From an uncultured Bacteroidales bacterium (lineage in GTDB: Bacteria; Bacteroidota; Bacteroidia; Bacteroidales; Muribaculaceae): a stretch of DNA of 64,000 nt. Shown piece by piece: positions 1 through 64,000 of this stretch. Numbering within the stretch: position 1 is the stretch's first letter; each line of letters begins with the position of its first letter. The stretch lies in the NCBI GenBank assembly GCA_902774055.1, contig CACYGX010000014.1, forward strand, positions 20,086 through 84,085, read 5' to 3'. The position numbers and the translations under genes are program-made. The notes beneath the pieces are model-generated. The model was given only the letters and a program-made list of their open reading frames with translations, did no database searches and was not told the origin of the DNA.

Positions 1-2
1 CT

Positions 3-3000
3 TGGGTCCAAAATAAAGCTGCCGACATGGCTGCCGAGTATGCCAGCGAGAAGACAGGCATGGACATCAGTGTGGGTGACGTGAGAGTGAAATTCCCGCT
101 GGATGTCAGCGCCACCGACATTCAGGTTATTGACCAGAACGGCGATACCCTCTTCAAGGCCGATGAGGTCAAGGCCAATGTCAAGCCTAAACCCTTGTTG
201 GACAAGAAGGTGGAGGCCGAAGATGTCTCGCTCAAGGGCGCCAAGAGCCAGGTCAAGACCGATGACGGCTCGATGGACCTGGATGTGGATGTTGACGATG
301 CTAAAGTTGACAAGGCAAAGGTTGACTTGAACCACAACAAGGTCGATGTGGGCAACGCCTCGCTCAAGGGCGGCAAGGCCAAGATGAGCTACAAGCCCGA
401 GAAGAAGAAGCCCGATCCCGACAAGGAGCCGAGTAAGCCCTGGAAGGTGAATGCCGACAAGGTAACTGCCGACGATGTGGACTTCAAGATGGACATGAAG
501 CCCACAGTCGATAACCTCGACGCCAAGGTGGGCCATGCCGAGGCTAAGAACGTGAAAGTCGATACCGGCGAACAGACCGTCGATGTGGGCGAACTCGACG
601 TCGATAAGGCTGACGTGAAGTATGAGCACCCCAGCGAGAAGGATGCCAAGAAATACCGCAAAGATCATCCCATGCCCAAGGAGACCCCGAAAAAGGATGG
701 CGATGATAAGCCCTGGAAGGTCAAGGCCGACAAGGTGCGCGTGAAAGACAGCAAGGGCAAGTATTCCCAGACGGGCAAAAAGCCCAATAAACCAGGCACT
801 ACGCTCGATCCTGATAACATCGAGGTAGAGGACTTCAATGCTGATATCGACAACTTTGAGTACGATGGTGAGAACCTGAAGGTGCCTGTCAAGCACCTCT
901 CGGGCAAGGAGCGCAGCGGCCTGCAGGTCAAGGATGCCAGCGGCACGGTCAATAAGAACAAGAACGGCCTGGACCTCAACGATATGAAGCTCAAGACCAA
1001 GGGCAGTGATATCAAGATGAATGCCCATGTGGACCAGGATATGCTCGATGGTAAGCCCAATGGCAAAGCCACCATCGATACCGACAGCAAAATTGACCTT
1101 AACGAGGTAGAAAAACTGGTTCCCGAGGCCCGCAAAGCCCTCAAGGACATTCCGCACAACAAGCCTGTCCGCATCAAGGCCAAGGCACGAGGCAACGACA
1201 AGCGCGTCGATATTCATTCGCTGGATGCCGATGTGCCTGGCATTGGCCGCGTCAAGGGCAAGGGCACCATCTATAATCCCACCGATATGGACCGCATGAA
1301 GGCCGACCTCGACACCGAGGTGGACCTGCGTGATCCCAGCGTGCTCAATAAGATGCTGGGCCTTGATGACGTCAAATTGCCTCCCATGAAGATGAGCGGC
1401 AAGATCAACAAGGAAGGCTGCAAATGGGTGGCCCGCAACCTGCGTGTCTCGACAGGTGGGGGCTCGATGCGCGGCGATGGTTACTACGACGTTTGCAACG
1501 AGAACTATGACGTGGATGCCGCGTTTAATAATTTCCCTGTCAATTCGTTCTTGCCCAAGTATGACGTGAGAAACCTCACCGGCAGCATCAATGCCAAGGG
1601 CCACGGCTTTGACTTCACCGATTGCGGCTCCACATGGACCGACGCCACCGTCAACCTGGGCAGTGTCCGCTACAACGGCACACACTATGGCAACGTCAAG
1701 GCCCGCGGCAAGCTGCGTGGCGGTTATGCCGACGTGTATGCCTCCAGCGCCAACAGGGGATGTGACTTTGACGCCAATGCTCACGGCACCATCTGTAACG
1801 ACCACTATGTGTTCACAGCCGACGCTAACGTGCGAGACCTGGATTTGAACCGCCTGGGGAAGTATGACGGTCGATGCGATGGCACGACCCGCCTGCATGC
1901 CGAGGGCGACATCAATCTGCGCACTCAGGAGTGGGATGCCGACCTGACACTGCGTGATCTGGACTGGACGCTCGACAGCACCCTGCTTGTTGCCGACGAG
2001 GCCAACGCTTCGATTCACAGCACCCCGTGGCTGACGTGTATCACGGTAGAGAACGAGGACAATTATGCCCACCTGAACGCTCCCAGTGGCATTATGCCGT
2101 TAATTGAAGACTTCCAGAGGACTGCCGACGAAATTCAGCGCCAATACAAGGACCGCTGGATTGATATCGAGCGCCTGAAAGCCCCGATGCCCCAATTCGA
2201 CTTCGACATGCACATGGGCGCTGATGGTATCGTCCAGCGATATGCACAGCAGCACGATATTGACTTCCGCCACATCAGTTGTGAGATCAACCGCGACACG
2301 ACCCTCACCATCAATGGCCGTGCGCTGGGTATCAGTTCTGGCGAGACCAATATCGATTCCATCACCGTCTATGCCCACGAGTTGAACAACAAGTACCTTG
2401 CCTTCAATGCCCACATGGGCAACCGTCCCGGCACGTGGGACGAGTTCGCACAAGTCGATATCGAAGGTGGCATCAAGGGCGAGGCGATAGATTTCATGTT
2501 CCAACAGCAGAACATCAAGAAGGAAATCGGCTACCGCTTGGGCTGCAATGCACGACTCTCTGACGACGAGATACGCATGAGGCTGTTCGGCAAAGATCCT
2601 GTTATCGGCTATCGCCACTGGACCTTCAACGAGGACAACTACGTCAACGTGGACTACCGGACCCGCATGCTCGACGCCAACCTGTCGCTCAAGAGTGACA
2701 GCAGTAGCGTCGAACTGCTCACGACCCGTGTGCCGGGAGACAGTACCGAGAACGTGCGCCTCAACATCGATAACCTGCGCCTCGAGGAGTGGACGCGCAT
2801 CGTGCCCATGCTGGGTCGCACTAGCGGCACCATGAACGCCAACATTGACGTGAACTGGGACGGTTACAATGCCGACGGTGAGGGCGTCATCGACATCAAG
2901 GACTTCTACTATAATGGCAAGCACGAGGGTGACGTGACCTTGAATGCCGACTTCGATGTGGATCCCGCCACTGCCTCGACCCGCTTGACGGCCGATCTCG

Positions 3001-4829
3001 TGCTCGATGGCAAACAGTCAATCAAGCTGCAGGGATCCCTCAACGATGCCAATTCCAACTCCCCGCTCAACATGGAGGCCAAATTTAACCGCTTCCCGTT
3101 GATTCGGGCCAATGCGTTCATCCCTGGCGACTACATCTGGCTTGACGGCTATGCTGTGGGCAATATGACAATCTCGGGAACCATGGACAATCCTCAAGTC
3201 AATGGCTATCTGGTCGCCGACTCGGCTACGCTCAACTTGCCGCGCTATGGCAGCTCGCTTAAATTTGCTGCTGACAGGATCCCCATCGAGAACAATGTGA
3301 TTTCCTTCAACAACTACAGGTTAATAGGTTCCAACCGCAGTCCCGTGATAATCAACGGTACTGTTGACCTGCGCGACATGGATAACATGAAGATTGACCT
3401 GAGGGCTCAAGGGCATGAAGTCCAGTTCATGGACAGCAAGCAAGATGAGTTTACAGAACTCTTCGGAAAGGGTCTTGCCGAGATCGACGCTACCGTCAAG
3501 AGCTATGGCAACATCATGAGTGTGCGTGCCAACGCTACACTCTTGATAGGCTCCAATATCACCTATGTCATGAAGGAGGAGATTACCCAACTCTCCAACA
3601 CCGTTGACGAGAGTATGGTCACCTTCACCGACTTTAACAATACATCAGGTAGCGAGACCATTCTGGTAACCGCCAGTGGTGGTGGCAGCGCAACTGACAT
3701 TTTGGCCAATATCCAAGTCGAGGATGGCGCAAAAATCAATGTTTATCTCTCAGAGGACGGCCAGAACCGCGCCACGGTCGATGGTAACGGCCGACTCAAG
3801 TATTCGCTCGACTTTGCGGGACGTAACAACCTAACTGGATCGTATGTGATTAGTAGTGGTAACTTGCGATACACTCCGCCGTTGATTTCCTCAAAGAATT
3901 TTGATATCAACAGTGGTAGCAGCATCTCTTGGACGGGCGACATGCTCAACCCGCAACTGAACCTCAAGGGCACCGAGCGACTCAAGACCAGTGTCAGCAG
4001 TAAAGAGGATGGCACTCGACTGGTTGAATTCCTAATCGATGCCAACGTGGGTGGCACGCTGAGCAACATCGACCTGGGATTTGACCTGAAATGCGAGAAT
4101 GACGCAAAGGTGCAGAACGAGTTGCAGTCCATGAGCGATAACCAGCGCTCACAGGCTGCCATCAACCTGCTGCTCTATAATACCTACTCGGGCACTAACA
4201 GCATGGGTAGTTTCAACAACTTGTCGGCGTCTAATGCTCTGTTCTCCTTCCTGCAGACCAAACTCAACGCTTGGGCGGCACAGACCTTGCCCGGCGTCGA
4301 CCTCTCGTTCGGCATCAATCAGTATCAGGGCACCATCAACGGCGGTACCGAGACCAGCTACAGTTACCGTCTGGCCAAGACGCTGTTCAACGACCGCTTC
4401 AAGATTGTCGTGGGCGGTGAATACAGTACCGAGGCCCGTGCCGAGGAGGATGTCGCCAATAACCTGTTTAATGACATCTCGCTCGAGTACTTCCTCAACG
4501 ACAGCGGCAACAAGTATCTGAAACTCTTCCGCCACGCCAGCTACGAGAACGTGATCGAGGGTCAGGTCACTGAGACGGGTATTGCCTATGTGCTCAAGCG
4601 CAAACTCAGCAACTTGAAGAATCTGTTCAAGTTCAAGCATTCACGCGAATATTTGTTGCGTGACTCGCTGGAGAAAGCCCGCAAGGCTGAGCTCAAACTG
4701 CAAGAGGAGGCTATTGATGCCATCCAGCAGGACGAGTCCTACATCGTTCCGCTCGACGGCGACATGCCTGCTGCCCAGGACGCTGCCGACAAACCCACAG
4801 TAACCCGCAAGAAAGATGAGAGCGAATAA
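3..4829 (+). CDS. tamB: TamB-family translocation/assembly protein, 5' end cut by window
   Basis: Inner-membrane-anchored periplasmic protein of the TamB (DUF490/AsmA-like) family, which bridges to an Omp85 partner and helps outer-membrane assembly or lipid transfer. The frame is open to the left edge, so the true start and membrane anchor lie outside; the first ATG inside is at 27. The visible N-terminus ends a helix and runs into an 'EKTGMDISVGDV' type AsmA start. Roughly residues 45-330 are very rich in Lys, Asp and Val with Pro-Lys linkers. The C-terminal 450 residues hold the conserved TamB domain (beta-rich, ending near 'IVVGGEYS' and 'LEYFLNDSGNKYLKL'). A charged tail follows. The stop overlaps the next gene (tamL) by 14 bases, which supports a functional pair. 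Confidence 0.9.
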   Translation, partial: WVQNKAADMAAEYASEKTGMDISVGDVRVKFPLDVSATDIQVIDQNGDTLFKADEVKANVKPKPLLDKKVEAEDVSLKGAKSQVKTDDGSMDLDVDVDDAKVDKAKVDLNHNKVDVGNASLKGGKAKMSYKPEKKKPDPDKEPSKPWKVNADKVTADDVDFKMDMKPTVDNLDAKVGHAEAKNVKVDTGEQTVDVGELDVDKADVKYEHPSEKDAKKYRKDHPMPKETPKKDGDDKPWKVKADKVRVKDSKGKYSQTGKKPNKPGTTLDPDNIEVEDFNADIDNFEYDGENLKVPVKHLSGKERSGLQVKDASGTVNKNKNGLDLNDMKLKTKGSDIKMNAHVDQDMLDGKPNGKATIDTDSKIDLNEVEKLVPEARKALKDIPHNKPVRIKAKARGNDKRVDIHSLDADVPGIGRVKGKGTIYNPTDMDRMKADLDTEVDLRDPSVLNKMLGLDDVKLPPMKMSGKINKEGCKWVARNLRVSTGGGSMRGDGYYDVCNENYDVDAAFNNFPVNSFLPKYDVRNLTGSINAKGHGFDFTDCGSTWTDATVNLGSVRYNGTHYGNVKARGKLRGGYADVYASSANRGCDFDANAHGTICNDHYVFTADANVRDLDLNRLGKYDGRCDGTTRLHAEGDINLRTQEWDADLTLRDLDWTLDSTLLVADEANASIHSTPWLTCITVENEDNYAHLNAPSGIMPLIEDFQRTADEIQRQYKDRWIDIERLKAPMPQFDFDMHMGADGIVQRYAQQHDIDFRHISCEINRDTTLTINGRALGISSGETNIDSITVYAHELNNKYLAFNAHMGNRPGTWDEFAQVDIEGGIKGEAIDFMFQQQNIKKEIGYRLGCNARLSDDEIRMRLFGKDPVIGYRHWTFNEDNYVNVDYRTRMLDANLSLKSDSSSVELLTTRVPGDSTENVRLNIDNLRLEEWTRIVPMLGRTSGTMNANIDVNWDGYNADGEGVIDIKDFYYNGKHEGDVTLNADFDVDPATASTRLTADLVLDGKQSIKLQGSLNDANSNSPLNMEAKFNRFPLIRANAFIPGDYIWLDGYAVGNMTISGTMDNPQVNGYLVADSATLNLPRYGSSLKFAADRIPIENNVISFNNYRLIGSNRSPVIINGTVDLRDMDNMKIDLRAQGHEVQFMDSKQDEFTELFGKGLAEIDATVKSYGNIMSVRANATLLIGSNITYVMKEEITQLSNTVDESMVTFTDFNNTSGSETILVTASGGGSATDILANIQVEDGAKINVYLSEDGQNRATVDGNGRLKYSLDFAGRNNLTGSYVISSGNLRYTPPLISSKNFDINSGSSISWTGDMLNPQLNLKGTERLKTSVSSKEDGTRLVEFLIDANVGGTLSNIDLGFDLKCENDAKVQNELQSMSDNQRSQAAINLLLYNTYSGTNSMGSFNNLSASNALFSFLQTKLNAWAAQTLPGVDLSFGINQYQGTINGGTETSYSYRLAKTLFNDRFKIVVGGEYSTEARAEEDVANNLFNDISLEYFLNDSGNKYLKLFRHASYENVIEGQVTETGIAYVLKRKLSNLKNLFKFKHSREYLLRDSLEKARKAELKLQEEAIDAIQQDESYIVPLDGDMPAAQDAADKPTVTRKKDESE

Positions 4830-7128
4830 ACAATATCATGTCCCACTGCTGGTACTGGCATCCGTCCTGCTGATGCTGGCCTCGGCGTGCTCGACAACCA
4901 AGAAATTGGGCGAGAATGACATCCTCTATACTGGTGTTAAACACCTCAAGTATCATGAGGATAGTGTCAAGATTGACGGTGGGGTCAAGAACGACATTTT
5001 CACCGCCATCAATGTCAAGCCCAACAATCCGCTCTACTCGCCTTATTACCGCACCCCGTTCCCGTTCGGCTTGATGCTCTATAACAATATTGATGAGAAT
5101 GCCACGGGCTTCAAGGGATGGTTGTATAAGCACTTTGCCGCCAAGCCGGTACTCATTCGCCGTGTCAATCCGCAAGCCCGCGTTGACATGATCAACACTA
5201 TCTTGCGCAACAATGGTTATTTCACATCATCGGCCAGATATGAGTTAATACCCAGTAGCAATCCCAAGAAGGCCAAGGTGTCCTATGACGTGATCGTCAA
5301 CCCGCCATACACCTTAGGCGACATCCAGTACATCAACAGCAAGGAGCCCGTGCTGCAACTGGTGGACTCGCTGGCCCGTGTTAACCGTTACTTGCAGACC
5401 GGTAGCCGCTACTGCCTGGATTCACTCAGCGCAGTTCGCATCGATATCACCAATGCCGTCCGCAATAAGGGCTATTATTTCTTCAGGCCCGAGTACATTC
5501 AGTATCTCGCCGACAGTGTCAAGGACAAGGGCATTATCCACATGCGCCTTATTGATTCTGGCGATATTCCCAATAATGCCAAGTTGCGTTACATTACCAA
5601 CGACATCACTGCCACGGTGGTCAATGATGATGCCAAGGGCGAACCCGATACCGTTGAGACAAGGAATTGCCGACTCATTCGCTACGAGCCGGTTTATATC
5701 CAGGACAAGGTCATTCCTTCCTGCATCCGTGCCCGCAAGGGGCGCACGTTCAGGGTGAACAGCATCGACCGCACCCAGGCGGCCCTGTCACGCCTGGGCA
5801 TCTTCAGCACTGTGGACATTCAGGTGGTGCCGCTCGACAGTATCACTCCCGATGGCCAGGGCTTGCTGGATTTGAATGTTTTCTGCCAGCTTGACAGTCC
5901 GTGGGAGGTGACATTTGAGCTCCGAGGCACGTCCAAGAGCAACAGTTACATCGGCCCCGGTATCAAGGTCGGCGCCAGCCACAAGAATGCCTTCGGGGCA
6001 GGGGAGAAGTTCTCGCTTGATGCCTATGGCGACTATGAGTGGCAGACGGGTGGCAAAAGTGGCTACAGGGGGTCGGATTTTAACTCCTATGAGTTTGGTA
6101 TTGAGGCGAAATTGGATTTTCCGCGTTTGATTGCTCCTAAATTCCTGTATCCTTCCCGTCGATATACCAACTGGACTCATCTGTCGCTCAATGCCGAGCT
6201 CTTGAACCGTCCTGGCTTCTTCAAGATGGCACAATTGGGTACAGCAGTGACATGGGAATGGCATGCAAACCATTATTCCAGCCACGTGCTCACGCCGTTC
6301 AAGCTCACCTACACGAAGCTCATCAGCAAAACGGCACGCTTTGACTCGGCAATGGTCGACAATCCTGCATTGGCGCTGAGTTTCGAAGACATGTTTATTC
6401 CCAAGATAGAGTATTTCTACACCTATGACCGCGAACTCTCCTATCGCAATCATATCACAGTCACCGCTGGCATTGCCGAGGCTGGAAATGTCCTTTCGGG
6501 CATCTGGTCGATTTTCCAGAGCAGGGGCACCAAGGAATTGCTGGGAACTCCATTCTCACAGTTTGTCAAAGCCCAGGGTCAGGTGGTGTGGACACACAAG
6601 TTGACCCCAGAATCCTATTTGGCAACCAGGGTGTTCCTGGGGGCTGTCCATGCCTATGGCAACCGCGAAGAGGTACCCTATAGGGAGCAGTACTATGTAG
6701 GTGGTAGCAACTCCATCAGGGCATTTGCTGTGCGATCTATCGGTCCCGGTAGCTATCATCCGGCTGACAGTGTCCGCTATGCCTACTTTGACCAGACGGG
6801 TACCTTCAAATTTGAGGCTAATGCCGAATACCGTTTCCCCATCCTGGGTTATTTAAAGGGCGCTGTCTTCCTTGATGCCGGCAACGTCTGGCTCTTGAAA
6901 GAAGATGATCATCGTCCAGGCGGCCAGTTGAAGATGAAGAACTTTTTTAATGAACTGGCGCTGGGTACAGGTCTCGGCCTCAGGTTTGACATGCAGATGC
7001 TTGTTGTCCGTGCCGATTTGGGTATAGGAATCCATGCCCCCTATGATACAGGCAAGAGCGGATACTATAATATCCCCAGGTTCAAGGACGGCTTGGCATT
7101 CCATCTAGCCATCGGTTACCCCTTCTAA
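4816..7128 (+). CDS. tamL: TamL: lipoprotein-type TamA/BamA-family outer membrane protein
   Basis: Omp85-superfamily protein expected to insert in the outer membrane and act with TamB. Residues 1-25 form a lipoprotein signal with lipobox 'LASAC', Cys25 being the likely lipidated residue; this lipid anchor marks the Bacteroidetes TamL variant as opposed to proteobacterial TamA. POTRA-like segments fill about residues 40-370 ('VRNKGYYFF', 'RTFRVNSIDRTQAALSRLGIF'). The 16-strand barrel follows, with the 'VGGSNSIRAF' signature (the family's substrate-engaging loop 6 is of VRGF/Y type) near residue 640 and a C-terminus ending in aromatic 'AIGYPF'. The length of 770 residues fits TamL. It overlaps tamB by 14 bases, so the two are translationally coupled. 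Confidence 0.92.
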   Translation: MRANKQYHVPLLVLASVLLMLASACSTTKKLGENDILYTGVKHLKYHEDSVKIDGGVKNDIFTAINVKPNNPLYSPYYRTPFPFGLMLYNNIDENATGFKGWLYKHFAAKPVLIRRVNPQARVDMINTILRNNGYFTSSARYELIPSSNPKKAKVSYDVIVNPPYTLGDIQYINSKEPVLQLVDSLARVNRYLQTGSRYCLDSLSAVRIDITNAVRNKGYYFFRPEYIQYLADSVKDKGIIHMRLIDSGDIPNNAKLRYITNDITATVVNDDAKGEPDTVETRNCRLIRYEPVYIQDKVIPSCIRARKGRTFRVNSIDRTQAALSRLGIFSTVDIQVVPLDSITPDGQGLLDLNVFCQLDSPWEVTFELRGTSKSNSYIGPGIKVGASHKNAFGAGEKFSLDAYGDYEWQTGGKSGYRGSDFNSYEFGIEAKLDFPRLIAPKFLYPSRRYTNWTHLSLNAELLNRPGFFKMAQLGTAVTWEWHANHYSSHVLTPFKLTYTKLISKTARFDSAMVDNPALALSFEDMFIPKIEYFYTYDRELSYRNHITVTAGIAEAGNVLSGIWSIFQSRGTKELLGTPFSQFVKAQGQVVWTHKLTPESYLATRVFLGAVHAYGNREEVPYREQYYVGGSNSIRAFAVRSIGPGSYHPADSVRYAYFDQTGTFKFEANAEYRFPILGYLKGAVFLDAGNVWLLKEDDHRPGGQLKMKNFFNELALGTGLGLRFDMQMLVVRADLGIGIHAPYDTGKSGYYNIPRFKDGLAFHLAIGYPF

Positions 7129-7150
7129 CATAACATAATCCCTACAGTTC

Positions 7151-8068
7151 ATGAAAAAGTTTTTCTTGACTCTCTTTGTCTTTTTGTCATTTTCTCAGTT
7201 GATGTCGGCACAGATGCTTGTGGGCACCTACAACATCAGGTACAAGAACCAGGGTGACAGTGTCAAGGGCGAGAGATGGTCCAAGCGATGCCAAGTCATG
7301 TGTGACCAGATCAATTTCATGTCTCCCGACATCTTTGGCGCGCAGGAGGTGCTTCATACCCAGCTCGTTGATATGCTCAAGGGGCTGGATGGCTATGATT
7401 ACATCGGCGTGGGGCGCGATGATGGCAAGACAGCGGGCGAGTATGCCGCAGTGTTTTATAAGAAAGACCGATTGCGCTTGTTGGATCATGGTGACTTTTG
7501 GCTCAGTGAGACGCCCGACCGTCCTGGCTTGGGATGGGATGCGGCCTGCGTTCGTATCTGCACTTGGGGCAAGTTCACTGGAATGACAGCGACCAATGAC
7601 GAAGCTTTCTACTTCTTCAACCTGCACATGGATCATGTCGGCGTTGTCGCTCGCCGCGAGGCGGCAAAGTTGATCGTCAGCAAGGTGCGGGATATTGCCC
7701 AAGGCGCTCCAGTCATCATTACGGGCGATTTCAATGTGGACCAAAAGGATGAGATATACAGCATCTTTGTCCAATCAGGGTTATTGAAGGATTCTTATCA
7801 ATACGCTCGTCAACGCTTTGCCGAGAATGGCACATTCAACGCCTATGACATCAACATCTACACCGATAGCCGCATTGACCACGTTTTTGTCTCCCCTGAG
7901 GTTCAGGTGGAATCCTATGGTATATTGACCAATAGCTATTGGGTGCCCAACGACTCGTCTAGCGAGTTGAGAAAAGCCGCTGATGCTCCACAGGAAATCT
8001 CATTCAGCACCTACACACGTCGTCAGCCATCCGACCATTACCCTGTCTTTGTCCGACTCAAATTGTAA
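7151..8068 (+). CDS. Secreted endonuclease/exonuclease/phosphatase-fold protein
   Basis: Metal-dependent phosphoesterase fold (DNase I/exonuclease III/sphingomyelinase superfamily). An N-terminal signal peptide (residues 1-20, cleaved after 'LMSA') sends it out of the cytoplasm, so a nutritional nuclease or phosphodiesterase role is more likely than DNA repair. Visible active-site motifs in order: 'GTYNIR' (Asn), 'GAQEV' (metal-binding Glu), 'GDFNVD' (Asp-Asn pair), 'SRIDHVFV' and 'SDHYPVFV' (Asp-His general base). The substrate cannot be read from the sequence. It starts 22 bases after tamL and may share that transcript. The 305-residue length is normal. Confidence 0.88.
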   Translation: MKKFFLTLFVFLSFSQLMSAQMLVGTYNIRYKNQGDSVKGERWSKRCQVMCDQINFMSPDIFGAQEVLHTQLVDMLKGLDGYDYIGVGRDDGKTAGEYAAVFYKKDRLRLLDHGDFWLSETPDRPGLGWDAACVRICTWGKFTGMTATNDEAFYFFNLHMDHVGVVARREAAKLIVSKVRDIAQGAPVIITGDFNVDQKDEIYSIFVQSGLLKDSYQYARQRFAENGTFNAYDINIYTDSRIDHVFVSPEVQVESYGILTNSYWVPNDSSSELRKAADAPQEISFSTYTRRQPSDHYPVFVRLKL

Positions 8069-8120
8069 CGATTAACGATTATTAAATGTGGTCTCAAGGC
8101 ATTATGTGGCAAAAAAGCGC

Positions 8121-8128
8121 TATCTTTG
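8121..8128 (+). promoter_or_regulatory. Bacteroidetes -7 element upstream of DHH gene
   Basis: TATCTTTG fits TAnnTTTG and sits 26 bases before the ATG at 8155. No clear TTG is seen at the -33 position, so this is a half-supported promoter. Confidence 0.5.
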
Positions 8129-8154
8129 TCGATTAATGCGTTTTTCAGATAATA

Positions 8155-9216
8155 ATGATCAGCTCAATAATTGACCAAACGACAATCGATCGGCTGCGTG
8201 CTATGATAAATGGCGTGCAGCGCATCGCCATCACCTGCCACAAGTCGCCCGACGGTGATGCCTTGGGATCGACGCTTGCCTTGGCCCATGTGTTGCGGCG
8301 ACTGGGTAAGGATGCCGTTGTGGTTACTCCCGACATGGCCCCCAAGTCGCTGGATTTCATGCCTGGGGTGCGTGAACTGGTGGTGTACACCAAGCACGAG
8401 CAGCGTGCGCGCAATGTGTTAAACGATGCGCAGCTTCTCTTTTGCCTCGATTTCAATTCCATGAAGCGTATCGACCGTCTGGCCGAACTCATAGAACCCC
8501 TCAAGATCAAGCGCCTTCTCATTGACCACCATCTGGAGCCTGACGATTGCTTCGACCTGTCGATTTCATTTCCCGAGGCTTCATCGACTTGTGAACTGGT
8601 GTTCAGGGTGCTCATGCAGATGGGCTTGTTGCGTTTCATGGACCGTTACGCTGCCAGTTGCCTGTATGTGGGCATGATGACCGACACGGGTGGTTTTGCC
8701 TATAGTTGCGACGATCCTGAGTTCTATGAGATTATGGCGTCAATCATTCGCCGCCGCTTTGACCGCATCGACCTTTACAACAAGGCGATGAACACCTTCA
8801 GTGCCGATAGCCTGCGTCTGCAGGGTTATGCCTTGAGCGAGAAGATGCAGTTGTTCCCCGAGCAGGGGGCATCGCTCATTGCCTTGACCAAGGAGGAACT
8901 GGAGCGCTTCAATTACAGCCGTGGTGATACCGAAACGTTGGTCAACAAGCCTTTGGCCATTCCTGGCATCTACTGGAGCGTGTTCCTGCGCGAGGACGCT
9001 GACAAGATTAAGGTCTCCAGCCGTTCCCAGGGCGATTTCTCGGTCAGCGACATCTGCTTCAAGTACTTCAATGGCGGCGGTCATCAGAACGCTGCCGGTG
9101 GTGACTTTGTCGGCACCATGGACGAGGCCGTCGAGCGTTTCCACCAGGTGTTGGCCGACCTGTTCCCCGCAACTGAACAACAATCAACCGAACAATCAAC
9201 ACAAAAATCAGAATAA
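8155..9216 (+). CDS. DHH-family phosphoesterase (NrnA-like oligoribonuclease/pAp phosphatase)
   Basis: Cytosolic Mn-dependent phosphoesterase of the NrnA/RecJ-like type, which degrades nano-RNA, cyclic-dinucleotide products or 3'-phosphoadenosine phosphate. Motifs: 'CHKSPDGDALGS' with His29, Asp33 and Asp35, 'CLDFNS' near residue 98, the DHH signature 'LIDHHL' at residues 122-127, 'MMTDTGGF' near 175, and the DHHA1 substrate motif 'GGGHQNAAGG' near residue 310. The length of 353 residues fits NrnA. The stop overlaps the next ATG by one base (TAATG), so it is coupled to the DUF4827 lipoprotein gene. NrnA is favoured over RecJ because the long RecJ OB-fold region is missing. Confidence 0.9.
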   Translation: MISSIIDQTTIDRLRAMINGVQRIAITCHKSPDGDALGSTLALAHVLRRLGKDAVVVTPDMAPKSLDFMPGVRELVVYTKHEQRARNVLNDAQLLFCLDFNSMKRIDRLAELIEPLKIKRLLIDHHLEPDDCFDLSISFPEASSTCELVFRVLMQMGLLRFMDRYAASCLYVGMMTDTGGFAYSCDDPEFYEIMASIIRRRFDRIDLYNKAMNTFSADSLRLQGYALSEKMQLFPEQGASLIALTKEELERFNYSRGDTETLVNKPLAIPGIYWSVFLREDADKIKVSSRSQGDFSVSDICFKYFNGGGHQNAAGGDFVGTMDEAVERFHQVLADLFPATEQQSTEQSTQKSE

Positions 9217-9794
9217 TGAAAACAATTTTAAGCAAATGTGTGTTACTGGGCGTGATGGCCCTCTCGTTACTGACCGCATGTAACAACGACCAGAGCTACG
9301 CCGACCGCCTCAACGAGGAGCGCTATGCCGTCAATTCTTATCTAGCCAATCATCGCGTGGTCATGTCTGTACCTAAGGACTCTGTCTTCGAGGTTGGTGA
9401 AGATGCACCGTTTTATCGCCTGGACAACGATGGTAATATCTACATGCAGGTATTGAATGCCGGCGACCGCAAGAATGACCGAGCCAAGGTGGGCGAGCCC
9501 ATCTACTTCCGCTACACCCGTTACAGCTTGGCTGTTTGGTATGCCGAGGGCAGGTTGGTTCCTTACAGCAGTAACGAGAATAGCATGGATGCACAGTTCT
9601 GCTCGTTCAACTACTCAGACTTCAAGTTGCCCTCGACCTCGCAGTGGGGCTACGGATTGCAGTATCCGTTGAACTTCTTGGGCGTCGAGTGTGAGGTCAA
9701 CTTGGTCATCAAGTCTCAGTTTGGCTTCACCAACGAGATTTCCTACGTCATGCCCTTCCTCTTCCACGTGCGCTACTTCCACAGCATGATTTAA
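9216..9794 (+). CDS. DUF4827-family lipoprotein
   Basis: Small lipoprotein (192 residues) with a signal peptide ending in the lipobox 'LLTAC', so Cys22 is the likely lipid site. The mature part begins 'NNDQSYADRLNEER' and matches the Bacteroidales DUF4827 pattern, a family often described as FKBP-like. No peptidyl-prolyl isomerase activity can be claimed from the residues seen. It overlaps the DHH phosphoesterase stop by one base and is followed 33 bases later by glmM, so the three are probably one operon. Its role is unknown. Confidence 0.8.
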   Translation: MKTILSKCVLLGVMALSLLTACNNDQSYADRLNEERYAVNSYLANHRVVMSVPKDSVFEVGEDAPFYRLDNDGNIYMQVLNAGDRKNDRAKVGEPIYFRYTRYSLAVWYAEGRLVPYSSNENSMDAQFCSFNYSDFKLPSTSQWGYGLQYPLNFLGVECEVNLVIKSQFGFTNEISYVMPFLFHVRYFHSMI

Positions 9795-9827
9795 TTTAAT
9801 AATTGAAAATTAACAACTCAAGAAATA

Positions 9828-11213
9828 ATGTCACTGATAAAATCGATTTCTGGAATTCGCGGCACCATCGGCGGTAAGGCCGGTGATGGCCTCTCGCCGC
9901 TCGACATCGTCAAGTTCACTTCGGCATATGCCACCTTTATGCGTCGCAACTCGCCAGTGAAGTCCAATGTCATCGTTGTTGGCCGTGATGCCCGCATGTC
10001 GGGCCGCATGGTGCTCAACACGGTAGTGGGAACACTCATGGGAATGGGATTTGACGTTGTCAACATCGGGTTGGCGACGACTCCAACAACCGAGTTGGCA
10101 GTAGTCGGCGAACACGCCTGTGGCGGTATCATCATTACAGCATCACATAATCCCAAACAGTGGAACGCGCTCAAACTCTTGAACCATAACGGTGAATTCC
10201 TGACCGATGCCGAGGGCAAAGAAGTGCTCCGTCTTGCCGAGCAGGAAGACTTTGACTACGCCGACGTTGACCACTTGGGCCGCGAACAGAAGAACTACAC
10301 CTGGCTTCGCCGTCACATCGACCAGGTGCTCGCGCTCGACCTCGTGGATGTGGATGCGATACGCAAGGCCGACTTTACCGTTGCCGTCGATGCCGTCAAC
10401 AGTGTGGGCGGTGTTGCCATCCCCCAGTTGCTTGATGCGCTGGGTGTCAAGCGTGTAGAAAAGCTCTTCTGTGACCCAACGGGCAATTTCGGACACACGC
10501 CCGAGCCGATTCCCGAGAACCTGACCGCCATCAGCGACTTTATGCGTCAAGGTAAAGCCGATGTGGGTTTTGTCGTTGATCCCGATGTGGACCGCTTGGC
10601 CATAGTGATGGAGAATGGCGAATTCTTTGTCGAGGAATACACCCTTGTTGCGGTGGCCGACTATGTCCTATCTCACACGCCTGGCTCAACGGTGAGCAAC
10701 CTGTCATCGTCACGCGCCCTGCGTGATGTGACCCAGGCCCACGGCTGTTCTTATACTGCAGCCGCTGTTGGCGAGGTCAATGTGACCACCGAGATGCGCC
10801 GCACTGGTGCAGTCATTGGCGGCGAGGGCAATGGTGGCGTAATCTATCCCGCGAGCCACTATGGCCGTGACGCCCTCGTTGGCGTGGCGTTGTTCCTCTC
10901 GTTGCTGGCCCACAGCGGCAAGACCGTCAGCGAACTGAAGAAGACCTATCCGCAATACAGTATCGCTAAAACCAAACTCCAACTCCAGCCCGAAATGGAC
11001 GTTGATGCCATCCTCAAGGCTGTGGAGCAACACTATCAAGGCGAGCAGATGACAACCATCGATGGCGTGAAGATTGACTTTGCTGACGGATGGGTGCACC
11101 TGCGCAAGAGCAACACCGAGCCCATTATCCGCATTTATAGCGAGGCTCACACGATGCCCGAGGCCGAACGATTGGCCGAAGATGTCAAGAAGATTGTCCT
11201 CTCGCTCATCTAA
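9828..11213 (+). CDS. glmM: Phosphoglucosamine mutase
   Basis: Interconverts glucosamine-6-phosphate and glucosamine-1-phosphate, the step feeding UDP-GlcNAc for peptidoglycan and lipid A. It is an alpha-D-phosphohexomutase with all four landmarks: the phosphoserine loop 'TASHNPKQWN' (Ser106), the Mg loop 'DPDVDRL' (near residue 246), the sugar-binding loop 'GGEGNGGV' (near 327) and the phosphate-binding loop 'RKSNTEPIIR' near the C-terminus. The length of 461 residues is right for the family. GlmM is favoured over phosphomannomutase by its similarity to the Bacteroidales glmM type ('MSLIKSISGIRGTIGG'), although sugar preference is not proved. Its 3' end overlaps convergent comEC by 8 bases. 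Confidence 0.85.
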   Translation: MSLIKSISGIRGTIGGKAGDGLSPLDIVKFTSAYATFMRRNSPVKSNVIVVGRDARMSGRMVLNTVVGTLMGMGFDVVNIGLATTPTTELAVVGEHACGGIIITASHNPKQWNALKLLNHNGEFLTDAEGKEVLRLAEQEDFDYADVDHLGREQKNYTWLRRHIDQVLALDLVDVDAIRKADFTVAVDAVNSVGGVAIPQLLDALGVKRVEKLFCDPTGNFGHTPEPIPENLTAISDFMRQGKADVGFVVDPDVDRLAIVMENGEFFVEEYTLVAVADYVLSHTPGSTVSNLSSSRALRDVTQAHGCSYTAAAVGEVNVTTEMRRTGAVIGGEGNGGVIYPASHYGRDALVGVALFLSLLAHSGKTVSELKKTYPQYSIAKTKLQLQPEMDVDAILKAVEQHYQGEQMTTIDGVKIDFADGWVHLRKSNTEPIIRIYSEAHTMPEAERLAEDVKKIVLSLI

Positions 11214-13248
11214 TCGGACAATATCCTACTGTATAGTTTAATCCCAGGCTGTCGCACTCGTGCTGCAGCCTGGTGCTTTCATAGTAGGCTCCAGATATGA
11301 TGAGCCGGTCAAAATGGAAGAGTTCTTGCAGTTTGGCAGCACTGCCGTGGTAGTGCTTGGTGACGATGACTTCGTCGAGTGCCAGTTGGTGGGTGAAGGT
11401 CATGCGTTTCCACCGGCCAGCACCCACAGCCATGAGGCGATGTCCCATCAGGTGGGCATAGGGCGGGCGGATGAACGCATTGTCCAGTTGCAATGAATCC
11501 TCATTGGTGATGAAATGCAACTCTCCGATGCCATGTCGACTGAGGAATCCAGAATAATAACGGGCAAAACTGGCCGAGTCGGGTTCGTCACCATCGGGAG
11601 CCCAGAAGTAGCCCGTCCCGCCGTTAAAATAGAAAATTGGTGTTGACGAGTAAGAATTGAAGACCACCAAGCCCTGGCGTGGCGTGCGGGCATCAACCCA
11701 CAAGGAATGGGCGAGGAGAATGAGCAAGGCTACGCCTGCCGCCAGCAGAAATCGGTAATTACGACGATAGAGCCATAGTACCACGAGCGCCATGATGACA
11801 AAATAGGCCACCACGCCAAACGTGCTCACATACACGTTGCCAATGTGAGACAGCGGGATGGCATTAACCACCGACGTCGTGCCGTGAATGTAGTGATAAA
11901 TGCCATCTAACACCCAGTCGAGCAAAGCCCACTGCATGCCTGCCGCCGTCACCAGCAGGAAGATGGCTCCAAGCACCATAAACACGGGCAGGACAGGAAG
12001 GATGAGCAGATTGGAGAGCACCGACATCAGCGAGATGGTGTGGAAATAGTGTGCGGTCAAGGCTATTGTCGCCAGCATGGCTACCAGCGAGGTGATGACG
12101 GTCGAAATAACGGCCTGTATCCACTTGGGACGCTGTGCCAGCTCCTCGGGGAGGCGGGCAAACATCAATACTGCTCCCACGGTGATGAAACTCAACTGGA
12201 AACCCACGCTGAACAGGGCCGATGGTGAGAACACGAGAATGGCGAGGGCGGCCATTGCTAGGGCGTTGAGCGATAGATACCGCTTGTAGAAGAATAGCGA
12301 CATCAGCACCATGCCAATCATCACCGTGGCCCTCATCACACTGGGACTGAGCCCCGTGAACAAGGCAAAAGCCGTGATGGCGACCAGGGTAATGACAAGG
12401 CGCAACTTCTTCAGCCGCAGGTAATCGAGCGGAAACAATAACCACCAGATAATGAGGGCGATGAAACCCACATGCAGGCCACTTAAGGCTAACACATGTG
12501 CCACTCCAGCCGTGGAAAAATCTTGTCGGGTCGCTTTATCGATGACCCCGCTGTCTCCCAGTAGCAATGCTACAACAAACTGCTGGGACATAGGCGTCAG
12601 CCGTGAGTTGAACACTTTGAGTTTCAAATCGCGTCTGAGGTTTTCTAAGCGGGTCCTCAGGGTGGGGGAGTGGCCGATGCGTTTCACCTGATTCAATGGC
12701 AAGTGCTGCTGGTAACGGATTCCCTCGCTGTCAAGAAGATAACGGGCATAATCCATTTCATCAGGGTTACCAAGGCTGCTCACCTCGTCAAGATGCCCCT
12801 GCCAAGCAACAAGGTCTCCGGCATGCAACGTGTAGTCACATCCACGGGTGGAAACCATGACTCGGCATGGCGGCAAGTCGGGGTTGAGCACATCGATGGC
12901 CATGCGCATCGAGAAGTCGGTATATTGCAGCTGGGCGATGTGTCCTGTCAAAACGAGGCCATCGCGTTGCTCGATGGCGAGTCGGGGTGGACAATGGATG
13001 TTGCTGGCAATCCAGCCTAGTGCCAGCGCAGCCATGGCCAGCGGGACAATGAAGTAGGCGCGGAAACGCAATCGCCCTTGGGGTGACCGGGAAAGCACGG
13101 TAAGCAGGGCATAAAGGGCGATGGCCAATGCGATGAACATTATCGGGACCCACCACACGTGCCATGCGCGATGAAATAGAATTCCTGCCATGAATGGCAG
13201 GAGAATTCGCAGTAGCGGTATGCGAGAGAGCACCATATCCTGTTTCAT
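11206..13248 (-). CDS. comEC: ComEC/Rec2-family competence membrane protein
   Basis: Polytopic inner-membrane protein of the ComEC/Rec2 family, which carries single-stranded DNA into the cytoplasm during natural transformation. Order of parts: N-terminal membrane helices (residues 10-65), a soluble OB-like DUF4131 region (about 70-180), the core Competence domain with the signature 'HVLALSGLHVGF' near residue 245 and many helices to about 510, then a short C-terminal soluble stretch. The metallo-beta-lactamase-like domain of longer ComEC proteins seems reduced or absent in these 680 residues. It is convergent with glmM (8-base overlap) and lies 52 bases downstream of aroE on the same strand. 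Confidence 0.88.
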   Translation of the reverse strand: MKQDMVLSRIPLLRILLPFMAGILFHRAWHVWWVPIMFIALAIALYALLTVLSRSPQGRLRFRAYFIVPLAMAALALGWIASNIHCPPRLAIEQRDGLVLTGHIAQLQYTDFSMRMAIDVLNPDLPPCRVMVSTRGCDYTLHAGDLVAWQGHLDEVSSLGNPDEMDYARYLLDSEGIRYQQHLPLNQVKRIGHSPTLRTRLENLRRDLKLKVFNSRLTPMSQQFVVALLLGDSGVIDKATRQDFSTAGVAHVLALSGLHVGFIALIIWWLLFPLDYLRLKKLRLVITLVAITAFALFTGLSPSVMRATVMIGMVLMSLFFYKRYLSLNALAMAALAILVFSPSALFSVGFQLSFITVGAVLMFARLPEELAQRPKWIQAVISTVITSLVAMLATIALTAHYFHTISLMSVLSNLLILPVLPVFMVLGAIFLLVTAAGMQWALLDWVLDGIYHYIHGTTSVVNAIPLSHIGNVYVSTFGVVAYFVIMALVVLWLYRRNYRFLLAAGVALLILLAHSLWVDARTPRQGLVVFNSYSSTPIFYFNGGTGYFWAPDGDEPDSASFARYYSGFLSRHGIGELHFITNEDSLQLDNAFIRPPYAHLMGHRLMAVGAGRWKRMTFTHQLALDEVIVTKHYHGSAAKLQELFHFDRLIISGAYYESTRLQHECDSLGLNYTVGYCPIR

Positions 13249-13300
13249 GACAGAGTCAAAATGCCATTGTTGTCACATGATGCCCAATGTCCAACCATGT

Positions 13301-14074
13301 TTAGTAGTTATCGGTCCAGATATCATAGGAATCGAAGGCCTGCAGGAGCAGCATCTCGATACCGTTTTTGGTTTTTGCCCCATATTTGGCCGAACGCTTC
13401 ATGAACAGCGTTTCCTCGGGGTTATAGATAAGGTCATAGCACAGGTGCTTGCTGGTGAGGAAGCGATATGGGAAGTCGGGACACAGGTTGTCGTCGGGAT
13501 ACTTGCCAAGGGGGGTGGCGTTGACAATGATCTGGTGGGCTGCCACTATGGCGCGGGTGAGTTCCTCATAGACCATGATGTGCTCCGATTTGCGCCTTGA
13601 CACAAGTTGAACCTCGATGCCCTGATGACGCAGGGCCGTGCTCACAGCCTTGGCAGCCCCGCCAGTGCCCAGCACCATAGCGCTGGTGTACTCAGGCGTG
13701 AGAATGCCGTCCAAGGTCTTTTCAAAGCCCATCACGTCGCTGTTGTAGCCTCGCAGTTCTTGCAGTGCTCCTGACTCGTCGCGAATGAACTTAATGACAT
13801 TGACAGCGCCAATCTCGGCGGCATCATCATCGAGCGAATCCAGCAGCGGTATGACAGCCTCCTTGTAGGGGGCGGTGACATTGAGGCCATTCAGGTTGGG
13901 GTGCTCGGCAATCACCTCCATGAGCATGCCGATGTCGGGTATCTCGAAGTTGATGTACTGGGCGTCAATGTCCTCGGCAATAAACTTGCGGTTAAAGAAA
14001 TCGCGTGAGAAGGAATGCACCAGCGGATAGCCGATGAGACCATATAGATACTTGCAGTCTAGTGGAGATTTCAT
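13301..14074 (-). CDS. aroE: Shikimate dehydrogenase
   Basis: NADPH-dependent reduction of 3-dehydroshikimate to shikimate in aromatic amino-acid synthesis. The substrate site is visible as 'YPLVHSFS' (residues 17-24) and 'NVTAPYKEAV' with the catalytic Lys. The Rossmann loop 'VLGTGGAAKAV' follows near residue 137, then 'NATPLG' near 190. The length of 257 residues is typical. It is the promoter-proximal gene of a probable aroE-comEC pair, with a recognisable promoter at 14101-14131. Confidence 0.93.
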   Translation of the reverse strand: MKSPLDCKYLYGLIGYPLVHSFSRDFFNRKFIAEDIDAQYINFEIPDIGMLMEVIAEHPNLNGLNVTAPYKEAVIPLLDSLDDDAAEIGAVNVIKFIRDESGALQELRGYNSDVMGFEKTLDGILTPEYTSAMVLGTGGAAKAVSTALRHQGIEVQLVSRRKSEHIMVYEELTRAIVAAHQIIVNATPLGKYPDDNLCPDFPYRFLTSKHLCYDLIYNPEETLFMKRSAKYGAKTKNGIEMLLLQAFDSYDIWTDNY

Positions 14075-14100
14075 AGTAGTATCGTTTTTTTAGTTGGATG

Positions 14101-14131
14101 CAAAAATAATCACAAAACTGAAAACCATCAA
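14101..14131 (-). promoter_or_regulatory. Promoter for aroE (TTG-N20-TATTTTTG)
   Basis: Read on the minus strand, TATTTTTG (14101-14108) is preceded by TTG (14129-14131) with a 20-base spacer, a good Bacteroidetes promoter. It lies 26 bases before the aroE ATG. Confidence 0.7.
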
Positions 14132-14257
14132 CGACTGAACGTGTTTTTTTAACGATTTGGCCTGTTTTTTTATGCTGAAACGGTTATGATATGTCAAATT
14201 AGATGCAAATTATCATGAAAAATGCCTAAAATGACTCACACATAAAGAACAAATGAT

Positions 14258-14265
14258 TAACTTTG
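14258..14265 (+). promoter_or_regulatory. -7 element upstream of the MCE-domain gene
   Basis: TAACTTTG fits TAnnTTTG, 29 bases before the ATG at 14295. No convincing -33 TTG is visible. Confidence 0.5.
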
Positions 14266-14294
14266 CAACTTGAAATAAACTAAAGCAGTAGAAG

Positions 14295-15197
14295 ATGAAG
14301 TTTTTTAACAAGAACGTGAAAATCGCGCTCACGGTCCTCTTGGGACTGGTATTGCTGTACTGGGGCATCAATTACCTGAAGGGTATCAACCTGTTGACTC
14401 CCTCCAATCGCTTCTACACCGAAGTGAGTAGCGTGGATGGATTGCTCAAGGCTTCCCCAATTACCGTCAACGGATTCCAGGTGGGACAGGTATATGAAAT
14501 CAAATATGACTTTTCCAAAAACAAAATTACGATAGAGCTGGCAATGGAACCCGAGATGAAGGTGCCCGAAGGGAGTACCATCAATATGGTATCAGGTCTG
14601 TTGGGCGGCACTTCGCTTGTACTCAATCTGGGTGATGGACCCGCAATGAAGCCAGGTAGCATGATTCCTACCACTGAACTCCCTGGTATAGTTGATAATG
14701 TAAAAGAAAACATGATACCCATGGTGACTGATATGTTACCCAAGGTGGACTCCATCATGAACAATGTCAATGGCTTGACGGGCGATCCCGCCTTGGCGGC
14801 TGCTCTTGCCCGCTTGGATGGAATTACCCGCCAGATTCAGGCCAGTGCCCAGCAACTCAATATTCTCATGAATGGTCTGAACCGCAGTGTGCCGGGCGTG
14901 ATGAATAATGTTAACGGTATCACTGGCAACTTGAGTGGCGCCACCAGCAACCTCACTGATTTCTCGTCAACCTTGAAGCAGATTCCCATCGACTCAACAA
15001 TCAACACGCTGAATGCTACTCTGGCTAACCTGGAGAAGCTCAGTGAGCAGTTGAATGACAAGAACTCGACGCTGGGCAAGGTGATGAACGACCGCGAACT
15101 CTATGACAATGCCAACCGCGCCATAGCCAGTCTTGACTCGCTGTTGACCGATATCAAAGCCAATCCTAAACGTTACATCAACATTAAAGTCTTTTAA
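14295..15197 (+). CDS. MlaD/MCE-domain lipid transport protein
   Basis: Substrate-binding subunit type of an MCE lipid-transport system (Mla/Tgd2-like). A single N-terminal transmembrane helix (residues 8-27, 'IALTVLLGLVLLYWGINYL') anchors it in the inner membrane. The MCE domain follows at about residues 37-115 ('FYTEVSSVDGLLKASPITVNGFQVGQV', given here only as the region's start and end motifs 'FYTEVSSVDG' and 'GFQVGQV'). The remainder to residue 300 is helical and coiled-coil-like, rich in Asn, Leu and Thr. The ATPase and permease partners (MlaF/MlaE) are not next to it, so it is an orphan here. A perfect terminator follows at 15270. Confidence 0.88.
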   Translation: MKFFNKNVKIALTVLLGLVLLYWGINYLKGINLLTPSNRFYTEVSSVDGLLKASPITVNGFQVGQVYEIKYDFSKNKITIELAMEPEMKVPEGSTINMVSGLLGGTSLVLNLGDGPAMKPGSMIPTTELPGIVDNVKENMIPMVTDMLPKVDSIMNNVNGLTGDPALAAALARLDGITRQIQASAQQLNILMNGLNRSVPGVMNNVNGITGNLSGATSNLTDFSSTLKQIPIDSTINTLNATLANLEKLSEQLNDKNSTLGKVMNDRELYDNANRAIASLDSLLTDIKANPKRYINIKVF

Positions 15198-15269
15198 CGT
15201 GCTGAGACGTTTGGATATAACTATTGTTTTTCATTTTTGGAGAGTGATTTTCCTCTCATGAAACGCGTA

Positions 15270-15309
15270 AAATTCCCTATTTGGATTAAGTCTAAATAGG
15301 GAATTTTTT
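15270..15309 (+). terminator. Intrinsic terminator after the MCE-domain gene
   Basis: A perfect 13-bp stem (15270-15282 with 15294-15306), an 11-base loop, and a T-run that begins inside the right arm (six T at 15304-15309). Confidence 0.88.
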
Positions 15310-15619
15310 GAAATTTACTATTTTCGGGATTTGCAAAATGAAACCCTTGTAATAACAGCCATTTGCGAGTTTACAAATGAAATAAGAAAATCGACGATTA
15401 AATGTAAAGTGCTGATTTTCAGTTGTGTGATTAAAGCAAGACACCTTAAATTGTAAAAAAATCAAAACGATGTTGTAATGCTTTGTTTTTCAACATCATT
15501 ACACTTGAAATGAGATTTCCAAATTTTTTCAGCACTTTTTTAAAAGAAATTATTGACCGAAATTTGTACTGCTAAAAGCAAAAAAACAAACCAAGCATTA
15601 CTAAGAAATTTTAAGGATC
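15310..15619. other. AT-rich region upstream of dnaA with nested inverted repeats
   Basis: No gene is seen. AAAGTGCTGA (15406-15415) is matched by TCAGCACTTT (15529-15538). Between them GATGTTG (15470-15476) pairs with CAACATC near 15491-15497, and a GTAATG/CATTAC pair overlaps the same arms. No TTATCCACA-type DnaA box was found, so an origin cannot be claimed. No clear TAnnTTTG promoter was seen for dnaA. Confidence 0.45.
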
Positions 15620-17023
15620 ATGTTTAACGTTGCACAACAGTGGAACCGTTGCCTTGACGTCATTAAGGCAAACCTGCCGGCCGAACAATACAAAGTTTGG
15701 TTCGCTCCCATTGTTGCCGTTGACTTCGACCAGGAAAACGACCGTGTGACGCTCAAGGTGCCCTCAAAGTTCTTTGTAGAACAGATTGAGGGACGATATA
15801 TCACCATTCTCTCAGCCGCCTTGAAGAAGGTCTTTGGCGAGAACGTCAAGCTCACCTATAAATATAATGTGGTGGGGGCCGATGATGAGAGTGCCGTGGA
15901 GCAAGCCGAGGATAATTCCAGCGTTAAGCTCAAGCAGGAACTGAAGATTCGCCAGCCGCGTGTCTCCAATCCGTTTGATCACGATGGTCATCTTGAAGAC
16001 ATCGACCCGCAGCTTAACCCGAAATACACTTTCCAGAACTACTGCACCAGCATGAGCAACAAGCTCGCTGTGAGCATCGGCCATGCCATTGCCGAGCAAC
16101 CCGAAGTGAAGACCTACAACCCCATGTTTGTCTTCGGCACGACGGGTGTGGGCAAGACTCACCTGCTGCAGGCTATCGGTATCAAGCTCAAGGAGGAATA
16201 TCCGCGCATGAGGGTGCTCTACGTCTCCTCGAGAGTGTTTGAGAGCCAGTACACCACTGCCGTTGTACAGAAGAAAGTCAACGACTTCATCCGTTTCTAT
16301 GAGAGCATCGATGTCCTCTTGCTCGACGACATTCAGTTCCTTGCCGGAAAGCAGAAGACACAGAACACTTTTTTCCATATCTTCAACTATCTGCATCAGC
16401 ACCAGCGCCAACTGGTGATGTCAAGCGATTGCCGTCCTAGCGACCTCGATGGTATGGAGCCCAGGCTGCTCTCTCGCTTCAAGTGGGGCATGACGGTAGA
16501 GCTGGAAAAGCCCGACTATGAGCTCAGGCGACAGTTCCTCGACATGAGGGCCGCACAAGATGGCTTGAAGATTGATGGCGAGGTGCTTGACTTTATCGCA
16601 GCCAATGTCACCGAGAGTGTTCGCGAACTGGAAGGCGTCATGGTAGCCCTGCTGGCCCACGCCACAATGTTGGGACAGGACATCACCATCAGCCTGGCAC
16701 GTAGCGTCATCGGCAACACCGTCAAGGTGAGCCAGCGACAGGTTACCTTTGAGTCGATTACCGAGACCGTCGCCGACTACTATAACCTGCCTACCGAGTT
16801 GATTTACGGCAAGTCACGCAAGCGCGAAATCAGTGATGCGCGCCAGCTCATCATGTACCTTGCCAAGAAGGAGGCACAGATGTCATCGACCAGCATCGGC
16901 GCCAAGCTCGACCGCACCCACGCCACCGTGCTGCATGCCTGCATCCAGATTGAGCAGCGCATGTCGATAGAAAAAGATTTCTCACGCGAAGTACAGGCAA
17001 TTACTGCAAGCCTGACTTTATAA
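15620..17023 (+). CDS. dnaA: Chromosomal replication initiator DnaA
   Basis: ATP-dependent initiator that binds DnaA boxes and melts the origin. Domain I occupies residues 1-80, followed by a short acidic linker. The AAA+ core has Walker A 'GTTGVGKT' at residues 173-180 and Walker B 'VLLLDDIQF' near 235. The C-terminal HTH domain IV carries 'SRKREISDARQLIMYLAKK' and the DnaA-box contact motif 'DRTHATVLHA'. The length of 467 residues is normal. The gene stands alone: there is no dnaN or recF beside it, common in Bacteroidales. A strong terminator follows at 17057. Confidence 0.98.
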   Translation: MFNVAQQWNRCLDVIKANLPAEQYKVWFAPIVAVDFDQENDRVTLKVPSKFFVEQIEGRYITILSAALKKVFGENVKLTYKYNVVGADDESAVEQAEDNSSVKLKQELKIRQPRVSNPFDHDGHLEDIDPQLNPKYTFQNYCTSMSNKLAVSIGHAIAEQPEVKTYNPMFVFGTTGVGKTHLLQAIGIKLKEEYPRMRVLYVSSRVFESQYTTAVVQKKVNDFIRFYESIDVLLLDDIQFLAGKQKTQNTFFHIFNYLHQHQRQLVMSSDCRPSDLDGMEPRLLSRFKWGMTVELEKPDYELRRQFLDMRAAQDGLKIDGEVLDFIAANVTESVRELEGVMVALLAHATMLGQDITISLARSVIGNTVKVSQRQVTFESITETVADYYNLPTELIYGKSRKREISDARQLIMYLAKKEAQMSSTSIGAKLDRTHATVLHACIQIEQRMSIEKDFSREVQAITASLTL

Positions 17024-17056
17024 AGTCAAGTAATTAGATTGTCATAATTGACTTAC

Positions 17057-17089
17057 AGAGCCGCAAGTTCATTGCGGCTCTAATTTTTT
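17057..17089 (+). terminator. Intrinsic terminator of dnaA
   Basis: A perfect 10-bp GC-rich stem (17057-17066 with 17072-17081), a 5-base loop, then AATTTTTT. It starts 34 bases after the dnaA stop. Confidence 0.92.
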
Positions 17090-17143
17090 GCTGAAACGAA
17101 CCCCGCGTGGCTAATGCGAATTTCCCGATTTTTTGCAAATAAT

Positions 17144-17151
17144 TAATTTTG
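17144..17151 (+). promoter_or_regulatory. Candidate -7 element reading into the hairpin array
   Basis: TAATTTTG fits the -7 consensus and would start a transcript near 17158 that enters the hairpin array at 17268. No TTG at a proper -33 distance was seen, so support is weak. Confidence 0.3.
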
Positions 17152-17267
17152 TATCCTAACAAACTCGGCGTAATGGTCATTTTGCAGGATGATTTTTCAA
17201 GCCATATATTGGCAATCAGAAAAGGTGTGTTGTCTTTGCCGTGAAGCATGAAGCGTAACATGGCTCG

Positions 17268-17536
17268 GCAGGTGAGCAGCTCGACTGACCTGCGCAAGGC
17301 CAGCGGCCTTGACTTAATATAACCCTAGGGCGCACTGGCCGAAGGTCAGTGTGGCCTAGGGAGTGCTACATAAAAGAGAATGGGCCTCGTAGAGGGCCAC
17401 TCGGTGCTGATAGTGGCCCCCTTCAGGGCCCAAAGTTGCTATCATCACTATCCTCACGCCACGAGGACCTACGGTTCTCGCGCCGTGAGGTTAATTCAAG
17501 TCAAGGCTTACAGCCTTGCGCAGGCCTGTGGCCTGC
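17268..17536. repeat. Array of seven consecutive GC-rich hairpins, no supported gene
   Basis: Stems, in order: 17268-17273/17288-17293 with an inner CAG/CTG; CAAGGCC 17295-17301/17305-17311; CCCTAGG 17323-17329/17355-17361 enclosing a CACTGGCC/GGTCAGTG stem; TGGGCC 17381-17386/17427-17432 enclosing GGGCCAC 17394-17400/17413-17419; CCTCACG 17452-17458/17484-17490 enclosing CGAG/CTCG; CAAGGC 17502-17507/17513-17518; GCAGGCC 17520-17526/17530-17536. The block is much more GC-rich than its flanks. The rest of 17090-17616 shows no gene; an 80-residue open frame at 17349-17591 is a by-product of the palindromes. It could be a structured RNA, an intergenic repeat family or a transcription barrier. 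Confidence 0.75.
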
Positions 17537-17616
17537 AACTGCCATAATGTTATTGATGGTTAACCGCATGGCAACATTTTTGTGCAATTAGCATTTAAAG
17601 CCATATTATCGCTTTT

Positions 17617-18108
17617 TTATAGGAGCTGCAGGGCGATGTGGGCACAGGCCTCGGCATCGGCTAGCGCATGATGGTGGTTGAGCAAGTCAAAGCCACAATA
17701 GGCGGCCACGGTGTCGAGTTTGTGGTCGGGCAGTTGTCTGAGCAGGCGCCTGGCGGCCACGCAGGTGCAGTAGAATTCATAGTCGGGATAATCCATCTGG
17801 TAGCAGCGGAAGACGGCTTTCAGGCAACTCTCGTCAAAGGCTTTGTTGTGGGCAACCAGTGGCAGCCCCGCGATGAGCGGCTTGATCTGTGACCACACGT
17901 AGGGGAACACCGGGGCGCCGTCGGTGTCCTCATGACCCAAGCCGTGGACGCGCTGGCACCAGTAACTGTAGTAGTTGGGCTCGGGCTGGATGAGGGAATA
18001 GAATTTGTCCACAATCTCGCCATCCCTCACGATGACGATGCCCACCGAGCAAACGCTGGTGCGCTCGCTGTTGGCGGTCTCAAAGTCTATGGCTGCAAAG
18101 TTCTGCAT
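17617..18108 (-). CDS. DEDDh 3'-5' exonuclease (DnaQ/exonuclease-domain family)
   Basis: Stand-alone RNase T/DnaQ-like exonuclease of 163 residues. Motifs: Exo I 'AIDFETAN' (Asp and Glu metal ligands), Exo II 'NKAFDESCL' with Asp, Exo III 'HHALADAEA' with the catalytic His and last Asp. The open frame extends 44 codons further upstream to 18240, but a -7 promoter element at 18138-18145 lies inside that extension and the family fold starts at 'MQNFAAIDFETAN', so the ATG at 18106-18108 is chosen. It may act in DNA proofreading, repair or RNA turnover; the substrate is not readable. It is convergent to dnaA across the hairpin array. Confidence 0.88.
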   Translation of the reverse strand: MQNFAAIDFETANSERTSVCSVGIVIVRDGEIVDKFYSLIQPEPNYYSYWCQRVHGLGHEDTDGAPVFPYVWSQIKPLIAGLPLVAHNKAFDESCLKAVFRCYQMDYPDYEFYCTCVAARRLLRQLPDHKLDTVAAYCGFDLLNHHHALADAEACAHIALQLL

Positions 18109-18137
18109 GATCGTCTCAAATTGGGTGAAAACAAGGG

Positions 18138-18145
18138 CAAAAATA
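18138..18145 (-). promoter_or_regulatory. -7 element of the exonuclease gene
   Basis: On the minus strand TATTTTTG precedes the chosen ATG (18108) by 29 bases. It decides the start: the longer frame would begin upstream of the promoter. Confidence 0.55.
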
Positions 18146-18240
18146 CTAATTTGCAGGACAAAAACACCCCTTCGTCGATAAAATCTTATGCGTTTTAAAC
18201 ATTTTGGGTTCTTTGTAGTCAAAAAGTGGCGCAAATCCAA

Positions 18241-18270
18241 TTGCCGATTGAAAAAGAATGAGTATTTTTG
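18241..18270 (+). promoter_or_regulatory. gyrA promoter (TTG-N19-TATTTTTG)
   Basis: TTG at 18241-18243, a 19-base spacer and TATTTTTG at 18263-18270. The leader to the gyrA ATG (18367) is about 90 bases. Confidence 0.7.
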
Positions 18271-18366
18271 TAGGTTAAACCTAATGTCGTGGCACGCGTG
18301 CTAGCCTGGGGCGGAATTTTGCCTGCAGTGCGCTGCCCGGAACAGATTTAAAAGTAAAAAATACAA

Positions 18367-20937
18367 ATGGACAACGATCGAATTCTAGAGATCAACATTG
18401 AGAACGAAATGAAGTCCAGTTACATCGATTACTCGATGTCGGTCATCGTTTCGCGAGCACTACCCGACGTGCGCGACGGCTTCAAGCCGGTGCACCGCAG
18501 GGTACTCTACGGCATGGACAAGTTGCGCAACTATTCCAATGCTCCCTACAAGAAATCGGCCCGTATTGTGGGTGACGTGCTTGGTAAGTACCACCCCCAC
18601 GGCGATTCTTCGGTTTACTTTGCCATGGTCCGCTTGGCTCAGGAATGGGCAATGCGTTATCCGCTAGTTGACGGACAGGGTAACTTCGGTTCGGTGGACG
18701 GTGATAGCCCCGCTGCTATGCGTTACACCGAGGTGCGTCTCGACAAGATGGGCGAGAGCATGATGGAGGACATGGACAAGAACACGGTGGACTTCGTACC
18801 AAACTTTGATAACACACTCGAGGAACCCTCGGTATTGCCCACCCGCATTCCTAACCTGCTGGTGAACGGTGCCACGGGTATCGCAGTAGGTATGGCAACC
18901 AACATGGCTCCCCACAACTTGGGTGAGTGCATCGATGGCTGCCTGGCGATGCTCGAAGATCCCGATATCGAAGTGAGCGAGTTGATGAACTACATCAAGG
19001 CTCCCGACTTCCCCACGGGCGGCATCATCTATGGCTATCAGGGTGTGAGAGACGCCTTTGAGACCGGTCGCGGACGCATCGTTGTGCGTGCCAAGGCCGA
19101 AATCGAGACCGAGCACAACCACGAGCGTATCGTGGTCAACGAGATCCCTTATAATGTCAACAAGAAGGATCTTATCGAGAATATCGCACGACTCGTTGAG
19201 GAGAAGAGAATCGAAGGCATTGCCGACATCAATGACGAGAGCGACCGCCACGGTATGCGCATCGTTATCGACGTCAAGAAGGACTTCAACCCCAATGTGC
19301 TGCTCAACAAGCTGTACAAGATGACCGAGTTGCAGTCTTCGTTCAGTGTCAACAACGTGTGTCTGGTCAAAGGACGCCCCATGTTGCTCAACCTGAAGGA
19401 GTTGCTGCACTACTTCCTGGAGCACCGCCACGATGTGGTAATCCGCCGCACCGAATACGACCTGAAGAAGGCCAAGGAGCGTGCCCATATCCTGGAAGGT
19501 CTGATTATCGCCAGTGACAACATTGATGAGGTTATTGCCATCATCAAGAGCAGCGACTCGACCGAGCATGCTATCCAGCGCCTGTGTGAGCGTTTCAGCC
19601 TCACCGAGGTTCAGGCCCGCGCCATCGTTGAGATGCGCCTGCGCCAGCTCACCGGATTAGAGCAGGAGAAGCTGCACAACGAGTTGGCCGAGGTGCGCAA
19701 GACGATTGAGCACCTGCAGGCTATCCTTGACGATCCCGCCGAGTGCCGCAAGGTCATTGAGGCCGAACTCCTCGAGGTCAAGGAGAAATTTGGCGACGAA
19801 CGCCGCACCCAGATTGTTTATTCCAGCGAGGAGATGAACGCTGAGGACTTCTACAGCGACGATCCCATGATCATCACCATCTCCCACTTTGGTTATATCA
19901 AGCGCACGCCGCTCAAGGAGTACCGTGCTCAGGCACGTGGCGGCGTGGGCGCTCGTGGCAGCGACACGCGCGATGAAGACTTCATCGAGTATGTCTACGA
20001 AGCCACCAACCACAATTACATGTTGTTCTTCACCGCTACGGGACGTTGCTTCTGGCTGCGTGTGTTTGAAATTCCCGAGGGTACCAAGAACAGCAAGGGA
20101 CGTGCTATCCAGAATCTGTTAAACCTGGATGCCGAGAACCGTATCATGGCCTTTGTCCGCGCTACGGCATTGACCGATCCCGAGTATAACCAGTCACATT
20201 ATATTGTATTTACTACCAAGAACGGTATCGTTAAGCGTACGAGCCTGAGTGCTTACTCGCGTCCTCGTGCCAATGGCGTGCGCGCCCTCAACATCGCCGA
20301 GGACGACCAGCTCGTTGGCGCCATCCTCACCGAGGGTAACAGCGAGGTGATTTTGGCCAACAGCAAGGGTTATGCTTTGCGCTTCTCCGAGACTACGGTT
20401 CGTGCCATGGGTCGCACCGCTACTGGTGTCAAGGGTATGAGACTGAGCCAGGGCGATGAGGTCATCGGCATGATCTGCATGCGTGCCGGCACCCGCGACA
20501 ACGTGCTCGTCGTTTCGGAGCAGGGTATGGGCAAGCGCAGTGCTCTTGAGGACTACCGCGTGACCAACCGTGGCGGTAAAGGTGTTAAAACAATTAACAT
20601 TACCCCCAAGACTGGCAAGCTAATTGCAATTAAGAATGTGAACGACGATAACGACCTCGTGATTATCAACAAGAGCGGTATCGCCATCAGGCTACGGGTT
20701 AGCTCGCTGCGTGTCGTTGGACGCGCCACCCAGGGTGTAAGGCTCATCAACCTTGAGAAGAAAAACGACGAGATAGCAAGTGTTTGCAAGGTGGATACCG
20801 AACCCGAGATGACCGACGAGGAAAGCGTTCGTGACGCTTTCACCCAGAACATCTCCGAGGCCCCTGAGATTCCTGAGATTCCTGAGAACTCCGAGAACTC
20901 CGAGAACTCAGAAGAACAAAAGAACGATAACGAATAA
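18367..20937 (+). CDS. gyrA: DNA gyrase subunit A
   Basis: Breakage-reunion subunit of gyrase, which introduces negative supercoils with GyrB. The N-terminus '[22 protein letters not shown]' is the family signature (shown in part: '[16 protein letters not shown]'). The catalytic Tyr is Tyr120 in 'AAMRYTE'. The quinolone-determining region reads '[12 protein letters not shown]': Ser81 matches E. coli Ser83, while Phe85 stands where E. coli has Asp87. The GyrA-box region '[10 protein letters not shown]' near residue 530 supports GyrA over ParC, and six C-terminal beta-pinwheel repeats follow. The last 30 residues are an acidic repeat of Pro-Glu-Ile and Glu-Asn-Ser units. The gene starts 97 bases after its promoter and is followed by two TPR genes. 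Confidence 0.95.
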
Positions 20938-20968
20938 ACATTATAAACCAACTTAATTGTTAACAAAA

Positions 20969-22105
20969 ATGAAAAAGATGATTCTTTTCGCCGCAGCTGC
21001 CATCATGGCGTTCGGCGCATCGGCTCAGATGAGCCTCGTGAAAGACCTTGCCAAGAAGGCCGCATCAGGCAATCCTCAGGCACTTGCCGAAGTATTGCAG
21101 AACATCGAACCCGCCCTCACCAACCCTGAGAGCGCTGGTGACGTGCTCACTTGGTACACCGCAGGTAAGGCCGCCTTTGGTCTCTATGATGAGTTGTACA
21201 AGATGAAACTCATGCAGCAGCCTGTTGATGACAAGATGATGAATGAGGTGCTGAGTGGTGCCTATCAGTTCTACATGACGGCTCTGCCTCTCGACACTAT
21301 TATTGAGATGGACAAGAAGACCGGTCAACCCAAGCTCAATGGTGACGGTACCAAGAAATTTAAGACCAAATACAGCAAGGAGATTATCGGTGCCCTTACT
21401 TCTCACATGGGCGATATCGCAAATGCCGGTAACGTTTACTTGCAGAACAGCGACTGGGAGAATGCTGCTGACGCATTCGGTAACTATGCAGACCTCGCTT
21501 CGTCAGACTTCGCTATCAAGAACGGCGTTGCCGCTGCCGACAGCACTCTGAGCCAGGTTCGATTCTTCCAGGGTTATTCACAGTACCAGATCCAGAAGTT
21601 TGCCGAGGCCTATGAGAACTTTACCAAGGCTCGCAAGCTGGGTTACACCGACAACAACATCGTTGACTTCCAGACCTCGTCGCTGGCCAACATGGTACAG
21701 GCCATGCTTGACAAGAACGAGTATGACAAGGCCAACGCATTCATCGACAACGCTCTGAAGGGTGATCCCATGAACGGTACTCTGCACGACATCAAGGGCT
21801 TTACCACCGAGTTGACCAAGGGCGTTGAGGCTGCTCTGCCTTTCTATCGTCACGCTACCGAGGTAGATCCCAACTATGCTAACGGTTTCTTTGATGTTGG
21901 CCGTTGCCTCTACCTGATGGCACAGAAGATTATCGATGACAATCCCAATGCTACCAACAAGGAACTTGTTCCCAAGATCAAACCGATCTATGACGAGGCT
22001 ATTCCTTTCCTGAAGAAGGCTAGCGAACTTAACCCCGACGACACCAAGGCCAAGAACGTGCTTGATGACATCCTCTACAAGTTTGAGGTCATGGGCGTGA
22101 AGTAA
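20969..22105 (+). CDS. Exported TPR-repeat protein (first of two tandem paralogues)
   Basis: Secreted or periplasmic tetratricopeptide protein of 378 residues. An upstream in-frame TTG (20957) exists, but the ATG at 20969 gives a clean signal peptide ('MKKMILFAAAAIMAFGASAQ', cleavage after SAQ). The mature part is helical with TPR-like units, for example 'FFQGYSQYQIQKFAEAYENF' near 205 and 'YANGFFDVGRCLYLMAQKI' near 305. It lies 31 bases after gyrA and is probably co-transcribed. The next gene is a diverged copy (shared 'KTKYSKE', 'LPFYRH/FPYYQR', 'GLFNVGR/GFFDVGR' positions). TPR proteins act as scaffolds; the partner is unknown. Confidence 0.8.
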   Translation: MKKMILFAAAAIMAFGASAQMSLVKDLAKKAASGNPQALAEVLQNIEPALTNPESAGDVLTWYTAGKAAFGLYDELYKMKLMQQPVDDKMMNEVLSGAYQFYMTALPLDTIIEMDKKTGQPKLNGDGTKKFKTKYSKEIIGALTSHMGDIANAGNVYLQNSDWENAADAFGNYADLASSDFAIKNGVAAADSTLSQVRFFQGYSQYQIQKFAEAYENFTKARKLGYTDNNIVDFQTSSLANMVQAMLDKNEYDKANAFIDNALKGDPMNGTLHDIKGFTTELTKGVEAALPFYRHATEVDPNYANGFFDVGRCLYLMAQKIIDDNPNATNKELVPKIKPIYDEAIPFLKKASELNPDDTKAKNVLDDILYKFEVMGVK

Positions 22106-22136
22106 ACAATCATCCTTTATACTGAAAATTTGATCG

Positions 22137-22168
22137 GTGGGCGTTGAGGCTTTGGCCTTAGCGCCCAC
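22137..22168 (+). repeat. Hairpin between the two TPR genes
   Basis: GTGGGCG (22137-22143) pairs with CGCCCAC (22162-22168), with an inner AGGC/GCCT stem separated by a 3x3 internal loop. There is no T-run after it, so it may attenuate or stabilise rather than terminate. Confidence 0.5.
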
Positions 22169-22266
22169 ACTGTGTGCGGGTGCCACGCGATGTGTTAAAT
22201 GCTACTAACGGCCAATCGACATTTGCACGTGTATTGAAAAATGAGTAATTTTGCGGCGTTTTAAAT

Positions 22267-22272
22267 AGGAGG
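22267..22272 (+). promoter_or_regulatory. Strong Shine-Dalgarno site deciding a GTG start
   Basis: AGGAGG stands 7 bases before GTG at 22280. Such complete sites are unusual in Bacteroidetes, whose mRNAs mostly lack them, and it supports the GTG start of the second TPR gene. Confidence 0.65.
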
Positions 22273-22279
22273 AACTATT

Positions 22280-23521
22280 GTGAGAAAGAGTGTTAGCATA
22301 TTTGCTCTGGTATTGATGGTATCATTGAATTTGTCAGCCCAGCATCTGCTTGTCGATCAATCAAAGAAGATGCTTAGTGGCTTGACAATGACCGTTGAGA
22401 CCTATGATAAAGCCTTTAACAAGTTGAAGCCGGCCCTCACCAACGATGACACCCGTAATCGCGCTGAGACCTGGGCGCTGGCTAACCGCATCAAGGTGGA
22501 GCAATATGACAAATATATGGACAACCGCCGTGTGGGCAAGAAGATTGACATCAAGGCAATGGGGCACACGCTGATCGATGCCTATGACTACAGCCTGGTC
22601 GCTCTCAAACTCGACACGATACATGTGCTCGATAAAAAAGGCCAACCCATCATCGACAAGAAGACCAAACGACCTCAAGTCAAGACCAAGTACAGCAAGG
22701 AAGTGGTGAACCGCCTGGTGTTGCATCACGACGATTACCGCCTGGCTGGTAGTGAACTCTATAATGTGAAGGATTGGGATGGCGCTTACCTGGCATGGGA
22801 TTACTATTGCAAGATGGCGGCGAGAACCGACGATCCGCGATGGATCAAGCCCGATAGCCTTGTGGCCGAGGCCCGTTATTATCAAGGCATCGCAGCATGG
22901 CAGAAGGGGGATACCATCGATGCCGTGCGCTTGTTCAGCGTCGCCAGACATTCTGGCTACAACCGCAAGGAGGCCTATGATTATGCCCTGGTGTGCCTGA
23001 GTGACATGGGAAATGATGCTGAGGTCGTGAAACTGGCATGGGAAGCCTTTGTAAAGTTTGGGACTAGCGACCCGCAGTATATCCGCATCTTGATCAACGA
23101 CTACATCACCCGTGAGGATTACTCGGGAGCCAATTCACTGATTGACGATGCCATGGAGGCCAACCCCGATGATGACGAGTTGCTCAACCTCAAGGGACTG
23201 GTCATGGAGAGTTACTATGACATCTATGAGGCATTCCCATATTACCAGCGTTGCATCGAGCTGAATGACAGCAATGCCAGTGGCTTGTTCAACGTGGGGC
23301 GCTTTTTCTACAACAAGGCTCAAGAGACCCGTCAGAACAGTCACCTGTATGGCAGGAAACTGGCCGATCTGGTCAATCCCATCTATCGCGAGGCTTTGCC
23401 TTACCTGGAGAAATCCTACACTATTAATCCTAACAACAAGGACTTGATCAACGCCCTGCGCGACATCTATTACAAACTGGGCGAAGCCGATAAACTCCAA
23501 GCTATCGAATCGGCCCAATAA
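22280..23521 (+). CDS. Exported TPR-repeat protein (second tandem paralogue)
   Basis: A 413-residue exported TPR protein starting with GTG behind a full AGGAGG. The signal peptide is residues 1-20 ('MRKSVSIFALVLMVSLNLSA'). TPR-like helices include 'RYYQGIAAWQKGDTIDAVRL' and 'YLEKSYTINPNNKDLINAL'. It aligns over its length with the upstream gene but keeps more basic inserts, so it is a tandem duplicate that has diverged. It is separated from the first copy by 174 bases holding a hairpin. It ends before a strong bidirectional hairpin. Function unknown. Confidence 0.8.
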   Translation: MRKSVSIFALVLMVSLNLSAQHLLVDQSKKMLSGLTMTVETYDKAFNKLKPALTNDDTRNRAETWALANRIKVEQYDKYMDNRRVGKKIDIKAMGHTLIDAYDYSLVALKLDTIHVLDKKGQPIIDKKTKRPQVKTKYSKEVVNRLVLHHDDYRLAGSELYNVKDWDGAYLAWDYYCKMAARTDDPRWIKPDSLVAEARYYQGIAAWQKGDTIDAVRLFSVARHSGYNRKEAYDYALVCLSDMGNDAEVVKLAWEAFVKFGTSDPQYIRILINDYITREDYSGANSLIDDAMEANPDDDELLNLKGLVMESYYDIYEAFPYYQRCIELNDSNASGLFNVGRFFYNKAQETRQNSHLYGRKLADLVNPIYREALPYLEKSYTINPNNKDLINALRDIYYKLGEADKLQAIESAQ

Positions 23522-23542
23522 GCCCATTAATACTACATCACA

Positions 23543-23588
23543 AACGAAACGGCCTGGTTAACACACTGTGTAACCAGGCCGTTTCGTT
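23543..23588. terminator. Long bidirectional terminator hairpin between TPR gene and lpxA
   Basis: A perfect 18-bp stem (23543-23560 with 23571-23588), extended by a CAC/GTG pair in the loop. It lies between convergent genes. The U-run is weak on both sides, but stem length and position favour termination. Confidence 0.75.
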
Positions 23589-23602
23589 AATGGTTCGAGT
23601 GA

Positions 23603-24376
23603 TTAGGGCTTACGGACGATGCCGCGCTTGCTGGCGCGGACAAAGTCGATGATGATGTCTCGCTCGGGGCTCGCGGGCAGTTTGCCAGCCTCTTCGAGCG
23701 CCTGAGTGACGTTCAGTCCTGAATCATAGATAGTGCGGTAAACGTCGGCAATCGCATCAATCTGCTCGCTGCTGTAGCCACGGCGATGCAGACCCACCTT
23801 GTTCACGCCCTCATAGGCGATGGGGTAGCGTGCAGCCATGCAGAAGGGCGGAATATCCTTGTTGACCAGAGCGCCACCCTGGATCATCACATGACAACCA
23901 ATCATTGTGAACTGGTGAACGAGCGCACCGCCACCGATGATGGCCCAATCGTCGGCTACCACTTCGCCTGCCAGTTGCGAGGCGTTGGACATAATCACGT
24001 GGTTTCCCACGACACAGTCGTGTGCCACATGGCAGTAGGCCATGATGAGGCAGTTGTTGCCCACGACAGTTTTGCCCTTAGAAGCCGTGCCACGGTGAAT
24101 GGTGACAAACTCGCGAATCACCGTATTGTCACCGATGATAGCAACCGTATCTTCCCCTTGGAATTTAAGGTCTTGGGGTATGTCTGAAACTACGGCATTA
24201 GAATGAATGTGACAGTTCTTGCCGATGCGCGCACCACTGCGCACCACGGCGCCACTGTCGATAATGGTTCCGTCACCAATCTCCACATTGGCATCAATGG
24301 TCACAAAAGGACCGATTTTCACGTCTTTCCCAATTTTAGCGTCAGGGTGAACGACGGCAAACTGATGGATATCCAT
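23603..24376 (-). CDS. lpxA: UDP-N-acetylglucosamine acyltransferase
   Basis: First enzyme of lipid A synthesis: acylates UDP-GlcNAc at O-3 from acyl-ACP in the cytosol. The 257 residues show left-handed beta-helix hexapeptide repeats ('IGKDVKIGPFVTIDANVEIG' region), the 'HRGT' motif near residue 114 and the catalytic His in 'AYCHVAHDCVVGNH' near 120-130. A helical C-terminal domain starts near 190 ('NKVGLHRRGYSSEQI'). It is the last gene of lpxD - lpxC/fabZ - lpxA, with 39 bases to the gene before it. Confidence 0.96.
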   Translation of the reverse strand: MDIHQFAVVHPDAKIGKDVKIGPFVTIDANVEIGDGTIIDSGAVVRSGARIGKNCHIHSNAVVSDIPQDLKFQGEDTVAIIGDNTVIREFVTIHRGTASKGKTVVGNNCLIMAYCHVAHDCVVGNHVIMSNASQLAGEVVADDWAIIGGGALVHQFTMIGCHVMIQGGALVNKDIPPFCMAARYPIAYEGVNKVGLHRRGYSSEQIDAIADVYRTIYDSGLNVTQALEEAGKLPASPERDIIIDFVRASKRGIVRKP

Positions 24377-24415
24377 ATTTGTAATTTTCAGTTTTCAGTT
24401 CTTGGTTGTTGGTTG

Positions 24416-25810
24416 TTATTCGGGGTTCTTGACGATTTGCGCCATGAACTCGGCCTCGGTGACAATTTTCTCTCCCACAAAGGCGTATCCCTTCATGATG
24501 GCGGTGCCACGTCTGATGGGGGTCATCAACGACAGGTGGAAGATGAGCGTGTCTCCGGGGACTACCTTGTGGCGGAACTTGACATTGTCGATCTTGAGGA
24601 AATAGGTGGAATAGTTCTCGGGATCATCCACATTGCTCAAGACCAGGATGCCGCCCACTTGGGCCATGGCTTCAACCTGCAGGACACCGGGCATGATGGG
24701 CTCGTTGGGGAAATGACCCAGGAAGAAAGGCTCGTTGGCCGTCACATTCTTGATGCCCACCACGTGCTTCTTGCCTTTCTCGATGATTTTGTCAACGAGG
24801 AGCATCGGATAGCGGTGAGGCAGCATCTGCTTGATCTGGTTGATGTCATAGAGCGGCTCTTTGTTCGGGTCGTAGATGGGTGCCTGAACATTCTGGTAAC
24901 GCAGTTCCTGGCGTATTTTCTTAGACAACTGGGTGTTGATGGTGTGTCCAGGACGGGTGGCTACGATGCGACCTTTAAGTGGACGGCCTATCAGCGCCAG
25001 GTCACCCATCACGTCGAGCAACTTGTGGCGCGCGGGCTCGTTCTTGAATGCCAGTGGCTTGTTGTTGAGGTAACCCAGTTCGGAGGCGGGCTTGTGCGGC
25101 ACATTCATCACATCGGCCATGTGGTCCAGCTCTTCTTGCTTCATGGGCGAGTCATAGATGACAATGGCGTTGTCAAGATCGCCGCCCTTGATCAGGTTCA
25201 GCTGGATGAGCGGTAACACCTCACGCACAAACACGAAGGTGCGGCTAGCCGCAATCTCGGTTTTGAATTGACGGATGTCGGTCAACGAGGCGAACTGGTT
25301 GCCCAACACGGGCGAGTCAAACTCAATCATGCAGTCGATTGACAAGTCATCATCGGGCAGAACGATAAGCGACGACCCCGTCTCTTTATCAACCACCTTG
25401 ATGCGCTGTTTCACCACGTAGAACTCCTTCTCGGCTTCCTGCTCAACGATACCGGCTTTCTCAATCTCCTGGCACCAGATGATAGCACTGCCATCGAGGA
25501 TGGGCACCTCTCCACAGTTAACCTCAATCAGGCAGTTGTCGATGCCTGCAGCATAGAGGGCGGCCATTGCGTGCTCGATGGTGCTTACGCGGGCCTCCTT
25601 ATTGCTCTTGCTGGCAATGACGGTGCCGCGAGTTGTCTCAATGACATGTTCGGCAAGTGCCTGTATGGTGGGTTGGCCTTCAAGGTCCATGCGCTTGAAC
25701 ACGTAGCCCGTGTTCACATCGGCAGGCTTAAATGTCGCCGTTGACAGCTGTCCCGTGTGCAATCCCTTGCCCGTTACCGTGAAGGCGTTTTTCAGTGTTG
25801 TCTGTTTCAT
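24416..25810 (-). CDS. lpxC/fabZ: LpxC-FabZ fusion: UDP-acyl-GlcNAc deacetylase / hydroxyacyl-ACP dehydratase
   Basis: Bifunctional enzyme typical of Bacteroidetes. Residues 1 to about 305 form LpxC, the Zn deacetylase committing UDP-acyl-GlcNAc to lipid A: zinc ligands are seen in 'TIEHAMAAL' (His), 'HKLLDVMGDL' (His and Asp) and 'RPGHTIN' (the general-acid His). Residues from about 315 to 464 form FabZ, the dehydratase of fatty-acid elongation, with 'LPHRYPMLLVD' and the catalytic 'GHFPNEPIMPGVLQVEAMAQ' region (His then Glu). The fusion ties use of hydroxyacyl-ACP for lipid A to its dehydration for phospholipid. It sits 32 bases after lpxD. Confidence 0.96.
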   Translation of the reverse strand: MKQTTLKNAFTVTGKGLHTGQLSTATFKPADVNTGYVFKRMDLEGQPTIQALAEHVIETTRGTVIASKSNKEARVSTIEHAMAALYAAGIDNCLIEVNCGEVPILDGSAIIWCQEIEKAGIVEQEAEKEFYVVKQRIKVVDKETGSSLIVLPDDDLSIDCMIEFDSPVLGNQFASLTDIRQFKTEIAASRTFVFVREVLPLIQLNLIKGGDLDNAIVIYDSPMKQEELDHMADVMNVPHKPASELGYLNNKPLAFKNEPARHKLLDVMGDLALIGRPLKGRIVATRPGHTINTQLSKKIRQELRYQNVQAPIYDPNKEPLYDINQIKQMLPHRYPMLLVDKIIEKGKKHVVGIKNVTANEPFFLGHFPNEPIMPGVLQVEAMAQVGGILVLSNVDDPENYSTYFLKIDNVKFRHKVVPGDTLIFHLSLMTPIRRGTAIMKGYAFVGEKIVTEAEFMAQIVKNPE

Positions 25811-25842
25811 TATCTACAAGCTGTTATTAGCTCTTAATGAAC

Positions 25843-26865
25843 TTAATTGTTGATTTTCTTTTTCAGTTCCTTGAGGTCACTGTACATTTCGCCCAGTCGT
25901 TTCAGGTAAACGGTTTGACGGGCAAATTCCATAGCAGGCTGCACGGGTGCGCCGAGCCACTTGCCGTTGCTGCCGATGCTGTTGTCAACACCTGTCTGGG
26001 CTCCGATACCGTTTTGGTCACCTACGGTGATGTGTCCGGCAAAACCGACCTGTCCGCCAATCATGTTATACTTGCCGATCTTGGTCGAACCGGCAACACC
26101 CACCTGGGCAGCCATGACGGTGCTTTCGCCAACTTCCACATTGTGGGCTATCTGAATCAGGTTGTCCAGCTTTGCGCCTTTCTTGATGACGGTAGCGCCC
26201 ATAGTAGCGCGGTCAATGGTCGTGTTGGCACCGATTTCCACATCATCTTCAAGGATAACGATACCCACTTGAGAGATTTTCTCATAAGTGCCGTCTTTCT
26301 TAGGCGCGAAACCGAAGCCGTCACCGCCGATGACAGCACCACCCTGCACGATGCAGCGGTTACCGATGCGGCAGCCGTGATAAATCTTCACGCCGGGATA
26401 CAGAATGACGTTGTCGCCCAGCGTCACGCCATCGCCTACATAGACCTGCGGATAGATTTTCACGTTCTTGCCAATGGTCACGCCATCGCCAATATAGGCA
26501 AACGCCCCGACATACACGTCATCGGGTAGGGTAGTGCCCTGACCCACGTGAATGGGCTCCTCCACACCACGTTTCTCTGGACGCTGGCTGTTGACAAAGT
26601 TCAGTAGATCGGCAAGCGTCTGGTAGGGGTCATCCACACGGATGAGCGTGGCTTTAACCTCCTGCTCGGGCACAAAGTCCTTGCGAACAAGAATGGCCGA
26701 AGCCTGAGTGGTATAGATGTAATGCGTGTATTTGGGATTGGCAAGGAACGTCAGGCAACCGGGGGTGGCCTCCTCGATCTTAGCGTAATTGTTAATTACG
26801 GTAGATGCATCGCCATCGACCGTGCCGTTAACCATTGCTGCAAGTTGTTGTGCAGTAATTTCCAT
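25843..26865 (-). CDS. lpxD: UDP-3-O-acylglucosamine N-acyltransferase
   Basis: Third lipid A enzyme, adding the N-linked hydroxyacyl chain. The 340 residues comprise an N-terminal uridine-binding domain ('[16 protein letters not shown]' near residue 31), a long left-handed beta-helix of hexapeptide repeats (residues 100-290) and a short C-terminal helix ending '[11 protein letters not shown]'. The catalytic His is expected in '[10 protein letters not shown]' near residue 235. It is the first gene of the lpx operon and has its own -7 element at 26912-26919. Confidence 0.95.
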
Positions 26866-26911
26866 GATGTAGTAGTTATTATTGACTAGTCTATTATTTC
26901 GAAATCGGGCA

Positions 26912-26919
26912 CAAAGGTA
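26912..26919 (-). promoter_or_regulatory. -7 element of the lpxD-lpxC/fabZ-lpxA operon
   Basis: TACCTTTG on the minus strand, 46 bases before the lpxD ATG. No clear -33 TTG is seen. Confidence 0.55.
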
Positions 26920-27046
26920 CGAAAAAGTTTTCAGTTTCTAGCCCCTTCTATTCAGTTTTTATGTTTTGGGGCACTTTTGCCCTTTGCGGTTTATGCTAAT
27001 CCTGCTGATTATCACCAAGAAATCGTGAAATGAACACCTGCAAGCG

Positions 27047-27508
27047 CTACTTGGCACTGCGGGTGAGCAACTCGGCAATCTTGGCTTCAATCACCTCGGC
27101 TTCTTGATAACCCATGAGGGTCTGATACTCGCCTCGGGGAGTGACAAACATCAACAGGGGAATGGCTTCGACATTAAATTCCATGGCCAATTGGGGCTCT
27201 TGGTCAACATCAATGCGCTTGAAGATGACTTCTCCTTTATGCTTTTTCTCCAATGCATCAAGGATGGGCGCAAGTTGCTTGCAGGGGCCGCACCAGGTGG
27301 CGAAGAAGTCAATCACCATGGGTTTGGAGCTCATGATGGTTGTCTGCTTGATCCATTCGGTTTGACCTTCATCGTCAGGACTTGCAACGGGCATTTCGGT
27401 TTGGCCGCTTGCGTTGTCGTTAGCGGTAGCATTGCTGCCTTGTTCACTCTTATTGTTACATGCCACGAGCACCATCAGTGCTGCGATGCAAAAAATCAAC
27501 TTTTTCAT
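27047..27508 (-). CDS. Thioredoxin-fold lipoprotein
   Basis: Envelope thiol-disulfide protein of 153 residues. The signal ends in lipobox 'VLVAC', so Cys17 is probably lipidated. After a Ser/Asn/Gly-rich linker (18-60), a complete thioredoxin domain follows with 'FFATWCGPCKQLAP' (redox Cys73 and Cys76) and a cis-proline motif 'EAIPLLMF'. The classical thioredoxin active site facing the periplasm suggests a reductase role for disulfide isomerisation or cytochrome-like maturation; the partner is unknown. It lies 35 bases downstream of the threonylcarbamoyl-AMP synthase gene, likely in one operon. Confidence 0.9.
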   Translation of the reverse strand: MKKLIFCIAALMVLVACNNKSEQGSNATANDNASGQTEMPVASPDDEGQTEWIKQTTIMSSKPMVIDFFATWCGPCKQLAPILDALEKKHKGEVIFKRIDVDQEPQLAMEFNVEAIPLLMFVTPRGEYQTLMGYQEAEVIEAKIAELLTRSAK

Positions 27509-27543
27509 TTTTCTGATCTATTATCTTGATAATTGGTAGTCTG

Positions 27544-28149
27544 TTAAATAATAAGTTTCCCTTTACCCATGCGGGTGATTTCGGGTTCGCCACTCGTGCA
27601 ATCCACGATGGTCGAGGGTAACAACTGTCCGCGTCCCGCATCAATCACGATATCGACTTGCGACTCAAAGGCCTCTGCCATCAGGCCGGGTTCGCAGCGG
27701 TAATCTTCATCGTCGCCGGGCACCGAGGTCGTCAAGATGGGACCGCCCAATGTGCGCACGATTGACAAGGCAATCTCGTTGTCAGGGATACGGATTCCCA
27801 CCGAGCGACGTCCCTTAAAAGCTTTTGGCAACTTGGAAAGCGCCGGGAAGATGAAGGTAAATGGTCCGGGCAGATTGGCTTTCATCAGGCGAAACTGAGT
27901 GTTGTCAAACTTGGCATACTGGGCCACAGTCGATATGTCATCACAGATGATGGACAGGTTTGTCTTTGCCGATTTCATCTCTTTGATGGAGCAGATGCGC
28001 TCAATCGCTTGGTTGTTGAGCGCGTCACAGCCCAGAGCATAAACAGTATCAGTCGGATAGATGATGAGTCCTCCGTCCTTGAGCGTCCTGACCACCTGGT
28101 CGATGTGACGCTGGTTCACGTTCTTTTCTAAGATTTCGAGTATTTCCAT
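27544..28149 (-). CDS. L-threonylcarbamoyladenylate synthase (Sua5/YciO/YrdC family)
   Basis: Makes threonylcarbamoyl-AMP from Thr, bicarbonate and ATP for the t6A37 modification of ANN-decoding tRNAs. The 201 residues show the YrdC fold: 'IYPTDTVYALGCDA' near residue 30, 'KSAKTNLSII' near 58, 'PGPFTFIFPA' and 'RRSVGIRIPD' near 105-125, and 'TTSVPGDDED' near 140. The short length means only the YrdC domain is present, with no Sua5 C-terminal domain. It could instead be the YciO paralogue, whose role is less defined. Confidence 0.88.
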   Translation of the reverse strand: MEILEILEKNVNQRHIDQVVRTLKDGGLIIYPTDTVYALGCDALNNQAIERICSIKEMKSAKTNLSIICDDISTVAQYAKFDNTQFRLMKANLPGPFTFIFPALSKLPKAFKGRRSVGIRIPDNEIALSIVRTLGGPILTTSVPGDDEDYRCEPGLMAEAFESQVDIVIDAGRGQLLPSTIVDCTSGEPEITRMGKGKLII

Positions 28150-28191
28150 AATCTATGTTGTTCTTGAGTTAAATCAACGTTAAAGTAATAA

Positions 28192-28878
28192 TCAAACATT
28201 GCCACTTGCCGATGGGTCAAAAATCATAGTTTCGACGTCAGTAGCGTGGGCATATTTCTTCAGGAGTGCGGCCATCCAGTCCACGGCCTCTTCAAGCGGC
28301 ATCTCAGGTGCAAAAGCGTTGATGTTGATTTGTGCCTTGACAGTCTGGTCGGTGAATTTGGTTCGCTCTTCATCGCTCGTGGGCGTGGCAATCGGCCCCA
28401 TTGCGTCACGATAGACGGGCATCCCTTCGATATTGAGCAGGCCGCGACCGATGCCGTTATACACGTCATCAGCCCTTCCCACGCTCATCGTTAAGGTGTT
28501 CCCCTCAATGCGGTCTCCGTCCAGGCCGCTAATGGCATATCCGCTCTTGATGGATACCAGATTGACGACATCGATGAGTGTCGTCAAGCGGTAGATGCCC
28601 AGACCGCGAATGATGCGGCGACACAAGGCTTCGCTGGAAACGCGGTAACGGCTAGGGTCTTTGCCCAAGGCTTTGTACAGGTGGCGTGTGCCGGCGATAG
28701 CGGGGCGCTGGTTGATTTCCAGCAACTCATATCGCTGCTTGATGTCCTCGGCTGCTGCCTCAATCTCAGCCCATAACTCATCACAAGTCGGTTCGTTAAC
28801 TACCGTGGCACTGATGAGTCCGATGCGGCATTCTGGGCATGCTGCCAGAATCCTTGGGTCAATACTTACCTGAATCAT
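28192..28878 (-). CDS. B3/B4 tRNA-binding-domain protein (PheT-editing-like)
   Basis: Stand-alone B3/4 domain, the fold that forms the editing site in the phenylalanyl-tRNA synthetase beta subunit. Seen: 'RYELLEINQRPAIAGTRHLYKALGKDPSRYR' region (key 'TRHLYKALGKDPSRYR' near residues 66-81) and 'DVVNLVSIKSGYAISGLD' near 110. A longer frame to 28905 would begin with TTG inside the promoter element at 28903-28910, so the ATG at 28876-28878 is chosen, giving 228 residues. It may hydrolyse mischarged tRNA or bind amino acids, but neither is shown. It heads a probable operon with the two genes downstream. Confidence 0.82.
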   Translation of the reverse strand: MIQVSIDPRILAACPECRIGLISATVVNEPTCDELWAEIEAAAEDIKQRYELLEINQRPAIAGTRHLYKALGKDPSRYRVSSEALCRRIIRGLGIYRLTTLIDVVNLVSIKSGYAISGLDGDRIEGNTLTMSVGRADDVYNGIGRGLLNIEGMPVYRDAMGPIATPTSDEERTKFTDQTVKAQININAFAPEMPLEEAVDWMAALLKKYAHATDVETMIFDPSASGNV

Positions 28879-28902
28879 TGCTATCGTTATAAAAAATCGG
28901 TG

Positions 28903-28910
28903 CAAAGATA
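28903..28910 (-). promoter_or_regulatory. -7 element of the B3/4-domain gene
   Basis: TATCTTTG followed by C on the minus strand, 24 bases before the chosen ATG. It is divergent from, and only about 20 bases away from, the promoter at 28932. Confidence 0.6.
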
Positions 28911-28931
28911 CGACTTTTAATCAAAAAAAAC

Positions 28932-28939
28932 TAATTTTG
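28932..28939 (+). promoter_or_regulatory. -7 element five bases before a start codon
   Basis: TAATTTTG is followed by TCCCC and then ATG at 28945. A start of transcription at the usual distance would fall on or beside the ATG, implying a leaderless mRNA. Confidence 0.5.
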
Positions 28940-28944
28940 TCCCC

Positions 28945-30060
28945 ATGATGAAAAGGATTATACTGATGATTGTGGCGACGTTGGGTATTTTCTCCTTCGC
29001 CCATGCTCACGAAATGAACCATGACGAGTTAACCAAGCGCATCGATGAGGTTTTCGGTGCAGTGTACAATAATCCCGATGAGCCAGGTGCTGCTGTGCTC
29101 ATCCTGCAGGGCAATGACACGGTCTATAGCCGCTGCTTCGGCATCGCCGATGTGGCGACTCATGCTCCTGTGACCTTCGAGACCAACTTTTGCATCGCTT
29201 CGGTGTCCAAGCAGTTCTCGGCGGTAGCCTTGTTGCAGTTGGCCGAGCAGGGCGTTATCTCGTTGGACGACCCGCTCTCGAAGTATTTCCCTGAGTTCCA
29301 GGCCTCGTTTTTCAACGGTATCACGCTCCACCACATTCTCAGCCACACCTCGGGCATCCCCGACGCACGCCCTCGCACCGACCGCAATTTTGTCCTCTAT
29401 TCCAATGACGTTACCTCGGTGCAGTATATGCGCACACTCGACCACCTGAATTTCCAGCCTGGCACGCAGTATGAGTACATCAATCCCACATTCCAGCTCA
29501 TCTACCAGATTGTAGAGCGTGCAACAGGCATCCCCTTCGAGAATTACATGCAGGAGAACATTTTTAACAAGGCTGGAATGACGACTTGCCGCTACTATGA
29601 ACCCGACCGCGCTATTGCCCACATGGCCCATGGTTATGAGCGCGACGACAAGGGTGTTTGGCGGGAGTATGATTACGGCGAGGAGAGTTTCTTCGGCACC
29701 AAGGCCGATGGAGCCCTGTATTGCTCCATCAACGACTTCGTGAGCTGGGAACGCGCCCTGCGTGACAACCGCGTGTGGACCGCTGCTAGCAAGCGCATGG
29801 CCTATAATCCTTGGATTCAGATTCCCGCCGATGCCGAGTATGGTTACCAGCCCCACACGGGCTATGGTTACGGTTTCTTTGTTCAAGACCTGCCACACTG
29901 TCCCACACACGTCTATCACTTGGGCGACAACGGCGGTTTTACCATCTATGCAGGAAAAATCCCCGAGCGTGACTTTATCTTCCTCTTTTTCTCGACACGT
30001 CCCGACATCGACCGCCTGGGCATCGTCAACCGCGTCTATCACATCCTGGGCATGCTTTAA
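28945..30060 (+). CDS. Exported serine hydrolase, beta-lactamase/PBP-like (class C fold)
   Basis: Penicillin-recognising-fold hydrolase of 371 residues with a signal peptide ('MMKRIILMIVATLGIFSFAHA'). Catalytic motifs: SxxK as 'SVSK' (near residue 86, in 'FCIASVSKQFSAVALL'), YxN as 'YINP' near residue 178, and an HxG-type third motif 'HLGDNGG' near 328. These proteins act as D-Ala carboxypeptidases, esterases or peptidases; true class C beta-lactamase activity is not implied. Translation may start at the first or second ATG. It is followed on the other strand 4 bases later by the sulfatase gene. Confidence 0.88.
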   Translation: MMKRIILMIVATLGIFSFAHAHEMNHDELTKRIDEVFGAVYNNPDEPGAAVLILQGNDTVYSRCFGIADVATHAPVTFETNFCIASVSKQFSAVALLQLAEQGVISLDDPLSKYFPEFQASFFNGITLHHILSHTSGIPDARPRTDRNFVLYSNDVTSVQYMRTLDHLNFQPGTQYEYINPTFQLIYQIVERATGIPFENYMQENIFNKAGMTTCRYYEPDRAIAHMAHGYERDDKGVWREYDYGEESFFGTKADGALYCSINDFVSWERALRDNRVWTAASKRMAYNPWIQIPADAEYGYQPHTGYGYGFFVQDLPHCPTHVYHLGDNGGFTIYAGKIPERDFIFLFFSTRPDIDRLGIVNRVYHILGML

Positions 30061-30064
30061 AAGG

Positions 30065-32074
30065 CTATTGCTGAGGCTTGACGACCAGGTTGTCGGTGGT
30101 CATGCGTTGCATGTATTGCTGGATGATGGATTTCATCATGCGTTGCATGTGGTCTAAGGTCGCTGGGGGCATGGTGCCCAGCACGTTGTGGGTGAATGTG
30201 GAGTCGGTACGGAATGCGTAGGCCGACGTGACTTGCTTGCCGTCAAACTGCAGGGCGTAGTCTCCCATTACAAACTCATAACTGCTGGCTTCGGGCAACC
30301 AGTGCAGCGCAAAGCCGTCTTGTTGTTGGTTCATCATGTCGTTGCCGAAGGCGATATAAGGCTTGTCATAGTGCAGGTAACTGAGCACCGTGGGCATGAT
30401 GTCAATCTGTTCCACCACGCGCTCCTCGTCATAGCCATGCAGCGATGGATCACCAGGAGCATAGAGGATAATGGGTACGCTGAAGTTGCCTAGTGAAGTG
30501 CAGTAAAAGGGGTCAATCTGCTGGCTCACGTGGTCGGCTGTGATGACAAAGAGCGTGTTGTTGAACCATGGCTGGCGACTGGCAGTCTCAAAGAAGCGCT
30601 TCAGCGCATAGTCCGTGTAGGCGATGCACTGCTGCAATGGACGCTCGCCCTGTGGGAATCGACCGTTGTATTTCTCAGGAACAACAAACGGGTCATGGCT
30701 GGATGCACTGAACAGGGCGGTCATGAACGGTTGCTGCATCTTGCCCATCTGCTGGGCAAAGAACTGGAAAAACTCCTCGTCCCAGATGGCCCATGTGCCA
30801 TCAAAGTCCTCGTCTCCGTTGAAATTGGGATCGTCATTAAATTCATTACGGCCATAATAGCGCTGGAATCCTGTCGCGCGGGCAAAGGCCTGAAAGCCCA
30901 TTGAACCGTTTTGTGCACCATGGAAAAATGCGGTGGCATAGCCTTTGTTCTCGCCCAGTTCCCGTGCCAGCCCGGACATAGCGTTGAGCGAGGCTGGTGT
31001 GAGGAATAATGGCTCGACAAAGTTGGGCAGCGAAGATAGTACCGAGGGCATGCCCTCGATGCTCTTGCGCCCATTGGCATAAGAGTATTTATAGGTCATA
31101 GCCCCAGCCGTGATGAGCGAGTCGAGGAAGGGCGTGAAACCCTTGTAGGTGCCGCCGCGCAGGGTCTTGTTGTAAAAACCGATGTGCTGTTTACTATAAC
31201 TTTCCAGGATGAGCACTACCACGTTGCGGGGGGTGAAGGCCGTGCTGTCGTTGGGTTGGTGGAGTGGGGTGTAGAGCGCGGTCGCCTCTTCGTCGCTCAT
31301 GTAATTGGGGACGACAAAGGGCGTTTTCTTCAAGGTGCGGAAAATGGAAAATGGTGTATTTAACACAATGCCGGTCTCGGCAGGGCGGTTGACATACTGA
31401 TTGGCATTGCTGATGGTGATTGGGCGTGTCGCCTTAGTGAATCCGCCACGTATTGCGCCGATACACAATGGAATAGCCAACAGCAGCGAAACCACCTGCA
31501 TGATATAGTATTTCGATACGCCAAATTTTCCGTTAATTCCGTTCTCTCCGTTTCCTCCGTCTCCCCTGGGACGGAACAGTTTCCAGAATGCCCAGGTCAC
31601 TAGGGCCGCCAGCAGCACCAGATACCAGTGGCTCAAGAACTGTCCTCCAAATATCTTCATCATTTCACCCGTGCTCTCGTTACTGAACTCGGCGAATACC
31701 GACGCTGTCGTGCGCTTGCCCGTAAAGGGGAAATACACGCAATCCATCAGGTTCATATACACGGCAATGCTGTTCACGATGGTGTATATCCACCTCGCAA
31801 CACGATAAAACGCCGGGTGCTCTTTCCAATGCAGCGGCAGCAAGAACATCAACAGGATAATGGCGTTGGTATAGAGGATGGCAGGCGTGTCAAACAACAG
31901 ACCGGCACCGAACAGCTCCAGTCCGTGACTAAGCGTGAGCGTTCCTGAATAGAGCGACCAGTTCAACGCTAGGAAAACAATCCTGCACACCGTGTAAGCA
32001 ATATAGACGACCAGCAGGTTCCACAACAGCGCCAAAACAGGAGACGATGATAAGGGTGAAAGATTTCGTTTCAT
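30065..32074 (-). CDS. LtaS-type membrane sulfatase/phosphoglycerol transferase family protein
   Basis: Alkaline-phosphatase-superfamily membrane enzyme of 669 residues. About five transmembrane helices fill residues 20-215, followed by an extracytoplasmic sulfatase domain. Metal and catalytic residues resemble LtaS: Glu in 'VLILESYSKQ' near 288, a Ser (where LtaS has the Thr nucleophile) in 'GRKSIEGMPS' near 340, His in 'SSHDPFVVP', and Asp-His in 'VITADHVSQ'. Gram-negative relatives transfer phosphoglycerol or phosphoethanolamine to glycans or lipids; the substrate here is unknown. The Ser in place of Thr deserves checking. The start codon lies 4 bases from a -7 element. Confidence 0.85.
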   Translation of the reverse strand: MKRNLSPLSSSPVLALLWNLLVVYIAYTVCRIVFLALNWSLYSGTLTLSHGLELFGAGLLFDTPAILYTNAIILLMFLLPLHWKEHPAFYRVARWIYTIVNSIAVYMNLMDCVYFPFTGKRTTASVFAEFSNESTGEMMKIFGGQFLSHWYLVLLAALVTWAFWKLFRPRGDGGNGENGINGKFGVSKYYIMQVVSLLLAIPLCIGAIRGGFTKATRPITISNANQYVNRPAETGIVLNTPFSIFRTLKKTPFVVPNYMSDEEATALYTPLHQPNDSTAFTPRNVVVLILESYSKQHIGFYNKTLRGGTYKGFTPFLDSLITAGAMTYKYSYANGRKSIEGMPSVLSSLPNFVEPLFLTPASLNAMSGLARELGENKGYATAFFHGAQNGSMGFQAFARATGFQRYYGRNEFNDDPNFNGDEDFDGTWAIWDEEFFQFFAQQMGKMQQPFMTALFSASSHDPFVVPEKYNGRFPQGERPLQQCIAYTDYALKRFFETASRQPWFNNTLFVITADHVSQQIDPFYCTSLGNFSVPIILYAPGDPSLHGYDEERVVEQIDIMPTVLSYLHYDKPYIAFGNDMMNQQQDGFALHWLPEASSYEFVMGDYALQFDGKQVTSAYAFRTDSTFTHNVLGTMPPATLDHMQRMMKSIIQQYMQRMTTDNLVVKPQQ

Positions 32075-32078
32075 GCTG

Positions 32079-32086
32079 CAAAATTA
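32079..32086 (-). promoter_or_regulatory. -7 element four bases before the sulfatase start codon
   Basis: On the minus strand TAATTTTG is followed by CAGC and ATG. If used, the mRNA would be leaderless. The -33 TTG is not at a normal distance. Confidence 0.45.
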
Positions 32087-32194
32087 CGAAAAATAGCGCA
32101 AGCCGATTGCCATAAAGCACACTTTAATCGCACTGACAAGACGAATTTATCCAAACTATTAACCGTACACGGCAGTCATTCTCTAAAAAAGCAG

Positions 32195-32202
32195 TACCTT
32201 TG
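32195..32202 (+). promoter_or_regulatory. -7 element of prfA
   Basis: TACCTTTG followed by C, 19 bases before the prfA ATG at 32222. Confidence 0.6.
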
Positions 32203-32221
32203 CAGCCAAAATTCAGATAAT

Positions 32222-33331
32222 ATGGCAGAAAACGCATTATTACAACGACTTGACGGCTTGGATGCCCGATTTGAGGAAATCGGGACATTAATCACCGATC
32301 CCAACGTCATTGCCGACCAGCGACGCTACGTCAAACTCACTAAGGAATACAAAAGCCTGGAAACACTGCTAGGTGCTACCAATCGTTACCGCAAGCTGCT
32401 TGAGGATATCGAGCAGGCCAAACTTGTGCTCGACAGCGAGACTGACGAGGACCTGCGTGCCATGGCGCGCGAGGAAATCGACGCAAATCAGGCTGCATTG
32501 CCCAAACTGGAAGAAGAAATCAAGCTACTGCTCATCCCCGAGGATCCCGAGGACAGCAAGAACGTGGTGCTGGAGATTCGTGGTGGTACAGGGGGTGACG
32601 AGGCTGCGTTGTTTGCTGGCGACCTGGCACGCATGTACACCCGCTACTGCGAGACCAAGGGCTGGAATGTGCAGATGTCCAGTTGCAGCGAGGGTGCTGT
32701 CGGCGGCTTCAAGGAGGTCGTCTTCAGTATCACTGGCGATAACGTCTATGGCACGTTGAAGTATGAGTCGGGCGTTCACCGCGTGCAGCGAGTTCCCGTT
32801 ACCGAGACCCAGGGCCGTGTCCATACCTCGGCGGCCAGCGTGGCTGTCTTGCCCGAGGCGGAGCCATTTGACGTACACATCAACGAGGGTGAAATCAAGT
32901 GGGACACCTTCCGCAGTGGTGGTGCCGGTGGCCAGAATGTGAACAAGGTGAACAGTGGTGTCCGTCTGCGTTACATGTGGACCAATCCTAACACGGGTGA
33001 GCAGCAGGAAATCCTCATTGAGTGTACCGAGACCCGCGACCAGCCCAAGAACAAGGAGAGGGCTCTGGCACGTCTGCGCACATTTATCTATGACCACGAG
33101 CACCAGAAGTACATGGACGACATCGCTTCTCGTCGCAAGACCCTCGTCTCGACAGGTGACCGCTCGGCAAAAATCCGCACTTACAACTATCCGCAGGGAC
33201 GCATCACCGACCATCGCATCGGTTACACCATCTATAACCTTCCCGCATTTATGGATGGCGACATCCAGGATTGCATCGACCACCTCATCGTCGCCGAGAA
33301 CGCCGAGAAGCTCAAGGAGGCCGAATTATAA
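32222..33331 (+). CDS. prfA: Peptide chain release factor 1
   Basis: Terminates translation at UAA and UAG. The GGQ peptidyl-tRNA hydrolysis motif is at residues 236-238 within 'RSGGAGGQNVNKV'. The codon-recognition PxT motif is 'PVT' at 192-194 in 'VQRVPVTETQGR', which marks RF1 rather than RF2 (SPF). N-terminal helical domain is residues 1-100. The length of 369 is slightly long for the family, with no odd insert seen. It is transcribed alone, closed by two hairpins downstream. Confidence 0.96.
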   Translation: MAENALLQRLDGLDARFEEIGTLITDPNVIADQRRYVKLTKEYKSLETLLGATNRYRKLLEDIEQAKLVLDSETDEDLRAMAREEIDANQAALPKLEEEIKLLLIPEDPEDSKNVVLEIRGGTGGDEAALFAGDLARMYTRYCETKGWNVQMSSCSEGAVGGFKEVVFSITGDNVYGTLKYESGVHRVQRVPVTETQGRVHTSAASVAVLPEAEPFDVHINEGEIKWDTFRSGGAGGQNVNKVNSGVRLRYMWTNPNTGEQQEILIECTETRDQPKNKERALARLRTFIYDHEHQKYMDDIASRRKTLVSTGDRSAKIRTYNYPQGRITDHRIGYTIYNLPAFMDGDIQDCIDHLIVAENAEKLKEAEL

Positions 33332-33354
33332 CGTCACATTGTTAAAGTATTGTT

Positions 33355-33388
33355 AAAACGCCGTTTTTTTGTAACAAAGCGGCGTTTT
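33355..33388 (+). terminator. Terminator hairpin after prfA
   Basis: AAAACGCCG (33355-33363) pairs with CGGCGTTTT (33380-33388); T-rich loop and T-run in the right arm. It starts 24 bases after the prfA stop. Confidence 0.75.
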
Positions 33389-33471
33389 AATGTGTCTATA
33401 GGACAAACGAGAGTCTAAAAGCAGAAGCCTGAAAACACAGCTATAGTAACAATTAGTGATGTTTAATGAAG

Positions 33472-33512
33472 AAACGCTGGAGCCTGATATGACTCCAGCG
33501 TTTATCCTTTTA
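33472..33512 (+). terminator. Second terminator-like hairpin after prfA
   Basis: A perfect 11-bp stem (33472-33482 with 33493-33503), a 10-base loop, then ATCC and five T. The rest of the 33332-33676 gap holds about 80 bases between the two hairpins and a promoter at 33560; no gene is seen. Confidence 0.75.
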
Positions 33513-33559
33513 ATAGGCTTTGTTTTATGTTTTTGTGTTTTTTCTGGTTATTTTTCAAA

Positions 33560-33575
33560 TAATTTTGTATTTTTG
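33560..33575 (+). promoter_or_regulatory. Overlapping -7 elements upstream of the BspA-dockerin gene
   Basis: TAATTTTG (33560-33567) and TATTTTTG (33568-33575) lie head to tail. A TTTTTG at 33531-33536 is the nearest -33 candidate, at a long spacing. The leader to the ATG at 33677 is about 95 bases. Confidence 0.5.
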
Positions 33576-33676
33576 CAAGGTGTTGATGCATTTCGTCCAA
33601 ATTTTCGGTGATAGGGTGTTTTGCAAATATCTGGAACATCATTGAACAATTATAAATCTAATTAACAGTTACTATT

Positions 33677-34591
33677 ATGAAACGAAGACTATGCCTTAAT
33701 TTTTTCGGCTTTGTGGCGTGCTTGATGTGCTCCCTCAGTGTCAGCGCTGCCGAGCCCTATGTCTGCCACACGACGGGTGACTCGACGTTGACGTTCTATT
33801 ACGACAACCTGCGCAGTTCTCGTTCGGGCACGACTTACAGCCTGAACACAGGTTCCAATCTGCCCAGATGGGTAGGCAACGGCCCTAATTCCTACGCGGC
33901 CCATGTGGTCTTTGACCCGTCGTTTGCCAATGCCCGCCCAACGAGTACCTGCTCGTGGTTTTACAGCTTGCAGAATCTTAAATCCATCACGGGCCTGAAC
34001 TACCTGAACACCAGCGAGGTTGCCGATATGTCTTTTATGTTCTATTATTGCAACAAATTGACAAGCATTGATGTGAGCCACTTCAATACGGCCAAGGTGA
34101 CCTCAATGTGGACCATGTTTGCTGAATGCAGTCAACTGGCAAGCCTTGACTTAAGCAGTTTCAACACGTCCCTGGTGAGCGATATGGAATACTTATTTTA
34201 TAACTGCGCCAATCTGCGAACCATCTTCGTGGGCAATGGTTGGACTACGGCTGCTGTGACCTACTACGACAATATGTTCGCAAATTGCACAAGCTTGGTG
34301 GGTGGCAAGGGCACGACCTATGATGCAAGCCACATTGATAAGGCCTACGCCCACATTGACGGCGGCCCCAGTAACCCGGGCTACTTCACCGAGAAATCTG
34401 CCTTCATTCACGGTGACGTGAACGGTAATAACGAGGTGACGATTGCCGACGTGTCGGCTCTAATCGACTACCTGTTGACTGGCGATTCCACCAGCATCAA
34501 CTTGGCAGCAGCCGACTGCAATGGCATTGATGGAGTCACCATCGCCGACGTATCGGCCCTCATCGATTACCTCCTCACCGGCAGCTGGTGA
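33677..34591 (+). CDS. BspA-like DUF285 repeat protein with C-terminal dockerin type I repeats
   Basis: Secreted 304-residue protein. The signal peptide is residues 1-25 ('CLMCSLSVSAAE'). About residues 100-215 carry DUF285 (BspA-type) repeats of the form 'FNTAKVTSMWTMFAECSQL', surface modules that in other species bind host or glycan partners. The C-terminus has two dockerin-type calcium repeats: 'GDVNGNNEVTIADVSALIDY' (248-267) and 'ADCNGIDGVTIADVSALIDY', each with a Dx(N)xNGxxxV calcium loop. The second loop is shorter ('DCNGIDGV'). Dockerins pair with cohesins, but none is in the window. Surface or extracellular location is likely. Confidence 0.85.
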   Translation: MKRRLCLNFFGFVACLMCSLSVSAAEPYVCHTTGDSTLTFYYDNLRSSRSGTTYSLNTGSNLPRWVGNGPNSYAAHVVFDPSFANARPTSTCSWFYSLQNLKSITGLNYLNTSEVADMSFMFYYCNKLTSIDVSHFNTAKVTSMWTMFAECSQLASLDLSSFNTSLVSDMEYLFYNCANLRTIFVGNGWTTAAVTYYDNMFANCTSLVGGKGTTYDASHIDKAYAHIDGGPSNPGYFTEKSAFIHGDVNGNNEVTIADVSALIDYLLTGDSTSINLAAADCNGIDGVTIADVSALIDYLLTGSW

Positions 34592-34620
34592 AGCTTGCTT
34601 TGCGAGCACATTTGTGCTCA

Positions 34621-34652
34621 GGGATTAGGGATTAGAGATTAGGGATTAGAGA
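34621..34652. repeat. Short tandem heptamer repeat (GGATTAG)
   Basis: About four units of GGATTAG with a single G/A variation in the linker base, just after the BspA-dockerin gene. A small hairpin GAGCACA/TGTGCTC (34604-34610 with 34613-34619) stands in front of it. Confidence 0.7.
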
Positions 34653-34697
34653 GGCGTCCGCACTCCTGTTTTCACATGGATGCGGACGCCTTTGTTA
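34653..34697 (+). terminator. Terminator after the BspA-dockerin gene
   Basis: A perfect 10-bp stem GGCGTCCGCA (34653-34662) with 34681-34690, an 18-base loop, then TTTGTTA. It lies between convergent genes. Confidence 0.75.
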
Positions 34698-34755
34698 TTA
34701 TTGTATTTGTTTTCCTTTTAACGGGTTGCGGATGCCATGAGATGATTCAGATGGA

Positions 34756-35193
34756 TCAGTTGTTTTTCAATTTAGATGCTGATGCCATGAGTTCAAGTTG
34801 GTGCTTGATTTTCTCAATGATGGTGAGCGGGTTGTCTTCGCCTCGGCTTGCTTTCTCCATGGGGCACCAATCGGTGCCGGTGCGGTTGATGATGTGGTCA
34901 ACTAGTTGACTACATGAGGCTTCTACTCCATGGGCTTGCAGCAACGACAGTGCCGGCTCGCTCATCACGTCGGCATACACTTGTTTGGCGCCACCCACGA
35001 CCATGCAGGCCGCTGCGGCCTTGCCCACGGCTTTATCGGCAATCATGGCCCCCTTGAGTATATCGGGATGCTCGCTCACCAGCGTCAACAAATCTTTCAC
35101 GCCGCGCTGTGTGAAACGGTGTATTTCCCCATTTTCACTTCTCACCACCAGGGTCAAACCCTCGTTATGAAGGATGTCTATCAACTTTTTCAT
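34756..35193 (-). CDS. DUF1893 family protein
   Basis: A 145-residue cytosolic protein with the DUF1893 pattern: 'LHNEGLTLVVRSENGE' near the N-terminus, 'GAMIADKAVGKAAAACMVVGGAKQVYAD' region near 65-90 (key 'DKAVGKAAAA'), and 'NRTGTDWCPMEK' near 120. The conserved Cys pair region recalls the cytidine-deaminase-like fold to which the family is assigned, but activity is unknown. The frame extends 16 codons upstream to 35241, but a -7 element at 35198-35205 lies in that extension and the family starts at 'MKKLIDILHNEG', so the ATG at 35191-35193 is chosen. Confidence 0.85.
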   Translation of the reverse strand: MKKLIDILHNEGLTLVVRSENGEIHRFTQRGVKDLLTLVSEHPDILKGAMIADKAVGKAAAACMVVGGAKQVYADVMSEPALSLLQAHGVEASCSQLVDHIINRTGTDWCPMEKASRGEDNPLTIIEKIKHQLELMASASKLKNN

Positions 35194-35197
35194 GCAG

Positions 35198-35235
35198 CAA
35201 AAATAGTATAATAAGCGAAAAAAATAGTATTTTTG
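35198..35235. promoter_or_regulatory. Face-to-face divergent -7 elements for DUF1893 and MTA/SAH nucleosidase genes
   Basis: TATTTTTG is present on the minus strand (35198-35205, 4 bases before the DUF1893 ATG) and on the plus strand (35228-35235, 26 bases before the nucleosidase ATG). The two form a near-symmetrical pair separated by 22 bases. Confidence 0.55.
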
Positions 35236-35261
35236 TGGCAAAAATTAAAATCTAATAAAAT

Positions 35262-35939
35262 ATGAAGATTGGTATTATCGTGGCAATGCGCAAGGAGTTG
35301 GACCTGCTCTTGCCGTTGCTGCAAGACAGCGAGGAGAGCCGCATGAGCGGTTTTGAATTCCACTGTGGCAAGATGGGGCGTCATGATGTGATGGTGATGC
35401 AATGCGGCATCGGCAAGGTTAATGCAGCGATGGGCGCATTGATGCTTGTCAACCATTTTGCGCCTAATTTTGTGATTAATAGCGGTGTGGCTGGCGGGGC
35501 CGACAAATCTGTCAATGTGATGGATGTGGTGGCTGGCGAAAAAGTGTCCTACCATGACGTGTGGTGCGGTCCTGAGAGCGAACTGGGACGTGTTCAGGGG
35601 CTGCCACTGTACTTTGAAGGCTCAACGAAGTTGCTTGAACTGCTTCCTGAGAGTGAAGATATCCACAGGGGCCTGATTTGTTCGGGGGACCAGTTTATCG
35701 ACACCATGGATGAGGTGAATCGAATCAAGGGTAATTTCCCTGAGGCGCTGGCTGTTGATATGGAGTCGGGTGCGATAGCCCAAGTCTGCTATCAGTGCAG
35801 TGTGCCGTTCCTGGCCTTGCGTGTCATCAGCGACTCGCCTGGTGCCAGTCACGACAATACGCGCCAGTACCTTGACTTCTGGACCGATGCCCCCCGCGAG
35901 ACGTTCAAACTCGTGAAAGACATCATCACTAAATTGTAA
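35262..35939 (+). CDS. mtnN: 5'-methylthioadenosine/S-adenosylhomocysteine nucleosidase
   Basis: Cleaves MTA and SAH to adenine plus the thioribose product, in methyl-cycle detoxification. The 225 residues carry the nucleoside phosphorylase/hydrolase fold: 'IIVAMRKELDLL' with Glu12, 'CGIGKVNAA', 'NSGVAGGADKSVNVMDVV' region, the ribose-binding 'VDMESGAIAQ' near 170, and catalytic Asp in 'RVISDSPGA' near 197. The fit to MtnN/Pfs is clear. It is divergent from DUF1893 and closed by a terminator at 35968. Confidence 0.93.
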   Translation: MKIGIIVAMRKELDLLLPLLQDSEESRMSGFEFHCGKMGRHDVMVMQCGIGKVNAAMGALMLVNHFAPNFVINSGVAGGADKSVNVMDVVAGEKVSYHDVWCGPESELGRVQGLPLYFEGSTKLLELLPESEDIHRGLICSGDQFIDTMDEVNRIKGNFPEALAVDMESGAIAQVCYQCSVPFLALRVISDSPGASHDNTRQYLDFWTDAPRETFKLVKDIITKL

Positions 35940-35967
35940 CGATATACTTCACGGGGACTATTCCCCA

Positions 35968-35993
35968 AAAAAGCCACCTGATGGTGGCTTTTT
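35968..35993 (+). terminator. Intrinsic terminator after mtnN (bidirectional with lon)
   Basis: A perfect 11-bp stem AAAAAGCCACC/GGTGGCTTTTT with a TGAT tetraloop; U-runs form on both strands. It lies between convergent mtnN and lon. Confidence 0.92.
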
Positions 35994-36060
35994 GTGTAGG
36001 TAACCATACCTGTAAGGTTGGCTAATCGAGAATTATTTCGTTTTTCTTGAAACGCTTGCT

Positions 36061-38505
36061 TTACAACTCGATGGCGTCTTTGACTTTTTCGGGCAGTAGG
36101 GCAAGGTCAAGCACCTCCTTGATGGTGTTGACGTAGTGGAATGTCAGTCCCTTGAGGTAGATTTCGTTAATTTCCTCAATATCCTTGCGATTGTCCTTAC
36201 ACAAGATAATATCCTTGATGCCAGCACGCTTGGCAGCGAGAATCTTCTCCTTGATGCCGCCCACGGGGAGCACTTTGCCACGCAGGGTGATTTCGCCTGT
36301 CATGGCCAGGTGGTCTTTCACCTTGCGTTGGGTGAATGACGAAGCGAGCGATGTCACCATCGTCACGCCAGCCGACGGGCCATCCTTGGGAATGGCGCCC
36401 TCTGGTACATGGATATGGATATTGTATTTGTCAAACAACTCTGGGTCAATGCCAAGTAAAGAGCAGTGTGAACGCAAGTATTGCAGGGCGATAACCGCCG
36501 ATTCCTTCATCACATCACCCAGATTGCCTGTCAAGGTCAGTTTCTCGCCTTTGCCACGAGCCAGCGAGGACTCCACAAACAGAATTTCGCCTCCGACGGC
36601 TGTCCATGCCAAACCTGTCACTACTCCGGCAAACTCATTGCCCTCATACTTGTCACGGCTGTAATCAGGAGAACCCAAATACTCTTTCAGGTTCTCTGGC
36701 TTGATGCTTGTGGGATAGGCATCACCAGTGGCCTTGTGACGTGCCACGCGGCGCAGCACTGTGGCAATCTTTTTCTCCAGCTGGCGAACGCCCGATTCAC
36801 GAGTGTAATCGTAAATGATCTTCAAGATCACCTGCTTGCCAAACTTGATTTCATTTTTCTTGAATCCGTTCTCTTCCAGTTCCTTGGGGATGAGATGGCG
36901 CTTGGCGATTTCCAGTTTCTCCTCAGGGATGTAGCCGTTGATCTCGATGACTTCCATGCGGTCGAGTAGGGGACGGCTCACGGTAGAGAGGCTGTTGGCC
37001 GTGGCGATAAAGAGGATTTTTGACAGGTCATAGTCCACATCAAGATAGTTGTCATGGAAATGACCGTTCTGCTCGGGATCAAGCACTTCGAGCAAGGCCG
37101 AAGATGGGTCGCCCTTGAAATCCTGTCCCACCTTGTCAATCTCGTCGAGCACGATGACAGGGTTGTTGCTGCCGCACTTGGCAAGGGCTGCGATGATGCG
37201 GCCAGGCATAGCGCCGATATAGGTACGGCGGTGTCCGCGAATTTCAGCCTCGTCGTGCAGACCGCCTAACGAGATGCGGGCATACTCCCGGTGCAGGGCA
37301 TCGGCGATGGATTTACCCAGCGACGTCTTGCCCACGCCGGGAGGGCCATAGAGGCACAGGATGGGCGCCTTGAGGTCACCGCGCAGTTTGAGCACCGACA
37401 GGTGCTCCAGGATGCGGTCCTTGACTTTCTCAAGCCCGTAGTGGTCATGATTGAGTTTCTCTTCGACTTTCTTGAGGTCAAAGTTGTCCTCGGTATAGGT
37501 GTCCCACGGCAAGTTGAGCATGTTGTCGAGGTAGGCATATTGAACCGAATAATCGGGAGTCTGCGGATTGAGGCGTTCAAGTTTGCGCAATTCCTTGTCA
37601 AACTGTTTCTTCACATCCTCGTTCCACTTCATCTTGTTGCCGCGCTCCTGCAATTCCTCGATGTCATCAATGTCGGTACCCAATTCCTCCTGGATGGTGC
37701 GAATCTGCTGTTGCAGGAAGTGGTCACGCTGCTGTTGGGATAATTCCTCACGCGTGCGGGACTGGATATTGGCCTTGATTTCCACCAGTTGCTCTTCACG
37801 GGCAAGCAGGGCAAACAACAGATAGGCGCGCTTCTTGATGTCATTCTCCTCAAGCATGCGCTGCTTCTGGTCTGAGTCAAAAGCGATGTTCGTGGCCAGG
37901 AAATTGATGAGGTACACCGGATTGTCGATATTCTTCATCGCAAACGCCAAGTCACGACCGTTCTGTCCCATGTTGCGCAGCATTCTCAGGGTGGTCTCGA
38001 CGATGGATTTCATCAGCATCTCGAACTCCCGGTCACCATGCTTGGGCAGTTTCTCCTCGACCAGCGAGACGGTACCGCGCATGTAGGGGGTGTTGACCTT
38101 GATGGCCTCAAGACGACAAGCCGAGCGGCCCTGCAGTATGACGTTAGTCGAGCCGTCGGGCAATTCCAGAATCTTGACTACAGTAGCGATAGCACCCTCG
38201 TGGTAAAGGTCTTTTTCCACGGGATCCTCGACATGACTGTCAAATTGGCAGAAGACCGCTACCTTGCTATGGCTCTCGATGGCCTCTTTGATGAGGCGCA
38301 TGGATTTCTCACGTCCCACCGAGACGGGCATCGTCATCGACGGAAACATTACCATATTGCGCAAGGGGAGTACGGGTATATCTTCTGCAATATTGCCCTG
38401 AAGATCAGCAATATCGTCTTCTTCGTGAACCTCGGTGAAAATAGGCACCACGCGTGCGGTAACCTCATTCATTTCGGCATCAATGTTGTCCAAGAAATCA
38501 ATCAT
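36061..38505 (-). CDS. lon: ATP-dependent protease Lon (LonA)
   Basis: Cytosolic AAA+ serine protease degrading misfolded and regulatory proteins. With the ATG at 38503-38505 it is 814 residues: LON substrate domain (about 40-240), coiled-coil linker, AAA+ with Walker A 'YGPPGVGKTS' and Walker B 'VIVLDEID', then the protease domain with the Ser-Lys dyad Ser711 ('KDGPSAG') and Lys754 ('GGIKEKIL'). An upstream frame to 38556 is rejected because the -7 element 38554-38561 overlaps it. Convergent to mtnN. Confidence 0.96.
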   Translation of the reverse strand: MIDFLDNIDAEMNEVTARVVPIFTEVHEEDDIADLQGNIAEDIPVLPLRNMVMFPSMTMPVSVGREKSMRLIKEAIESHSKVAVFCQFDSHVEDPVEKDLYHEGAIATVVKILELPDGSTNVILQGRSACRLEAIKVNTPYMRGTVSLVEEKLPKHGDREFEMLMKSIVETTLRMLRNMGQNGRDLAFAMKNIDNPVYLINFLATNIAFDSDQKQRMLEENDIKKRAYLLFALLAREEQLVEIKANIQSRTREELSQQQRDHFLQQQIRTIQEELGTDIDDIEELQERGNKMKWNEDVKKQFDKELRKLERLNPQTPDYSVQYAYLDNMLNLPWDTYTEDNFDLKKVEEKLNHDHYGLEKVKDRILEHLSVLKLRGDLKAPILCLYGPPGVGKTSLGKSIADALHREYARISLGGLHDEAEIRGHRRTYIGAMPGRIIAALAKCGSNNPVIVLDEIDKVGQDFKGDPSSALLEVLDPEQNGHFHDNYLDVDYDLSKILFIATANSLSTVSRPLLDRMEVIEINGYIPEEKLEIAKRHLIPKELEENGFKKNEIKFGKQVILKIIYDYTRESGVRQLEKKIATVLRRVARHKATGDAYPTSIKPENLKEYLGSPDYSRDKYEGNEFAGVVTGLAWTAVGGEILFVESSLARGKGEKLTLTGNLGDVMKESAVIALQYLRSHCSLLGIDPELFDKYNIHIHVPEGAIPKDGPSAGVTMVTSLASSFTQRKVKDHLAMTGEITLRGKVLPVGGIKEKILAAKRAGIKDIILCKDNRKDIEEINEIYLKGLTFHYVNTIKEVLDLALLPEKVKDAIEL

Positions 38506-38553
38506 AATAGTGTAGCAGTCTGCGTATAAATGATTATCTAGCAATTCGGGTGC

Positions 38554-38561
38554 CAAAATTA
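38554..38561 (-). promoter_or_regulatory. -7 element of lon
   Basis: TAATTTTG on the minus strand, 48 bases before the chosen lon ATG. It helps to decide the start codon. No heat-shock operator such as CIRCE was recognised. Confidence 0.5.
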
Positions 38562-38639
38562 CTACTTTTTCTTTGGATTGGCCGTAATAACAAGTCCGCT
38601 TTTATAGAAAAATAACACAATAGTATTCAAAATGGAAAA

Positions 38640-38672
38640 CGAGCGGCTCGTTATCCGTCAACGGGCCGCTCG
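38640..38672 (-). terminator. Terminator of the amidase-propeller gene
   Basis: CGAGCGGC (38640-38647) pairs with GCCGCTCG (38665-38672), with an inner CGTT/AACG stem. On the minus strand it is followed by TTTTCCATTTT. It begins 27 bases past the stop codon at 38700. Confidence 0.85.
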
Positions 38673-38699
38673 CATCAATTAAGTTTTAATTAGGAGATA

Positions 38700-41600
38700 T
38701 TACTTTAACACCTTTATACTCTGGGTTGAACCGTCGCTGTAGGTGCGAACGATGATGTTCACGCCTTCAACAGGTTGGCTATACTCGATACCACGAATAT
38801 CATAATAACGCTCGCTGACAATCGTCTTGGCTACTTGGGTCTCGTTGACTGCTGTGGGTCCAAAATCAACCGAGATTGTACCACAGGCGGGAGTGGTGTG
38901 AACGTTATGGTCGGTAGGCAATGAGTAAACACCGATGTTTCCTCCAGCGCATACCAGGTTGCCTGCATAGTCAAATGCCATCTGGAAGATGGAACCGGCA
39001 CTGTTGCGGGCATCGGCAACATAGGAGTACTTGGGCGTGATACTGGGTGTGGTGCCCTCCCATGTCATGTCAAAGAACTGCAACGTGCCGCTACCGTCCT
39101 GAACAACGAGCAAGTCGCTGGCAGCGTTCACGGCAAAGCCTGCACGGTCACTACCGTTCAGCATGTCGATGTAGGGCGAGCGACCTGAGTTGAAGGTCAC
39201 ATTACCGTCGTTGTCCACAAACATGAGCGAAGGCACACCAGCGGTGTTATTGCCGGCACTGCGGTACTGGGCAACCCAGACGCCACGACCGCCGCCGTCA
39301 GCCATCACGTTACCGTTGGTGTTGAGCTGCCATGCGCCAATGTCGAAGTACTGGCTGGGAGCCGTGCTCCAGGTGTCCACGATGCTGCCGTCGGGCTGGC
39401 CGATGTTGTAAACACCCACGCCGTTGCCGAAGTCCTCAAGATATACATACAACTTGGTGTCTGCGCCCTTGCCACCGATGGCAACGCCTGGTGTCGAAGA
39501 GCCGACATTCACGCCGTTATTGGAAATCAGACCGTCGCTGTTGCGCTCTCCAATGAAGAACGTCGTCCATGTGCCCTCCAGGTCGGTGGGATCGGCAATG
39601 AACACACCCGACGTGGGATCGCCCCAATCAGGAACATAAAGTTTACCTTGAGCGTCAATGCCCATGCGGTAGTTGCTGCGCCATACGCGGTTGCCGTTGT
39701 AAACCTGGTCGCTCACACGCACACCGTTGGCGTCATACAGATAGACGCCGTTGCCCGGATCGTTATTGGCAACGCGGTTGCCGGCGTAGATGGTACCCAT
39801 CCTGGGACTGCAGGGTGAGTTATCGACAGCGACAAACAACTGTCCGCTGTAAGTGTTCCCGAGCGGGTTGATGCGCTTGATGGTCTTGATTTCCTTACCC
39901 TCAAGCGTGATGTCCCACGTGAGTTCTGCGCCGTCTTCAACATTCAGGTCATTCATGTTGACAGCAATGCTGTTCTCGCCAGCTACGACATCAGGAATGT
40001 CGATGATGGCCACTCCGTTGCCGTCGGCATCATAGAAGGTGATATAGGCTTCCTCGGCATTGTCGTTAGCGTTGAAGGTGAAGATGTAGTTATCACCATC
40101 GGAAGTAGCGTTCAGGCCGTAGGCGTAGATGCCTGGCACTGCAGGCTGGGCATCGGCATCGGCCATCCACTTGGTGATCTTGTTGTCCTGCATCAGGTAG
40201 AGGATAATGTCCTGACCCTTAACGGCAGCACCCGTTGACATGAATTGGCATGCCAGAGGCTCCAAGTCGGTGTTTGTGGTGCTCACCAGGGCTGCCTGGT
40301 CAAGACCGGCCGTGATGTCATAGAGCTTGATACCGGCCACGGCGGTCTCGTTCATGTACGGCGTCACCATGTACTGGTGCTTAGCGTACTTGAAGAAGGA
40401 GATGCCGCGAGCCAGCGTGTCAGCCTCCTCGCCATCAAAGCGGGCCAGCACTTCGCTGTCCACGCCGTTTGTCATGGCTGGAGCAACCTCCATGGGCAAC
40501 GTGCGCTCACCGTCAACAAATACTTGGTCATCGTTACGCGGCGACAGGATTACCTGGGGATAGTCACCCACTTTCTTCTTAGTGAAGTTGCTGGTGGCAG
40601 CGATGGTCTTCTCGGTGTAAACGGTGCTGGTGATTTGGTCATTGGCAATAGCCAACTTGAGGAATCTCATGCCTCCGGCACTGGTAGCGCCATCGTTTGT
40701 TCCCAGGAACGTAATCAGGCAGTCACTGGCGGGGCCATCGATGGTAAACGACTGGCCAGCACGATAATAGTAGAAGTTGGCCGAACTCTGGGTGGTTATC
40801 CATTCGATAGGATCGCTATCGAAGTCTGCCCACTTGTAGAGTCGCAGTGTTCCGCGCTGGAAGCCCTCATTCACCTGGTCATTGCTAAACTGGGTTTGCA
40901 GCATATTGCAGCCCACGAGTTGTCCATCGGCAGTGAAGTTGATGTCATTGAGGCGGCTGTAGAAGCCGATATTGTCGGGCTCTACAGGTGCAACGCCATT
41001 GATGCTCAGTTCTTTGACGATTGCCTTATCGACATTGTTGATGAGGTACAGGTGCGGTGTGCCGTCCTCGGCGTTGGTAAGCACGACAGTGCTGTCGCCA
41101 CGCACGAGCATACGCTTGATATCGCCAACAAACTCATATTCAGTGCCGCCATCATGCTCCAGATACAGTTCGTCGGGTGCAACGACATAACCGGGCAGGT
41201 TAGGCTCGGGATAGTTGGGATACAGGTCAGTCGGCACCTCATAGTCGGTGGCTTCGAGCAGAGGCACGGCATAGGTCGTCTTATTGGCCTCTACAACCAG
41301 TTCACCGGCAGCCTTGTTAATCAGTTCTTGCCACTGGTTGTCAACCGTATTTGCCATGTATTCACCTAGAGGCTTGAAACCTTCGGCCTCAACGGCCAGG
41401 GTGTAGTTGCCGGGCTCGAGGTCCTCGAACACGAATACACCATTGTAGTTCTGGTCGGTAGTATAACGTGCCACTTCCTGACCATTCTTGTACAAGATGA
41501 CAACAGCACCGTTGATGGGTGCCCACTGGTCCATCGTGCCTGCATTGTACTTGTACAGGTTGTCGATCAGATGGTTGTGAACGTCTTTCACCGAACCCAT

Positions 41601-42446
41601 GATATAGCCCTTGGAGTCAGGCGTGAGACCGAAGTACTCACCGATTCCGCGAGCAATGCGGATGCCTTCCTGGTGACAGTAATCAATGTTCAATGCGCGG
41701 TGGCGTGCCGGCTGATAGGTGTGGAAATAACCCTCAACCAGGAAACCAGGGGCGCAATGCTTGAGAACACCTAGGTATCCTGTGTAAGATTGCCCAGTGT
41801 TGGGGTCAACACGGGTCGATGAACTGCCATAGAAGTCAATGTCACCACGGATGTTGGGACTATTGGGTCCATAGTAGTTCATGGGGTCAATCTCATTGGT
41901 GTAGAACAGCGGCCAGCAAGCCGATGCCATGTCGCGGCTGCCAGGGGCATAGTCGCCTCCAGCACCATCCTTGCCACGGTACAGCATCAACGGGTAGTTG
42001 GTAGATGTGCCGTCGGTGGCGGCGTTGGAGTGGTGAGACAGGAACATGTCATAGTTGCCCACCTCGACCTCTTCACAGATTTCTGACAGGGGGCGGTTAT
42101 ACATCTCGGCGTCGGGCGCTCCCTGAACATAGGGGTACGGACCGTTTGCCCACCTCGACATGGTGATGTTGTCGGGTTTGACGCCCATCTTGATGAGTTG
42201 GGCGCGGGTCTGGATGGATTTCCACAAGTTGGTGTTCGACTCATAGAAACCATTAGTGTCGGGTCGGCCGGTCTCGGGCAGGTTGGGATAGGGGATAGTC
42301 GCCATTGGGCGGTCGTTAGGGCCCCAACTGCCGTGGCCCGGGTTGAGATAGATGCGTACTTCGTCGGCGGTTTTTGCCTGTAATGCGCCTGCTGCCATGA
42401 TGGCGGCTACGGCAAGTAATAGAATCTTTTTCATAGCGGTCATCAT
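38700..42446 (-). CDS. Secreted amidase_3-like protein with propeller region and T9SS-like tail, 1248 residues
   Basis: Large secreted protein. After the signal peptide (to about residue 24) comes an N-acetylmuramoyl-L-alanine amidase (amidase_3)-like domain: Zn ligands His38 ('LNPGHG'), Glu69 ('FYESNTNLW') and His139 ('LSHHSNAA'), and catalytic Glu238 ('FLVEGYFH'). Residues 285-375 look like a carboxypeptidase-regulatory/fibronectin-like beta sandwich ('GVFVFEDLEPGNYTLAVEAEGF' region). The rest, to about 1200, is repetitive beta-propeller-like sequence. The final 35 residues ('YYDIRGIEY', 'SDGSTQSIKVLK') resemble a type IX secretion sorting tail. Its ATG overlaps the upstream gene's stop (ATGA). 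The true target, cell wall or another amide, is unproved. Confidence 0.75.
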   Translation of the reverse strand: MMTAMKKILLLAVAAIMAAGALQAKTADEVRIYLNPGHGSWGPNDRPMATIPYPNLPETGRPDTNGFYESNTNLWKSIQTRAQLIKMGVKPDNITMSRWANGPYPYVQGAPDAEMYNRPLSEICEEVEVGNYDMFLSHHSNAATDGTSTNYPLMLYRGKDGAGGDYAPGSRDMASACWPLFYTNEIDPMNYYGPNSPNIRGDIDFYGSSSTRVDPNTGQSYTGYLGVLKHCAPGFLVEGYFHTYQPARHRALNIDYCHQEGIRIARGIGEYFGLTPDSKGYIMGSVKDVHNHLIDNLYKYNAGTMDQWAPINGAVVILYKNGQEVARYTTDQNYNGVFVFEDLEPGNYTLAVEAEGFKPLGEYMANTVDNQWQELINKAAGELVVEANKTTYAVPLLEATDYEVPTDLYPNYPEPNLPGYVVAPDELYLEHDGGTEYEFVGDIKRMLVRGDSTVVLTNAEDGTPHLYLINNVDKAIVKELSINGVAPVEPDNIGFYSRLNDINFTADGQLVGCNMLQTQFSNDQVNEGFQRGTLRLYKWADFDSDPIEWITTQSSANFYYYRAGQSFTIDGPASDCLITFLGTNDGATSAGGMRFLKLAIANDQITSTVYTEKTIAATSNFTKKKVGDYPQVILSPRNDDQVFVDGERTLPMEVAPAMTNGVDSEVLARFDGEEADTLARGISFFKYAKHQYMVTPYMNETAVAGIKLYDITAGLDQAALVSTTNTDLEPLACQFMSTGAAVKGQDIILYLMQDNKITKWMADADAQPAVPGIYAYGLNATSDGDNYIFTFNANDNAEEAYITFYDADGNGVAIIDIPDVVAGENSIAVNMNDLNVEDGAELTWDITLEGKEIKTIKRINPLGNTYSGQLFVAVDNSPCSPRMGTIYAGNRVANNDPGNGVYLYDANGVRVSDQVYNGNRVWRSNYRMGIDAQGKLYVPDWGDPTSGVFIADPTDLEGTWTTFFIGERNSDGLISNNGVNVGSSTPGVAIGGKGADTKLYVYLEDFGNGVGVYNIGQPDGSIVDTWSTAPSQYFDIGAWQLNTNGNVMADGGGRGVWVAQYRSAGNNTAGVPSLMFVDNDGNVTFNSGRSPYIDMLNGSDRAGFAVNAASDLLVVQDGSGTLQFFDMTWEGTTPSITPKYSYVADARNSAGSIFQMAFDYAGNLVCAGGNIGVYSLPTDHNVHTTPACGTISVDFGPTAVNETQVAKTIVSERYYDIRGIEYSQPVEGVNIIVRTYSDGSTQSIKVLK

Positions 42447-43339
42447 TTAGTCACATTAATAATATAAGCTTCTCCGGCGGGAGTACTGAAAGCAATCTTG
42501 CCATTGGCGGCATGGGGATACATGGCGATGGTCGACTCGTCGGTCAATACCTGAGTCGTGCCGTCGAGCGTGGCGGCAACGATCGTCGAGGCATAAACTA
42601 ACTCGCCGTCGTCCAGGTCGAGCATTCCCACGACGGTGTTGTCGTCATACCACACGGGAGCGCGCATCTTGCCCACCTTGCGTACATTGCTGCCATCAAG
42701 GTCGCACACATAGGCGCCATGGGCTGCCTGGTAGTAGAGCACCTTGGTGCCGTCGGGTGATAGCGAAGCCCACAAGTAGCTGTATCCGCTGCCATTGGGC
42801 GACAGATTGCGGGTCTTCCCGTTTACGGTGATCATCAGCTGGTCTTTTTTGATCGACAGCACGGGAACGTTCTGTGCCTTGGCGTTACCGACGGCTTTCT
42901 TGCTGAATTTGCCCTTATTGACAACGCCGGCGCTGGTGGCGTCGATCGCATAACCCTGAAGGTCACGGGTGGGCTTCACTAGCGTCTGGGTGGCGCCAGT
43001 TGCCATGTTAACACTCTTGAGCGTCGAATACTTCAAGTGCTTCTCATTGAAGGAACTCTCTCGATAGACGACAGTTTGGCCATCGGGAGAAATCTTCACG
43101 TTGTGGCCCGCACTGGGTGCAGTACTTATGACCTGAGTTTGATGCGTACTCAGGTCCAGCTTGGTCAGGCCCTGGTTGGTGGCGCTAGTCAGCAGCAGGT
43201 AATCACCCTGGGGGCTGATGGCTGCCACTGCGGCTTGCTCAGGCAGATTGACTTTCTCGATCGAAGTCACATTCATTACCTGTGCCATTGCGGTCAACGA
43301 GAAACCTAACGCTAGTGCGAAAAGAAATTTTCTCATCAT
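42443..43339 (-). CDS. Exported PD40/TolB-like beta-propeller protein
   Basis: A 298-residue exported protein with signal peptide ('MMRKFLFALALGFSLTAMAQ'). It has repeated PD40-type blades: 'AAISPQGDYLLLTS', 'VKISPDGQTVVYRES', 'ASLSPDGTKVLYYQ' and 'HAANGKIAFSTPAGE', each with the SPDG turn. Such propellers act as protein-binding scaffolds or periplasmic sensors. Its stop overlaps the start of the 1248-residue amidase-propeller gene by ATGA, so the two are translationally coupled and probably work together. Confidence 0.82.
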   Translation of the reverse strand: MMRKFLFALALGFSLTAMAQVMNVTSIEKVNLPEQAAVAAISPQGDYLLLTSATNQGLTKLDLSTHQTQVISTAPSAGHNVKISPDGQTVVYRESSFNEKHLKYSTLKSVNMATGATQTLVKPTRDLQGYAIDATSAGVVNKGKFSKKAVGNAKAQNVPVLSIKKDQLMITVNGKTRNLSPNGSGYSYLWASLSPDGTKVLYYQAAHGAYVCDLDGSNVRKVGKMRAPVWYDDNTVVGMLDLDDGELVYASTIVAATLDGTTQVLTDESTIAMYPHAANGKIAFSTPAGEAYIINVTK

Positions 43340-43402
43340 AATAAGGTAAATGGTTTAAGTTGGTTAAACAATAAATCTGATATATACTGTTGAAAATAAT
43401 AG

Positions 43403-43452
43403 GCAATACGTTGTATTGCAGCAAAAATATATAAAAAATGTGTAAATAACAA
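43403..43452 (-). promoter_or_regulatory. Promoter of the propeller-amidase operon with a palindrome at the start site
   Basis: On the minus strand TATTTTTG (43422-43429) has TTG (43450-43452) 20 bases upstream. Just downstream, around the expected transcription start, lies GCAATAC-gtt-GTATTGC (43403-43419), a perfect 7-bp palindrome placed as an operator would be. The leader is about 75 bases. Confidence 0.6.
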
Positions 43453-43505
43453 GTAAAATCTGTTTAAAAATTATAATCCGATAATAACTTGTGTAAATAA
43501 AAAGA

Positions 43506-43536
43506 CATCTGCACTCCAACCGTAGGAGCACAGATG
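43506..43536 (-). terminator. Terminator of prs
   Basis: CATCTG/CAGATG (43506-43511 with 43531-43536) enclosing CTCC/GGAG. On the minus strand it is followed by TCTTTTTATTT. It lies about 60 bases past the prs stop. Confidence 0.75.
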
Positions 43537-43597
43537 CCAAAAAACCTTTGTTTCTTTCTAATTATGTTACAAGAGCAATATGGTATTTATTGTCTAA

Positions 43598-44533
43598 TTA
43601 CTTGAAGAGGAATAGCTCGTTGATCGACCTCTTGATGTTAACATGCTTGATGGCGTGAGCAAACATCTTGTCCAGGCTCAGAACCCTCACCTTGGGGCAA
43701 CGCTCGGTATCGTAGGGGATACTGTCGCTGATGACCAGTTCGTCCAGGCCACTGGCCATAACCCTCTCGCTGGCAGGGTCGCTCATCACGGCATGGGAGA
43801 TGTAGGCGCGCACGCTGCGGGCGCCGTTTTCCTTCATCAGCGAGGCGGCCTTGCAGATGGTGCCGGCGGTGTCCACCATGTCGTCGATAAGGATGACGTC
43901 CTTGTCTTTCACGTCGCCAATGATGGTCATGGACTCAACCACGTTGGCCTGCAGTCGCTGTTTGTGGCACAGCACTAGTGGGGCATTGAAATATTTGGCA
44001 TAGGAGTTGGCACGTTTGGCGCCACCCACGTCGGGCGATGCAATGACCAGGTCCTTCAAGCCAAGCGAAGCGATATCAGGCACAAACATGGTCGATGCAT
44101 ACAAGTGGTCAACGGGAATGTCAAAGAAGCCCTGAATCTGATCGGCATGCAGGTCCATTGTAATCAGGCGGTCAATTCCCGCGGCAATCAACAGGTTGGT
44201 AACGAGTTTGGCGGCAATCGACACACGGGGCTTGTCCTTGCGGTCCTGACGTGCCCAGCCAAAGTAGGGGATTACGGCGATGACCGAATGTGCTGACGCA
44301 CGCTTGGCGGCATCAATCATCAACAAGAGCTCCATTAGGTTCTCGCTGGCCTTGAACGTGGATTGCACGAGATACACTTCGGCACCACGCACGGGTTCCT
44401 CATAGCAAACCTCAAATTCCCCGTCGGCAAAATGCGAGATATTGATTTTGCCTAATTCAACACCTAATTGTTTTGCAATCTTCAAGGCAACATAACGCGA
44501 GTTGGTGCCCGAGAAAACCTTCATTTCAGCCAT
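43598..44533 (-). CDS. prs: Ribose-phosphate pyrophosphokinase (PRPP synthetase)
   Basis: Makes PRPP from ribose-5-phosphate and ATP for nucleotide, His and Trp synthesis. With the ATG at 44531-44533 it is 311 residues, the usual family length. Seen: 'VFSGTNSRYVALKIAKQLG' start, 'FADGEFEV', the ATP/flexible loop 'YFGWARQDRK', and the PRPP-binding loop 'LIDDMVDTAGTICKAA'. A 17-codon upstream extension to 44584 is rejected because it overlaps the -7 element at 44572-44579. Divergent from rpsA. Confidence 0.94.
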   Translation of the reverse strand: MAEMKVFSGTNSRYVALKIAKQLGVELGKINISHFADGEFEVCYEEPVRGAEVYLVQSTFKASENLMELLLMIDAAKRASAHSVIAVIPYFGWARQDRKDKPRVSIAAKLVTNLLIAAGIDRLITMDLHADQIQGFFDIPVDHLYASTMFVPDIASLGLKDLVIASPDVGGAKRANSYAKYFNAPLVLCHKQRLQANVVESMTIIGDVKDKDVILIDDMVDTAGTICKAASLMKENGARSVRAYISHAVMSDPASERVMASGLDELVISDSIPYDTERCPKVRVLSLDKMFAHAIKHVNIKRSINELFLFK

Positions 44534-44571
44534 AACCAAATATAAATTATATAATGAATTGATAGTTTCTG

Positions 44572-44579
44572 CAAAATTA
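44572..44579 (-). promoter_or_regulatory. -7 element of prs
   Basis: TAATTTTG on the minus strand, 38 bases before the chosen prs ATG. Confidence 0.5.
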
Positions 44580-44705
44580 ATCATTTTCCTCGTTATCGCT
44601 CCAATTTGTGCCCAATTATTTTAGGGAAAACTATCATTTTTTTGTCGCAAATTTTAATTCACTCTCATTTGCGATTTTTTATTGTGAAAAAAGCGGCGTT
44701 TTTGC

Positions 44706-44735
44706 TTGTCGGTCAGGAAATTATTTGTACCTTTG
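44706..44735 (+). promoter_or_regulatory. rpsA promoter (TTG-N19-TACCTTTG)
   Basis: TTG at 44706-44708, spacer 19, TACCTTTG at 44728-44735 followed by C. The leader to the ATG at 44800 is about 58 bases. Confidence 0.75.
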
Positions 44736-44799
44736 CAGTCGCGCTTTTCGGGAACGAGTCCGAAAAGGCAGTTTAACTAACTTATTATTAACAATTTAA

Positions 44800-46652
44800 A
44801 TGAGCGAAGAATTAAAAAATTCTCCAATCGCCGATTTCGATTGGGACGCCTATGAGAAAGGCGAGACCAATCTTTTGAAGAACTGGAAAAAACCTACGAC
44901 AACTCCCTGAACAAGTTCCAGGAGAATGACGTGACCGAAGGTACCGTAATCTCGATCAACAAGCGCGAGGTTGTGGTTAACATCGGTGCTAAGTCGGACG
45001 GCATCATTCCCGTTAGCGAATTCCGTTACAACCCCGACCTCAAGGTGGGTGACACTGTTGAAGTGTTTGTTGAGAACCGTGAGGACAAGAAAGGTCAGCT
45101 CGTGCTGTCGCACCGCAAGGCCCGTCAGGCCAAGAGCTGGGATCGCGTTAACGAAGCGCTTGAGAACAACGAGATCATCAAGGGTTACATCAAGTGCCGC
45201 ACTAAGGGTGGTATGATCGTCGATGTATTTGGCATCGAGGCCTTCCTGCCTGGTTCGCAGATTGACGTACGCCCCATCCGCAACTACGATGACTACGTTG
45301 ACAAGACCATGGAGTTCAAGATCGTGAAGATCAACCAGGACTTCCGCAATGTTGTTGTTTCGCACAAGGCTCTCATTGAGGCCGAGCTCGAACAACAGAA
45401 GAAAGAGATCATGTCCAAGCTCGAGAAGGGTCAGATACTCGAGGGTACCGTTAAGAACATCACCAACTACGGTGTGTTCATCGACCTGGGCGGCGTGGAC
45501 GGTCTGATTCACATCACCGATCTGTCGTGGGGTCGTGTAAACAATCCTGCCGACATCGTTCAACCCGAGCAGAAGCTCAACGTGGTTATTCTCGACTTCA
45601 ACGAGGAGAAGAACCGCATCGCTTTGGGTCTGAAGCAGCTCCAGCCGCATCCCTGGGATGCCCTGGATCCCAACCTCAAAGTGGGCGACCACATCAAGGG
45701 CAAAGTTGTCGTTATGTACGACTACGGTGCATTTGTTGAGGTGGCTCCCGGTGTTGAGGGCCTGATTCACGTCAGCGAGATGAGCTGGTCACAGCGCCTG
45801 CGTCCTGCACAGGACTTCATGAAGGTGGGTGACGAGGTCGAGGCCGTTATCCTGGCTCTGGACCGCGCTGACCGCAAGATGTCGCTTGGTGTTAAGCAGC
45901 TCACCAACGATCCTTGGGACACCATCGAGGAGAAGTACCCCGTTGGCTCGAAGCACACCGCTAAGGTGCGCAACTTCACCAACTTCGGTATCTTTGTTGA
46001 GATGGAAGAGGGCGTTGAGGGCCTGATCCACATCAGTGACCTGTCATGGACCAAGAAGATCAAGCACCCGAGCGAGTTCACCAAGGTTGATGCTCCCATC
46101 GACGTTGTCGTTCTTGACATCGACAAGGAGAACCGTCGCCTGAGCCTCGGCCACAAGCAGCTCGAGGAGAATCCTTGGGAGACCTACGAGACCATCTTTA
46201 CTCGTGGCAGCGTGCACGAGGGTACTATCAGCGAGCTCACCGAGCGTGGCGGCCAGATCCGTCTGGATCCCTACGGCGTTGAGGGCTTTGCTACCCCCAA
46301 GCATCTGACCAAGGAAGACGGTACCACCGCCAAGCAGGGCGAGACCCTGATGTTCAAGGTCATCGACTTCAACAAGGACAGCAAGCACATCATCCTGTCG
46401 CACAGCCGCATCTTTGAGGATGAGCAGCGCAACGAGGCCCGCAAGGCTCGTCGTCAGGCTGCTGCCGCTAAGCCCGCCGCTGAGGCCGCTCCCGCAGCAC
46501 CTCAGGTAGAGAAGACTACCCTGGGCGACGTGACTGGTCTGGCAGCCCTCAAGGCTAAGCTTGAGAAGGCAGAGGCAAAGGCTGAGCCCAAGGCAGAGGC
46601 TCCCGTAGAGGAGGCCCCCAAGGCAGATGAGGCTCCCAAGACTGAGGAGTAA
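44800..46652 (+). CDS. rpsA: 30S ribosomal protein S1, with an apparent 1-base frameshift near codon 25
   Basis: RNA-binding S1 protein with about six S1 domains, needed for initiation on many mRNAs. The natural start is ATG 44800 ('MSEELKNSPIADFDWDAYEKGE', shown here in part as 'ADFDWDAYEKGE'), but that frame stops at 44908-44910. The following sequence matches the S1 family only in another frame, from about 44874 ('EELEKTYDNSLNKF'), open to 46652. One base seems missing in the CTTTTG stretch at 44872-44877. The next usable in-frame start is GTG at 44931, which would drop about 43 residues but keep all S1 domains ('EGTVISINKREVVVNIG' onward). A low-complexity Ala/Glu/Lys tail ends the protein. 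A sequencing error is the simplest cause. Confidence 0.85.
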
Positions 46653-46677
46653 AAAATCCTGATCGAAATCAACTATG

Positions 46678-46716
46678 TGCCGGCATCCCCGCGAGAGGGT
46701 GCCGGTACTGTTTTTA
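46678..46716 (+). terminator. Terminator after rpsA
   Basis: CCGGCA (46680-46685) pairs with TGCCGG (46700-46705), with an inner CCC/GGG pair, followed by TACTGTTTTT. Confidence 0.75.
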
Positions 46717-46822
46717 AACTCTGCTTGAAGCTTAAAACTGGCACATTTAGCCATTTTCAGGCTATTTTTACCGTTTTGCATAATTATTTGGCGAAATATT
46801 TCAGTAATTGAAAAAAAAGGAG

Positions 46823-46830
46823 TACTTTTG
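46823..46830 (+). promoter_or_regulatory. -7 element of the hydBAC operon
   Basis: TACTTTTG fits TAnnTTTG, 61 bases before the GTG of hydB. The -33 TTG is not at a normal spacing. Confidence 0.45.
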
Positions 46831-46891
46831 GGGTCGCAAAACCAAACATAAACTCTATACAAAATACTAATAACTAATTCATTTCTACAAC

Positions 46892-48799
46892 GTGAAAATA
46901 CTTTCTATTAACGACCTCAATAACTTGAGGAAGCGTGCGCAACAGGCATTAGCGCTGCGCGAGGAAAGTTCTGACCAGTCGTCAGAGCAGTGTTGTGGTC
47001 TTGCAACAGGAGCCGAGCACCTGCAGGTGCTGTGCTGCGGCGGTACTGGTTGCAAGGCTTCAAACAGCCACAAAATCGTAGATAACCTGAATGCTTGCCT
47101 TGAGGAGAATGGCATTGCCGACAAGGTGGATGTCATTACCACGGGTTGCTTCGGTTTCTGCGAGAAGGGTCCCATCGTGAAGATTATCCCCGACAACACC
47201 TTCTACACTCAGGTGAAGCCCGAGGATGCTGCCGAAATCGTTAAGGAACACATCATTGGTGGCCGTCGCGTGGAGCGTCTGCTCTATGTTGACCCCAAGA
47301 CCAACAAGACGGTGAGCGACAGCAAGCACATGGACTTTTATCGCAAGCAGATGCGTATCGCCTTGCGTAACTGCGGTCTCATCGACCCCGAGAACATTGA
47401 GGAATACATTGCCCGTGACGGTTATCAGGGTATTGCTAACGCACTGCTCAACCAGACCCCCGAAGAGGTGATTGAGATCATCAAGACCTCAGGTCTGCGT
47501 GGACGTGGTGGTGCTGGCTTCCCCACCGGTATGAAGTGGGGCTTTGCCCGCGGTTATGAAGCCGATGAGAAATATGTGGTCTGCAACGCTGACGAGGGTG
47601 ACCCCGGTGCTTTCATGGATCGCTCCATCATGGAGGGTGACCCCAACTCGGTGATCGAGGCAATGACCGTCTGCGGTTACTGCATCAACTCCCACAAGGG
47701 TCTGATCTACATCCGCGCTGAGTATCCCCTGGCTGTACACCGCCTGAAGATTGCTATCCAGCAGGCTCGTGAATATGGCTTGCTCGGCAAGAGGATCCTG
47801 GGTACCGACTTCGACTTTGATATCGAGATCCGCTACGGTGCTGGTGCATTCGTTTGCGGTGAGGAGACCGCCCTTATCCACTCGATGGAGGGTAAGCGTG
47901 GTGAGCCCACCTTGAAGCCTCCCTTCCCCGCCGAGGCCGGTTATAACATGAAGCCCACCAACGTGAACAACGTTGAGACCCTAGCTAATGTGCCCATCAT
48001 CCTGACCAAGGGCGCTGACTGGTTTGCCTCAATCGGCACCGAGAAGAGCAAGGGTACCAAGGTATTCGCGCTGGCCGGTAAGATTAATAATGTGGGCCTT
48101 ATCGAGGTTCCCATGGGTACCACCCTGCGTGAGATCATCTACGACATCGGTGGTGGCGTGAAGAACGGTAAGGAGTTCAAGGCTGTGCAGACTGGTGGCC
48201 CCTCGGGTGGCTGCTTGACTCAGAAGCACCTTGATACTCCCATCGACTATGAACACCTTACTGCTGCGGGCTCAATGATGGGTTCTGGCGGTATGATTGT
48301 CATGGACGAGGACGACTGTATGGTAAGCGTGGCCAAGTTCTATCTCGAGTTCACTTGTGATGAGAGCTGTGGTAAGTGCACGCCTTGCCGCATTGGTAAC
48401 AAGCGCATGCTTGAGATCCTGACCCGCATCACCGAGGGTAAGGGCACCATGGAAGATTTGGACCGACTCAAAGAACTTGGCGAAATCATCAAGGACACCG
48501 CCCTGTGCGGTCTGGGTCAGACCTCTCCCAATCCTGTGTTATCGACTATCAACAACTTCTGGGACGAGTATGTGGAGCACGTGAAGCAGCACACCTGCCG
48601 CGCTAAGCAGTGCAAGGCCCTCGTGACCTACAGCATCGAAGCTTCGAAGTGTAAGGGTTGCGGTGCCTGCGCTCGCAAGTGCCCCGCTAACGCCATCATC
48701 GGCGATATTCGTAAGCCTCACATTATTAACCCCTTCGAGTGCATCCGCTGCGGTATGTGTAAGTCCAATTGCCGCTTCGACGCCATCTCGGTTTATTAA
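46892..48799 (+). CDS. hydB: NADH-binding subunit HydB of a trimeric bifurcating [FeFe]-hydrogenase (NuoF-like)
   Basis: Flavin and NAD(H) subunit that, with HydA and HydC, couples NADH and reduced ferredoxin to H2. GTG start, 635 residues. Order: thioredoxin-like [2Fe-2S] domain (residues 43-157; Cys49, Cys54, Cys86, Cys90), NuoF core with the FMN/NADH glycine-rich 'GLRGRGGAGFPTGMKW' (201-216) and 'NADEGDPGAF', SLBB domain, NuoF [4Fe-4S] 'ESCGKCTPCR', and a C-terminal two-cluster ferredoxin ('CKGCGACARKCP', 'CIRCGMCKSNC'). This architecture is that of Thermotoga-type HydB. HydA follows 14 bases later. Confidence 0.93.
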   Translation: MKILSINDLNNLRKRAQQALALREESSDQSSEQCCGLATGAEHLQVLCCGGTGCKASNSHKIVDNLNACLEENGIADKVDVITTGCFGFCEKGPIVKIIPDNTFYTQVKPEDAAEIVKEHIIGGRRVERLLYVDPKTNKTVSDSKHMDFYRKQMRIALRNCGLIDPENIEEYIARDGYQGIANALLNQTPEEVIEIIKTSGLRGRGGAGFPTGMKWGFARGYEADEKYVVCNADEGDPGAFMDRSIMEGDPNSVIEAMTVCGYCINSHKGLIYIRAEYPLAVHRLKIAIQQAREYGLLGKRILGTDFDFDIEIRYGAGAFVCGEETALIHSMEGKRGEPTLKPPFPAEAGYNMKPTNVNNVETLANVPIILTKGADWFASIGTEKSKGTKVFALAGKINNVGLIEVPMGTTLREIIYDIGGGVKNGKEFKAVQTGGPSGGCLTQKHLDTPIDYEHLTAAGSMMGSGGMIVMDEDDCMVSVAKFYLEFTCDESCGKCTPCRIGNKRMLEILTRITEGKGTMEDLDRLKELGEIIKDTALCGLGQTSPNPVLSTINNFWDEYVEHVKQHTCRAKQCKALVTYSIEASKCKGCGACARKCPANAIIGDIRKPHIINPFECIRCGMCKSNCRFDAISVY

Positions 48800-48813
48800 A
48801 TTTCGATAGCATC

Positions 48814-50583
48814 ATGGAAGAAAAGAATATGATCACTTTGACGATTGATAAACACGAGGTAACTGTTCCCGCAGGGACCATGCTGCTCGACGCTGCTAAG
48901 ACTGTCGGCATCAGCATTCCCACCCTGTGCCACATTGACCTGGAGGGTACCTGTGTACAGAATATGCCCGCCTCGTGCCGCATTTGTGTCGTTGAGATTG
49001 AGGGCCGCCGCAATCTGGCTCCCGCCTGCGCTACCCGCGTGACCCCGGGCATGGTGGTTCACACCAACAGCGCCCGCGTTATCCGCGCCCGCAAGACCGT
49101 TGCCGAGTTGATGCTTAGCGACCATCCCAACGATTGCTTGACTTGCCCCAAGTGCAGTGACTGTGAGCTGCAGCGCCTGGTAATGCGCTTCAACATCCGT
49201 CAGATGCCGTATAACGGCGGCGAACAGAGCGTTCGCAAGCAGGAGCTCACTCCCGCTATCTCGCGCAACATGGAGAAGTGTGTTTACTGCCGCCGTTGTG
49301 AGAGCGTCTGCAACAACGTGCAGTCGGTTGGCGTGCTGAGCGCTATCCGCCGTGGTTTCAACACCACCATCGCTCCCACCTTCGACAAGATGTTCACCGA
49401 CACCAACTGTACCTACTGCGGTCAGTGTGTTGCTGTATGTCCCACTGGCGCCCTCACCGAGCACGACTATACCAACCAACTCATGGACGACCTCACCAAC
49501 CCCGACAAGGTGGTTGTAGCTCAGCCTGCTCCCGCCGTACGTTTCGCACTGGGCGAGGAATTTGGCATGAAGCCTGGCACTATCGTGACTGGCAAGATGG
49601 CTACCGCATTGCGTGACCTCGGCTTTGACTATGCATTCGACACCGACTTCGCTGCCGACCTCACCATCATGGAGGAAGGTACCGAGATCCTGCAACGCCT
49701 CAACAAGTTCCTTGCTGGCGATAAGGACGTGAAGTTGCCGATTATGACTTCGTGCTGTCCCGCATGGGTGAACTTCTATGAGCACGAATTCCCCGATCTG
49801 CTGGATTATCCCTCGACTGCCAAGTCGCCCGCTCAGATGTTTGGCGCTGTTGCCAAGACCTACTGGGCCGAGAAGATGGGTATCCCCCGCGAGAAACTCG
49901 TGGTTGTTTCCATTATGCCCTGCTTGGCTAAGAAGTACGAGGCTGGTCGTGAAGAGTTCAAGGTGGATGGCAATCCCGACGTGGACTACAGCATCTCGAC
50001 CCGCGAGTTGGGCCGCCTGATCAAGCGTGCCAACATCGACTTCGTCAACCTGCCCGAAAGCGACTTTGACTCGCCCCTCGGCGAATCGACTGGTGCTGGT
50101 GCCATCTTCGGTATCACCGGTGGTGTGATGGAGGCTGCTCTGCGTACCGTCTATGAGGTACACACTGGCAAGACCCTGCCGCATCTCGAGTTCAACGATG
50201 TGCGTGGCTTTGAGGGTATTAAGGAGGCCACTATCGACCTCAACGGATTTGAACTGAAGGTCTGCGTAGCTCACACCCTGAGCAACGCCCGCAAGGTGAT
50301 GAATGCCCTGCGTGCTGGCAAGCTCAACTACCATGTGGTTGAGGTGATGGCATGTCCTGGTGGTTGCATCGGCGGTGCTGGTCAGCCCTACCACCACGGC
50401 AATATTGAGATCTTGAAGGCACGCGCTGCTGCCGTCTACCGCGAGGACGAGGGCAAGAAACTGCGCAAGAGCCATGAGAATCCCGATATCCAGAAGCTCT
50501 ATAAGGAATTCCTGGGTGAGCCCTGTGGCGAGAAATCTCACCACCTGCTTCACACGCATTATTTCGATAAGTCCATTCATTAA
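48814..50583 (+). CDS. hydA: Catalytic [FeFe]-hydrogenase subunit HydA
   Basis: H-cluster subunit that makes or takes up H2. From the ATG at 48814 it has 589 residues: [2Fe-2S] domain (Cys39, Cys55, Cys58, Cys72), His-Cys3 [4Fe-4S] site (His104, Cys108, Cys111, Cys117), two [4Fe-4S] clusters ('CVYCRRCESVC' at 156-166; 'CTYCGQCVAVC' at 199-209), and the H-cluster motifs L1 'TSCCPAWV' (312-319), L2 'MPCLAKKYE' and L3 'EVMACPGGCIGGAG'. A small-subunit-like tail ends the protein. An upstream frame to 48769 overlaps hydB and is rejected. All signature Cys are present, so the enzyme should be active. It belongs with HydB and HydC (group A3-type). Confidence 0.95.
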   Translation: MEEKNMITLTIDKHEVTVPAGTMLLDAAKTVGISIPTLCHIDLEGTCVQNMPASCRICVVEIEGRRNLAPACATRVTPGMVVHTNSARVIRARKTVAELMLSDHPNDCLTCPKCSDCELQRLVMRFNIRQMPYNGGEQSVRKQELTPAISRNMEKCVYCRRCESVCNNVQSVGVLSAIRRGFNTTIAPTFDKMFTDTNCTYCGQCVAVCPTGALTEHDYTNQLMDDLTNPDKVVVAQPAPAVRFALGEEFGMKPGTIVTGKMATALRDLGFDYAFDTDFAADLTIMEEGTEILQRLNKFLAGDKDVKLPIMTSCCPAWVNFYEHEFPDLLDYPSTAKSPAQMFGAVAKTYWAEKMGIPREKLVVVSIMPCLAKKYEAGREEFKVDGNPDVDYSISTRELGRLIKRANIDFVNLPESDFDSPLGESTGAGAIFGITGGVMEAALRTVYEVHTGKTLPHLEFNDVRGFEGIKEATIDLNGFELKVCVAHTLSNARKVMNALRAGKLNYHVVEVMACPGGCIGGAGQPYHHGNIEILKARAAAVYREDEGKKLRKSHENPDIQKLYKEFLGEPCGEKSHHLLHTHYFDKSIH

Positions 50584-50606
50584 TCGACTAAAACATCAAT
50601 TACGAT

Positions 50607-51101
50607 ATGAAGAAGAAAGAAGAAATCAAACTGGCGTGTACCGTTGTTCAACAGGTTGAGGAAATCTGCGACAAGCACGGCAATAAGCCCGGTGAATTGA
50701 TTAACGTGCTGCACGAGTGCCAGGCACTGCACGGCTATCTCCCCGAGGAGATGCAGCGCATCATCGCCCGCAAGCTGGGTGTGCCCGCCTCTAAGGTCTA
50801 TGGCGTGGTTACATTCTACTCGTTCTTCACCATGACCCCCAAGGGCAAGCACCCGATTTCGGTCTGCCTGGGTACCGCTTGCTATGTGCGTGGTTCCGAG
50901 CGTCTGCTTGAGGAAATCAAGCGCATCTTGGGCATCGAGGTGGGTGAGACGACCCCCGATGGCAAGTTCTCGCTCGACTGCCTGCGTTGCGTGGGTGCCT
51001 GCGGTCTTGCTCCCGTTGTCATGATTGGCGAGCACGTGTATGGCCGTCTTGATGTCAAGGACGTTCGTCAGATCCTCGACAACATCGCCGCCAACGATTG
51101 A
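50607..51101 (+). CDS. hydC: HydC subunit of trimeric hydrogenase (NuoE-like [2Fe-2S] protein)
   Basis: Small electron-transfer subunit of 164 residues with the thioredoxin-like ferredoxin fold of NuoE. It has an N-terminal helical bundle ('LINVLHECQALHGYLP') and four cluster Cys in 'CLGTACYVRG' and 'CLRCVGACGLAP'. It starts 23 bases after hydA, so hydB-hydA-hydC is one operon. The gene order B-A-C is a simple variant of the HydABC set. A terminator follows at 51125. Confidence 0.93.
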   Translation: MKKKEEIKLACTVVQQVEEICDKHGNKPGELINVLHECQALHGYLPEEMQRIIARKLGVPASKVYGVVTFYSFFTMTPKGKHPISVCLGTACYVRGSERLLEEIKRILGIEVGETTPDGKFSLDCLRCVGACGLAPVVMIGEHVYGRLDVKDVRQILDNIAAND

Positions 51102-51124
51102 TCTTTAACGATCATTCAAGAATA

Positions 51125-51163
51125 AAGGAACAGGAGACCATTTCAAGGTTTCCTGTCCTTTTT
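51125..51163 (+). terminator. Terminator after hydBAC
   Basis: AAGGAACAGGAGACC (51125-51139) pairs with GGTTTCCTGTCCTT (51147-51160) with one bulge, followed by T-rich sequence. It separates hydC from the next, self-promoted hydrogenase gene. Confidence 0.8.
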
Positions 51164-51198
51164 ATATCACATAAACAGAATATAAATAAATCCATTTA

Positions 51199-51229
51199 TT
51201 GCAAGATTGGCAGAAAACTCGTAATTTTG
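51199..51229 (+). promoter_or_regulatory. Promoter of the fused hydrogenase gene (TTG-N20-TAATTTTG)
   Basis: TTG at 51199-51201, a 20-base spacer, TAATTTTG at 51222-51229. It gives this gene independent control from hydBAC. The leader is about 60 bases. Confidence 0.65.
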
Positions 51230-51295
51230 TAAGATGAATTGGACAGATCACTGGATTTGTTCCAATCCAGCAACTTATTAACCGCTTAATCGTCA

Positions 51296-53101
51296 ATGGA
51301 TTCTCAACATAATAAGGCATCAAACATGACTGATGGTAAAGTGCAATCAGACAATTCAACCGAGGCATACGGTTTGATTGCTAACGCCCACATCCAGGTG
51401 CTGTGCTGCTGTGGAACGGCATGTTATGGCTCCGGCAGCCTTAAAATCATAGATAATTTTATTCGCGTTATCGCTGAATATGGCTTAGGCAGCCGTGTTG
51501 ACGTCGTTGCAACGGGTTGCTTTGGCTTCTGTGCCAAAGGTCCCATTGTCAGAATCATGCCCGACAACACCACCTATGTCCAGGTCCACCCCGAGGATGT
51601 AGAGGATATCGTCAAGACGCATATCATCGATGGCCGTCTGCTTGAACGACTGCAATATGTGGACTTTACTGCCCATCAGCTGATGGATGACTCCAAGCAT
51701 TGGAGTTCCTATCCCAAGCAGTTGTCGATGGATGCCATGTTGCATGACTACATCTACGAGATTGGCGGTAAGCGCTTCTTGTCGGTAATGTCCTACAAGA
51801 TTGATGCCGAAAAGTGCAAGGGTTGTGGTGCCTGCAAGCGAGGTTGCTCCAGTCATGCCATTGTTGGCGATTTGCGTCACCCCCATGTGGTTAATCCCTA
51901 TAAGTGCACATGCTGCGGCCATTGTACAACCAAGTGCAAGTTTGACGCTATCCATGGGCCGGTTGGTGCACTCAGCGAGCGTAACTATGTCGAGGATTTG
52001 CTTGTCGATGTGGCTGACCCCAACAAGATTGTCGTGGCTCAGACGGCTCCGGCAGTGCGCTATGCGCTGGGCGAGGAATTCGGTATGCCTCCAGGTACCA
52101 TCGTGACAGGCAAGATGATCGCAGCCTTGCGCAAGGTGGGTGTGGACTATGTATTTGATACCGACTTCGGTGCCGACATCACGATTATGGAGGAGGCTGC
52201 CGAGATTGTCGACCGCCTGCGCAAATTCATCGCTGGGGACAAGACGGTTCGTATTCCCATCACGACCTCCTGTTGCCCGGCATGGGTCAACTTCTTTGAG
52301 AATGATTATCCCGACTTGAGAGAATATCCCTCGACCTGCAAGTCGCCAGCCCAAATGCTGGGTGCTGTGCTCAAGACCTATTGGGCCCAGCGCATGGGCA
52401 TTCCCCGTGACAAACTGGTTGTGGTCTCGGTCATGCCGTGTCTGTCCAAGAAATATGAATGTGCCCGTGACGAGTTCATCACCGATGGCAATCCCGATGT
52501 GGATTACTCGGTCACCACTATCGAGTTGGCCGAGCTGATAAAGCGCATGAACATCGACTTCGACGCCCTGCAAGACGGCCAGTTTGATTCACCGCTGGGC
52601 GACTCTAGCGGTGCTGGTGCCATCTTCGGTACGACAGGTGGTGTCATGGAGGCTGTTTTGCGTACTGTGTATGAGGAGTTTACAGGACAGGAGTTGGCGC
52701 ATGTCGAATTTGAACAAGTGCGCGGTCTTGACGGTCTCCACGAGGCAACAATCGACCTCAATGGCTTTGAATTGAAGGTTTGTGTGGTTAATACGTTAGC
52801 CAACGCCCGTATTGTGATGGACAAACTGCGGGCTGGTGAACTGGAATATCATGTCATCGAGGTTATGGCGTGTCCTGGTGGTTGCATCGGCGGCACTGGT
52901 CAGCCCTATCACCATGGGGATATCGAAGTCATCAAGGCGCGACAAAGGGCCATTTACAGTGAAGATGTCGGCAAGAAACTGCGCAAGAGCCATGAGAATC
53001 CTGTGATCCAGCGCCTTTACCACGATTTCTTGGGTGAACCCCTTCACGGCAAGGCACACGAGATTCTCCACACCAAATTCCGAGACAAATCTATCTTATA
53101 A
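51296..53101 (+). CDS. Chimeric [FeFe]-hydrogenase: HydB-like redox domains fused to a HydA-like H-cluster domain
   Basis: A 601-residue single-chain hydrogenase. Residues about 30-145 match the thioredoxin-like [2Fe-2S] domain of the neighbouring HydB (Cys38, Cys43, Cys75, Cys79). Residues 165-220 match HydB's C-terminal two-cluster ferredoxin ('CKGCGACKRGC' at 174-184; 'CTCCGHCTTKC' at 204-214). From about 223 ('GALSERNYVED') to the end it matches HydA, with intact L1 'TSCCPAWV' (324-331), L2 'MPCLSKKYE' and L3 'EVMACPGGCIGGTG'. The NADH/FMN core of HydB and the [2Fe-2S] and His-Cys domains of HydA are absent. It probably uses ferredoxin or another carrier rather than NADH. No signal peptide. 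Confidence 0.9.
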   Translation: MDSQHNKASNMTDGKVQSDNSTEAYGLIANAHIQVLCCCGTACYGSGSLKIIDNFIRVIAEYGLGSRVDVVATGCFGFCAKGPIVRIMPDNTTYVQVHPEDVEDIVKTHIIDGRLLERLQYVDFTAHQLMDDSKHWSSYPKQLSMDAMLHDYIYEIGGKRFLSVMSYKIDAEKCKGCGACKRGCSSHAIVGDLRHPHVVNPYKCTCCGHCTTKCKFDAIHGPVGALSERNYVEDLLVDVADPNKIVVAQTAPAVRYALGEEFGMPPGTIVTGKMIAALRKVGVDYVFDTDFGADITIMEEAAEIVDRLRKFIAGDKTVRIPITTSCCPAWVNFFENDYPDLREYPSTCKSPAQMLGAVLKTYWAQRMGIPRDKLVVVSVMPCLSKKYECARDEFITDGNPDVDYSVTTIELAELIKRMNIDFDALQDGQFDSPLGDSSGAGAIFGTTGGVMEAVLRTVYEEFTGQELAHVEFEQVRGLDGLHEATIDLNGFELKVCVVNTLANARIVMDKLRAGELEYHVIEVMACPGGCIGGTGQPYHHGDIEVIKARQRAIYSEDVGKKLRKSHENPVIQRLYHDFLGEPLHGKAHEILHTKFRDKSIL

Positions 53102-53112
53102 CGTACTGCTGG

Positions 53113-54315
53113 TTACGGGAGAGAGACTTTCCCTATGATACCCTTAACATGGGCAATGGTGATGCCGTAGTTGGTCATCGGCACGCCTTGTGCCCTGCAT
53201 TGATCTACACGCGATAACATGAACTTGCGGTTAAACATGCATCCGCCGCAGTGGATGACGAGGTCATAACCCGTCAAATCATTGGGGAAATCCTTGCCGG
53301 CCACGATATCTACGGTCAAACCTTGTCCCACGCGCTGGCGCAGCAAGCGGGGAATCTTTTCACGCCCGATGTCTTCAGCTAGTGGGGCATGTGTGCAGGC
53401 CTCGGCGATGAGCACGCGTGATTGTTCCGTCAAGCGGTTGATAGCAGTTGCACTTTCTACAAAGTACTGGATATCACCCTTGTGTGCGGCCATCAGCACC
53501 GAAAACGAAGTGAGCTTGCTCTCGGCTGGCTTTTTCTGCTCCACAATATCAAAAACCTGTGAGTCGGTGATAATCAACTGTGGTGACTCTCGAAGGGTGG
53601 TCAATGTCTGGTCGATGTCCTCGGTGGTACAACAGATGGCGATGCATCGCTTGTCCATCAGGTCACGAAGGGTCTGTACCTGGGGCAGGATAAGTCGGCC
53701 CTTGGGGGCTTGAGGGTCTTGTGGCATGACAAGCAGTACCGTATCGCCCGCTTGGGCAAGATGACCCGTGAGCGACTGATTGCCGCTTTCAGGCATCAGA
53801 CCTGCCAGTGTCTTTTTCAGTATGTCAAGTCCCGTACCGTTCATGGCACTGACGGGGATGACATCACACCCTAGCCGCTTGGCCATGTCGGTGAGTAGGG
53901 TAGAGGGCACTTCCTGCATCAGGTCCACCTTATTTAATACGGCAGCATAGGGAATATTGGCCTGCTTGAGCAGTCCTGCCCATGCTATCTCGTCGTCGAG
54001 CACGTTTCCCTCTGTCACTATGATGGCTATGTCGGTCTGCTTGATGACTTCACGAGTGCGCCCGGTGCGCAGGTCACCTATCTTGCCACTGTCGTCAAAC
54101 CCTGCAGTGTCAATCAACACACATGGACCCAGAGGAAGAATCTCCATGGACTTCATGACCGGATCGGTGGTTGTACCTGGCACATCGCTCACTAGGGCAA
54201 TCTGTTGTCCAGTGAGGGCATTGATGAGCGACGACTTGCCCGCATTGCGTTTTCCGAACAACGCAATGTGCAACCGCTCCCCCCGAGGAGCCCTACTAAA
54301 AGCTTGCTCTACCAT
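53113..54315 (-). CDS. hydF: [FeFe]-hydrogenase maturation GTPase HydF
   Basis: Scaffold GTPase on which the H-cluster diiron site is assembled and passed to HydA. The 400 residues show a GTPase domain with Walker A 'GKRNAGKS' (21-28), G3 'DTAGFDD' and G4 'NKVD', a dimerisation domain, and a C-terminal cluster-binding domain with 'CTHAP' and 'HCGGCMF' (the CxH...HCxxC ligands). It is convergent with the fused hydrogenase, 11 bases away, and lies downstream of hydG on the same strand with a 107-base gap holding a long inverted repeat. Confidence 0.95.
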   Translation of the reverse strand: MVEQAFSRAPRGERLHIALFGKRNAGKSSLINALTGQQIALVSDVPGTTTDPVMKSMEILPLGPCVLIDTAGFDDSGKIGDLRTGRTREVIKQTDIAIIVTEGNVLDDEIAWAGLLKQANIPYAAVLNKVDLMQEVPSTLLTDMAKRLGCDVIPVSAMNGTGLDILKKTLAGLMPESGNQSLTGHLAQAGDTVLLVMPQDPQAPKGRLILPQVQTLRDLMDKRCIAICCTTEDIDQTLTTLRESPQLIITDSQVFDIVEQKKPAESKLTSFSVLMAAHKGDIQYFVESATAINRLTEQSRVLIAEACTHAPLAEDIGREKIPRLLRQRVGQGLTVDIVAGKDFPNDLTGYDLVIHCGGCMFNRKFMLSRVDQCRAQGVPMTNYGITIAHVKGIIGKVSLP

Positions 54316-54341
54316 GAAAATGACAGTTTTAATAAAAGGAA

Positions 54342-54409
54342 AACAACAAATACAATAATTACAATTATTTGAATATCAGAAAATTGTACTTATTGTATTT
54401 ATTGTTGTT
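54342..54409. repeat. Long AT-rich inverted repeat between hydG and hydF
   Basis: Left arm 54342-54366 and right arm 54382-54409 are reverse complements over about 25 positions with a 3-base gap and one mismatch, around a 15-base loop. It could be an RNA hairpin in the hydG-hydF transcript, a weak terminator or a small mobile remnant. Confidence 0.7.
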
Positions 54410-54422
54410 AATATTAGACGTT

Positions 54423-55838
54423 TTAGAAGTAGAAGTCGCGCTTGCCGCCGGCGATTTCATTGATGTGCTGGGTGGCGATTTCTCGAACGCGTTGGTTCGT
54501 TATCTTGGCCAATTCCTTTTCAATCAAAGCATTGCCTTTGGCAACGGTATCCTCGCTGGCAAAGTCCATGAGGTACTCCTTGAGCGTCATCAGCGCGTTG
54601 GGCGTGCAGATGTCACCAATCTTGCCAGCCTTGCACAGTGCCATGAAGCGGTCGCCAGTGCGTCCCGAACGGTAGCAAGCAGTGCAGAAACTGGGCAGAT
54701 AACCGATAGACAACAACCAATTGATGACCTCGTCGAGGGTGCGTGTGTCGCTCACGTCGAACTGTGCCGTCTCGTCGTGACGCTCGACGGTGGTGTAACC
54801 GCCAACGCTGGTGCGACTGCCGCCGCTAATTTGTGATACGCCCAGGTCAAGCACCTTGGAACGCACGCTTTGGCTCTCGCGGGTCGAGATGATCATGCCA
54901 GTATAAGGCACTGCCAGTCGGATGACGGCGATAATACGGCAGAAGATGTCATCGGGCAGCACATCAGGGAATTCGTCAAGGGTGATGTCCTCGGCAGGGC
55001 AGATGCGCGGCACGCTGATGGTGTGCGGTCCCACGCCGAATTTTGCCTCCAAGTGCTCGGCATGCATGAGCAGACCCACGAAGTCGTAGCGATAGGTGGT
55101 CAGGCCATAGAGTACACCGATGCCAACGTCATCGCATCCACCCATTTGGGCGCGGTCCATTGCCTCGGTGTGGTAGCAATAGTTGCTCTTGGGACCTGTG
55201 GGATGAAGCGCTTCGTAGTTCTTGCGGTTATACGTTTCCTGGAACAGGATATAGGTGCCGATGCCTGCAGCCTTCAGTTTCTCGTAGGCTTCGACTTCGG
55301 TAGCGGCAATGTTCACGTTCAGGCGACGAATTTCGCCGTTGCCCACCTTGGTGTCATAGATAGTGTGGATAGACTCCAAAATGTATTCCAGCGGGTTCAT
55401 CACGGGATGCTCGCCTGCCTCCAGTGCAATGCGCTTGTGACCCATCTTGACCAGAGCCTCGACTTCGGCACGAATTTCGTCCTGTGACAGCTTCTTACGC
55501 GGAATGGTCTTGTTCTTGGCGTGGTAGGGACAATAGACGCAGCCGTTGATGCAATAATTGGATAAGTACAACGGGGCAAACATCACAATGCGGTTGCCGT
55601 AGAAGCGTTGTTTCACCTCGCGTGCCAGTTGCTCGTAGCGCTCGATCAGGTCGGGTTGGTCACAGTCAAGCAGCACGGCAGCCTCGCGGTGGGTCAGTCC
55701 CTTGCACTTGGCTGCTTTTTCAATAATCTCCTCAATCAGAGCACGGTTGCTCTTATTCTTTTCAGCGTAGGCTAGGGTCTCCAGTATCTCGCTATCGTCG
55801 ATGAACTCATCGGCATGATTAGACTTTACATTATACAT
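54423..55838 (-). CDS. hydG: [FeFe]-hydrogenase maturation radical-SAM enzyme HydG
   Basis: Radical-SAM tyrosine lyase that makes CO and CN ligands for the H-cluster. The 471 residues carry the CX3CX2C site 'YCINGCVYCPY' (Cys96, Cys100, Cys103), a TIM barrel with 'RICPAEDI' and 'SQISGGSRTSVGGY', and the C-terminal second-cluster region 'FCTACYRSGRTGDRFM' with CX2C. The second CX2C separates it from ThiH. Its length and C-terminal domain fit HydG. It lies upstream of hydF; hydE is not present in the window. Confidence 0.95.
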   Translation of the reverse strand: MYNVKSNHADEFIDDSEILETLAYAEKNKSNRALIEEIIEKAAKCKGLTHREAAVLLDCDQPDLIERYEQLAREVKQRFYGNRIVMFAPLYLSNYCINGCVYCPYHAKNKTIPRKKLSQDEIRAEVEALVKMGHKRIALEAGEHPVMNPLEYILESIHTIYDTKVGNGEIRRLNVNIAATEVEAYEKLKAAGIGTYILFQETYNRKNYEALHPTGPKSNYCYHTEAMDRAQMGGCDDVGIGVLYGLTTYRYDFVGLLMHAEHLEAKFGVGPHTISVPRICPAEDITLDEFPDVLPDDIFCRIIAVIRLAVPYTGMIISTRESQSVRSKVLDLGVSQISGGSRTSVGGYTTVERHDETAQFDVSDTRTLDEVINWLLSIGYLPSFCTACYRSGRTGDRFMALCKAGKIGDICTPNALMTLKEYLMDFASEDTVAKGNALIEKELAKITNQRVREIATQHINEIAGGKRDFYF

Positions 55839-55870
55839 GATATCATTAGTTATTAGTTGTTTTGAACCTA

Positions 55871-55878
55871 CAAAGTTA
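55871..55878 (-). promoter_or_regulatory. -7 element of hydG
   Basis: TAACTTTG on the minus strand, 32 bases before the hydG ATG. No clear -33 TTG. Confidence 0.5.
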
Positions 55879-55940
55879 CATAAAAATTGTCACTAATTAT
55901 CATAGGCTTGCTAAAAAAAGATAATAAAATAAAAAGTTGC

Positions 55941-55970
55941 TTGTTGTCCTATCTATTTGCAGTACCTTTG
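55941..55970 (+). promoter_or_regulatory. Upstream promoter P1 (TTG-N19-TACCTTTG)
   Basis: TTG at 55941-55943, 19-base spacer, TACCTTTG at 55963-55970. It fires towards lptD and would reach the hairpin at 56009 after about 30 bases. Confidence 0.6.
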
Positions 55971-56008
55971 ACCTCTGGACGAAGATAGGCTGTAGTCAAG
56001 ACATAAAT

Positions 56009-56030
56009 AATGAAAAATGCGTTTTTCATT
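56009..56030 (+). terminator. Small AT-rich hairpin between two promoters
   Basis: A perfect 9-bp stem AATGAAAAA/TTTTTCATT with loop TGCG, followed by TTG, overlapping the edge of the second promoter. It may end or attenuate transcripts from P1; stem energy is low. Confidence 0.4.
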
Positions 56031-56060
56031 TTGTCCTGTCCCCGACTTGAACTATCTTTG
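56031..56060 (+). promoter_or_regulatory. Proximal promoter P2 of lptD (TTG-N19-TATCTTTG)
   Basis: TTG at 56031-56033 (in TTTTG), spacer 19, TATCTTTG at 56053-56060 followed by C. It lies 18 bases before the TTG start codon of lptD. Confidence 0.75.
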
Positions 56061-56078
56061 CACGTTTAAAGGCAAAGT

Positions 56079-58814
56079 TTGACAAAAAGGAGTTTCCATA
56101 TAATATGTGTATTGATGATGGCATTGCTATTGCCGTCGTCGTTGCTGCATGGCCAGTCGATAGAGGCGCATGATCATAATTTTGCGTCTCTCGATTCTGA
56201 TTCTATTGTCAACACAGTTAATGATTCGCTTCAGGCGAGGGAATTTGCCCCCTTACGTGAGGATACGGCGAGTCGCTTTGTGCTCGAAAAAGTGGACTTG
56301 GACCATGTGGTGGAGTTTACCGCTAAGGACAGTATCATCTTGTATGGCCGCAACCATGCCGTCATGTATGGTGGCAGCAAGATTCTCTATGGCGACATCG
56401 ACATGACCGCGTCCCAGATCAGCATGGACATGGACAGCAGCCAGGTGCATGCCATCGGTGTTCCTGACAGTGTGGGCGATATCATTGGGAATCCTGTTTT
56501 CAAGGATAATAGTGGTGAGTATGAGTCGCAGGTGATGAAATATAACTTCAAGACCAAGCGCGGTTACATCACCAATATCGTTACTGAGCAGGGCGAGGGT
56601 TACCTCACTGGCGGCGTCACCAAGAAAACCGAGGATGACGAATATTACATCAAGGATGGACGTTATACCACCTGTGACAATCACGAACACCCCCACTTCT
56701 ACTTTCAGTTGACCAAGGCTAAGGTAAAGCCCAAGAAAAATGTGGTGACAGGACCTGCCTATATGGTCCTAGAAGACTTGCCGTTGCCCATCGCGGTGCC
56801 TTTTGGCTATTTCCCCTTCAGCGAGAAGTACCAGAGCGGCATCCTGGTTCCCACCTTCGGCGAGGATTATAACCGAGGCTTTTACTTGCGTAATGGCGGT
56901 TATTACTTGGCTCTGGGGCAATATGCTGACTTGGCCCTTACGGGCGAAATCTATACCCGTGGATCCTGGGGCTTGACGGCACAGTCATCCTATACCAAGC
57001 GGTATAAGTATTCTGGCTCGTTCAGTGCCAGTTACTTGACAACGATTACTGGCGAGAAAGGTGATCCCGATTACAACAAGATGAAGAACTTCCAGGTGAT
57101 TTGGAGTCATTCACAGAACCAAAAGGCCAATCCGTTCTTGACTTTCTCGGCAAGTGTGAACTTCTCCACAACTGGCTATACCCGCAATAGCCTGAACACC
57201 TATTATACTAATGCCTTTACCGAGAACACCAAGAGCAGTTCCGTCAACTTGACTTACAAGGTGCCTAACTCCAAGTGGACAATCTCCACGACCGCCAACG
57301 TCTCGCAGCGCACGGCCGACTCGACCATCACCGTCTCGTTCCCCAACTTGACCATTAGCATGAGCCAGACGGCTCCGTTCAAGCGCAAGCGGGCCGTAGG
57401 TGACGAGAAGTGGTATGAAAAAATCAAGGTAAGTTATTCGGGACGATTCCAGAACTCATTGACAGCAAAGCAGGATGAGTTTTTGCATAAGAGCCTTGTT
57501 AAGGACTGGCGTAATGGCATGTCTCATGCGGTGCCCATTCAAGCGACGTTCAACGTGTTGAAATACTTCAACATCACGCCCAACATCAATGTGAACGATC
57601 GCATGTACACCAGTAAGATCAAGCAGCAATGGGACCCGAATGCCAGCGCTGTTGTGAGGGATACGACTTACGGTTTCTACAATGTTTTCGACTTCAACTT
57701 CGGCGTCTCACTGAGCACTAAAGTCTATGGATTCTTCAAGCCCTTGAAATTTTTGGGTAAACTTAGTGAGAAATTTCAGATGGTGCGCCACGTGCTCACA
57801 CCAACCATTTCGTTCTCGGCCGCACCAGACTTTGGGGCGCCATTCTGGGGATACTTCGGTAACTATGAGTATGTTGACGCCAAGGGTGTCACCCGCAAAC
57901 AGCAATACAATTATTTCCAGCATGGTATCTATGGCAGTGCGTCCAACGGCAAATCGGGAATGATATCGTTCAACATCGCTAACAATCTCGAGGCCAAAAT
58001 CAAGAGTGATAATGACAGCACTGGATTCAAGAAGATTTCGCTGATTGAGAATTTCACGCTTAGCCAGTCGTGCAACCTCGCTGCCGACTCGCTGAAGTGG
58101 AGCAACCTGAACACCAGCATCATGTTGCGCTTGACCAAGGGCTTTAACTTGAGCCTGAGTGCTACATGGGATGTATATAAATATGGCCTTAATGAGTCGG
58201 GCGCTCCAGTGAGAATCAACAAGTTGCGCTTGTTTAATGGCGGTGGATGGGGACGCTTGTCGAGTACTGGTACCTCGTTCTCCTATACGTTTAACAACGA
58301 CACGTTCAAGCGCAAGAAGGACAAGAAAAACGAGAATCCCAAGCCTCAAGGTGGCCTTAACCGGAATGCCAACAACGGTGACACGGATGAAGAAGAGCAG
58401 CAGGGAACGGGCCCATCAACCGACCTAGAACTCATCAATGGCTACGCCAAGTGGGAATGTCCGTGGAGCCTGACGGTGAACTACTCGCTCTCTTACGGTT
58501 ACGGCACCTTTAACTACAAGAAAATGGAGTACAACGGCAAGTGGACTCAGAACCTGAGCCTTAATGCCAACATACGCCCCACTCAGAATTGGTCTCTAAC
58601 GGCGTCGGCCAGCTACAACTTCGACACTCACAAGATTGCCTACATGAACTGCAGCATTTCTCGACAGATGCACTGCTTCGAGATGAGTGCGAGCTTTGTC
58701 CCGGTGGGTCCCTACAAGAGTTACAACTTCCATATCGCTGTCAAGTCATCCATTCTCCAGGACGTGAAGTATGACAAGCACTCAAGCATCTACAATGGTG
58801 TCAACTGGTACTAG
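56079..58814 (+). CDS. lptD: LptD/OstA-type outer-membrane LPS-assembly protein
   Basis: Outer-membrane beta-barrel that inserts LPS into the outer leaflet, Bacteroidetes type. The start appears to be TTG at 56079: it gives a signal peptide with 'TKRSFHIICVLMMALLLPS', whereas the first ATG (56115) lacks the basic n-region. An OstA/LptA-like domain covers residues 65-225 ('AVMYGGSKILYGDID', 'GYLTGGVTKKTEDDEYYIKDGRYTTC' region) and the barrel with alternating strands continues to 911. The final strand ends 'IYNGVNWY'. It overlaps the next gene. Confidence 0.88.
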   Translation: MTKRSFHIICVLMMALLLPSSLLHGQSIEAHDHNFASLDSDSIVNTVNDSLQAREFAPLREDTASRFVLEKVDLDHVVEFTAKDSIILYGRNHAVMYGGSKILYGDIDMTASQISMDMDSSQVHAIGVPDSVGDIIGNPVFKDNSGEYESQVMKYNFKTKRGYITNIVTEQGEGYLTGGVTKKTEDDEYYIKDGRYTTCDNHEHPHFYFQLTKAKVKPKKNVVTGPAYMVLEDLPLPIAVPFGYFPFSEKYQSGILVPTFGEDYNRGFYLRNGGYYLALGQYADLALTGEIYTRGSWGLTAQSSYTKRYKYSGSFSASYLTTITGEKGDPDYNKMKNFQVIWSHSQNQKANPFLTFSASVNFSTTGYTRNSLNTYYTNAFTENTKSSSVNLTYKVPNSKWTISTTANVSQRTADSTITVSFPNLTISMSQTAPFKRKRAVGDEKWYEKIKVSYSGRFQNSLTAKQDEFLHKSLVKDWRNGMSHAVPIQATFNVLKYFNITPNINVNDRMYTSKIKQQWDPNASAVVRDTTYGFYNVFDFNFGVSLSTKVYGFFKPLKFLGKLSEKFQMVRHVLTPTISFSAAPDFGAPFWGYFGNYEYVDAKGVTRKQQYNYFQHGIYGSASNGKSGMISFNIANNLEAKIKSDNDSTGFKKISLIENFTLSQSCNLAADSLKWSNLNTSIMLRLTKGFNLSLSATWDVYKYGLNESGAPVRINKLRLFNGGGWGRLSSTGTSFSYTFNNDTFKRKKDKKNENPKPQGGLNRNANNGDTDEEEQQGTGPSTDLELINGYAKWECPWSLTVNYSLSYGYGTFNYKKMEYNGKWTQNLSLNANIRPTQNWSLTASASYNFDTHKIAYMNCSISRQMHCFEMSASFVPVGPYKSYNFHIAVKSSILQDVKYDKHSSIYNGVNWY

Positions 58815-59430
58815 AATCCTTGTCGTTTTCTTCTCCTTGTGCATGGCCCTTATCGGTCAGTCTCAAGTTATTGCCTCGCTGCGTGAGGGCGATTTGCTCT
58901 TTGGCTGTGCCGATGGCGATAATGCCATCACGGCAGTTACCAGTGGGGTAGAGGGAAAACTCATCGATCACGTGGGGGTTGTGCACCGCATCGGTGGTGA
59001 CCAGGGACCGTTATTCGTTATTGAGGCCATTAAGCCGATGGTGTGCCTGACTCCTGTTGACACGTTCCTGTTCCATAACCCTCAGGTGATGGTGGGACGA
59101 GTGAATGTTGAGGTGGACATATGTCGTTCAATTCGCAATTGCTTGCTGATGGTGGGAAAGCCCTATGATGACCTGTACCTTCAGGGAGATAGCGCCATTT
59201 ATTGCAGTGAGTTGGTGCAGAGTTGTTTTGTTACGCCCATTGGCGACCTCGTTTTTGACACGGTACCCATGTCGTTCCATGACGATTCGGGCAAGATAAC
59301 CGATTACTGGCGAGATTTTTACGCGCGCCGAGGCATGAGAGTACCTGAAGGCGCCCCGGGTACCAACCCAGGCGAATTGTCACGCAGGCCGAACGTGACA
59401 ATTATTGGCAAATATCCGATACATCTTTAA
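58795..59430 (+). CDS. YiiX/YebB-like permuted papain-fold hydrolase, exported
   Basis: A 211-residue protein of the NlpC/P60-like permuted papain fold (YiiX family). Catalytic residues appear in permuted order: His in 'LIDHVGVVHRI' and Cys in 'IYCSELVQSCF'. A signal peptide follows the ATG at 58795 ('MVSTGTRILVVFFSLCMALIG'). An upstream ATG at 58771 is possible and would add 8 residues. The gene overlaps lptD by 20 bases (44 with the longer start), so it is translationally coupled. It may be an amidase or peptidase on lipids or peptidoglycan; substrate unknown. Confidence 0.82.
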   Translation: MVSTGTRILVVFFSLCMALIGQSQVIASLREGDLLFGCADGDNAITAVTSGVEGKLIDHVGVVHRIGGDQGPLFVIEAIKPMVCLTPVDTFLFHNPQVMVGRVNVEVDICRSIRNCLLMVGKPYDDLYLQGDSAIYCSELVQSCFVTPIGDLVFDTVPMSFHDDSGKITDYWRDFYARRGMRVPEGAPGTNPGELSRRPNVTIIGKYPIHL

Positions 59431-59511
59431 TAAGTCCATTCGTGGGAGCAATAAAAGGGCGTAAAGTGAAAAAAACTCTCGGCCAAAAACTAATTACTGA
59501 AAACAAATTAC

Positions 59512-59519
59512 TATCTTTG
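59512..59519 (+). promoter_or_regulatory. -7 element of the LysE-family gene
   Basis: TATCTTTG, 27 bases before GTG 59547. Between them lies a five-codon open frame (59530-59547, MKNLL) whose TAG overlaps the GTG. Confidence 0.5.
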
Positions 59520-59546
59520 TAAGTTTTAAATGAAGAACCTCCTGTA

Positions 59547-60203
59547 GTGGGTACAATTATATCCATAATAATCGGTTGTGTGTCAATAGGTATTATCCTG
59601 TCGGCGCCCATGGGGCCTATAGGTATCCTATGCATCCAGCGCACCCTTAACCATGGCCGAAATGCGGGCTTCTTCACTGGTGTGGGTGCCGCTGCCAGCG
59701 ATTTGTTCTATTGTCTGCTGGTGGGATTGGGCATTTCGCTGGTCATCGATTTCATTGCCGACCATGTCAACATTCTGCAAATTGTCGGCAGTATCATCCT
59801 GATCATCTATGCTGTGTACATGATTTTTCACAACCCTGTGAGTCAAATCAAAGAGAACATCGACCAGCGCGATGACCATTGGCGGCACATGGGTACCGGT
59901 TTCCTGTTCACCTTGAGTAATCCGCTCATCATGTTCCTGATTATCCCGCTATTCGCGCGATTTGGCTTCCCTTTGCCCGAATACAAGTTCTATCACGTGA
60001 TTCTGGGCTATGCATGTATTGTGTTGGGGGCATTGTTGTGGTGGGCTGTCATCACATTCTTCGTGGACAAGGTGCGCACCCATTTTAACATCCGTTCGAT
60101 GTGGCTCATCAACCGCATCATCGGCTCTATCATCTTGATTCTCTCCCTTTATGGCCTAGTCACAGGAACTATCGCCTATCTCCAGCAACTTGATATTATA
60201 TAA
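59547..60203 (+). CDS. LysE-family amino acid exporter
   Basis: Inner-membrane transporter of the LysE/RhtB family, which exports amino acids or related small molecules. GTG start, 218 residues, six hydrophobic helices. The family signature at the N-terminus is 'SAPMGPIGILCIQRTL' with 'GVGAAASDLFYC' following. The substrate cannot be read. No ATG lies in the frame upstream before the stop at 59520, which forces the GTG. A hairpin follows the gene and separates it from convergent buk. Confidence 0.87.
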   Translation: MGTIISIIIGCVSIGIILSAPMGPIGILCIQRTLNHGRNAGFFTGVGAAASDLFYCLLVGLGISLVIDFIADHVNILQIVGSIILIIYAVYMIFHNPVSQIKENIDQRDDHWRHMGTGFLFTLSNPLIMFLIIPLFARFGFPLPEYKFYHVILGYACIVLGALLWWAVITFFVDKVRTHFNIRSMWLINRIIGSIILILSLYGLVTGTIAYLQQLDII

Positions 60204-60205
60204 TA

Positions 60206-60251
60206 CACAAAAACAAGGTGTATCACCATATTTGGACACACCTTGTTGTGT
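60206..60251. terminator. Bidirectional hairpin between LysE gene and buk
   Basis: CAAGGTGT (60214-60221) pairs with ACACCTTG (60238-60245), extended by ACACAA/TTGTGT flanks. It lies between convergent genes. Confidence 0.7.
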
Positions 60252-60295
60252 TAGCGATTAACTTAAGATCTTAGAGCCTAAGACCTAATGTGCTC

Positions 60296-61351
60296 TTAGT
60301 ACTTCTTCACCTCGATTTCGCCACGCAAAACAGCCTCGGCATTAGCTGCCAATGCTGACATTTCATCCTCGCCGGGATAAACATGAACAGGAGCCATCCA
60401 GCCGATGCGTTTCTTGAGCTCATCAACCATATATTTCCAGTAGGCGATTCCGCCAGTGATGAGAATGGCATCGATATTACCGCACAGGACAGCGCCCTTC
60501 TCGGCGATAGCCTTGGCAATATGGTAGATCATCGCATTGATAACTAGTGTGGCTTTCTCATCACCTTCATTCATGCGGCGTTCGGCCTCAATCATGTCAG
60601 TTGTTCCCAGATGCGAGAACACGCCACCCTTGCCCGAGATCATCTTGAGAATCTCATCTTTAGTATATTCGCCGCTGAAGCACAGGTTGATCAGGTCGCG
60701 GGCGGGCAGGCTGCCTGCGCGCTCGGGAGAGAATGGACCCTCGCCGTCAAGGGCGTTGTTCACGTCAACGGCACGGCCATGATCGTGAGCAGCCACCGAG
60801 ATGCCGCCGCCCAGATGGGCAACGATGAGGTTCAAATCCTCATAACGCTTGCCGTTCTCCTTAGCAAAACGGCGGGCGATGGCGCGCTGGTTCAGAGCGT
60901 GCCAAATGCTCTCGCGCTTGAACATGGATAATCCGCACACGCGGGCATAATCGTTCAATTCGTCAGTAACCACAGGATCTGCAATATAGCAAGGACAATC
61001 CAGACCTTTAGCAATCTCGCGGGCAATAACGCAACCCAAGTCGCATGCGTGCTGATGCTCGCTGGCATAGGTGGCCTGAATCATGTTCTCATCTACTGCA
61101 TACACGCCACCAGGCAGGGGCTTGGTCAAGCTGCCACGAGCGACAATAGCATCAAACTTCACGGGGATACCGGCTTTTTCCAACTCACCAAGGATCATCT
61201 GGCGGCGGAAGTCAAACTGGTCGGTAATCTTTGCATAGGGTGCTAACTCCTCTGCTGTGTGTCGGATGACTTTAATCAAGATGGGTTCGCCGTTCTCAAC
61301 GACTGCCATTTTGGTGGATGTTGATCCAGGATTGATAACTAAAATCTTCAT
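60296..61351 (-). CDS. buk: Butyrate kinase
   Basis: Transfers phosphate from butyryl-phosphate to ADP, making butyrate and ATP. ASKHA-fold kinase of 351 residues: 'NPGSTSTK' (residues 7-14), 'VARGSLTKPLPGG' near 70, 'LIVAHLGGGISVAAHDHG' near 175, 'DGEGPFSPERAGSLP' near 205 and 'LITGGIAYWKY' near 295. This is the Buk type rather than acetate kinase. It forms a pair with ptb, 65 bases upstream on the same strand, completing acyl-CoA to acid conversion. It may also use branched-chain acyl-phosphates. Confidence 0.92.
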   Translation of the reverse strand: MKILVINPGSTSTKMAVVENGEPILIKVIRHTAEELAPYAKITDQFDFRRQMILGELEKAGIPVKFDAIVARGSLTKPLPGGVYAVDENMIQATYASEHQHACDLGCVIAREIAKGLDCPCYIADPVVTDELNDYARVCGLSMFKRESIWHALNQRAIARRFAKENGKRYEDLNLIVAHLGGGISVAAHDHGRAVDVNNALDGEGPFSPERAGSLPARDLINLCFSGEYTKDEILKMISGKGGVFSHLGTTDMIEAERRMNEGDEKATLVINAMIYHIAKAIAEKGAVLCGNIDAILITGGIAYWKYMVDELKKRIGWMAPVHVYPGEDEMSALAANAEAVLRGEIEVKKY

Positions 61352-61416
61352 TGTTATTTATTTTAATGATTGGAGATTAAAGATTGTGGTTTAAAGTAAT
61401 AGATTAATTTTTTGCC

Positions 61417-62328
61417 TTACTCGGCTGCCATTGTAGCGACGGCCAAGCTGTAGAACTTGGACTGGGCGCTATCGGCGCGCGAGGGAACCACAGCGGGGCA
61501 CTTGGCACCCAGCAGCAGACCTGCTGTGCTGGCACCGGCAAACAGGGTGATGGCTTTGTAGAACACATTACCAGCCTCGATGTCGGGCATGATGAGCACG
61601 TCACTGTCGCCCTGCAGGGGAGAAGTGAGGCCCTTGGCTTCCATAGCGTGCATGCTGCAAGCGCACTTGGCGTCCAGCGGTCCGTCAACGATGCACTTAC
61701 CGAGCTCGCCCTTGTTGGCCATGTCGATAATCACGGGATAATCCTCGGTGAAGGGGAAATGCTTGCCGTTAACCTTCTCGGTGCAGTGGATCAGGGCCAC
61801 CTTGGGCTCCTCGATGCCGAAGTTGCGGGCCACATTAGACATGTATTTCACCATCTCGATGCGCTGGGCCTGGTTGGGATAGGGGATCACGGCGGCGTCG
61901 GTGAAGAACAACAGCTTGTGATAGCTGGGAATCGAAGCCACTGCAGCGTGAGTCAGCACATTGCCCTTGGGCAGGATGCCGGTCTCCTTGTTCAGCACGG
62001 CGCGCAGCAGGTTGTCGGTGTTGATCAGACCTTTCATCAGCACGTCGGCCTTGTCTTCACGCACCAGGGCCACGGCCTTGGCGGCAGCATCGTCGGCGTC
62101 GGTGGCGTCGATAAAACTCATGCTGGCGGCAAAGGGTTTGAGAGCCTCGTTGGCTTTCAACTTTTCTTCACAACCTACAAAGATGGCCTCGATAAAGCCG
62201 GCCTTGAGTGCCTCGGCACAAGCGGCGGGAGTCTTCTCGTCGGCTGCCCAAACTACTGCTACACGTTTTTTTACGTTGTTTTCTTTGAGATGAGCTAACA
62301 GCTCGTCAAAATTCTTAATGGTATTCAT
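61417..62328 (-). CDS. ptb: Phosphate butyryltransferase
   Basis: Converts butyryl-CoA and phosphate to butyryl-phosphate. The 303 residues have the phosphotransacetylase fold: 'RVAVVWAADEKTPAACAEAL' near residue 22, 'DVLMKGLINTDNLLRAVLN' near 98 and 'GDSDVLIMPDIEAGNVFYK' near 240. The Ptb type is supported by pairing with buk. The substrate range may include isobutyryl- or isovaleryl-CoA. Crotonase or acyl-CoA dehydrogenase genes for making butyryl-CoA are not in the window. Confidence 0.9.
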   Translation of the reverse strand: MNTIKNFDELLAHLKENNVKKRVAVVWAADEKTPAACAEALKAGFIEAIFVGCEEKLKANEALKPFAASMSFIDATDADDAAAKAVALVREDKADVLMKGLINTDNLLRAVLNKETGILPKGNVLTHAAVASIPSYHKLLFFTDAAVIPYPNQAQRIEMVKYMSNVARNFGIEEPKVALIHCTEKVNGKHFPFTEDYPVIIDMANKGELGKCIVDGPLDAKCACSMHAMEAKGLTSPLQGDSDVLIMPDIEAGNVFYKAITLFAGASTAGLLLGAKCPAVVPSRADSAQSKFYSLAVATMAAE

Positions 62329-62367
62329 TAATAAATTAGTATAAAGAAGTTAATGGTTTTGGATGCC

Positions 62368-62399
62368 CAAAATTACTACATTTTCGCAACATACCACAA
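62368..62399 (-). promoter_or_regulatory. Promoter of ptb-buk (TTG-N21-TAATTTTG)
   Basis: On the minus strand TAATTTTG (62368-62375) has TTG (62397-62399) 21 bases upstream. The leader to the ptb ATG is about 33 bases. Confidence 0.55.
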
Positions 62400-62498
62400 T
62401 TTTTTTATCAACAAGATAAAAAAATATCAGCATTTCCCGCATTGCCATCATGCGAGGCTGCTTGCGCACTAACAATGGCAAGAAAAATTTGTTTTTGT

Positions 62499-62529
62499 TT
62501 GCCATTGTGCATGACTTGCACTATCTTTG
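62499..62529 (+). promoter_or_regulatory. Promoter of tatA-tatC (TTG-N20-TATCTTTG)
   Basis: TTG at 62499-62501 (in TTTG), spacer 20, TATCTTTG at 62522-62529 followed by C; 33 bases before the tatA ATG. Confidence 0.7.
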
Positions 62530-62562
62530 CATTCAGTAAAAACAATTTAAAGAATTACAACA

Positions 62563-62781
62563 ATGACACTTAACGGTATATTGGCATTATTTAACCTGGG
62601 TACGGGTGAGATCATCATTATTGTGGCTATCATTCTGTTGCTCTTTGGCGGCAAAAAGATTCCCGAGCTCATGCGTGGACTGGGCAAGGGCGTGAAGTCG
62701 TTCAAGCAGGGCATGAATGAGATTGAGGACGAGATCAAGAAGCCCATTGATGACCTCAATAACAAGGACCAAAAAGATTAA
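62563..62781 (+). CDS. tatA: Twin-arginine translocase subunit TatA/E
   Basis: Small pore-forming subunit of the Tat system (72 residues). A single N-terminal helix '[20 protein letters not shown]' contains the FGxxxxPE signature, followed by an amphipathic helix ('[15 protein letters not shown]') and an acidic tail. No separate TatB is next to it; with one TatA/E and a TatC it looks like a minimal TatAC system. TatC starts 86 bases downstream. Confidence 0.93.
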
Positions 62782-62866
62782 ATAATTACTAGAAAAACTG
62801 GCATATAATTATTTGTCATATAGATTGTTCATATTTTCTATTTCTATGTCAGTTTACTAGCGCCCA

Positions 62867-63673
62867 ATGGCTGAGGAAAAGTTGCAGGAGATGTCGTTTT
62901 GGGATCACATCGACGCCTTGCGCGCGGTGCTGATTCGCATAGTCATTGCCCTCGTGGTGGTGACGGTGGGGCTGTTCTGCGTGATGCCTGACATCTTTGA
63001 CTCGGTGATTTTGGCGCCCTGCCATGGCGATTTCGCCCTCTACCGGCTGTTTGAGCGCATGACCTCGTCGGTCGCGTGGTTGCCGCAATTCACGACCCAG
63101 GGCTTTGAAGTCGAACTGATTAACATCAAACTGGCTTCCCAGTTTTTTATCCACATGTCCACCTCGTTTTGGCTGGCTCTGGTGCTCCTGTTCCCCTTTG
63201 TACTGTACCAGTTGTGGTGTTTTATTGCGCCTGCTCTCTATCCTAATGAAAAACATGGAGTTAAGACGGCATTCTTAATCGGATGCTTGATGTTTTTTCT
63301 TGGCGTTTTAGTGGGCTATTATGTGGTTTTTCCGGTCACTCTGCGTTTCCTTGCCGACTACCATGTGAGCCAGTTGGTGCCCAACCAGATTTCGCTCGAC
63401 AGTTACATGGACACCTTCTTGATGCTCATCTTCGTGATGGGCCTCATTTTTGAATTGCCGCTGGTGGCCTGGTTGCTGGGCGTGCTGGGCGTGCTACACC
63501 GCGGCTTTTTCAGGACCTATCGTCGCCATGCCATTGTGGCGCTGCTGGTGCTGGCAGCAATCATTACACCCACCGGCGACCCCTTTACCCTTATGGTCGT
63601 TTTCCTCCCCATCTATCTCCTCTATGAGGCCAGCGCCTATCTCGTCCCGAAACAGGATGAAAAAACGCTCTAA
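62867..63673 (+). CDS. tatC: Twin-arginine translocase subunit TatC
   Basis: Signal-peptide receptor and core of the Tat translocase. The 268 residues contain six transmembrane helices. The N-terminal 'MSFWDHIDALRAVLIR' matches the conserved TatC start (family motif HLxELRxRL). A conserved Glu follows in 'LIFELPLVAW' near residue 190, the site contacting the twin-arginine peptide region. An insert near residues 55-95 ('DSVILAPCHGDF' and after) is common in Bacteroidetes TatC. It folds folded, cofactor-loaded proteins across the inner membrane. Confidence 0.94.
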   Translation: MAEEKLQEMSFWDHIDALRAVLIRIVIALVVVTVGLFCVMPDIFDSVILAPCHGDFALYRLFERMTSSVAWLPQFTTQGFEVELINIKLASQFFIHMSTSFWLALVLLFPFVLYQLWCFIAPALYPNEKHGVKTAFLIGCLMFFLGVLVGYYVVFPVTLRFLADYHVSQLVPNQISLDSYMDTFLMLIFVMGLIFELPLVAWLLGVLGVLHRGFFRTYRRHAIVALLVLAAIITPTGDPFTLMVVFLPIYLLYEASAYLVPKQDEKTL

Positions 63674-63720
63674 AAGGGCCATAATTATAGGATTATGCTA
63701 GTAATTATCCTCCTTATTGT

Positions 63721-63750
63721 TTGTCAGTTGCGTTTTTTTTACTAATTTTG
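63721..63750 (+). promoter_or_regulatory. Promoter before the last gene (TTG-N19-TAATTTTG)
   Basis: TTG at 63721-63723 (in TTTG), spacer 19, TAATTTTG at 63743-63750. The leader to ATG 63802 is about 45 bases. Confidence 0.65.
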
Positions 63751-63801
63751 TCGCATAATTACATATTAATATTTCATATTAACATTTTAATCTTAAACAT
63801 T

Positions 63802-64000
63802 ATGAAGAAAATTTTCCTTATTTTAATGGGTTTGGTGGCAGCCAACGCCTTTGCCGTGACTCCCGCCGATCCCACCAATTTGACGTGGTATGACTGCGGT
63901 GATGAGAGCGGTGATAGTTACTTGACCTTCACGTTGCCCACCGTGGACGTGAATGGCAATCCCCTCGACATCGAGATGATGGGCTACCGCATCTACACCG
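63802..64000 (+). CDS. N-terminal part of a secreted protein, cut by the right edge
   Basis: The first 66 codons are visible: a signal peptide ('MKKIFLILMGLVAANAFAV') and the start of a beta-sandwich or fibronectin-III-like segment ('PADPTNLTWYDCGDESG', 'GYRIYT'). The frame stays open to the window end. It has its own promoter. The function cannot be judged from this part. Confidence 0.75.
   Translation, partial: MKKIFLILMGLVAANAFAVTPADPTNLTWYDCGDESGDSYLTFTLPTVDVNGNPLDIEMMGYRIYT

Follow-up and report, generated by a model that had tools for sequence, protein, structure and literature searches.

What does a single-chain [FeFe]-hydrogenase do beside hydBAC? The window, by which we mean the whole 64,000-nucleotide stretch of DNA analysed here, carries a forward-strand ORF (51296-53101) for such an enzyme of 601 residues, as an earlier sequence-only reading had found. 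The gene sits between hydBAC (46892-51101) and the convergent hydF and hydG (53113-55838), and hydE of the same genome lies on another contig. We asked where the parts of this protein came from, whether it is maintained and what it is likely to do (Table 1).

Table 1. Features of the fusion hydrogenase and its neighbours (positions in the window)
Feature	Position	Strand	Evidence
Fusion hydrogenase gene	51296..53101	+	ORF, Pfam, own-genome alignments
HydB-derived thioredoxin-like (TRX) [2Fe-2S] domain, residues 30-143, Cys 38/43/75/79	51383..51724	+	PF01257, tree, Cys in 55/55
Linker with ML..YIYEIGG, possible HydB SLBB stub, residues 144-165	51725..51790	+	Alignment to HydB 408-421
HydB-derived 2x[4Fe-4S] ferredoxin in F-domain position, residues 166-219	51791..51952	+	Alignment, tree, Cys conservation
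Junction, residues 220-226	51953..51973	+	Alignment with HydA
HydA-derived H-cluster domain and SSU tail, residues 227-601, including stop codon	51974..53101	+	Pfam, tree, motifs
hydB, related to the donor of the TRX and ferredoxin modules	46892..48799	+	Carries GGPSG
hydA, kin of the H-domain donor	48829..50583	+	NF040763 above cut-off
hydC	50607..51101	+	Pfam
hydF maturase, converging on the fusion gene	53113..54315	-	TIGR03918 above cut-off
hydG maturase	54423..55838	-	TIGR03955 above cut-off
Terminator-like hairpin in the hydC-fusion interval	51130..51156	+	Hairpin scan
Promoter-like TTG-N20-TAATTTTG, Bacteroidetes-type	51199..51229	+	TAnnTTTG conservation

Domain composition

Pfam placed 2Fe-2S_thioredx (PF01257) at residues 31-108, Fer4 at 167-189, Fe_hyd_lg_C at 244-533 and Fe_hyd_SSU at 544-598; in the ferredoxin region, dicluster models matched below their cut-offs and extended to residue 219. 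The ferredoxin cluster cysteines are 174/177/180/184 and 204/207/210/214. Pfam found neither the N-terminal domains of HydA nor the FMN/NADH core (Complex1_51K, NADH_4Fe-4S), the latter being present in HydB. A search of the genome with its own fusion protein returned five matches: the protein itself, HydA (69% identity over fusion residues 200-600), the two ends of HydB (N-terminal, 55% over 17-145; C-terminal, 51% over 158-220) and a weak match on contig C5 (41% over 167-220). The long near-identical stretches with HydA previously described were not seen, the HydA part being only about 69% identical.

A first AlphaFold model was poor over residues 135-227, where the alignment had few rows; a second run reached pLDDT 79 and pTM 0.69, with residues 122-162 below pLDDT 50. 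Foldseek matched the model to known [FeFe]-hydrogenase folds, including CbA5H, the Desulfovibrio desulfuricans enzyme, T. kivui HydA and CpI, with CbA5H and D. desulfuricans the best at about 430-440 columns.

Distribution

The fusion is common within its genus. In a sample of 61 genus genomes (31 of good quality) it occurred in 34 (33 full-length and one cut copy), another 13 matched HydA/HydB but lacked the fusion, and 14 had no match at E 1e-15, so that 13 of the 47 genomes with hyd genes show no fusion. Among 119 family genomes, a match to the fusion protein at 1e-60 was present in six of seven genus members and in 0/112 genomes outside the genus. At the same threshold 238 of 393 order genomes (own genome included) matched, with at most three candidates scored per genome, and, apart from that of the window genome, every match listed begins at residue 146 or later. 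With the TRX-ferredoxin part as query, 3/395 phylum genomes matched at 1e-25, and the match spanned the whole part in the window genome only. The same architecture, sought in other Bacteroidales, was thus found nowhere beyond the genus in the family, order and phylum samples.

A scan of genome contigs, which used two patterns from the fusion's own family and was the sole search to reach phyla beyond Bacteroidota, added depth: the best 80 of its 96 confirmed matches form 71 loci, 56 of which (L071-L126) have the fusion, in two cases as a cut copy. The 54 complete loci and the window make up the set of 55 copies used below. The fusion-bearing MAGs are titled uncultured Muribaculaceae, Prevotellaceae, Porphyromonadaceae or Bacteroidales, and the hosts, where titles give one, are ruminants (goat, sheep, deer, yak, buffalo).

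Joining of the modules

Aligned with HydA, the fusion has seven extra residues directly after the last cluster cysteine; HydA sequence resumes just past HydA's own last cluster cysteine, with PVGAL corresponding to PTGAL in HydA. Within this junction, G221-P222 is fixed in all 55 complete fusions. We read this as the HydB ferredoxin, both cluster motifs included, occupying the place of HydA's F-domain. The second cluster motif (C204-C214) belongs with the HydB ferredoxin, a correction to the earlier reading, which had the HydA match begin at HydA's last cluster motif.

Upstream of the ferredoxin, the linker motif ML..YIYEIGG is invariant in 11/11 aligned copies and resembles HydB 408-421 (MGTTLREIIYDIGG, SLBB region) with order preserved. 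In a shuffle test against HydB, 5 of 2000 shuffled linkers scored as high; with a clade II copy the figure was 42 of 2000. The result is suggestive, not proof, of a short surviving SLBB stub. The sequence-only reading had the NADH/FMN/SLBB core of HydB exactly missing; the FMN/NADH core is indeed absent, and the possible stub makes the exactness doubtful. The HydB segment HVKQHTCRAKQC, directly before the ferredoxin in HydB, was not retained in the fusion; it is perhaps part of a zinc hinge like that described for T. maritima HydB in passages of PMC9499530.

Origin

Trees of the three modules, each with 21 of the 55 fusion rows, grouped every module with the genus's own HydB or HydA, in agreement with a HydB-HydA domain fusion. 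In the H-domain tree (66 rows) the fusion rows form one clade (SH-aLRT 99) and join 25 genus HydA (100, branch 0.32); the 20 HydA from other Bacteroidales stand separately. An unconstrained tree places the fusion inside genus HydA (92), but a tree that holds genus HydA together fits equally (AU p 0.498), so we place the H-domain simply with genus HydA. In the TRX tree (62 rows), poorly resolved and flagged for long branches meeting, the fusion forms one clade (98) in a group (96) with genus HydB and the two nearest outside HydB, and adjoins a single HydB, that of L103 (86). The ferredoxin tree (62 rows, 57 columns), also poorly resolved, again has the fusion as one clade (94), placed inside a group of genus HydB (92). 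These groupings support the view that the fusion is old and home-made, born in or just before the genus from its own hydB and hydA, and they back the local origin earlier put down to duplication and recombination.

The fusion sequences fall into two deep clades, in broad agreement with HydA; L103, whose HydA groups with L137, L128 and L131, is discordant. Presence changes at least eight times on the HydA tree (36 with, 13 without). Together with the absences within the genus, this indicates that the fusion is dispensable or is often missed in incomplete MAGs, and the patchiness may reflect loss, such misses or movement.

In a single MAG (L073:1678-5358), which has a small deletion near the end of hydB, hydB and hydA run on as one open frame, possibly a picture of the first step to such fusions, possibly an assembly error.

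Conservation and selection

All 12 Fe-S cysteines are invariant in the 55 complete copies. The H-cluster motifs L1, L2 and L3 are intact in the window, as had been stated, and in all 55. Equally invariant are E300, E303, R307, C326 and S350, which we take to be proton path residues; C326 we also assume to be the cysteine near the H-cluster that bears on sensory hydrogenases.

Mean dN/dS of the fusion, with dS near saturation, was 0.058 in clade I and 0.101 in clade II, compared with 0.043/0.085 for HydA and 0.036/0.081 for HydB. These values come from pairs with dS between 0 and 2 in chosen sets of eight (clade I) and seven (clade II) loci, namely 20/28 and 10/21 pairs for the fusion, 28/28 and 20/21 for HydA, and 28/28 and 13/21 for HydB. 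The fusion is maintained under purifying selection. A decaying recombination by-product or an assembly artefact, as the patchy presence and the other in-frame hydB-hydA junction in L073 might suggest, is hardly credible for a gene found in 34/61 genomes and two deep clades, with dN/dS of 0.06-0.10 and invariant ligands.

Between the clades, mean identity of the TRX domain is 48% in the fusion versus 83% in HydB, and that of the H-domain 70% in the fusion versus 85% in HydA. Eight H-domain residues are fixed in 55/55 fusions but seldom or never occur in 70 HydA. Three of the eight, T323, C348 and T534, adjoin the H-cluster or KSP motifs and perhaps tune catalysis.

Locus organization and partners

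The sequence-only reading gave the fusion gene its own promoter, and conservation of TAnnTTTG upstream bears this out, best in clade I. The combination of TTG and TAnnTTTG is, we assume, the Bacteroidetes-type promoter consensus. TAnnTTTG was present in all 29 of the clade I rows examined (position -72 to -74 in 26; -28, -47 and -62 in the other three) and in 14/21 clade II rows examined, at scattered positions; the rows counted are 29 of 32 and 21 of 23, the rest lacking an anchored start or enough upstream sequence. The hairpin scan found two terminator-like sites against 2.4 expected by chance, so the hairpin upstream of the fusion gene is weak alone.

Across loci the fusion gene mostly adjoins hydBAC, and in four loci without the fusion the hydC-hydF gap is 79-87 bases. 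One reading of the position beside hydBAC is that the fusion is a second, alternative catalytic subunit: its thioredoxin-like domain would bind HydC or HydBC, and the enzyme would draw on the bifurcating complex. This reading is helped by a report, in passages of PMC8880783, that in a related enzyme the HydB N-terminal domain stabilises the C-terminal domain of HydC. We consider docking quite unlikely: the fusion TRX has drifted between clades far more than that of HydB, the HydA N-terminal domains are absent, and at L100, L116 and L120 there is no hyd gene within 8 kb on either side of the fusion.

The same TRX divergence could instead mean a different partner. The enzyme would then serve uptake, or a special [2Fe-2S] or thiol partner reached through the TRX domain, oxidising H2 to reduce that partner, and the position of T323, C348 and T534 beside the catalytic motifs would suit such a change. 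This, too, seems unlikely, as the ORFs read around the fusion at 12 loci contained no partner gene common to all, and the TRX domain retains only its four ligand cysteines and C37. Loci L103, L104 and L105 have one downstream gene in common.

Other features were seen at individual loci. A weak HydG-like match (21-24%, perhaps hydE) adjoins hydG at the clade II loci L108, L109, L111-L115, L118, L119, L121, L123 and L124. One MAG has a gene between hydF and hydG (L101:10820-11644) with a P-loop/zeta-toxin-like look from its first residues. In some species the interval from hydC to the fusion gene holds a large ORF whose first residues suggest a protein that is perhaps secreted (L074:4413-7661, L101:3395-6967 and L107:5938-7962).

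Class membership

The fusion scored 468 bits with TIGR02512 ([FeFe]-hydrogenase group A; cut-off 406) and 167 bits with TIGR04105 (group B; cut-off 450). With NF040763 (NADH-dependent group A6 HydA) it scored 577.5 bits, below 765, the match covering only model positions 143-571. Lacking the FMN/NADH core, it falls outside the electron-bifurcating HydABC (A3). It has the two-[4Fe-4S] F-domain and H-domain layout of the M2 modular class by sequence, but its PF01257 domain (31-108) departs from the absence of any further N-terminal domain in that class. We expect that surveys by group label would tally the fusion simply as group A.

A separate transcript beside a catalytic hydrogenase could also fit a sensory, group C-like enzyme (HydS), an option the sequence-only reading had raised. 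Sensory hydrogenases are reported in passages of PMC8924675 to have lost a cysteine near the H-cluster. The fusion retains what we take to be this catalytic cysteine, C326, in 55/55 copies, Pfam found no PAS or signalling domain, and TIGR02512 places the protein in group A; a sensory role is thus very unlikely.

Predicted function

Having weighed these alternatives, we consider it rather likely that the fusion is a stand-alone, non-bifurcating, ferredoxin-linked and H2-evolving [FeFe]-hydrogenase that works beside HydABC. The earlier prediction of an active enzyme that is not NADH-linked agrees with its intact motifs and with the lack of the FMN/NADH core.

Donor, direction and role we infer as follows. 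hydB would have lost its FMN/NADH core, its ferredoxin domain replacing HydA's F-domain before the HydA catalytic domain. Ferredoxin reduced by PFOR would pass electrons to the TRX [2Fe-2S] cluster, the two [4Fe-4S] clusters or both, and these would feed the H-cluster directly to form H2. Ferredoxin could in this way be drained without NADH, for example when NADH is short. The seven-residue junction might alter cluster spacing, and the model gives no cofactor distances.

In passages of two papers (PMC9499530; PMC8880783) the C-terminal clusters of HydB are the proposed site of electron exchange with ferredoxin, and the route to them from FMN runs through the HydC [2Fe-2S] and a HydB [2Fe-2S]. 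One of them (PMC8880783) places the relay in a penta-coordinated cluster rather than in the N-terminal thioredoxin-like one, which, according to passages of PMC11406978, some call a dead end. Because the thioredoxin-like cluster is disputed, the role of the ferredoxin domain is better founded than that of the TRX domain. S. wolfei HydB, which has no C-terminal clusters, is described in passages of PMC11406978 as making H2 from NADH without ferredoxin; the fusion, with a ferredoxin domain and H-domain and no FMN/NADH core, looks like the complement of that case. GGPSG is given in passages of PMC7311640 as a mark of bifurcating beta subunits, and since HydB in the window contains it, the neighbouring HydABC is predicted to require both ferredoxin and NADH.

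PFOR was found in 52/61 genus genomes at E 1e-100, 47 of them above cut-off. In the window genome PFOR is in pieces (C43:4-1265 and C50:3082-5299), perhaps through assembly breaks, because many relatives have it whole. RnfC at E 1e-60 was found in 0/61 genus genomes, compared with 42/112 other family genomes.

The genus without RnfC is also the sole carrier of strong matches to this hydrogenase (1e-60) in the 119-genome family sample, and a swap of ferredoxin outlets, Rnf for hydrogenase, is possible. Another 70/112 family genomes have neither RnfC nor a 1e-60 match to the fusion protein, and the contrast is in effect one evolutionary event.

Going further, we tentatively propose, at somewhat less than even confidence, a natural 'bifurcation bypass' beside the intact complex in a genus with no Rnf detected. 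The ferredoxin branch, made up of the bridge [4Fe-4S] clusters and possibly also the [2Fe-2S] of the TRX domain, would be wired directly to the H-cluster with the flavin bifurcation core cut out, and by using one enzyme or the other the cell would adjust its ferredoxin:NADH balance.

The fusion amounts to a natural domain swap that sets the proposed ferredoxin port of bifurcating hydrogenases directly before the H-cluster. Measuring the enzyme would test the assignment of that port and could settle the part played by the disputed thioredoxin-like cluster. If the reading is true, ruminant-gut Bacteroidales have a lineage-specific H2 route that bears on the H2 feeding methanogens.

Comparison with known hydrogenases

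A literature search whose scope was passages of papers other than the founding classifications found no described hydrogenase with HydB TRX and ferredoxin domains on a HydA H-domain; M2 and M3 variants with other extra domains are described in passages of PMC6984386 and PMC11406978. The bifurcating HydABC (group A3/Bfu) is related by descent, all three modules grouping with its HydB and HydA. The fusion differs in being one chain without the FMN/NADH core, HydC or the HydA N-terminal clusters.

By layout it resembles the monomeric M2 class, a two-[4Fe-4S] F-domain followed by an H-domain as in Sm-HydA and the M. elsdenii enzyme (passages of PMC6984386), perhaps with the same link to ferredoxin. 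Its F-domain, however, comes from HydB, it has an extra N-terminal thioredoxin-like [2Fe-2S] domain, and it arose separately, from a HydABC. The fused hydrogenase of Nyctotherus ovalis also joins alpha and beta subunits in one chain; according to passages of PMC7311640 it has alpha, beta and gamma equivalents and is proposed to be NADH-dependent, whereas the fusion described here has no NADH part. CbA5H of Clostridium beijerinckii (PDB 8zqd, 9f46) shares the F-domain and H-domain, came first in Foldseek and, with 9rkm, headed a PDB sequence search. Its sequence match covers only fusion residues 171-595, Foldseek gave 44% identity, and no TRX domain was matched.
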